Source: a virus
Direction: 5' to 3' (one strand)
Virus record (IMG/VR): IMGVR_UViG_3300009155_000285
Coordinates: 1-23,225 of that record
Length of the DNA stretch: 23,225 nt
The position numbers and the translations under genes are program-made. The notes below the pieces were generated by a model. It was not told the DNA's origin. It ran no database searches and saw nothing but the letters and a program-made list of their open reading frames with translations. This document shows, piece by piece, positions 1 to 23,225 of this stretch. Every line of letters begins with the position of its first letter. Position 1 is the first letter of the stretch.

Positions 1-1
1 A

Positions 2-244
2 TACAACCTACTATTCCACAAACAACAGCTAAACCTTGTTGCGTTTAAACGATTAATGGATTGTGACGAAGAGGTTTTGCGGTTGGTTAACAGTGCAATC
101 GAAGCGGAGCGCGAAGCCTGTGCTGAAATTTGCAAGAAACACGCTGATGTGTATGCTGGGCTTGAACAAAACCCGACGGCAAAATCAGCATGGGCAGCTT
201 GTATTGACAATCTTGATGCTATCAAAGCAAGGGGACAAGCATGA
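2..244 (+). CDS. Small phage protein, probably 5'-partial at the window edge
   Basis: The reading frame is open from base 2 to the stop at 244. The first ATG is at 56, but it has no Shine-Dalgarno sequence in front of it, so the true start may lie upstream of the window. The visible 62-aa part after that ATG is mainly helical. It contains the segment AIEAEREACAEICKKHAD, a style of Ala/Glu/Cys-rich helix that is very common in small early proteins of many phages and has no known function. The end overlaps the next gene by four bases (ATGA), which suggests translational coupling in one operon. I do not recognise a function. Confidence 0.6.
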   Translation, partial: YNLLFHKQQLNLVAFKRLMDCDEEVLRLVNSAIEAEREACAEICKKHADVYAGLEQNPTAKSAWAACIDNLDAIKARGQA

Positions 245-450
245 GTGAAAGCCAAGAGCCTGTATGCCCCGAGTGCAAAGCAGAAGTTCTTTATGAGTGC
301 GTTGCTTGTAGTCGCAACAATTACCCACCACAGCGCACATGGGCAGGGCTGACGGATGAAGATATGAAAGACCCTAGAACGCACAACTTTGATTTTATTC
401 ATGGTGCTAGATGGGCAGAAGCCAAACTTAAGGGGAAGAACAGTGTCTGA
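241..450 (+). CDS. Small protein with a CxxC-x7-CxxC zinc-knuckle pattern
   Basis: This is a 69-aa protein whose first 25 residues carry two CxxC pairs (Cys9/Cys12 and Cys20/Cys23), the spacing of a compact zinc knuckle. The rest (from RTWAGLTDEDM onward) resembles the 'R-W-x-GL-T/D-D/E' segments seen in small phage proteins, and it ends in a Lys-rich tail. The start overlaps the stop of the previous gene (ATGA), and the end overlaps the GTG of the next. I infer zinc binding from the cysteines only. The role is unknown, perhaps a small early nucleic-acid or protein binder. Confidence 0.65.
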   Translation: MSESQEPVCPECKAEVLYECVACSRNNYPPQRTWAGLTDEDMKDPRTHNFDFIHGARWAEAKLKGKNSV

Positions 451-676
451 TAGATTTGATTTAGAACAGGCCATCCTGCGGGCAGATTTAGAGGGTGATT
501 TAAACCTGCTGTTTGATCGTGTATGCAACGGGCCAGAACTGTCTCAAGATGATTTGGCTAACGCCTTGCTGGGACTCATTACCCTCAACGCTTTACGGCA
601 CGAGAAGCTGTGGAATATCTTTGAAGACATGTGCCATCAAAGGAAATTTAAGGACAAATATGAAAAAGTGGATTGA
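443..676 (+). CDS. Small acidic phage protein of unknown function
   Basis: I choose the GTG at 443 (77 aa, beginning with SDRFDLEQAI) because an AGGGGAAG Shine-Dalgarno sits directly upstream at 431-438 and the start overlaps the previous stop. A TTG at 389 also opens this frame but has no ribosome site and would overlap the previous gene by about 60 bases. The protein is acidic at the N-terminus, alpha-helical in appearance and Leu-rich in the centre (LANALLGLITLNAL). I see no known motif. It is part of a chain of overlapping small genes. Confidence 0.6.
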   Translation: MSDRFDLEQAILRADLEGDLNLLFDRVCNGPELSQDDLANALLGLITLNALRHEKLWNIFEDMCHQRKFKDKYEKVD

Positions 677-854
677 TCCCCCCAGCGGGTGGAAGTATGG
701 ATTCCCTAAGACTTTCGATACAGAAAAGGATGGGGACATGTACGAATGGCTAGTAGCTAATGGTTACCCACAAGAAGAAATAGAAGACTTGGGCAAACAC
801 TTTTATGTGCGTCAATGGTTAACTGATGAGGAGGAAGAGAAATGTCGAACGTAG
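660..854 (+). CDS. Small phage protein of unknown function
   Basis: The ATG at 660 follows AAGGACAA at a good distance for a ribosome site and gives a 64-aa protein starting MKKWIDPPSGWKYGFP. The same frame is open further upstream, but those starts lie deep inside the preceding gene. The aromatic, Pro/Gly-rich start and the acidic end (TDEEEEK) look like a folded small domain. No family is recognised. It overlaps the previous gene by 17 bases and the next by 13. Confidence 0.6.
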   Translation: MKKWIDPPSGWKYGFPKTFDTEKDGDMYEWLVANGYPQEEIEDLGKHFYVRQWLTDEEEEKCRT

Positions 855-1042
855 TCAGGATGAATAAAAGCTCTTATGAACTCTTAGATGAGATTAAAGA
901 AGCGATGACTGAGGATTCAAGCTGCATAGTGGTGTTCTTTGATGGCGAGGACAACCTGCAAGCTGCATACGCTAACGTATCTGCGGAACGTAGTGTGTTT
1001 ATGTTGGAAGCCGCCAAGCTGGACATACTAGATGGAGTGTGA
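842..1042 (+). CDS. Small phage protein of unknown function
   Basis: This 66-aa product has one of the best ribosome sites in the window (GAGGAGGAAGAG at 828-839). It lacks cysteine clusters. An alternation of predicted helix (YELLDEIKEAMTE), strand (SCIVVFFDGEDN) and helix (SVFMLEAAKLDIL) suggests a small alpha/beta fold. It overlaps the upstream gene by 13 bases and abuts the next start, so it is co-translated in the early operon. No function can be assigned. Confidence 0.65.
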   Translation: MSNVVRMNKSSYELLDEIKEAMTEDSSCIVVFFDGEDNLQAAYANVSAERSVFMLEAAKLDILDGV

Positions 1043-1258
1043 ATGAAGTGTCTTGAATGCGGCGCGGCGACAGAAGTTTTATCAACAAGAACATGGGAAA
1101 CATATGTATATAGAAGAAGAAAATGCTTTAATGGGCACAGATTCTCAACAGAAGAAAGACAGCAAACCGCTCACACAAGCGGAGCTGATGGCGTGGTGGC
1201 CGTTCACCCGCCTAGACCCCAAGAGGTTTCCGAAACAACCAAAACGTACTATGCCTGA
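1043..1258 (+). CDS. Zinc-ribbon protein resembling the NrdR N-terminal domain
   Basis: The 71-aa protein begins MKCLECG and continues to a YRRRKCFNGHRFSTEE segment. This matches the layout of the zinc ribbon of NrdR-type repressors: a CxxC pair close to the N-terminus, a basic RRR run, then a second metal-binding pair followed by RF-S/T-T. Here the likely ligands are Cys3, Cys6, Cys28 and His32. The ATP-cone that follows in true NrdR is absent, so this is a stand-alone ribbon, probably nucleic-acid binding (inference). The last third is low in recognisable structure and overlaps a second reading frame that may also be translated. It starts directly after the previous stop. Confidence 0.6.
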   Translation: MKCLECGAATEVLSTRTWETYVYRRRKCFNGHRFSTEERQQTAHTSGADGVVAVHPPRPQEVSETTKTYYA

Positions 1259-1283
1259 CGATATAGGAGATGCTTTACTATGA
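1131..1283 (+). CDS. Small gene in a frame overlapping the zinc-ribbon gene
   Basis: In another frame, about 50 codons run from ATG 1131 (preceded by AGAAGAAGAAA, a weak ribosome site) to a stop at 1283 that overlaps the next gene's ATG as ATGA, a coupling arrangement used repeatedly in this genome. Earlier ATGs in the same frame exist at 1053 and nearby. The product contains AELMAWWPFTRLDPKRFP, which looks like a real conserved protein segment (Trp-Trp, Pro, Arg-Phe-Pro). The overlapping tail of the zinc-ribbon gene looks random by contrast. Function is unknown. The alternative is that it is an unused frame. Confidence 0.4.
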   Translation: MGTDSQQKKDSKPLTQAELMAWWPFTRLDPKRFPKQPKRTMPDDIGDALL

Positions 1284-1486
1284 CTACAGGAATTGAATTT
1301 CTAAAACCTGAAATCAAGCGTAAAGGTAGGGGGCCAAGCAAGAAACCAGCGCTAGCGTGCACCAGCTTACGCTTGCCTGAATATGTGCTGGCCTACTTCA
1401 CCAACAACTTCCCTTACCGAAAGCAAGCCAAGATGAGAGAAGTGCTCGCCGAGTACGTCGAAAATCAGACTAGACCCCCCACCTAA
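1280..1486 (+). CDS. Putative ribbon-helix-helix type DNA-binding protein
   Basis: This is a 68-aa basic protein. A Lys/Arg-rich N-terminal arm (KRKGRGPSKKP) is followed by a short strand-like SLRLPEYVLAYF, a turn, and a helix KMREVLAEYVEN. That strand-helix-helix order, with the 'SLRLP-x-V-x-x-YF' pattern, resembles ribbon-helix-helix proteins such as BrnA-type antitoxins. The assignment is by pattern only. If correct, it would be a small dimeric repressor. It sits next to a perfect 15-bp palindrome at its own 3' end and upstream of the replication promoter, so it is a candidate regulator of the sites described at 1482 and 6531. It is the last gene before the terminator. Confidence 0.55.
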   Translation: MTTGIEFLKPEIKRKGRGPSKKPALACTSLRLPEYVLAYFTNNFPYRKQAKMREVLAEYVENQTRPPT

Positions 1487-1496
1487 CATTGTTAGG
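1482..1496. promoter_or_regulatory. Perfect 15-bp palindrome, candidate operator
   Basis: CCTAACA-T-TGTTAGG has two perfect 7-bp arms around one central base. It overlaps the stop codon of the RHH-like gene and lies about 50 bp upstream of the -35 box at 1547. The same half-site (CCTAAC/GTTAGG) flanks the -10 box of the second promoter, and the central ACAWTGT recurs in both -35 regions. A repressor or activator site is inferred. A weak RNA hairpin with a 3-nt loop is the alternative. Confidence 0.5.
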
Positions 1497-1512
1497 CTAA
1501 GGGAAAACACCG

Positions 1513-1536
1513 AGCCCGCCTAGTGCGGGCTTTTTT
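1513..1536 (+). terminator. Rho-independent terminator of the small-gene operon
   Basis: AGCCCGC and GCGGGCT pair as a 7-bp GC-rich stem with a 5-nt loop (CTAGT), followed by six T residues on the plus strand. It separates the cluster of small genes from the replication promoter that starts 11 bases downstream. There is no T-run on the opposite strand, so it acts only on plus-strand transcription. Confidence 0.85.
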
Positions 1537-1546
1537 GCGTCTTGTG

Positions 1547-1574
1547 TTGACAATGTAAAAAGATGTGCTATAGT
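1547..1574 (+). promoter_or_regulatory. Sigma70-like promoter of the VRR-NUC/polymerase operon
   Basis: A perfect -35 box (TTGACA, 1547-1552) and a -10 box TATAGT (1569-1574) are separated by 16 bp. A TGC directly before the -10 makes it an extended -10 promoter. A ribosome site (AAGGAG, 1591-1596) and ATG 1604 follow. The -35 region shares 14 of 16 bases with the promoter at 6516. Confidence 0.8.
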
Positions 1575-1603
1575 TAAAGCTACCCTTTCAAAGGAGCGAT
1601 TAT

Positions 1604-1933
1604 ATGGCATCAACACCTGAAGCCAAAGTGAAAGCGAAGATCAAAGCGATCTTAAAAGCTAACAACGTGTACTACGCCATGCCTATTGGCACGGGCTACG
1701 GCAACAGCGGCGTGCCGGACTTTCTATGTTGCGTCAACAGCATGTTCTTAGCGATAGAAGCAAAGGCTGGTAAGGGCACAACCACCGCGCTACAAGCCAA
1801 AAATCTACGAGAAATCCAAGAATCCGGGGGTTTTACCTTAGTCCTCAGCGAAGAAAGCATCAAACAGCAGGTTCTAGAGTTTGTATTGCACTATATGAAC
1901 CATACAAAACTAAGCTATGAATGTCCTCCATGA
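1604..1933 (+). CDS. VRR-NUC domain nuclease (Holliday-junction-resolvase-like)
   Basis: This 109-aa protein is a stand-alone VRR-NUC domain of the PD-(D/E)XK superfamily. The diagnostic core is visible: an N-terminal helix with Glu6, then GNSGVPDFLCC with Asp39, then AIEAKAGKG with Glu52-x-Lys54, then LQAKNLREIQESGG with Gln64. These are the expected metal-binding and catalytic residues. Phage members are usually annotated as nucleases and are thought to cut branched DNA; that activity is inherited from the family, not shown here. It is the first gene after the 1547 promoter and overlaps the polymerase start, so a role in processing replication or recombination intermediates is likely. Confidence 0.88.
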   Translation: MASTPEAKVKAKIKAILKANNVYYAMPIGTGYGNSGVPDFLCCVNSMFLAIEAKAGKGTTTALQAKNLREIQESGGFTLVLSEESIKQQVLEFVLHYMNHTKLSYECPP

Positions 1934-3747
1934 ATGTCCTAACAGTTGATTTTGAAACCTACTACTCCTCTGACATAGGCTTCTCTAAGCAGACTACTGA
2001 GGAATACATAAGAGACCCTCAGTTTGAGGTGATCGGCGTAGCGGTACAGGAGAATGATGGCGAGCCGGTGTGGTTAAGTGGTGACGCAGCTGCCATTCAT
2101 AGCTTCCTTTCTTCCTACGATTGGGCTAATTCGCTAGCCATAGCACACAACGCAGCATTCGATGGGGCGATACTTAACTGGATATACGGTATAAATCCAA
2201 AGGGTTGGATAGATACGCTGTCAATGGCACGTGCGCTACACGGCACTGAGGTAGGCGGTAGTCTTGCGGTGCTAGCCTCTTACTACGAACTAGGCGTCAA
2301 AGGTACGGAGGTAGCTAATGCTAAGGGGTTGAAGCGGCAAGATTTTTCCGCCGACCAGCTTGCAAAATACGGTGAGTACTGCGCCAACGATGTACGACTT
2401 ACGTGGGATTTGTTCAAGGCTATGAGCAAAGAGTTTCCGCCGTCGGAGCTTAGACTTATTGATCTAACCATACGTATGTTTACAGACCCAGTACTGCGGC
2501 TAGATATCGATTTGCTCAATAGACATTTGGAAGCCACCAAAGAAGCGAAGGCGGCACTGCTCGGTGGATTTAATCGTGAAGATTTGATGAGCAACCCCAA
2601 GTTCGCCGACCTGCTCAGAAATCAGGGTGTTGAGCCGCCTATGAAGAAGAGCCCGACTACAGGTAAGCAGACCTACGCACTGGCTAAGAATGACCAAGGG
2701 CTTAAAGATTTATTGGAGCACTCCAACTCAGTTGTGCAAGCCTTGGTAGCCGCTAGGCTTGGTACTAAATCCACCATTGAGGAGACGCGCACTGAGCGGT
2801 TCGTTGGGATTGCAAATCGCGGGGCGCTACCCGTACCTTTGCGTTACTACGCCGCGCACACTGGTCGTTGGGGCGGTGACGACAAGATCAACTTACAAAA
2901 CTTGCAGAGGAATTCCCCACTTAAATCAGCGATCATTGCCCCCAATGGCTACGTGATGATTGACTCGGACTCATCGCAGATTGAAGCTAGGACTTTAGCG
3001 TGGCTAGCAGGGCAAGATGATCTGGTGAAAGCCTTTGATAACGGCGAGGATGTATACAGAATCATGGCGTCCGCTATCTACGGTAAGAACATCGAAGACA
3101 TTACAAAAGATGAGCGGTTTGTTGGAAAAACTACGATCCTTGGTGCTGGTTACGGCATGGGCGCTATAAAGTTCAAGGCGCAGCTTAAAAGTTTTGGTGT
3201 TGAAGTTTCGGATGACGAGGCGCAACGAATCATCCAAACATATAGGTTGACTTACCCCAAGATACCGGAGCTGTGGAAGTCCGCTGGTGTCGCACTTAAG
3301 GCCGTCCTGCAAAACCAACAGACTACGTTGGGCCGTGGTGGCGTACTCGAAGTAAGGGGGGCTGACGGCATATTACTGCCCAACAAATTGTTTATACGCT
3401 ATCCAAACCTCAGACTGCACGACGACGAGAATGGCAAAACAGAAATGGTGTACGACACCAAGAAGGGCAAAGCAGTTATACCTAACCGTATATACGGTGG
3501 GAAGGTCGTGGAGAACGTATGCCAAGCGTTAGCACGTATTGTGATTGGCGATCAGATGCTGCGGGTAGCGAAGAAATACAGAGTGGTCATGACTGTTCAT
3601 GACGCGATTGCTTGCGTGGTGCGGGAAGAAGAAGCTGTAGCCGCTAAAGAATACGTCGAGGTGTGCATGAGGAGTAGGCCAACTTGGGCCCCCGAATTGC
3701 CACTAAATTGTGAGGCCGGATGTGGCAAATCTTACGGAGACTGCTAA
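1930..3747 (+). CDS. Family A DNA polymerase with 3'-5' exonuclease domain
   Basis: I take the ATG at 1930, which forms an ATGA overlap with the upstream stop. An in-frame ATG at 1921 would add three residues, and the residue numbers below use that longer 608-aa form. The exonuclease domain has DFETYYS (Asp10, Glu12), AHNAAFD (Asp81) and YCANDVRLTWDLF (Tyr153, Asp157). The polymerase domain has TGRWGGDDKINLQNLQR (about 314-330), motif A DSSQIEAR (Asp350), motif B RFVGKTTILGAGYG (Arg399, Lys403, Tyr411) and motif C VHDA (Asp561). There is no 5'-3' exonuclease. All catalytic aspartates are present, so it should be the active phage replicase. Two unusual points are Leu407 at the position equivalent to E. 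coli Phe762, and Ala where motif C normally has Glu. Confidence 0.95.
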   Translation: MNVLTVDFETYYSSDIGFSKQTTEEYIRDPQFEVIGVAVQENDGEPVWLSGDAAAIHSFLSSYDWANSLAIAHNAAFDGAILNWIYGINPKGWIDTLSMARALHGTEVGGSLAVLASYYELGVKGTEVANAKGLKRQDFSADQLAKYGEYCANDVRLTWDLFKAMSKEFPPSELRLIDLTIRMFTDPVLRLDIDLLNRHLEATKEAKAALLGGFNREDLMSNPKFADLLRNQGVEPPMKKSPTTGKQTYALAKNDQGLKDLLEHSNSVVQALVAARLGTKSTIEETRTERFVGIANRGALPVPLRYYAAHTGRWGGDDKINLQNLQRNSPLKSAIIAPNGYVMIDSDSSQIEARTLAWLAGQDDLVKAFDNGEDVYRIMASAIYGKNIEDITKDERFVGKTTILGAGYGMGAIKFKAQLKSFGVEVSDDEAQRIIQTYRLTYPKIPELWKSAGVALKAVLQNQQTTLGRGGVLEVRGADGILLPNKLFIRYPNLRLHDDENGKTEMVYDTKKGKAVIPNRIYGGKVVENVCQALARIVIGDQMLRVAKKYRVVMTVHDAIACVVREEEAVAAKEYVEVCMRSRPTWAPELPLNCEAGCGKSYGDC

Positions 3748-4430
3748 TGAGCGAGAAAAAAGAAAGTACTGTTTGGTCTTTTAGTAGCCTTAAAACATTT
3801 CAACAATGTCCTAGAAAGTACTACCACACCAAGGTAGTTAAAGATGTTGTCGAAGGTGACACGGAGGCTACGTTGTATGGTAAGTCCGTGCATACGGCTG
3901 CTGAAGAATACATACGTGACGGCGTGGCCCTACCTGCACCCTACGCCTATATCAAACCCCTATTGGACAAACTTAACTCTATTCCCGGAGAAAAATTATG
4001 CGAAGTGAAACTAGGTCTAACGAAGAACTTGGAGTCTTGCGAATTCAATGCTCCGAATGTTTGGTGGCATGGGATAGCCGATTTGGTAGTTATCAATCGG
4101 GAGAAGAGCCTAGCGTACTCAGTGGACTACAAGACAAGCAAGAGTGCGAGATATGCGGACGTAAAGCAATTGGATTTGGTGGCTTGTGGGCTTTTCGCCA
4201 AGTTCCCGGAGATAAAGAAGGTGAAGAGCGGGTTGGCCTTTGTCGTATCGAATGAATTTATCAAGGCCGAACATCATGCTGAAAGGATTCTTAAGTACAT
4301 GGAGAAGCCAACACAAGATGTAGCCCGCATTGAAGCGGCTAAGAAGAATGGCGTATGGAATCCGATATGGGGGCCGCTGTGCAAGTTTTGCGCGGTGAAG
4401 ACTTGCGAGTACAACAAAAGTAGAGACTGA
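3747..4430 (+). CDS. RecB/Cas4-like PD-(D/E)XK exonuclease with Cys cluster
   Basis: The start ATG at 3747 overlaps the polymerase stop (TAATG) and follows GGAG; the frame continues upstream but inside the polymerase. The 227-aa product has the RecB-family nuclease motifs: QCPRKYY, GKSVHTAAEEY (His49), GIADLVV (Asp112) and VDYKT (Asp127, Lys129). Four cysteines (Cys21, then Cys212-x2-Cys215-x4-Cys220 at the C-terminus) have the arrangement of the iron-sulfur cluster of Cas4 and AddB-type nucleases. It is probably an exonuclease making single-stranded ends for recombination or repair. There is no CRISPR array or other cas gene nearby, so a CRISPR role is not supported. Confidence 0.85.
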   Translation: MSEKKESTVWSFSSLKTFQQCPRKYYHTKVVKDVVEGDTEATLYGKSVHTAAEEYIRDGVALPAPYAYIKPLLDKLNSIPGEKLCEVKLGLTKNLESCEFNAPNVWWHGIADLVVINREKSLAYSVDYKTSKSARYADVKQLDLVACGLFAKFPEIKKVKSGLAFVVSNEFIKAEHHAERILKYMEKPTQDVARIEAAKKNGVWNPIWGPLCKFCAVKTCEYNKSRD

Positions 4431-4846
4431 TGCGCCCCATATACGAAACCGATCAGGATAGGGGCAGAGAGCGCGAAGTGCATTCGTACTTGGAGTCTAA
4501 GCTTGACTGCGTATTCAAGGTCGCCGACAGGCTCTCAAATGTGGATGGATTTTTGTGTAGTGTCGACGGTGAAATGGTAGCGGCTGTGGAGATCAAGACT
4601 AGGCGCAACTCGAAAGCCAAGTACCCCACGTACATGTTGAGCGCGGCTAAGTGGCGCAACGGGTTGGAAACCGGTAAGATTTATGGAGTCCCATTTGTTC
4701 TTATTGTTAAGTTTACCGACGGTATCTATGCCGTTGCGTTATCCGACAGGTACAAGACGAGCCACGGCGGGAGGTATGACCGAGGCGATGCTAGGGACGC
4801 AGAAGAATGTATATACATCCCGATTGACAAATTCCACGAAGTTTAA
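4430..4846 (+). CDS. Putative PD-(D/E)XK-type endonuclease
   Basis: This 138-aa protein begins in a TGATG overlap with the preceding nuclease gene. An N-terminal helix with Glu residues (GREREVHSYLE) is followed by NVDGFLCSVDGE (Asp39), then AAVEIKTRRN with Glu54-x-Lys56, and SAAKWRNG. This is the order and spacing of a minimal PD-(D/E)XK nuclease fold such as small resolvases or restriction-like endonucleases. The assignment rests on this motif pattern alone. The C-terminal part (DGIYAVALSDRYK, then IYIPIDKF) looks like the outer strands of a beta-sheet. It lies between two other nuclease genes, which supports a role in DNA processing. Confidence 0.6.
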   Translation: MRPIYETDQDRGREREVHSYLESKLDCVFKVADRLSNVDGFLCSVDGEMVAAVEIKTRRNSKAKYPTYMLSAAKWRNGLETGKIYGVPFVLIVKFTDGIYAVALSDRYKTSHGGRYDRGDARDAEECIYIPIDKFHEV

Positions 4847-4855
4847 GGAAACACC

Positions 4856-5134
4856 ATGCCATACGTAAACAAACCCAGACCTTACAAAAAAGAGTACCAA
4901 CAACAGTTAGATAGAGGTGAAGGTAAAGCTAGGCTAGAAAGAGAACGTGCTAGAGAAGATATGGACAAGCGCGGTGTCAACCGAGCAGGTAAAGACATTG
5001 ACCATGCCATACCGCTATCTAAGGGCGGCACTAACTCTCCTAGCAACCTGCGCTTGAAGTCGCCGAGCGCCAATCGATCTTTCAGTCGCAATTCAGATCA
5101 CACAGTTAAAGTAAACAAACCAAAGAAAAAATGA
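4856..5134 (+). CDS. HNH endonuclease
   Basis: This is a small basic 92-aa protein with a canonical HNH core: DIDHAIPLSKGG (Asp49, His50), SPSNLRL (Asn64) and SANRSFSR (Asn73). The first 45 residues are a highly charged helix and the last dozen are Lys-rich, both probably DNA-contacting. A ribosome site AAGGAA lies at 4846-4851. The stop overlaps the start of the helicase gene (ATGA). Free-standing HNH proteins in phages can be homing endonucleases or packaging or recombination nucleases. Tight operon packing here argues for a regular part of the replication module rather than a recent insertion (inference). Confidence 0.85.
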   Translation: MPYVNKPRPYKKEYQQQLDRGEGKARLERERAREDMDKRGVNRAGKDIDHAIPLSKGGTNSPSNLRLKSPSANRSFSRNSDHTVKVNKPKKK

Positions 5135-6519
5135 GTCTATTAGAGTATGAGTGGCCACGGCCTCACGGGTTCACCCCGTTCGCGCATCAGCAGACAACAG
5201 CGGAGTTTTTGGTAACAAACCGCAAAGCGTTCTGCTTCAACGAACAAGGTACGGGTAAGACAGCATCAGTTATATGGGCTGTAGATTATTTGATGCAACG
5301 TGGGTTAGTAAATCGAGTGTTAGTGATCTGCCCCTTGTCGATCATGAAGTCGGCTTGGCAGAATGATTTGTTTAAGTTTGCTATCCACCGGACTGTAGCT
5401 ATCGCTTACGGAGCCGCAGATAAACGCAGAGCCGCCATAAGCAGCAATGCAGAATTTGTGATCATAAATTTTGACGGGGTCGGCATCGTTAAGAAAGAGA
5501 TTGCTGCCGGTGGATTCGATTTGATTGTTGTAGATGAAGCATCAGCGTACAAGAATCCGCAGACGGACAGATGGAAAGACCTGCGGGATCTTATGAAAAC
5601 TATTAAAGGTCTATGGATGTTGACGGGTACACCGGCAGCGCAGTCGCCTGTGGATGCTTATGGATTAGCAAAGCTTGTCAATCCCCAGTCAGTGTCTCCT
5701 TTCTATGGGCAGTTCCGCGACTCGGTCATGCAAAAAGTTAGCGAATTTAGGTGGATTCCTAGGCCCGATGCACAGAACACAGTACATAGAATATTGCAAC
5801 CCGCGATACGATTTGAGAAAGCTCAATGCTTAGATCTTCCACCAGTTACCTACGTCTACAGGGACGCTCCACTTACGCCACAACAACTTAAGTACTACAA
5901 CACGCTTAAAAAGCAAATGCTTATCGAGGCTGCCGGAGAAGAAGTGTCGGCAGTCAACGCCGCAGTACGCATCAACAAGCTGCTACAAATAGCTGGCGGG
6001 GCGGTGTATACCGACAGCGGGGAGATCATCGAGTTTGATGTGTCCCAACGACTGCAAGTCATCCGAGAAGTTATAGAAGAGTCGAATCATAAAGTTCTGG
6101 TGTTTGTCCCGTTTACTCATACCATAGAACTGCTACAGAAGTACTTAGAAAAACATCACGTTACATGCGAGGTAATAAACGGTTCCGTTAGCGTGAACAA
6201 ACGTACTGACATTGTCAGCAGGTTCCAAAGCCGAGAAACCCCCAAGGTCTTGATCATCCAACCACAAGCTGCTTCGCACGGTCTAACACTAACCGCCGCC
6301 GACACCATCATCTGGTACGCCCCATGCTCTAGTGTAGAAACGTATCTGCAAGCTAATGCTAGGATTGATAGGCCGGGCCAAGTGAACAACATGACCGTGG
6401 TGCACATAAATGGCAGTCCTGTAGAGAGAAAGATGTACGCCTTACTACAAGGCAACATTGACAACCACAACAAAGTGATTGACTTGTACAGACAAGAAAT
6501 TTCTTCGGATGACTCTTGA
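5131..6519 (+). CDS. SNF2-type superfamily 2 DNA helicase/translocase
   Basis: The 462-aa protein shows the motor motifs in order: FAHQQTTAEFL (Q motif, about 18-27), NEQGTGKTAS (Walker A, 38-46), VVDEASAYKN (motif II, Asp135-Glu136), LTGTPA (motif III, 164-169), and in the second RecA-like lobe QAASHGLTLTAADTIIWY and QANARIDRPGQ (motif VI, Gln407, Arg411, Arg414). 'DEAS..KN' with 'R.DR.GQ' is typical of the compact SNF2-like helicases of phages. It should be an ATP-dependent DNA translocase used in replication, recombination or fork remodelling. It is coupled to the HNH gene by an ATGA overlap and ends the first replication operon, with the next promoter's -35 overlapping its stop codon. Confidence 0.92.
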   Translation: MSLLEYEWPRPHGFTPFAHQQTTAEFLVTNRKAFCFNEQGTGKTASVIWAVDYLMQRGLVNRVLVICPLSIMKSAWQNDLFKFAIHRTVAIAYGAADKRRAAISSNAEFVIINFDGVGIVKKEIAAGGFDLIVVDEASAYKNPQTDRWKDLRDLMKTIKGLWMLTGTPAAQSPVDAYGLAKLVNPQSVSPFYGQFRDSVMQKVSEFRWIPRPDAQNTVHRILQPAIRFEKAQCLDLPPVTYVYRDAPLTPQQLKYYNTLKKQMLIEAAGEEVSAVNAAVRINKLLQIAGGAVYTDSGEIIEFDVSQRLQVIREVIEESNHKVLVFVPFTHTIELLQKYLEKHHVTCEVINGSVSVNKRTDIVSRFQSRETPKVLIIQPQAASHGLTLTAADTIIWYAPCSSVETYLQANARIDRPGQVNNMTVVHINGSPVERKMYALLQGNIDNHNKVIDLYRQEISSDDS

Positions 6520-6543
6520 CATTGTACAAAGTTAGGTTATACT
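6516..6543 (+). promoter_or_regulatory. Sigma70-like promoter of the ssDNA-binding/primase operon
   Basis: A perfect -35 (TTGACA, 6516-6521) overlaps the helicase stop codon. A 16-bp spacer and -10 TATACT (6538-6543) follow, then a ribosome site (AGGAG, 6561-6565) and ATG 6573. The -35 region (TTGACATTGTACAAAG) is nearly identical to that at 1547 (TTGACAATGTAAAAAG), with the same 16-bp spacing. Confidence 0.8.
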
Positions 6544-6556
6544 AAATTTCCCTAAC
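6531..6556. promoter_or_regulatory. GTTAGG...CCTAAC inverted half-sites flanking the -10 box
   Basis: GTTAGG at 6531-6536 and CCTAAC at 6551-6556 form a 6-bp inverted repeat with 14 bp between them, enclosing the -10 box and the expected transcription start. The same hexamers build the perfect palindrome at 1482-1496. A protein bound here would block RNA polymerase, so this is a candidate repressor site. Confidence 0.45.
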
Positions 6557-6572
6557 CAACAGGAGCTAACAC

Positions 6573-6998
6573 ATGGACGATCAGGTTCAGGAGGACGTAA
6601 CCTCCATGCCACTCGATAAGATGGCCGCAGCGTATATCCGCATACGCGATGCTAGAGATGAACTAAAACGCAAATACGAGGCAGAGGATGAGGGCTTGAA
6701 AGAGCAACTGTCCGTGCTAGATGGGCACATCTTAGAAGTATGCAAAGAAATGAACGCCGACAGCGTTCGCACAAAACATGGCACGATCATACGTTCAGTC
6801 AAGTCACGGTACTGGACTAATGATTGGGATTCAATGTATTCGTTCATAGATGAACACAATGCATTTGGCCTGTTAGAGAAGAGACTTCATCAAACAAACA
6901 TGAAGATTTTTCTTGAAGAGAATCCCGACGTTCTCCCCGCTGGACTCAACGTAGAGAACTCTTATACCGTGGTTGTTAGACGTTCTAAGGAAAACTGA
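6573..6998 (+). CDS. Conserved phage protein of the replication module, function unknown
   Basis: The 141-aa product has an N-terminal coiled-coil-like helix (DKMAAAYIRIRDARDELKR and the charged stretch after it). A small alpha/beta part follows with HGTIIRSVKSRYWTNDWDSM, then FGLLEKRLHQTNMKIFLEEN, and it closes with a basic strand (YTVVVRRSK). I recall this type of protein next to ssDNA-binding and primase genes in several siphophage and podophage genomes, but no activity is known to me. The coiled coil plus a basic domain would suit a DNA-binding or single-strand-annealing accessory role (speculative). It is first in the operon from the 6516 promoter and has a clear AGGAG ribosome site. Confidence 0.75.
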   Translation: MDDQVQEDVTSMPLDKMAAAYIRIRDARDELKRKYEAEDEGLKEQLSVLDGHILEVCKEMNADSVRTKHGTIIRSVKSRYWTNDWDSMYSFIDEHNAFGLLEKRLHQTNMKIFLEENPDVLPAGLNVENSYTVVVRRSKEN

Positions 6999-6999
6999 A

Positions 7000-7932
7000 A
7001 TGAGCAACATTACTTTACTCGACCAAAACCTCCCCGACTTCCTGCAAACTGCGGGTGTTAGTGAGCTTACAAAGCAACTCGCCGGTAAGACCGGTACTAA
7101 GCGCATCGTCCCTAAAAACGGAATCTTCCGTAAGATGGTCGGCGGTGAAGAGATGGGCAAAATCAAGGGCACCCTGAATGCGATTGTTGTCAGCGCATCC
7201 CCCAAAGTCGGGCGTATTTTTTACGCTAAGCAATGGACTCCCGATGCTGAGCCTACTGCCCCTGATTGCTTCTCTAACGATGGTGCTGCACCGGATGCCG
7301 GTAGCGTCAATAAACAAGCGGAGCGTTGCGACTCTTGCCAGCAAAACATCAAAGGTTCTGGTATGGGTAACTCCAAAGCATGCCGCTACTCACGCCGTAT
7401 TGCTATGGTGTTGGAAGAAGATTTTGGTACTTCTTTGGAAGGTGAAGTCTATCAACTTAACTTAGCTTCTAAGTCTTTGTTCGGTGAAGGTTCCGGAGAT
7501 AACACCCATACCTTTGAGAACTACACCAAGTACTTGTCTAACAACGGCAAGAGCTTGGACTATGTGATTACTCAGCTGAGCTTCAACGAAGACAACGACA
7601 ACCAGTCTATTCTGTTTACGCCAGTACGCTACATCAACCAGCATCAGCATGCAGTTACCAGCAAAGCAGCAGCTTCCCCCGAAGTGCATAAGCTGGTCGT
7701 GATGACACCGTATCAAGCCGACATGTCTGGTCGTCCTAAGTTAGAAAACACCCGCCCAATGGGTGAACTGACTAAGGAAGAGGATGCCCCTGTGTATGCG
7801 CCTATCGCAGCAAAAGCTGAAGCAGTAGTCGAAGAGCCTAAAAAGCGCGAGACTAAAAAGTCAGCTGAGCCGACGCCGACCGTCAAGAAAAGCCTTGACG
7901 CCGTAGTTGCTGCTTGGAGTGACGAGGAGTAA
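7000..7932 (+). CDS. Putative single-stranded DNA-binding protein with zinc site and acidic tail
   Basis: I choose the ATG at 7000 because AAGGA lies just upstream; a start at 6973 would lie inside the previous gene. The 310-aa protein has a central region with four cysteines (Cys90, Cys110, Cys113, Cys128), consistent with one zinc site. A Lys/Ala/Glu/Pro-rich linker (about 265-297) follows, then a C-terminal tip AAWSDEE that is aromatic and acidic. A flexible linker ending in an acidic, aromatic tip is the hallmark of phage and bacterial ssDNA-binding proteins, where the tip recruits replication partners. Size and zinc content recall T4 gp32, although I see no direct sequence match. It sits between replication genes. 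Its function as an SSB is an inference. Confidence 0.6.
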   Translation: MSNITLLDQNLPDFLQTAGVSELTKQLAGKTGTKRIVPKNGIFRKMVGGEEMGKIKGTLNAIVVSASPKVGRIFYAKQWTPDAEPTAPDCFSNDGAAPDAGSVNKQAERCDSCQQNIKGSGMGNSKACRYSRRIAMVLEEDFGTSLEGEVYQLNLASKSLFGEGSGDNTHTFENYTKYLSNNGKSLDYVITQLSFNEDNDNQSILFTPVRYINQHQHAVTSKAAASPEVHKLVVMTPYQADMSGRPKLENTRPMGELTKEEDAPVYAPIAAKAEAVVEEPKKRETKKSAEPTPTVKKSLDAVVAAWSDEE

Positions 7933-7935
7933 TTT

Positions 7936-8175
7936 ATGAGCTATGGTTACAGCCAGTGGCTAGTGGACGCTAATAAAAAAGCTTCTCTCAAGTCACTGGG
8001 CGTAACCTTGGGCCGACTCTGCATACGGTTAGGTGTGCCGGTGAACGATGTTGCACAGGAACTAGACGTGAGCCGGATGACGGTTTACAACTGGTTCTGG
8101 GGTCGTTCTGTCCCCAGCAATAAGCACAACGACAAGATCGCCGAATATCTGCAAGTCCTCAAGAAACGCCAATAA
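7936..8175 (+). CDS. Helix-turn-helix (Cro/XRE-like) DNA-binding protein
   Basis: The 79-aa protein contains LGRLCIRLGVPVNDVAQELDVSRMTVYNWFWGR (printed here in parts: VNDVAQELDVS is the first helix and turn, RMTVYNWFWG the recognition helix). This is the arrangement of Cro/XRE-type domains, and there is little else in the protein. The ribosome site GAGGAG overlaps the stop codon of the previous gene, giving tight coupling, and the primase gene begins just after its stop. It may be a small regulator of the phage's own promoters or a primase/origin accessory protein. It is a candidate ligand for the palindromes at 1482 and 6531. Confidence 0.75.
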   Translation: MSYGYSQWLVDANKKASLKSLGVTLGRLCIRLGVPVNDVAQELDVSRMTVYNWFWGRSVPSNKHNDKIAEYLQVLKKRQ

Positions 8176-8176
8176 C

Positions 8177-11026
8177 ATGTCCAATTTTGACCTACTCGAT
8201 ACCGTATTGCCCACGGAGGGGCGGTACTGTGTACTTGGGATAGGAAAGTACCCCGACCAACATTTTGTAGACACCCGAGAAGAAGTCGATGAACTAGCTA
8301 AAAACTTTGTATCCAGTGGGGTTGATGCGTATTTTGGATGCGCTAAGTTTGGCCCCGTTAACAACCGGACTCATGAAAACGCCACGTACTTCCGTGCGCT
8401 TTGGATGGATATTGACTGCGGCCCCACGAAGGCCACACCCGATAAAGACGGAAAAATAAAAGGATACATAGACCAGCAAACTGGACTAGACGAATTCAAG
8501 AAGTTCTGCAAGGTAGTCGGCTTACCCCGTCCAATCCTAGTAAGTTCCGGCTACGGAATACACGCTTACTGGTTGCTTGAAGAAACGTTATCCCGCGCAG
8601 AGTGGAAACCTCTCGCCGACCGACTACGCACACTTTGTGTTGAACATGGTTTGATCGTAGATTCGTCGGTGTTTGAGGCGTCCCGTGTCCTGCGTATACC
8701 GGGTACTTTCAACTTCAAACAAAGTGAGGCGCAGCCGGTTGAAGTCCTAAGCGCTCAATCGTCTCGTATTCCGTACGCGCAGTTGAAAGAGCTACTCGGT
8801 GCAGCCGACGTAGAAGTTCCAGACTTTATACCGCCAAGAACTATGAGCCCCATGATGGAAGCTCTAATGGCTAATAAGGTAAAAGTATTTAAGACCATCA
8901 TGATGCGCTCCGCTAATGGAGAGGGGTGCAATCAGTTAGTTCATTGCTTTGAGAACCAAGAATCAATAGACGAACCCCTTTGGAGATCCGCGCTATCCAT
9001 AGCAGCGTTTTGTAAAGACGGCGATGCGGCGGCACGTAAGATGTCGAACAAGCACCCTGATTACGACGAGCTGGAAGTTAGCCGAAAACTACACCATCTT
9101 AGAGACAAAGGCGGCCCACACCATTGCGGCACTTTCGAGAAGTTAAACCCCGGCGGTTGCGATGGTTGTGTGCATAAAGGAAAAATTAAATCTCCTATCG
9201 TACTTGGTATGGAGATAGAAGAAGCCAATCAGGAAGACAACGTGGTCGTAGCGGACACAGACTCCGGCCAGCGAAATATAAACATACCGGAATATCCACA
9301 TCCTTTTTTTCGCGGTAAGAACGGCGGTATCTACAAGCGCCCAGCCGAGGAAGAGGAGTCTGAGCCAACACTTGTATACGAACACGATTTGTATGTAGTG
9401 AAGCGAATGCGGGACGCCGAGATCGGTGAGATGGCTTTGTTTCGGTTGCATCTACCGCACGATGGCGTTAAAGAGTTTGCTATATCTACTTCAGCTATTT
9501 CGGCAAAAGACGAGCTTAGAAAGCTGCTAGCCCAACAGGGGGTGGTAGCACACCACAAGCAGTATGAAAATTTGGCCACGTTTGTAATTACATTCGTGAA
9601 AAATCTACAGTATCAGAGAAAGGCAGAAACTATGAGAACACAATTTGGATGGGTCGAGGGTGATAGTAAGTTCATCATGGGGGACAAAGAGATTACGAAA
9701 GATGGTTCGTTTTACAGCCCCCCGTCTTCTACTACCGAGTTCTTCGCCAAAAATATTCACCCCAAAGGTGACTTTGATACGTGGAAAAAAGTCTTCAACA
9801 TGTACGCCATGAAGGGGATGGAGCCCCATGCATTTGGAGCGTTATCGGCGTTTGGTTCCCCACTGTTTAAGTTTACTGGGTTGGATGGCGCGATCATCAA
9901 CGTGATATATGAGTTCGCTGGGTCTGGCAAATCCACCATTCTGCGTATGTGCAATAGCGTATACGGACAACCAAAAGCGATGATGGCAATCGAGAAGGAT
10001 ACGATCAACGCCAAGATGCAGCAGCTAGGGGTTATGAATAATCTTCCCAACACGATGGACGAGATTACTAACATGTCGGGCATCGAATTCTCAGACTTGG
10101 CGTACGGCATATCCCAAGGACGGGGCAAGAACCGAGCCAAGAGCCAGACCAATGCTCTGCGTATCAACAACACGAGCTGGCAGAACCTTACGTTATCGTC
10201 GGCGAACGCTAGCTTCTACGAAAAATTGGGGGCAGCGAAAAACACACCCGATGGCGAATCTGTACGCTTGTTGGAATACAAGATTGAACCTAATAATTTG
10301 ATTAGTGTCGCCGAGGGTAAAGAATTATTTGACCATCAACTGAACGAGAACTACGGACACGCCGGTGAAATTTACATACAGTGGCTGGTTAACAACCTAG
10401 AAGACGCACAGGCTTTGCTGAAGAAAGTTCAAGCCCGCATAGACAGGGAAGTTCAGTTCACGGCGCGAGAGCGTTTCTGGTCTGCGGTGGCAGCATGTAA
10501 CATAGCTGGTGGCTTGATTGCCAAAAACTTAGGACTGCATGACTATGATATGCAGGCGGTGTATGAGTGGCTTAAAGGCATGCTCGGTGATATGCGCAAT
10601 GAAGTCAAGCCCCCGCAATTCACGCCGGTTACGGTGCTCGGCGAGTTTATCAACGCCCACATCTATAACGCTCTAGTTGTTAACGGTGAAGTTGATTCGC
10701 GCAGTAACCTGTCGGCACTGCCGTTACTTGAGCCCCGTGGCGAACTGCTCATACGTTACGAGCCAGACACTAAAGATTTGTACATAGCCGCTAAGCAATT
10801 CAAAGATTTCTGCGTAAAACAGCAGGTCAACTACAAGACTCTATTGCAGCAGTTGGGTGATCTGAAGATATTTGTTGAGGCTTCAAACAAGCGTATGTCC
10901 AAAGGCATGAAAGTGGTTTCGCCCGCTGTTCGCATACTTAAATTTGATGCTTCTAACTCTGATTTCCTGCACGTAGACGCATTACTGCCGCAAGATGAAA
11001 ATAGAGACGGTGACGTATCAGCTTGA
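8177..11026 (+). CDS. Primase-helicase fusion (AEP-type primase, zinc motif, DUF927-like ATPase)
   Basis: The protein is 949 aa. The N-terminal third is an archaeo-eukaryotic-type primase: ALWMDIDCG (Asp78, Asp80), SSGYGIHAYWLL (His129) and SRVLRIPGTFNF (Arg170, Arg173) match the three conserved motifs. Near 315-333, HHCGTFEKLNPGGCDGC supplies a likely zinc site (Cys317, Cys328, Cys331 and a His). The C-terminal half has a Walker A (AGSGKST, 581-587) and a Walker B-like MDEIT (Asp628, Glu629), followed by a region like the DUF927/D5 helicase group (SSANASFYEKL). It would prime and unwind DNA for the phage polymerase. It directly follows the HTH gene and overlaps a small downstream gene by 32 bases. 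Confidence 0.88.
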   Translation: MSNFDLLDTVLPTEGRYCVLGIGKYPDQHFVDTREEVDELAKNFVSSGVDAYFGCAKFGPVNNRTHENATYFRALWMDIDCGPTKATPDKDGKIKGYIDQQTGLDEFKKFCKVVGLPRPILVSSGYGIHAYWLLEETLSRAEWKPLADRLRTLCVEHGLIVDSSVFEASRVLRIPGTFNFKQSEAQPVEVLSAQSSRIPYAQLKELLGAADVEVPDFIPPRTMSPMMEALMANKVKVFKTIMMRSANGEGCNQLVHCFENQESIDEPLWRSALSIAAFCKDGDAAARKMSNKHPDYDELEVSRKLHHLRDKGGPHHCGTFEKLNPGGCDGCVHKGKIKSPIVLGMEIEEANQEDNVVVADTDSGQRNINIPEYPHPFFRGKNGGIYKRPAEEEESEPTLVYEHDLYVVKRMRDAEIGEMALFRLHLPHDGVKEFAISTSAISAKDELRKLLAQQGVVAHHKQYENLATFVITFVKNLQYQRKAETMRTQFGWVEGDSKFIMGDKEITKDGSFYSPPSSTTEFFAKNIHPKGDFDTWKKVFNMYAMKGMEPHAFGALSAFGSPLFKFTGLDGAIINVIYEFAGSGKSTILRMCNSVYGQPKAMMAIEKDTINAKMQQLGVMNNLPNTMDEITNMSGIEFSDLAYGISQGRGKNRAKSQTNALRINNTSWQNLTLSSANASFYEKLGAAKNTPDGESVRLLEYKIEPNNLISVAEGKELFDHQLNENYGHAGEIYIQWLVNNLEDAQALLKKVQARIDREVQFTARERFWSAVAACNIAGGLIAKNLGLHDYDMQAVYEWLKGMLGDMRNEVKPPQFTPVTVLGEFINAHIYNALVVNGEVDSRSNLSALPLLEPRGELLIRYEPDTKDLYIAAKQFKDFCVKQQVNYKTLLQQLGDLKIFVEASNKRMSKGMKVVSPAVRILKFDASNSDFLHVDALLPQDENRDGDVSA

Positions 11027-11189
11027 CTGGTCTAAGTTTCGCAAAGGCTACTCGTTCTTTGTACCGTGCGTGGATCACCGAGCAGCTAAAGAAACAATCG
11101 CTACAGTGGCGAAAAGACTAAAGATGAATATTGTTACAAAAGTTGTAATAGTTGATGGCATAAAGGGCTTGCGCGTGTGGAGGGCCTGA
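10995..11189 (+). CDS. Small conserved phage protein, last gene of the replication operon
   Basis: The 64-aa product starts inside the 3' end of the primase gene. The ATG at 10995 has only a weak ribosome site, and a GTG at 11010 is an alternative. The pattern WSKFRKGYSFFVPCVD, then a helix (AKETIATVAKRL) and a closing IKGLRVWR resembles small alpha/beta proteins frequently found in phage early regions. The aromatic/basic C-terminal VWR is typical of that group. Function is unknown. It ends the plus-strand operon, before the terminator at 11242. Confidence 0.65.
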   Translation: MKIETVTYQLDWSKFRKGYSFFVPCVDHRAAKETIATVAKRLKMNIVTKVVIVDGIKGLRVWRA

Positions 11190-11197
11190 GCTATACT
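11169..11197 (+). promoter_or_regulatory. Possible weak promoter upstream of the convergence terminator
   Basis: TTGCGC (11169-11174) and TATACT (11192-11197) are 17 bp apart, overlapping the end of the small gene. Transcription from here would run only about 60 nt before the terminator at 11242-11267, with no reading frame. The -35 is poor, so this may be chance. Confidence 0.2.
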
Positions 11198-11241
11198 CCG
11201 CCCCACTAGTAAGCAGTTGCTAGTAGTTCTCCATAGGTTTA

Positions 11242-11267
11242 CCCCCGGCACTGTCCGGGGGTTTTTT
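11242..11267 (+). terminator. Rho-independent terminator at the convergence of the two modules
   Basis: CCCCCGG and CCGGGGG form a 7-bp all-GC stem with a 6-nt loop (CACTGT), followed by six T residues. It ends plus-strand transcription of the replication operon, and its T-run touches the stop codon of the convergent 2173-aa gene. On the minus strand the hairpin has no following T-run, so it would not stop late transcription efficiently. Confidence 0.88.
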
Positions 11268-14200
11268 ATTTCTTACGATCTTCGCGTTCTCTTTCAATCC
11301 GTTCTTCAAGTTTGTAGAGTGGCAAGTCGGCAAATGCAGCGTTTTTCTCGGTGACTGAAACACCTAACCTAGCACTTGCGCGAGCCTTCATATCTTCTTT
11401 TAATATTTTGGTTAGGTCGTCATTCTTTATTCCGTAAGTTGGGTGCTTCTCGTTAAATTTCGCTATCTCCCCTTCAACTAATTTCTCTAAAGCTTCATCG
11501 CCTTCGTCGTTCTGTTTGCGTACGGCTACTTTTGCTGACAAAATTAGTTGGTTACGCTCGTTCACAATTCTTTGCTCGGCTGCGGTAAGTTTGAATCCGA
11601 CATCGGCTATACGTGCCATCTCTGCGGGGCGGAATCCAATGATTTGCGCAAACAACCTGCCCGTAGAAATCTCATCGGGCGGCACAATTTCCTTGCCTTT
11701 AGAGTCTTTGATGCCCTCATCAGCCATGCGCATGGCAAATCGAATGTTACGAATAGCCGCAGGAGACAGCTTATCCCAAGCCTTTACATCATCGCCGACA
11801 GCAAACGCATCCCAAGCATCAGCGGCACTTAGGCCCAAACTTACAGTTGGCCCCATCTTATCTAGTATGTACGCCACCATACCTTCACGGCTAGACTTGG
11901 CTTCTTTGGTGTCCCTACCCCACAGGTCGTTGAGCCCAATACGCTCTGCGATAGCGGAACCGGTTAAAGCGTTAAGCGGCCCAGAATCTACTAAGTCAGC
12001 CAAAGAAACATTTCCAATCATGATGTCCCCCAACTTTTCTTGTAGGAATACATTGCGGAACCAAGTGTCTGCGTCCAAGTCTTTTAGCTCGTCTGGCCAA
12101 TCATCTTCGCCTTGAAGCTCTTGAAATAGGTAAGCAACTACGCCAATAATAGGACTGAATGCGGGAATACCAGCCAAACCAGCAATACTTCCAGCCGTGA
12201 GGTAGATACCAAAGAATTTAACAGCGGCTGCTTTTTTGCCCTCTTTGTTGAGAAACGGCAGCATCTTTACAAAGTTAGTACACATCAAAAGCGTCATGTG
12301 CAGCGGGAATGTCTTGAACTGCGACAACACCTTACCAATACCACGTTGCATGAAGCGGGGGCGGGCAGTTACGTCGTAGTTACCTAAAGCTTCATTTACA
12401 TCGCTAACAGCTTGATTGATAGCAGCGTCCGGCGACAGGCCCCGTCTTACCCCCAGACGATAAGAAGCAAGATACACAGCCTCGCGGGTTAAACGCTCAA
12501 TGTTGTGCATCAAACTTCCGACTAACAGATCAGCAGCTTCTACGCCTAGCTCTTTTGTCTTGCCTAATACGGTTGATGCTTGTGCAGTGGGGATGCTTTT
12601 GTACCCGTAAACCTCTGATGCGTACGTCGATTGCGTAATCCCACGCTGGAACATTTCTCGAATCGCCCGCTTTTCGTCTTCGGTTACATCCTTGTTATTT
12701 GTAATGCTTGGAGCCACCAGAGAAGTAGTGCCATCAGGGTTTTCCCTAACAACACTGTACTGATTAATGTACGTCATCATTTTAGCCAGCTCTTTACCCG
12801 CTGCAATGACGTTATTGTGGTTAGCCCCAAGCACTGGGAGTGCAGAAACATAGAGGCTAGATGGTTGAATTAACGCAGAAGATGCGCCAGACAAGAACCA
12901 GAAGAACGATACCTTGTTCGCAACGCCTGCAATAGCATCACCCAAACTATTCTTGTCTCCCTCTAGCGCAAGATTGACGCGCTCTTGCGCCTCATCTACA
13001 AACGGGGTTAGATTTGAGTTGCCTTTAGCCGCTTCACGAGCAGCCGACAACGAGTTACGTAGCAGTGGTGAATACTTCAACTTGGCCAAGTGCATGGAGG
13101 TCGAAGAAGCCGTAGTTGATATATTGCGCAAAACGTCGGTACTAAAACCAGCACGATCTTTACGGTGAATGAACTGCCCACGGAACTTTTGTTCGGGCAT
13201 AGTGTTCAAATAGATTTGGTAGATAGCATCTTTGAGTGCTTCTTTAGCTTGAGGTGAATCAAACTTTTCTTGGTCGATAGCATCAAATACTTTGGTTAGC
13301 ATTTCGCTGTTACCCTGAGTCGCTGCACGTAACGATGCAATGCTGTCGTTCATATCTAACGTACCGTTGTCCATCATGTTGTCTACATCATCTCTACGTG
13401 AAGCAGCAATCTCAGCGGCGCGTTGGTTACGCTCGCCGACCGACTCAAACATGTAAAACGCTTCTTTAGTTTCACCGCCGACTTTTTCGCTGATGCGCAG
13501 CCAGTAGTTGCCGCGACGTACTAGTGGGAAGTATGGGGTAATACGCGCACCAGCCTCAAATGTTTGTCGCAGGACTTTGATCAGGTTTTCTTTAGCTTCA
13601 GGAGCCATGCCCTGTATAGCCATAACTTGCTGATCGAGCAGGTCGGAATAAAGGTCGATTAAATCTTCGTAGTACTGCTTTAGCTGGCGATACATGTTTT
13701 GGCCTTTAGCCCCGACTTTATTCCACAGTGCATCAATGTCCGTACTGCGTTCTTTTGCTTTGGGGTTTGATGGGTCGATCTGCGCAATAGTGCTTTCGTA
13801 AACTAGGCTTGCAAAATCTTCACGGAACTTTTTAGCACTTCCCCATAGGGGGTTAAGTTCTTTTTTGAACTTTGCAAGAATGCTGCCTGCGCCAGCTTGC
13901 AGGGAATTAGACATGCCAAGCATGCTTTGAAGCTGCGTACTTACGTCTTCTAAAGATCTAATGCCCGACCAATCAGCCAAGAATGGCATAGTTGGCATTG
14001 TTACAAGCCGCTTTACAGCCGCATGGGTCATGTTCTGCCACCTGCGGTTTACTAGGCCCTTTAAAAGAATCAAAGCTTTTTCTGGGTCTCTGGCCATCTG
14101 CATCATCTCGATGCCCTCGCCTTCTTCCCCTTCTCTGGAAGCTGCTACAGTTTCTCTGGCTGTAGCAGCGGCTTTCTTCAGTTCTTCTGCGGTACGAACT

Positions 14201-17200
14201 TGTTCTTTAAGTTCGTCTGGAATTACCGACGCAGTAGATATAGGTTCTTTTGGTTTATTGGTAGCCGATGCATACGTTGCTCCATCCATAGTTTCATCTA
14301 TGGCTTCTATCAGACCTTCAGGCATAGGCGCGGACAGCAGTTTGTCCGTGGCGTCAATCAATTCCATCAGGGCATTGTTTTCTGCTTCACCATTTTTACC
14401 TGTACCAATACCCAGTACTCTAGAAGCAGCGCGTACAAAGTCGCTAAACGCCGACGCTACTTTGCCTATTGGTGTTTCAAATCCCTTTAGCTTGCGCAAA
14501 AAGTTTTGTACGCTAACCTCGGTCAGTGCGTACGACAAGAACTCATCTGGAGAGGTAAATATTTCGTAGTAAATTTCGCCTGTGTCCTCATCCCTAACCG
14601 CTGTGCTTTTTACCCTAGCAGTCAACGCATCAGAAATAAGCCCCATTCCTTCCATCCGTTCGTAGGAGTCACGAGCAAGCTCCATCAACTTAATAATTTG
14701 GTCGGTGAACTTTTTGGCTTTGGGGTTTAGGTCAGCCATGCCCGCATACAGACGGCTATTCAAAGCTGCGTGCAGTATCTCGTGCAAAACTGTGACGTTG
14801 TTTTGGCCGTTGAATTCTCCGAAACTTGTCCCAGTGATGTATATGACCGGGTCAGTGCCGGGCATGAACAATCCGTTCCAACGACCTTCTGGGTTTTCGC
14901 CTGCACTTGTAAGTCGAGCGGGAAGGGGTTGCCCTTTTTCAAGCACCACAATACGCAGGTTAGGAACAAACTGACGTAGTCGGTTGGCCAGTAGCTTTTG
15001 GAACCATGAACCAGACTTTGCAATAATTGTCAGCGCCTGTGCTCCAGTCATTATCCCCGTGAGTTTTGGGTTTGCTTTACGAACGCCGTTTTTACGCGCC
15101 TCGGAAAATCTAGCCTTAGTTGTATAGCTACCATCTTCCGCTTGGTTAGCCGCATTAAGCTCTTGCCGTGCTTCGTCAAGAATCGTTTCTTGTCTGGTTT
15201 TAGACCGCTTGGCTCGTTCTATGTCTTTTTCAGAAATTTTTGTTTTGTCGTTTAAGACAGCCTTGACCCGCTTACCCAGTGCGGTGCCACGATGCGCCGC
15301 TTCTAAAGCAAGCAGCTCTTTAACTACAAATAATTTCTCTTGGTCTTTTTCTCTTTTAGCCTGCTCTAGGGCTATTTCGTTCTCCATCTCGGCTTCATCA
15401 ACGGGCGTGTTTGCAGCCTCTAGTTGCTTAAGCAGATTGTTTTTGTTACCGCTGAACTGACGCTCAGCAGCGGTGTAGTCCTTGCGGGTTTCTTTACGCT
15501 CACCTTCTTTAGCCGCTTTTTGCTCAGCAGTTAGAGGCTTACGTCCAGCACCCGGTGCTCGTTTTTTAGTAGCCGTAACTTGTTGTTCAATAAACGCTTG
15601 ATCTTCAGGTGAAGCGTTTTGAATTTCGTCTAGCTCGGCTTGGAGTGCGGCTTGGTCGTCTGTGGTTGAGGCTGCTTTTTGTCCCTGCGTTTCTGCTACA
15701 GCTTCAGTAGGTGTACCAGCAGGTTGAGTCGTATCGGTTTCGGTAGTGGTAGGCGCAGTAGTAGGCTCACCAATCGTCTCTGTCGGTCTAGGTTCATTTG
15801 TCGTCTCGGTTAATGTACGGGGCTGCGCCCCTTGTTGACGTTTGGTTAATTCTGCTTGTACGAGCGCATTTTCGTCATCATTGAGGTAGATATTGTTGAG
15901 TTCAATGTTTAACTGCTCATCAGACAGTTTGCTAATTGCTTCCGGTGTAACCGCTCCGCGAGTCAACCCTAATGCACTGGGCTGTGATCCCTCTCCAGCA
16001 GTAGGTTCTGTAACAGGTTGTCCAGCAGATACCATTCCACTTGGTTCAGCCCCTCCAACCCCTTGGGCGGGTACGTTTGCACTGGGCTCGCCAGCCACGC
16101 TAGTGCCTGCTCCAGTTGTTCCTCCGATAGGTCTTGTAACATCAGTGGCTCCTTGTACTTCCTCTTGGGCAAGCGCATCTGCTTCTTTTTCGCCTTTAAT
16201 TTGTTGGGGGGCTAGTGTAAGAGCGACTTTAGGGTCAATACCCGCGTCAATCAATTCTTTTACGCGCTGTTCAATTTCATCCTGCGCGGGTTCAATAATA
16301 GCGTCTTTAATTCTCTGCTTGCGGTTTTCCAATACGCGCTTAGCTGCAATGCGGCGAGCACTGTCTTCAGGAAAGTTTTGCGCAAGCAGGCTTTGCGTTA
16401 TCTTCTCAGTTTCCTCTTGCTCCATTTCGTCAAATGAACGATAAAGCTTTTGCTGTTCGGTAGGTGCGCCGGGACGTTCTTCCCCTAGAGGCCCTAGATC
16501 GGCGGAGGATGTAATAGTTGTAGGAATTTGCTGTGCTTTTTGTTCAAGCTGCGCAGACTCGCGTAAATTAGAACGGGCTTCTAATGGCGCGGTAATCCCC
16601 TCGGCCAAACCTTCGAGCAACACAGCGGCGGGTTTGTTTTCCCCAGTCAGCTTTTGTGCAGCAAATTCACCGCCAGCACCACCAGCCATTTGAGTTGCTA
16701 GCTCTTTACCCCATGCAGCGACGGTTGCTTTCTTAGCCGCAGCACCTGCAAGTTTGCCTTCCGCAATGAGAGCTTGGGCAGGGCGCAAAAACCGACCTGC
16801 AATGCCCATAGTGAGGCCATCGATGATGCCGATTGTCATACCACGTTTAGCTGCTTTGTCTTTAACCTCGGCAATAAACTCCGGGTCTTTTAGCGCTTTG
16901 GCAATTGCATTTGGGTCAAGCATGTTGACTTTGCGGTCTTGGAGAACATCAGCCATAACCGAACCATACTCCATACCACCAGAAGTAACTCCGGCTGCAA
17001 CACTTCTAGTAACCACTCCGGCTGGGCCTAACACCAATGCAGGGGCCATAGTAGGTAGGCTAGTCAAAACCGATTCTGCCAACATAGCCATTGTGGCGCG
17101 TGGGTTATCGTAAAGTGCTACGGCAGCATCACCAAAAGTTTTGGCTTCACCGATTGCTCGCATACCTTCTTGAATATCGGAGTTAGGAGCAGCGGCGGCT

Positions 17201-17787
17201 CTACGCTTGGCGCTTTGTGCCAACACACGACCAGCTTGGTCTGGGTCAATCGCACCAGATTGCAACAAGTAGCTTGTGGCGGTATCACTTAGCCCAGCAC
17301 CTGCGCGTTTGAATAAGTTGATGGTGCCCTCTAAATAGCCCGGCTCTGGAGCGGCTTGGATAGTGCCTGAAGGTTTATTTGTTCTTTGCGGAATAGGTGC
17401 AGGTGTAGGTTCGGCGGCTTGCTTGAAGTATTCGCTACCTCGTTGCTTTCCATGAGCAATAATTTGTTCCCATGGTATTCCCATCTTGGTAAACGCAGGA
17501 ATAAGTTCTTCTTTGCTTACACCTTCTTCAAGCAGGTTAACTGCATCATCAAGCGCCTCACGTTTGTCTTTGTAAGGTGGGGGTTCCGCAGAGACAGCTT
17601 GTTGTACTGGAGCAGGTGCAATTTGCCGGGTGGGCTCGGCTTGCTGTGCAGGGGCTGCTTGGGGTTCTGTAGGCGCGGCTGCTGGAGCAGAATCCTCACC
17701 CAAGTGTTTAAGTATCTTAGCTTTAGCTAATGCAGGGTCAACTTCTGCCAACTCATAATGCTGACCTTTGTATTGATATACAGGCAT
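11266..17787 (-). CDS. 2173-aa polyvalent virion protein with HExxH metallopeptidase-like site
   Basis: This is one of the largest phage genes possible: 28% of the window. An AAAGGGGC ribosome site precedes ATG 17787. The N-terminus (MPVYQYKGQHYEL, up to about residue 35) is a small domain typical of phage polyvalent proteins. Pro/Gln-rich linkers follow, then a hydrophobic Ala/Gly-rich region (about 150-400) and Thr/Pro-rich disorder (about 650-700). In the middle is VLHEILHAALN with His1002, Glu1003, His1006 and a candidate third ligand Glu1082, the HExxH pattern of zinc metallopeptidases. The C-terminal part has HRKDRAGFSTD and SQFKTFPLHMTLLM (near 1820), resembling the PLxRFG/LPD38-type regions of such proteins, and hydrophobic segments near 1852-1891. 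It is probably a virion component ejected with the DNA. The start codon lies 11 nt downstream of the Gln-rich gene's stop. Confidence 0.8.
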   Translation of the reverse strand: MPVYQYKGQHYELAEVDPALAKAKILKHLGEDSAPAAAPTEPQAAPAQQAEPTRQIAPAPVQQAVSAEPPPYKDKREALDDAVNLLEEGVSKEELIPAFTKMGIPWEQIIAHGKQRGSEYFKQAAEPTPAPIPQRTNKPSGTIQAAPEPGYLEGTINLFKRAGAGLSDTATSYLLQSGAIDPDQAGRVLAQSAKRRAAAAPNSDIQEGMRAIGEAKTFGDAAVALYDNPRATMAMLAESVLTSLPTMAPALVLGPAGVVTRSVAAGVTSGGMEYGSVMADVLQDRKVNMLDPNAIAKALKDPEFIAEVKDKAAKRGMTIGIIDGLTMGIAGRFLRPAQALIAEGKLAGAAAKKATVAAWGKELATQMAGGAGGEFAAQKLTGENKPAAVLLEGLAEGITAPLEARSNLRESAQLEQKAQQIPTTITSSADLGPLGEERPGAPTEQQKLYRSFDEMEQEETEKITQSLLAQNFPEDSARRIAAKRVLENRKQRIKDAIIEPAQDEIEQRVKELIDAGIDPKVALTLAPQQIKGEKEADALAQEEVQGATDVTRPIGGTTGAGTSVAGEPSANVPAQGVGGAEPSGMVSAGQPVTEPTAGEGSQPSALGLTRGAVTPEAISKLSDEQLNIELNNIYLNDDENALVQAELTKRQQGAQPRTLTETTNEPRPTETIGEPTTAPTTTETDTTQPAGTPTEAVAETQGQKAASTTDDQAALQAELDEIQNASPEDQAFIEQQVTATKKRAPGAGRKPLTAEQKAAKEGERKETRKDYTAAERQFSGNKNNLLKQLEAANTPVDEAEMENEIALEQAKREKDQEKLFVVKELLALEAAHRGTALGKRVKAVLNDKTKISEKDIERAKRSKTRQETILDEARQELNAANQAEDGSYTTKARFSEARKNGVRKANPKLTGIMTGAQALTIIAKSGSWFQKLLANRLRQFVPNLRIVVLEKGQPLPARLTSAGENPEGRWNGLFMPGTDPVIYITGTSFGEFNGQNNVTVLHEILHAALNSRLYAGMADLNPKAKKFTDQIIKLMELARDSYERMEGMGLISDALTARVKSTAVRDEDTGEIYYEIFTSPDEFLSYALTEVSVQNFLRKLKGFETPIGKVASAFSDFVRAASRVLGIGTGKNGEAENNALMELIDATDKLLSAPMPEGLIEAIDETMDGATYASATNKPKEPISTASVIPDELKEQVRTAEELKKAAATARETVAASREGEEGEGIEMMQMARDPEKALILLKGLVNRRWQNMTHAAVKRLVTMPTMPFLADWSGIRSLEDVSTQLQSMLGMSNSLQAGAGSILAKFKKELNPLWGSAKKFREDFASLVYESTIAQIDPSNPKAKERSTDIDALWNKVGAKGQNMYRQLKQYYEDLIDLYSDLLDQQVMAIQGMAPEAKENLIKVLRQTFEAGARITPYFPLVRRGNYWLRISEKVGGETKEAFYMFESVGERNQRAAEIAASRRDDVDNMMDNGTLDMNDSIASLRAATQGNSEMLTKVFDAIDQEKFDSPQAKEALKDAIYQIYLNTMPEQKFRGQFIHRKDRAGFSTDVLRNISTTASSTSMHLAKLKYSPLLRNSLSAAREAAKGNSNLTPFVDEAQERVNLALEGDKNSLGDAIAGVANKVSFFWFLSGASSALIQPSSLYVSALPVLGANHNNVIAAGKELAKMMTYINQYSVVRENPDGTTSLVAPSITNNKDVTEDEKRAIREMFQRGITQSTYASEVYGYKSIPTAQASTVLGKTKELGVEAADLLVGSLMHNIERLTREAVYLASYRLGVRRGLSPDAAINQAVSDVNEALGNYDVTARPRFMQRGIGKVLSQFKTFPLHMTLLMCTNFVKMLPFLNKEGKKAAAVKFFGIYLTAGSIAGLAGIPAFSPIIGVVAYLFQELQGEDDWPDELKDLDADTWFRNVFLQEKLGDIMIGNVSLADLVDSGPLNALTGSAIAERIGLNDLWGRDTKEAKSSREGMVAYILDKMGPTVSLGLSAADAWDAFAVGDDVKAWDKLSPAAIRNIRFAMRMADEGIKDSKGKEIVPPDEISTGRLFAQIIGFRPAEMARIADVGFKLTAAEQRIVNERNQLILSAKVAVRKQNDEGDEALEKLVEGEIAKFNEKHPTYGIKNDDLTKILKEDMKARASARLGVSVTEKNAAFADLPLYKLEERIEREREDRKK

Positions 17788-17798
17788 TTAGCGCCCCT

Positions 17799-20700
17799 TT
17801 AATCTAAGCGTATGGGGTTTTCAGCCGATCCACGAGCGGCAACAGGGGCACCGCCAGCTTTATCTTTGTTAAAAGTATACATGTCAGTCGGTAAGTTGTT
17901 AATCTTACGCTGTCTGAAGTCCCTCTCGGCTGCGGCTTCATCCCCACCGAATTGATCTTTAACCAATTTTTTCCACTTTGTAGGCGAAAGAGTTTTCTTA
18001 GTTTCGAGTTCTTTGTCCCAGCTTTCAAGCTGTTTGGCTTCAACCCCAGCCGTACCTGTTTTGGTCTGCCGATTGTACTCGCTCACTGCTTCGCGTTTTA
18101 ATTTTGCTGGTGTCCATGTAGGATCACCCGCATGTTCTTCTTTTAGCCCCTCTAAAATACCTTCAATAGAGTAGATAGTTGGGTTGGGTTTAGGGGCAGC
18201 AGCCCCGGCACCTGCACCTTTTCTCGGCATGTTGAGTCTGACACCGGAAGCGGCCAAATCCGCAATTGCTTTGTCTCTTGCAGTAGTAGCACGCAAAACG
18301 TCGGCTCTGTCTTTACGTGCTTGGTCTTCCGCAGCAATCGCACCTCTGGCATTACCAAGATTTTCTTGGCGCTGAGCATCAGCTAAGTTAATATTCAAGC
18401 TTGCCATCGAACGCTTCAAATCTTGGTTGGCCTTAATTGCAGGAGCATACGCTTGAGCAAATGCACCGCCTGCCTGACCTAAACCACGTATAAAGTTATT
18501 GCCCTGAACCATGCCCTGCATAGCCGCTAAAGCAGCTAAGCCTTTTTGCTGTTGTAAATTAGCTGCGCCTTCGGTGCCCATATTCTCAATTTGAGTTTTA
18601 ATGTTTCCGTAAGGACTTGGGCCAGCTAGGCTTTGTAACTCTTCATAGTTAGCCTTAATATTTCTTTTGCGGTCATCAGCCGTGTAAGCAGGTATATCGT
18701 TTGCTTGCAACTTCTTGATTTGACTTAGCAGGAGTGCGTTGTACTCATTTGCTGCCGCCGGATTACCTTTGTTGCCTTGAATTAACTCTTCCAGCGTAAG
18801 ACCTTTGCTTCCACCTTCATCTTCAGTTTCTTCTATGGCCCCGGGGCCGCTTCCCCCAGCAAAAGCCACAATGCCACCACGGGCCATGCTTTCTTCTGTT
18901 GGGAGAATGCTATCCATCATTCTGTTGGATGCGGTACCGGATATTCCATTACGAGCAATCGCACGCTCGCGCATTTCAGTATCAATCATTTCAGCTTTAG
19001 CGGCATCGCGCTGTGCGAGGGCCATCTGTTTGGCCTGTGCTAACTGAGCATCACTAAGTTTGCTAAGAATATTTTCTATGTTGCTTTGGCTAGTCACGCC
19101 GCCGCCAGCGTAGGATTTAGTCAGGCCACCGTCCGCCTTAAATAATTGACTCAAACCATACGCACCTAGGCCCAGTGAGCCAGCGGATTGAATCGCGGAG
19201 GGCGGAGCTTGATAGATAGCAGATGTAGACTGCTGACCCAACGGCATACCGCGAATCATGTCGGACATGTAGCCCAACTGTTTATATGGGTAGTTCTGCT
19301 GGTTCAGGAAATTCTGATACGCAATGTCGTTCGCTTGCTGCTGTTGAGCTTGCTGCTGCGCTCCGTACTGAGCCTGCAACTGATTAATACCCATTTGTTG
19401 GCCGTACTGAGTCTGACCAAGTTGTCCCAGCTGACCAGCAGCTTGCAGACCTGTTTGAAGCCCCTGCATGCCCAGACCAGCGCCAAATTGATTGGACTGC
19501 TCGCCAAGTTGTTGAGCAGCCTGACCGTATTGAGCACCAAGGCTTGCAGCTTGTAGTCCTTGACCTGCGCCAAACTGACGGGATTGTTCCCCCGCTGTTT
19601 GAGCTTGTTGATATGCTTGTTGATTAGCCAACTGCGCTTGGAGGTTTTGTCCTGCGCCCAATTGCTGTACACCAAGTGCAGCTTGTAGATTCTGCCCGCC
19701 GACCTGTAAACCAGCCTGCTGGTTAGCTAGCGCAGCTTGCATTGCCTGTTGGGCATTCATGCCCTGAGTCTGAAGCTGAGCAGCTTGATTCTGTACATTG
19801 GCTTGTTGAGCGGAACTGAGGTTTGCCAGACTTGTCTGCAAACCAGTTTGAGTTCCCAATTGCTGTACGCCAAGAGCAGCTTGTAAGTTTTGACCGCCGA
19901 CTTGAAGGCCTGCTTGCTGATTTGCCAGTTGAGCTTGCAACCTAGCTTGTTGCTCGGCATTAAATTGACCCTGAGCTTGCTGGTACGCCGACTGCAATCC
20001 CGCAGCCTGAATATCACCCTTCTGGGTTGCCAAGTTACGCGCAGCTTCTGCGTTCTCAATAGCCTGTCTAGAGCCACCAAATGCACCAGATTGTGTCGCC
20101 CGAGCGGCTCTTTGAGTGCCTGCAATGTCTGCGCTACGCTGAGCTTCACGTTGTTGAACATCCACCACATTCTGCATGTACGGAGACATGTACGCGCTTG
20201 CGGAATATGGATTGGCAAAAGACTGTGTCCTGACCCGCTCGGCGGGCCCCATTTGGAATGTCTGTAGATTGGGTTGGTATCCAGTCTGAGCCGCATCCAT
20301 TAGAGGCGTTCCAACCTGCTGAGCAGAAACCCGTTCTGCGGGCCCCATCTGATACGACTGCAAATTAGGGGCTTGTGCGCTCAACATGCCAAACTGACTT
20401 GGCTGGTAAGCTTGCGGGGCTTGGAATTGATTGGTAAATTGACCCGGTTGGTATTCTGTGTTTAAAGCGTTTAAACCAGCTTGCGCCGCGATACCAGTTC
20501 CCATACCCAATTGAGCCGAAGGCTGCATGTTTTGGGCTTGCTGTTGAGCCTGTTGCTGCATGGGGGTAAACCCCGCAATCCGATCAGCGCCGTATGTTTG
20601 ATACGGATTTTTGTTGATGTCGGTTAAAGCTTGACCCTTGGCAAGAGTTTCCTTGGCATACGGACGAGCCCACTCGGGCAGTTCTGCCGTTTGGGTTTGG

Positions 20701-20837
20701 GAAGTCGTAGCTGGGGCAGCAGGCGGGGCGGGTGGATCGCCAGCATAAAGCTTAATCTTACGATCCCCACAATGTTTAAACGCTTCGGTTGGCAGATGTG
20801 GGATATCCAACAACGCTGCGTGTTTGCTAAATCTCAT
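17799..20837 (-). CDS. 1012-aa Gln/Ala-rich repetitive structural protein
   Basis: The start overlaps the GNAT gene's stop (ATGA). After a Pro-rich N-terminus (to about residue 55), residues about 80-560 are dominated by Gln, Ala, Gly and Leu. They include internal repeats (LANQQAGLQVGGQNLQAALG twice, PNLQ..QMGPAERV twice, GEQS.QFGAG twice) and the segment RATQSGAFGGSRQAIENAE. I recall that combination from Gln-rich virion or tail-associated proteins of environmental podo- and siphoviruses. It is followed by KADGGLTKSYAGGG and ARGGIVAFAGG, then a charged helical C-terminal half. The helical, Gln-rich part could form a fibrous or DNA-channel structure. Its exact role is unknown. Confidence 0.75.
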   Translation of the reverse strand: MRFSKHAALLDIPHLPTEAFKHCGDRKIKLYAGDPPAPPAAPATTSQTQTAELPEWARPYAKETLAKGQALTDINKNPYQTYGADRIAGFTPMQQQAQQQAQNMQPSAQLGMGTGIAAQAGLNALNTEYQPGQFTNQFQAPQAYQPSQFGMLSAQAPNLQSYQMGPAERVSAQQVGTPLMDAAQTGYQPNLQTFQMGPAERVRTQSFANPYSASAYMSPYMQNVVDVQQREAQRSADIAGTQRAARATQSGAFGGSRQAIENAEAARNLATQKGDIQAAGLQSAYQQAQGQFNAEQQARLQAQLANQQAGLQVGGQNLQAALGVQQLGTQTGLQTSLANLSSAQQANVQNQAAQLQTQGMNAQQAMQAALANQQAGLQVGGQNLQAALGVQQLGAGQNLQAQLANQQAYQQAQTAGEQSRQFGAGQGLQAASLGAQYGQAAQQLGEQSNQFGAGLGMQGLQTGLQAAGQLGQLGQTQYGQQMGINQLQAQYGAQQQAQQQQANDIAYQNFLNQQNYPYKQLGYMSDMIRGMPLGQQSTSAIYQAPPSAIQSAGSLGLGAYGLSQLFKADGGLTKSYAGGGVTSQSNIENILSKLSDAQLAQAKQMALAQRDAAKAEMIDTEMRERAIARNGISGTASNRMMDSILPTEESMARGGIVAFAGGSGPGAIEETEDEGGSKGLTLEELIQGNKGNPAAANEYNALLLSQIKKLQANDIPAYTADDRKRNIKANYEELQSLAGPSPYGNIKTQIENMGTEGAANLQQQKGLAALAAMQGMVQGNNFIRGLGQAGGAFAQAYAPAIKANQDLKRSMASLNINLADAQRQENLGNARGAIAAEDQARKDRADVLRATTARDKAIADLAASGVRLNMPRKGAGAGAAAPKPNPTIYSIEGILEGLKEEHAGDPTWTPAKLKREAVSEYNRQTKTGTAGVEAKQLESWDKELETKKTLSPTKWKKLVKDQFGGDEAAAERDFRQRKINNLPTDMYTFNKDKAGGAPVAARGSAENPIRLD
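19659..19740 (-). repeat. 82-bp internal repeat, copy 1
   Basis: This copy encodes LANQQAGLQVGGQNLQAALG within the Gln-rich protein. The second copy is at 19857-19938, 198 bp away. The DNA copies differ mainly at third codon positions while the protein stays the same, so this is an old duplication kept by selection, not a recent one. Confidence 0.8.
19857..19938 (-). repeat. 82-bp internal repeat, copy 2
   Basis: Partner of the copy at 19659-19740, encoding the same protein segment. It precedes GTQTGLQTSLANL in the protein, while copy 1 precedes GAGQNLQAQLANQQ. The flanks are similar Gln-rich sequence, so the true repeat edges are fuzzy. Confidence 0.8.
20233..20274 (-). repeat. 42-bp repeat encoding PNLQ..QMGPAERV, copy 1
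   Basis: It encodes PNLQTFQMGPAERV. The second copy lies 96 bp away at 20329-20370 and encodes PNLQSYQMGPAERV. Both are in frame within the Gln-rich protein. Confidence 0.75.
20329..20370 (-). repeat. 42-bp repeat encoding PNLQ..QMGPAERV, copy 2
   Basis: Second copy of the element at 20233-20274, 96 bp (32 codons) away. The intervening segments differ, but each copy is followed by a similar Gln/Pro-rich spacer, suggesting a decayed tandem of about 32 codons. Confidence 0.75.
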
Positions 20838-21238
20838 AGTTTTACCCCAACAATCCGGAATTTTTCTTCAAACCCATACCTATGCCATAGTCTGGCTATG
20901 GCTTCTCTGGCCGCACCTTCTATTACAGTGGCTCCCATAGACGCAGCATAATTCTTTAGCTGTTGAAACGTATCACGATTGCTAATTAATCTGCCGCCGA
21001 TAGTCGTAATGAAAGCAACCCGATCATTCGGGCGGTTGTAAAAATTTACAGTAGCTGCGCCTTGTATACCGTTTTCATCAACAGCTACCAACAAAACCCA
21101 CTGCCCTTGCGTGACCAAAGATTTCACTTGGTCTACAGTGTAATCCCCCTGCGCGTGTTCTAGTGCGGATGCTATATACTTCTCGACCGACGGCCAAGTT
21201 CTGTTTACCCACTCTAGCGACACATACTGTATGTTCAT
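20834..21238 (-). CDS. GNAT-like acetyltransferase of the virion module
   Basis: This 134-aa protein is embedded between two structural genes with 4-bp ATGA overlaps on both sides. The pattern is strand-helix (WVLLVAVDENG, GAATVNFYN, RVAFITTIGGR), then a helix, then GATVIEGAAREAIARLWHRYGFE. This follows the GNAT fold: the central strands and the C-terminal helix with the RYGF segment are recognisable, although the acetyl-CoA loop (Q/RxxGxG/A) is not clearly present. Small GNAT-like proteins in this position occur in many tailed phages, where the substrate is unknown. An enzymatic activity is therefore uncertain. Tight coupling suggests a virion-assembly role or modification of a neighbouring protein. 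Confidence 0.6.
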   Translation of the reverse strand: MNIQYVSLEWVNRTWPSVEKYIASALEHAQGDYTVDQVKSLVTQGQWVLLVAVDENGIQGAATVNFYNRPNDRVAFITTIGGRLISNRDTFQQLKNYAASMGATVIEGAAREAIARLWHRYGFEEKFRIVGVKL

Positions 21239-22848
21239 GCTGGTAAATGTTTGTCGGCTCTAGAATTCTTAGCTACCTTGCCTTTACCTACCGTTTTACC
21301 GCGAGCTTTCTGCACCCTGTCCATCATCGCATAAAGCTTACGAGCGCCAGCTTCTGTAGAGCCGTTGCCCAACTCAGAAACAATACGGGCAGGCACCACA
21401 AATTCACCGTCGGCTAGCCGAGCGGGTTGCTTACGTCCTATGGTTGCAGGTATTGAATCGGACACCCCATCACCGGGGCCACGAAGCAGCCGACCACCAT
21501 CAGAATAACCGCCTAAGTTGTAGTGGGCGTCGGATATGCCTCCGGTTGCCATCGGGGTAGTTGGTGGTACTTGCGCAGTAAACTGTTGGTTCTGGGCGTT
21601 GTAATCGTATCCTTGCGGGGCCTCTGACGGCGTGCTCATGCCGCTTTCAATGTATTTTTGGATCTGCGGGTCGTATGTGTATTTCTTTGTTGGGGAATTA
21701 GAATCAAGCCCCATAAGTTGCGGGAATCTTTGCCGCAAAAAATCAGTTGCCGTATCGGTGGCAAATCTACCCATATCTCCGGGCCCGTATGTAGGTACGC
21801 CACCATCTGCCATCTTCATAACAGACTCACCTGCGGGCCAACCCATCATGCCACCATCAGCGGCAGTTCTTGGGCGGTACGAACCCGCGTAATAAGACTT
21901 CTCTCTGCCATACGGGTCAGCGGAGGGAGTCGGCAAAGCTGCGCCGGGATAGTAATCATACTGTTGGCCGGGGTCTCTATCTACTGGCGTAGTTGGAACT
22001 CCGGGCTGATTTTGTGAAGCCAATAAAGGCCCAGCCACCATACCAGCGGTTTGTATGGGGTGTGTCATTGCAAAATTAGTCAAGTTCTTCCCGGTAAAAC
22101 CTTCGCCCATAGCACCAGCACGCTCCATTGGAGTCATGTTGGCAAAAGAAGCTTTCGCCATGTCGTTTGTTATACCAGTCGGCGCAGTCGATACGGGCGC
22201 GGGTGTGACGGGTGCAACGGGTGTGACGGGTGCAACGGGTGTGACGGGTGCAACGGGCGAAACCTGAGAAGGTGATAGTCCTGCCATTGCGTTTGGAACG
22301 GGCGCTGCGCCTGCTGAAGCGCCGCCAAATTCGCCGATAAGTTGATTCATACCTGCACTACCGCTAGAAGGCGCAAGTGGCGCTAATGGAGTACCTTGTG
22401 GAAAGGCTGACATGGGCCCCCCAACAGTTGTAGCCGCACTGGGAGCTGCCTTGGCCGCTTCTGGTACTACGGCATTAGCTGATTTCACACCCTCCATAGC
22501 CAAGCTTTCGCCTAGGCTGGCACCGCCATAAGCACTTAAACCGGCCATCAAACCTTGTTCTATGCTCCCACGATTAAGCAGCATACTTCCAGCGCCAACA
22601 ATAGCCGCAGCACCCAAAGGCTGCATGCCCGGTATCATCATTAACCCAGCGCCAGCCACCATAGGCAAGATAGACGACAAAAACCCAGCTTCAGGCAAAC
22701 CTGTGCTAGGGTTGACAGTCAGAGAACCTCCGTGAGCTTTGGCAATGTCTTGTAAGCTCTTGACTTCTCCATGAGACATATGGACAAGCGTTGTATCGGG
22801 GCCTCGACCTTTGGAAGCTAAATGTTGGGCAGCAATTTGTAGGCTCAT
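21235..22848 (-). CDS. Conserved phage virion/assembly protein with ADGEFVVPA C-terminal domain
   Basis: I use the ATG at 22848 (537 aa, MSLQIAAQHLASKGRGPDT), preceded by AAGAGGC. The frame opens at 22905, but that start would overlap the upstream gene and has no clear ribosome site. The N-terminal domain (LVHMSHGEVKSLQDIA, then AHGGSLTVNPSTGLPEAGFL) and the C-terminal domain (GPGDGVSDSIPATIG, QPARLADGEFVVPARIV, LGNGSTEAGARKLYAMMDR) are two modules I recognise from proteins in the structural region of many marine and freshwater phages, with no known function. Between them are hydrophobic Gly/Ala stretches (about residues 60-120), Pro/Val repeats and ADGG motifs. It lies directly after the fibre-like gene. 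Confidence 0.75.
   Translation of the reverse strand: MSLQIAAQHLASKGRGPDTTLVHMSHGEVKSLQDIAKAHGGSLTVNPSTGLPEAGFLSSILPMVAGAGLMMIPGMQPLGAAAIVGAGSMLLNRGSIEQGLMAGLSAYGGASLGESLAMEGVKSANAVVPEAAKAAPSAATTVGGPMSAFPQGTPLAPLAPSSGSAGMNQLIGEFGGASAGAAPVPNAMAGLSPSQVSPVAPVTPVAPVTPVAPVTPAPVSTAPTGITNDMAKASFANMTPMERAGAMGEGFTGKNLTNFAMTHPIQTAGMVAGPLLASQNQPGVPTTPVDRDPGQQYDYYPGAALPTPSADPYGREKSYYAGSYRPRTAADGGMMGWPAGESVMKMADGGVPTYGPGDMGRFATDTATDFLRQRFPQLMGLDSNSPTKKYTYDPQIQKYIESGMSTPSEAPQGYDYNAQNQQFTAQVPPTTPMATGGISDAHYNLGGYSDGGRLLRGPGDGVSDSIPATIGRKQPARLADGEFVVPARIVSELGNGSTEAGARKLYAMMDRVQKARGKTVGKGKVAKNSRADKHLPA
22202..22255 (-). repeat. Three exact tandem copies of an 18-bp repeat
   Basis: GGTGTGACGGGTGCAACG is repeated three times without a mismatch and in frame. 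It encodes VAPVTP units on the minus strand (PVAPVTPVAPVTPVAPVTPA), a Pro/Val extended linker in the 21235-22848 protein. Exact copies suggest recent expansion, so the copy number may vary between related phages. Confidence 0.9.
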
Positions 22849-22897
22849 AATTGCCTCTTGAAATATGGGTTGATATATGTTATCACGTTCAGTCCAA

Positions 22898-23225
22898 TTA
22901 ACCAACTTTCCAGTTGGTTCCGTCCGAGTACACGGGCACTTTTACAGCACCGCCGCCGACCACAGTTGAGCCAAAAGTTGGCAGCAAAGCATCCGACACA
23001 AAGGCCCTAGTTCCAACCCCAGAGGTAACCGCGCTAGGTAAAGTCGCCACGGTATAGACCGTAAAATTAATGGTGTCAAGGTTTAAACGTTGAAAATAAT
23101 CAATAGCGTTTAAGTTTGTTCCTGTAAAAGTGGAATTAGTTTTATCATAAACAAGGTTCAAAATACTGTAAGAACCTGCAAGACTTACCCGTTCTACGTT
23201 AGTTCCTGCTGAATTTAAAATAAAA
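22898..23225 (-). CDS. Tail-fibre-like protein, C-terminal part, truncated by the window edge
   Basis: The minus-strand frame is open from the right edge (base 23225) to a stop at 22898, so at least 108 residues of the 3' end are present and the start is outside. The TTG at 23161 is not needed as a start. The sequence VERVSLAGSYSILNLVYDK, then FTVYTVATLPSAVTSG, then GTRAFVSDALL, then VPVYSDGTNWKVG is the familiar closing module of phage tail fibre and structural proteins (LPSA...RAFV.DA...GGG...VPVYSDGT-W). It probably forms the trimerising or surface-exposed end of a fibre. It is followed by a 49-bp gap and then the next late gene. Confidence 0.8.
   Translation of the reverse strand, partial: FILNSAGTNVERVSLAGSYSILNLVYDKTNSTFTGTNLNAIDYFQRLNLDTINFTVYTVATLPSAVTSGVGTRAFVSDALLPTFGSTVVGGGAVKVPVYSDGTNWKVG

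Follow-up and report, generated by a model that had tools for sequence, protein, structure and literature searches.

The window, meaning the whole stretch of 23,225 bp analysed here, is an IMG/VR record in which the replication genes occupy the plus strand (1-11 kb) and the late genes the minus strand. Replication operon 1 opens with a small nuclease-like gene (1604-1933, plus strand; a weak VRR-NUC/Hjc-like match), followed by the gene for DNA polymerase (1921-3747, plus strand). Replication operon 2 begins with a gene at 6573-6998 (plus strand) and continues with an SSB-like gene from 7000, the gene for a HTH protein (7936-8175, plus strand) and a primase/helicase gene from 8177. The window DNA polymerase is 59-74% identical to the polymerases of 80 uncultured phage contigs that we retrieved, the closest isolated relative is distant (DNA polymerase 38% identical at best, Rhizobium phage RHph_TM3_14A), and megablast of the whole window against phages gave no match. 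The nearest contig, L119, shows 98.2% DNA identity to the window and begins at window position 1166. Related DNA polymerases (59% and 53%) were also found within two long MAG contigs (L239, 1.1 Mb; L247, 304 kb), which are possibly integrated or mis-binned phage. The search of bacterial genomes returned MAG contigs only and was uninformative on the host, and no tyrosine integrase (PF00589) was found in 12 records.

The early block ends with the gene for a small, basic RHH-like (BrnA-like) protein (1280-1486, plus strand). The RHH fold consists of one beta strand and two helices and is an obligate dimer; the AF2 model of the window protein as a monomer has two helices at pLDDT > 90, and no PDB match was found for its fold. 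Directly upstream lies a NrdR-like zinc-ribbon protein (1043-1258; PF22811 over the cut-off) that lacks the ATP-cone part. The small genes at 660-1042 are shared, at 80-95% identity, with phages that are not related in other respects (L214-L224, L229), which suggests that genes were exchanged recently, and a search with the small upstream proteins for the window's missing early block found only unrelated phages sharing single genes. Downstream of the RHH gene, three relatives (L009, L019, L043) encode a HTH fused to a DUF3310-like domain (PHROG 'nucleotide kinase'), and more distant relatives have the C-terminal DUF3310-like domain alone, without the HTH. We discarded this fusion as a candidate regulator, as it is not universal and is missing from the window.

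A perfect palindrome of 15 bp, CCTAACATTGTTAGG (1482-1496), overlaps the stop codon of the RHH gene and has the core TAACA-T-TGTTA at 1484-1494. It belongs to a family that we write as TAACA-N(k)-TGTTA, where k is the number of bases between the half-sites (here k = 1). The palindrome lies 16 bp ahead of an intrinsic terminator (AGCCCGC-N5-GCGGGCT and a T run; 1513-1536, plus strand) that closes the early block. Most relatives show the same order of palindrome, intrinsic terminator, promoter and nuclease/polymerase operon, and the palindromes at the homologous place are 14-17 bp long, some with arms that are altered yet symmetric (e.g. CCTGACATTTGTCAGG and TCTTACATTTGTAAGA). Each replication operon is preceded by a plus-strand promoter with a 16-bp spacer: replication promoter 1 (1547-1574) has its -35 box TTGACA at 1547-1552 and its -10 box TATAGT at 1569-1574, and replication promoter 2 (6516-6543), which overlaps the helicase stop codon, has TTGACA at 6516-6521 and TATACT at 6538-6543. 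Both fit the sigma-70 type, for which one expects -35 and -10 boxes 16-18 bp apart, close to a gene start and conserved among relatives. In both, the -35 box runs on into an operator-like extension, TTGACAATGTAAA (1547-1559) and TTGACATTGTACAA (6516-6529).

An earlier note on this DNA, whose motifs were all correctly located, had proposed that the hexamer CCTAAC/GTTAGG and the core ACAWTGT mark both promoters as targets of one phage regulator. The hexamer occurs twice in the palindrome and again as GTTAGG at 6531-6536 and CCTAAC at 6551-6556, flanking the -10 box of promoter 2; the core is found as ACAATGT at 1550-1556 and as ACATTGT at 6519-6525. The four half-sites had been described as non-coding, which does not apply to 1482-1486, where the RHH gene ends (TAA = 1484-1486). 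The statement that far less than one copy would be expected was too strong: CCTAAC is not enriched in the window, which holds 14 copies against 10.05 +/- 3.58 expected, and 19 of 100 shuffles reach 14 copies. Since the hexamer had been picked post hoc, once seen, we took conservation as the real test. The palindrome at 1482-1496 passed it, since most relatives have one in the corresponding position, and almost all of them keep the ACAWTGT core at the two -35 boxes. The 6531/6551 pair is not conserved and is probably incidental. Of the counterparts of promoter 2 listed for L002-L081, none has it, though they retain TTGACA-W-TGT and a -10 box. It recurs only in L119, which is identical over almost the whole of both promoter regions, and there the recurrence is uninformative because the DNA is 98.2% identical.

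What the two promoters do share is the -35 extension. Two TTGACANNGT promoters, one before the nuclease/polymerase operon and one before the 6573 operon, are present in nearly every record covering both regions, mostly 53-59 bp ahead of the start codon. Among 126 distinct promoter sequences, constraint extends to positions that the search pattern had left free (M at position 11, A in 97% at position 13), and the resulting -35 consensus, TTGACAWWGTMAA, is near-palindromic. The centre of the -35 element is one base (or the element reads TTGAC-N3-GT) regardless of the k of the phage, and relatives with k = 2 or 3 keep TTGACA-W-TGT. Because this centre is constant whatever the k, the palindrome and the -35 motif are not one site, and the idea that a single regulator reads both is not supported. 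The best candidate for the -35 operator is the HTH protein of operon 2 (PF13384, 25.5 bits against a cut-off of 24.6), whose PHROG matches are regulators. Among contigs complete from helicase to primase, the extension is found in 56 of 56 that encode the HTH protein (53 by the strict regex, plus L041, L047 and L073) and in none of the four that do not. These four represent two lineages (L040/L044 and L075/L077), so that the argument relies on two independent losses; the Fisher test with the strict regex gives p = 7e-5, a value uncorrected for relatedness. In L040/L044, which share one loss of the HTH gene, no TTGACNNNGT promoter was found at all. This co-occurrence supports the HTH protein as the shared regulator of both replication promoters, and since its gene lies within operon 2, autoregulation together with control of operon 1 would be the simplest reading.

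Two other readings of the promoter elements were considered. That the four CCTAAC/GTTAGG half-sites form a single operator group spanning both promoters is hardly credible; all four occur in the window and in L119, but the pair is lost from the homologous promoters of L002-L081 while the -35 element stays, the outcome that the earlier note itself had said would count against its proposal. As that pair is not conserved, a link between the two promoters through the hexamer is not supported. It is also unlikely that the -35 extension is simply the form of promoter preferred by the host polymerase, with no phage regulator involved. The extension does overlap the consensus TTGACA and is common to all 126 distinct promoters; however, the early promoters of the same phages (TTGACA-N17-TATAAT, with GTGG before the -10) do without it, as do the relatives that lack the HTH protein. 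The notion of an operator-like element common to both replication promoters, and missing from the other promoters of these phages, has survived in the -35 extension, and of the two candidate regulators named at first, the HTH protein is retained as the best one for this element.

The palindrome leads to a different set of sites. In 80 RHH-centred contigs, 848 kb in all, we counted 474 TAACA-N(0-4)-TGTTA sites, compared with 0 for control arms, and 79 of the 80 contigs hold at least one. A census without a preset motif gave a similar picture, the commonest recurrent palindrome with 6-bp arms usually being CTAACA-N(k)-TGTTAG, restricted to one early block; variant arms are ATAACA in G003 and CCTACANNNTGTAGG in G011-G013. 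There are up to 22 copies per early block. In oriented records the counts of the 5-bp core reach 16 at k = 3 (G001), 22 and 17 at k = 2 (G004 and G003) and 19, 13 and 12 at k = 1 (G010, G007 and G006), with essentially none for control arms. The value of k (1, 2 or 3) is mostly fixed within each phage and mixed in a few (G009, G041, L010, L192-L193). In the larger records the sites keep to a single early block, about 8-15 kb long and all on one strand, and no more than 1-2 of them fall outside it. While the spans bearing mapped copies are mostly 83-97% coding, 118 of 161 mapped copies lie between genes, run across the end of a gene or contain a start codon, and the remaining 43 lie inside genes. 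The search pattern TTGACA-N11-13-GTGGTA yielded 21 promoters, one of which, at 15227 of G034, is of the TTGACAAAGT type and not early. At the early ones a palindrome lies 26-78 bp past the transcription start, save for the two early promoters of G043, which have none nearby. By homology, the single palindrome of the window is assigned to such a dispersed array.

The protein that best follows these arrays is encoded by the leftmost early gene, and we refer to this unannotated protein as LEP. All 12 cases of LEP type 50 are paired with k = 2 and all 5 of type 79 with k = 1; G001, whose LEP is divergent, has k = 3. On a tree of three early genes, LEP type 50 needs four changes, at least three of them forced by well-supported branches, and k switches in step with each. 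An unbiased scan of all ORFs for those closer to genomes with k other than 2 ranks LEP first of 38 in G039 (198 bits against 0 in k = 2 phages), first of 45 in G038 (193 against 0) and first of 131 in G001 (77 against 0). Profile comparison shows types 50, 79 and 89 to be homologous (hhalign 96%, E 5.8e-9; cross-hits 2e-5). In G011, which carries CCTACANNNTGTAGG sites, a weak match to LEP (E 0.0028) lies where the gene would be expected. G043 has the RHH gene and early promoters and is missing LEP, and its sole palindrome is the pre-terminator copy. The co-variation comprises about four independent switches and one loss. No Pfam or PDB relative of LEP was found, nor a PHROG relative above chance; its predicted structure matches no known structure, and it was not found in 50,697 phage records. 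Most members are not basic (pI 4.7-8.6). In L207 (G039), two tandem LEP paralogues of 163 and 191 aa lie at the left end of the early block. As the left edge of the window falls after most of the early block, the place expected for LEP is outside the record; we infer that the phage of the window carries it, though among relatives whose RHH protein is similar to that of the window there are phages with an array and phages without one.

That LEP rather than the RHH protein would bind the dispersed palindrome fits the data better, because k switches together with LEP and because LEP-less G043 keeps the RHH gene but loses the array. It is quite unlikely that a single regulator, the RHH-like protein encoded by the final gene of the early block, occupies the dispersed palindromes and brings the early phase to its end. 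Its gene is present in every record with palindromes of the TAACA or CCTACA form and is lacking in G016 and G017, whose palindromes differ, and the protein itself is basic (pI 9.9) and RHH-like. Against this, G043 has the RHH gene and one site only, and the residues of the RHH protein are no better predictors of k than those of the DNA polymerase. An identical RHH protein accompanies differing site sets in L010 and G003, a comparison that we dropped as a clean test against RHH since L010 is apparently mosaic. G043, the residue association test and the ORF scan together disfavour the RHH protein as sole determinant of the dispersed sites. Very unlikely, too, is that the palindromes act as RNA hairpins, either as translational operators or as part of a terminator. 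Many copies embed or precede start codons and the window copy sits before a terminator, but the conserved stem is just 5 bp, A/U-rich and with a centre of 1-3 nt, the 43 copies within genes speak against it, and spacer length tracks a protein gene and not loop sequence. Near-matches differ almost solely at the outermost base in ways that break pairing (29 of 32 mispairs are neither G.T nor A.C, and 1 is G.T), so that G.U pairs are missing and a DNA site fits better than an RNA hairpin.

Overall, we lean moderately towards two circuits, with the HTH protein acting at the -35 palindrome of both replication promoters and LEP at the dispersed palindromes of the early block. The -35 palindrome TTGACA-W-W-GTMAA would be the operator of the operon 2 HTH protein, which, sitting over both -35 boxes, would turn off both replication promoters and regulate its own operon. 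LEP, bound to the scattered palindromes, would shut off the early block and so end the early phase, by roadblock-like interference with elongation, by occluding translation starts, or both. The pre-terminator copy may have another role, since LEP-less G043 retains one; with the terminator it could shield the replication promoter at 1547 from early transcription. We infer all protein-DNA binding, repression and roadblock steps from sequence, and DNA binding by LEP is suggested by its co-variation with the sites. We see an even chance that a large group of uncultured phages runs the early phase with LEP as a new DNA-binding family that reads the scattered palindromes, with the half-site TAACA fixed, a spacer of 1, 2 or 3 setting specificity and a LEP swap rewriting whole arrays. 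Should these sites indeed be read by LEP, the phages, which apparently lack lysogeny genes, would show how the specificity of a regulator and of about 20 scattered operators shifts in concert, more than once and through the length of the spacer only. The co-evolution of operator arrays, usually a topic of prophage immunity, would then become testable with small purified proteins. Likely functions would also follow for the LEP family, which has no annotation, and for the small HTH protein encoded in replication operon 2.

We found no description of the dispersed palindrome array in the open-access literature, and the nearest parallels are other scattered phage sites. The stoperators of cluster A phages, read by the immunity repressor of L5 and TipsytheTRex, are 13-bp asymmetric, orientation-dependent sites found genome-wide in temperate phages; a single phage protein, a monomeric HTH repressor, recognises them, and blocks of both initiation and elongation have been proposed (PMC9283540). 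As there (>20 sites; PMC9283540), many short, near-identical sites lie at promoters and in short intergenic gaps, a dispersal that is seen in the relatives, the window itself holding one copy. In contrast to stoperators, the sites here are perfect palindromes confined to the early block, and the linked protein, LEP, is non-homologous and not of the cluster A HTH type. Temperate immunity as the role of the array was set aside, given the 12 records in which no tyrosine integrase was found. In cluster K phages, SAS/ESAS occur in 11-19 copies per genome at translation starts, SAS being 13-bp and asymmetric and ESAS imperfect 17-bp inverted repeats with variable spacers (PMC3203893). There too a single motif is scattered over many genes; the motif here differs in that it is short and perfectly palindromic, with a fixed spacer that is mostly particular to each genome, and in that it occurs also within genes and before a terminator. 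SPBRE of SPbeta is a dispersed 15-bp intergenic motif at prophage promoter regions read by the phage master repressor MrpR, a recombinase-fold protein, and the sections of that report considered here do not describe the spacer switching seen in our phages (PMC10516654). With respect to RHH antitoxins of the BrnA type, the window RHH protein weakly matches a BrnA-like-annotated protein of Agrobacterium phage JP1 (44% over 36 aa) and, unlike those antitoxins, has no Pfam match. Other palindromes were also seen: GTTACC-N6-GGTAAC in 12 copies across the non-structural region of Rhizobium phage RHph_TM3_14A (L117 8501-34046, MN988472), where HMM search found no LEP homologue; TGTAGT-N4-ACTACA in 5 copies in L102/L103 (G016) and ATTAAC-N4-GTTAAT in 10 copies in L104-L106 (G017), several with a ribosome-site AGGA in the centre, both groups being without RHH or LEP; and, in L114 (G011), L091/L092 (G012) and L054 (G013), a second palindrome, GTACCACANTGTGGTAC, over the spacer and -10 box of early promoters, suggesting yet another operator. 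We place the TAACA palindrome family among the dispersed phage operators, as a variant in its own right and distinct from stoperators, which are marked by an asymmetric site and a HTH repressor.
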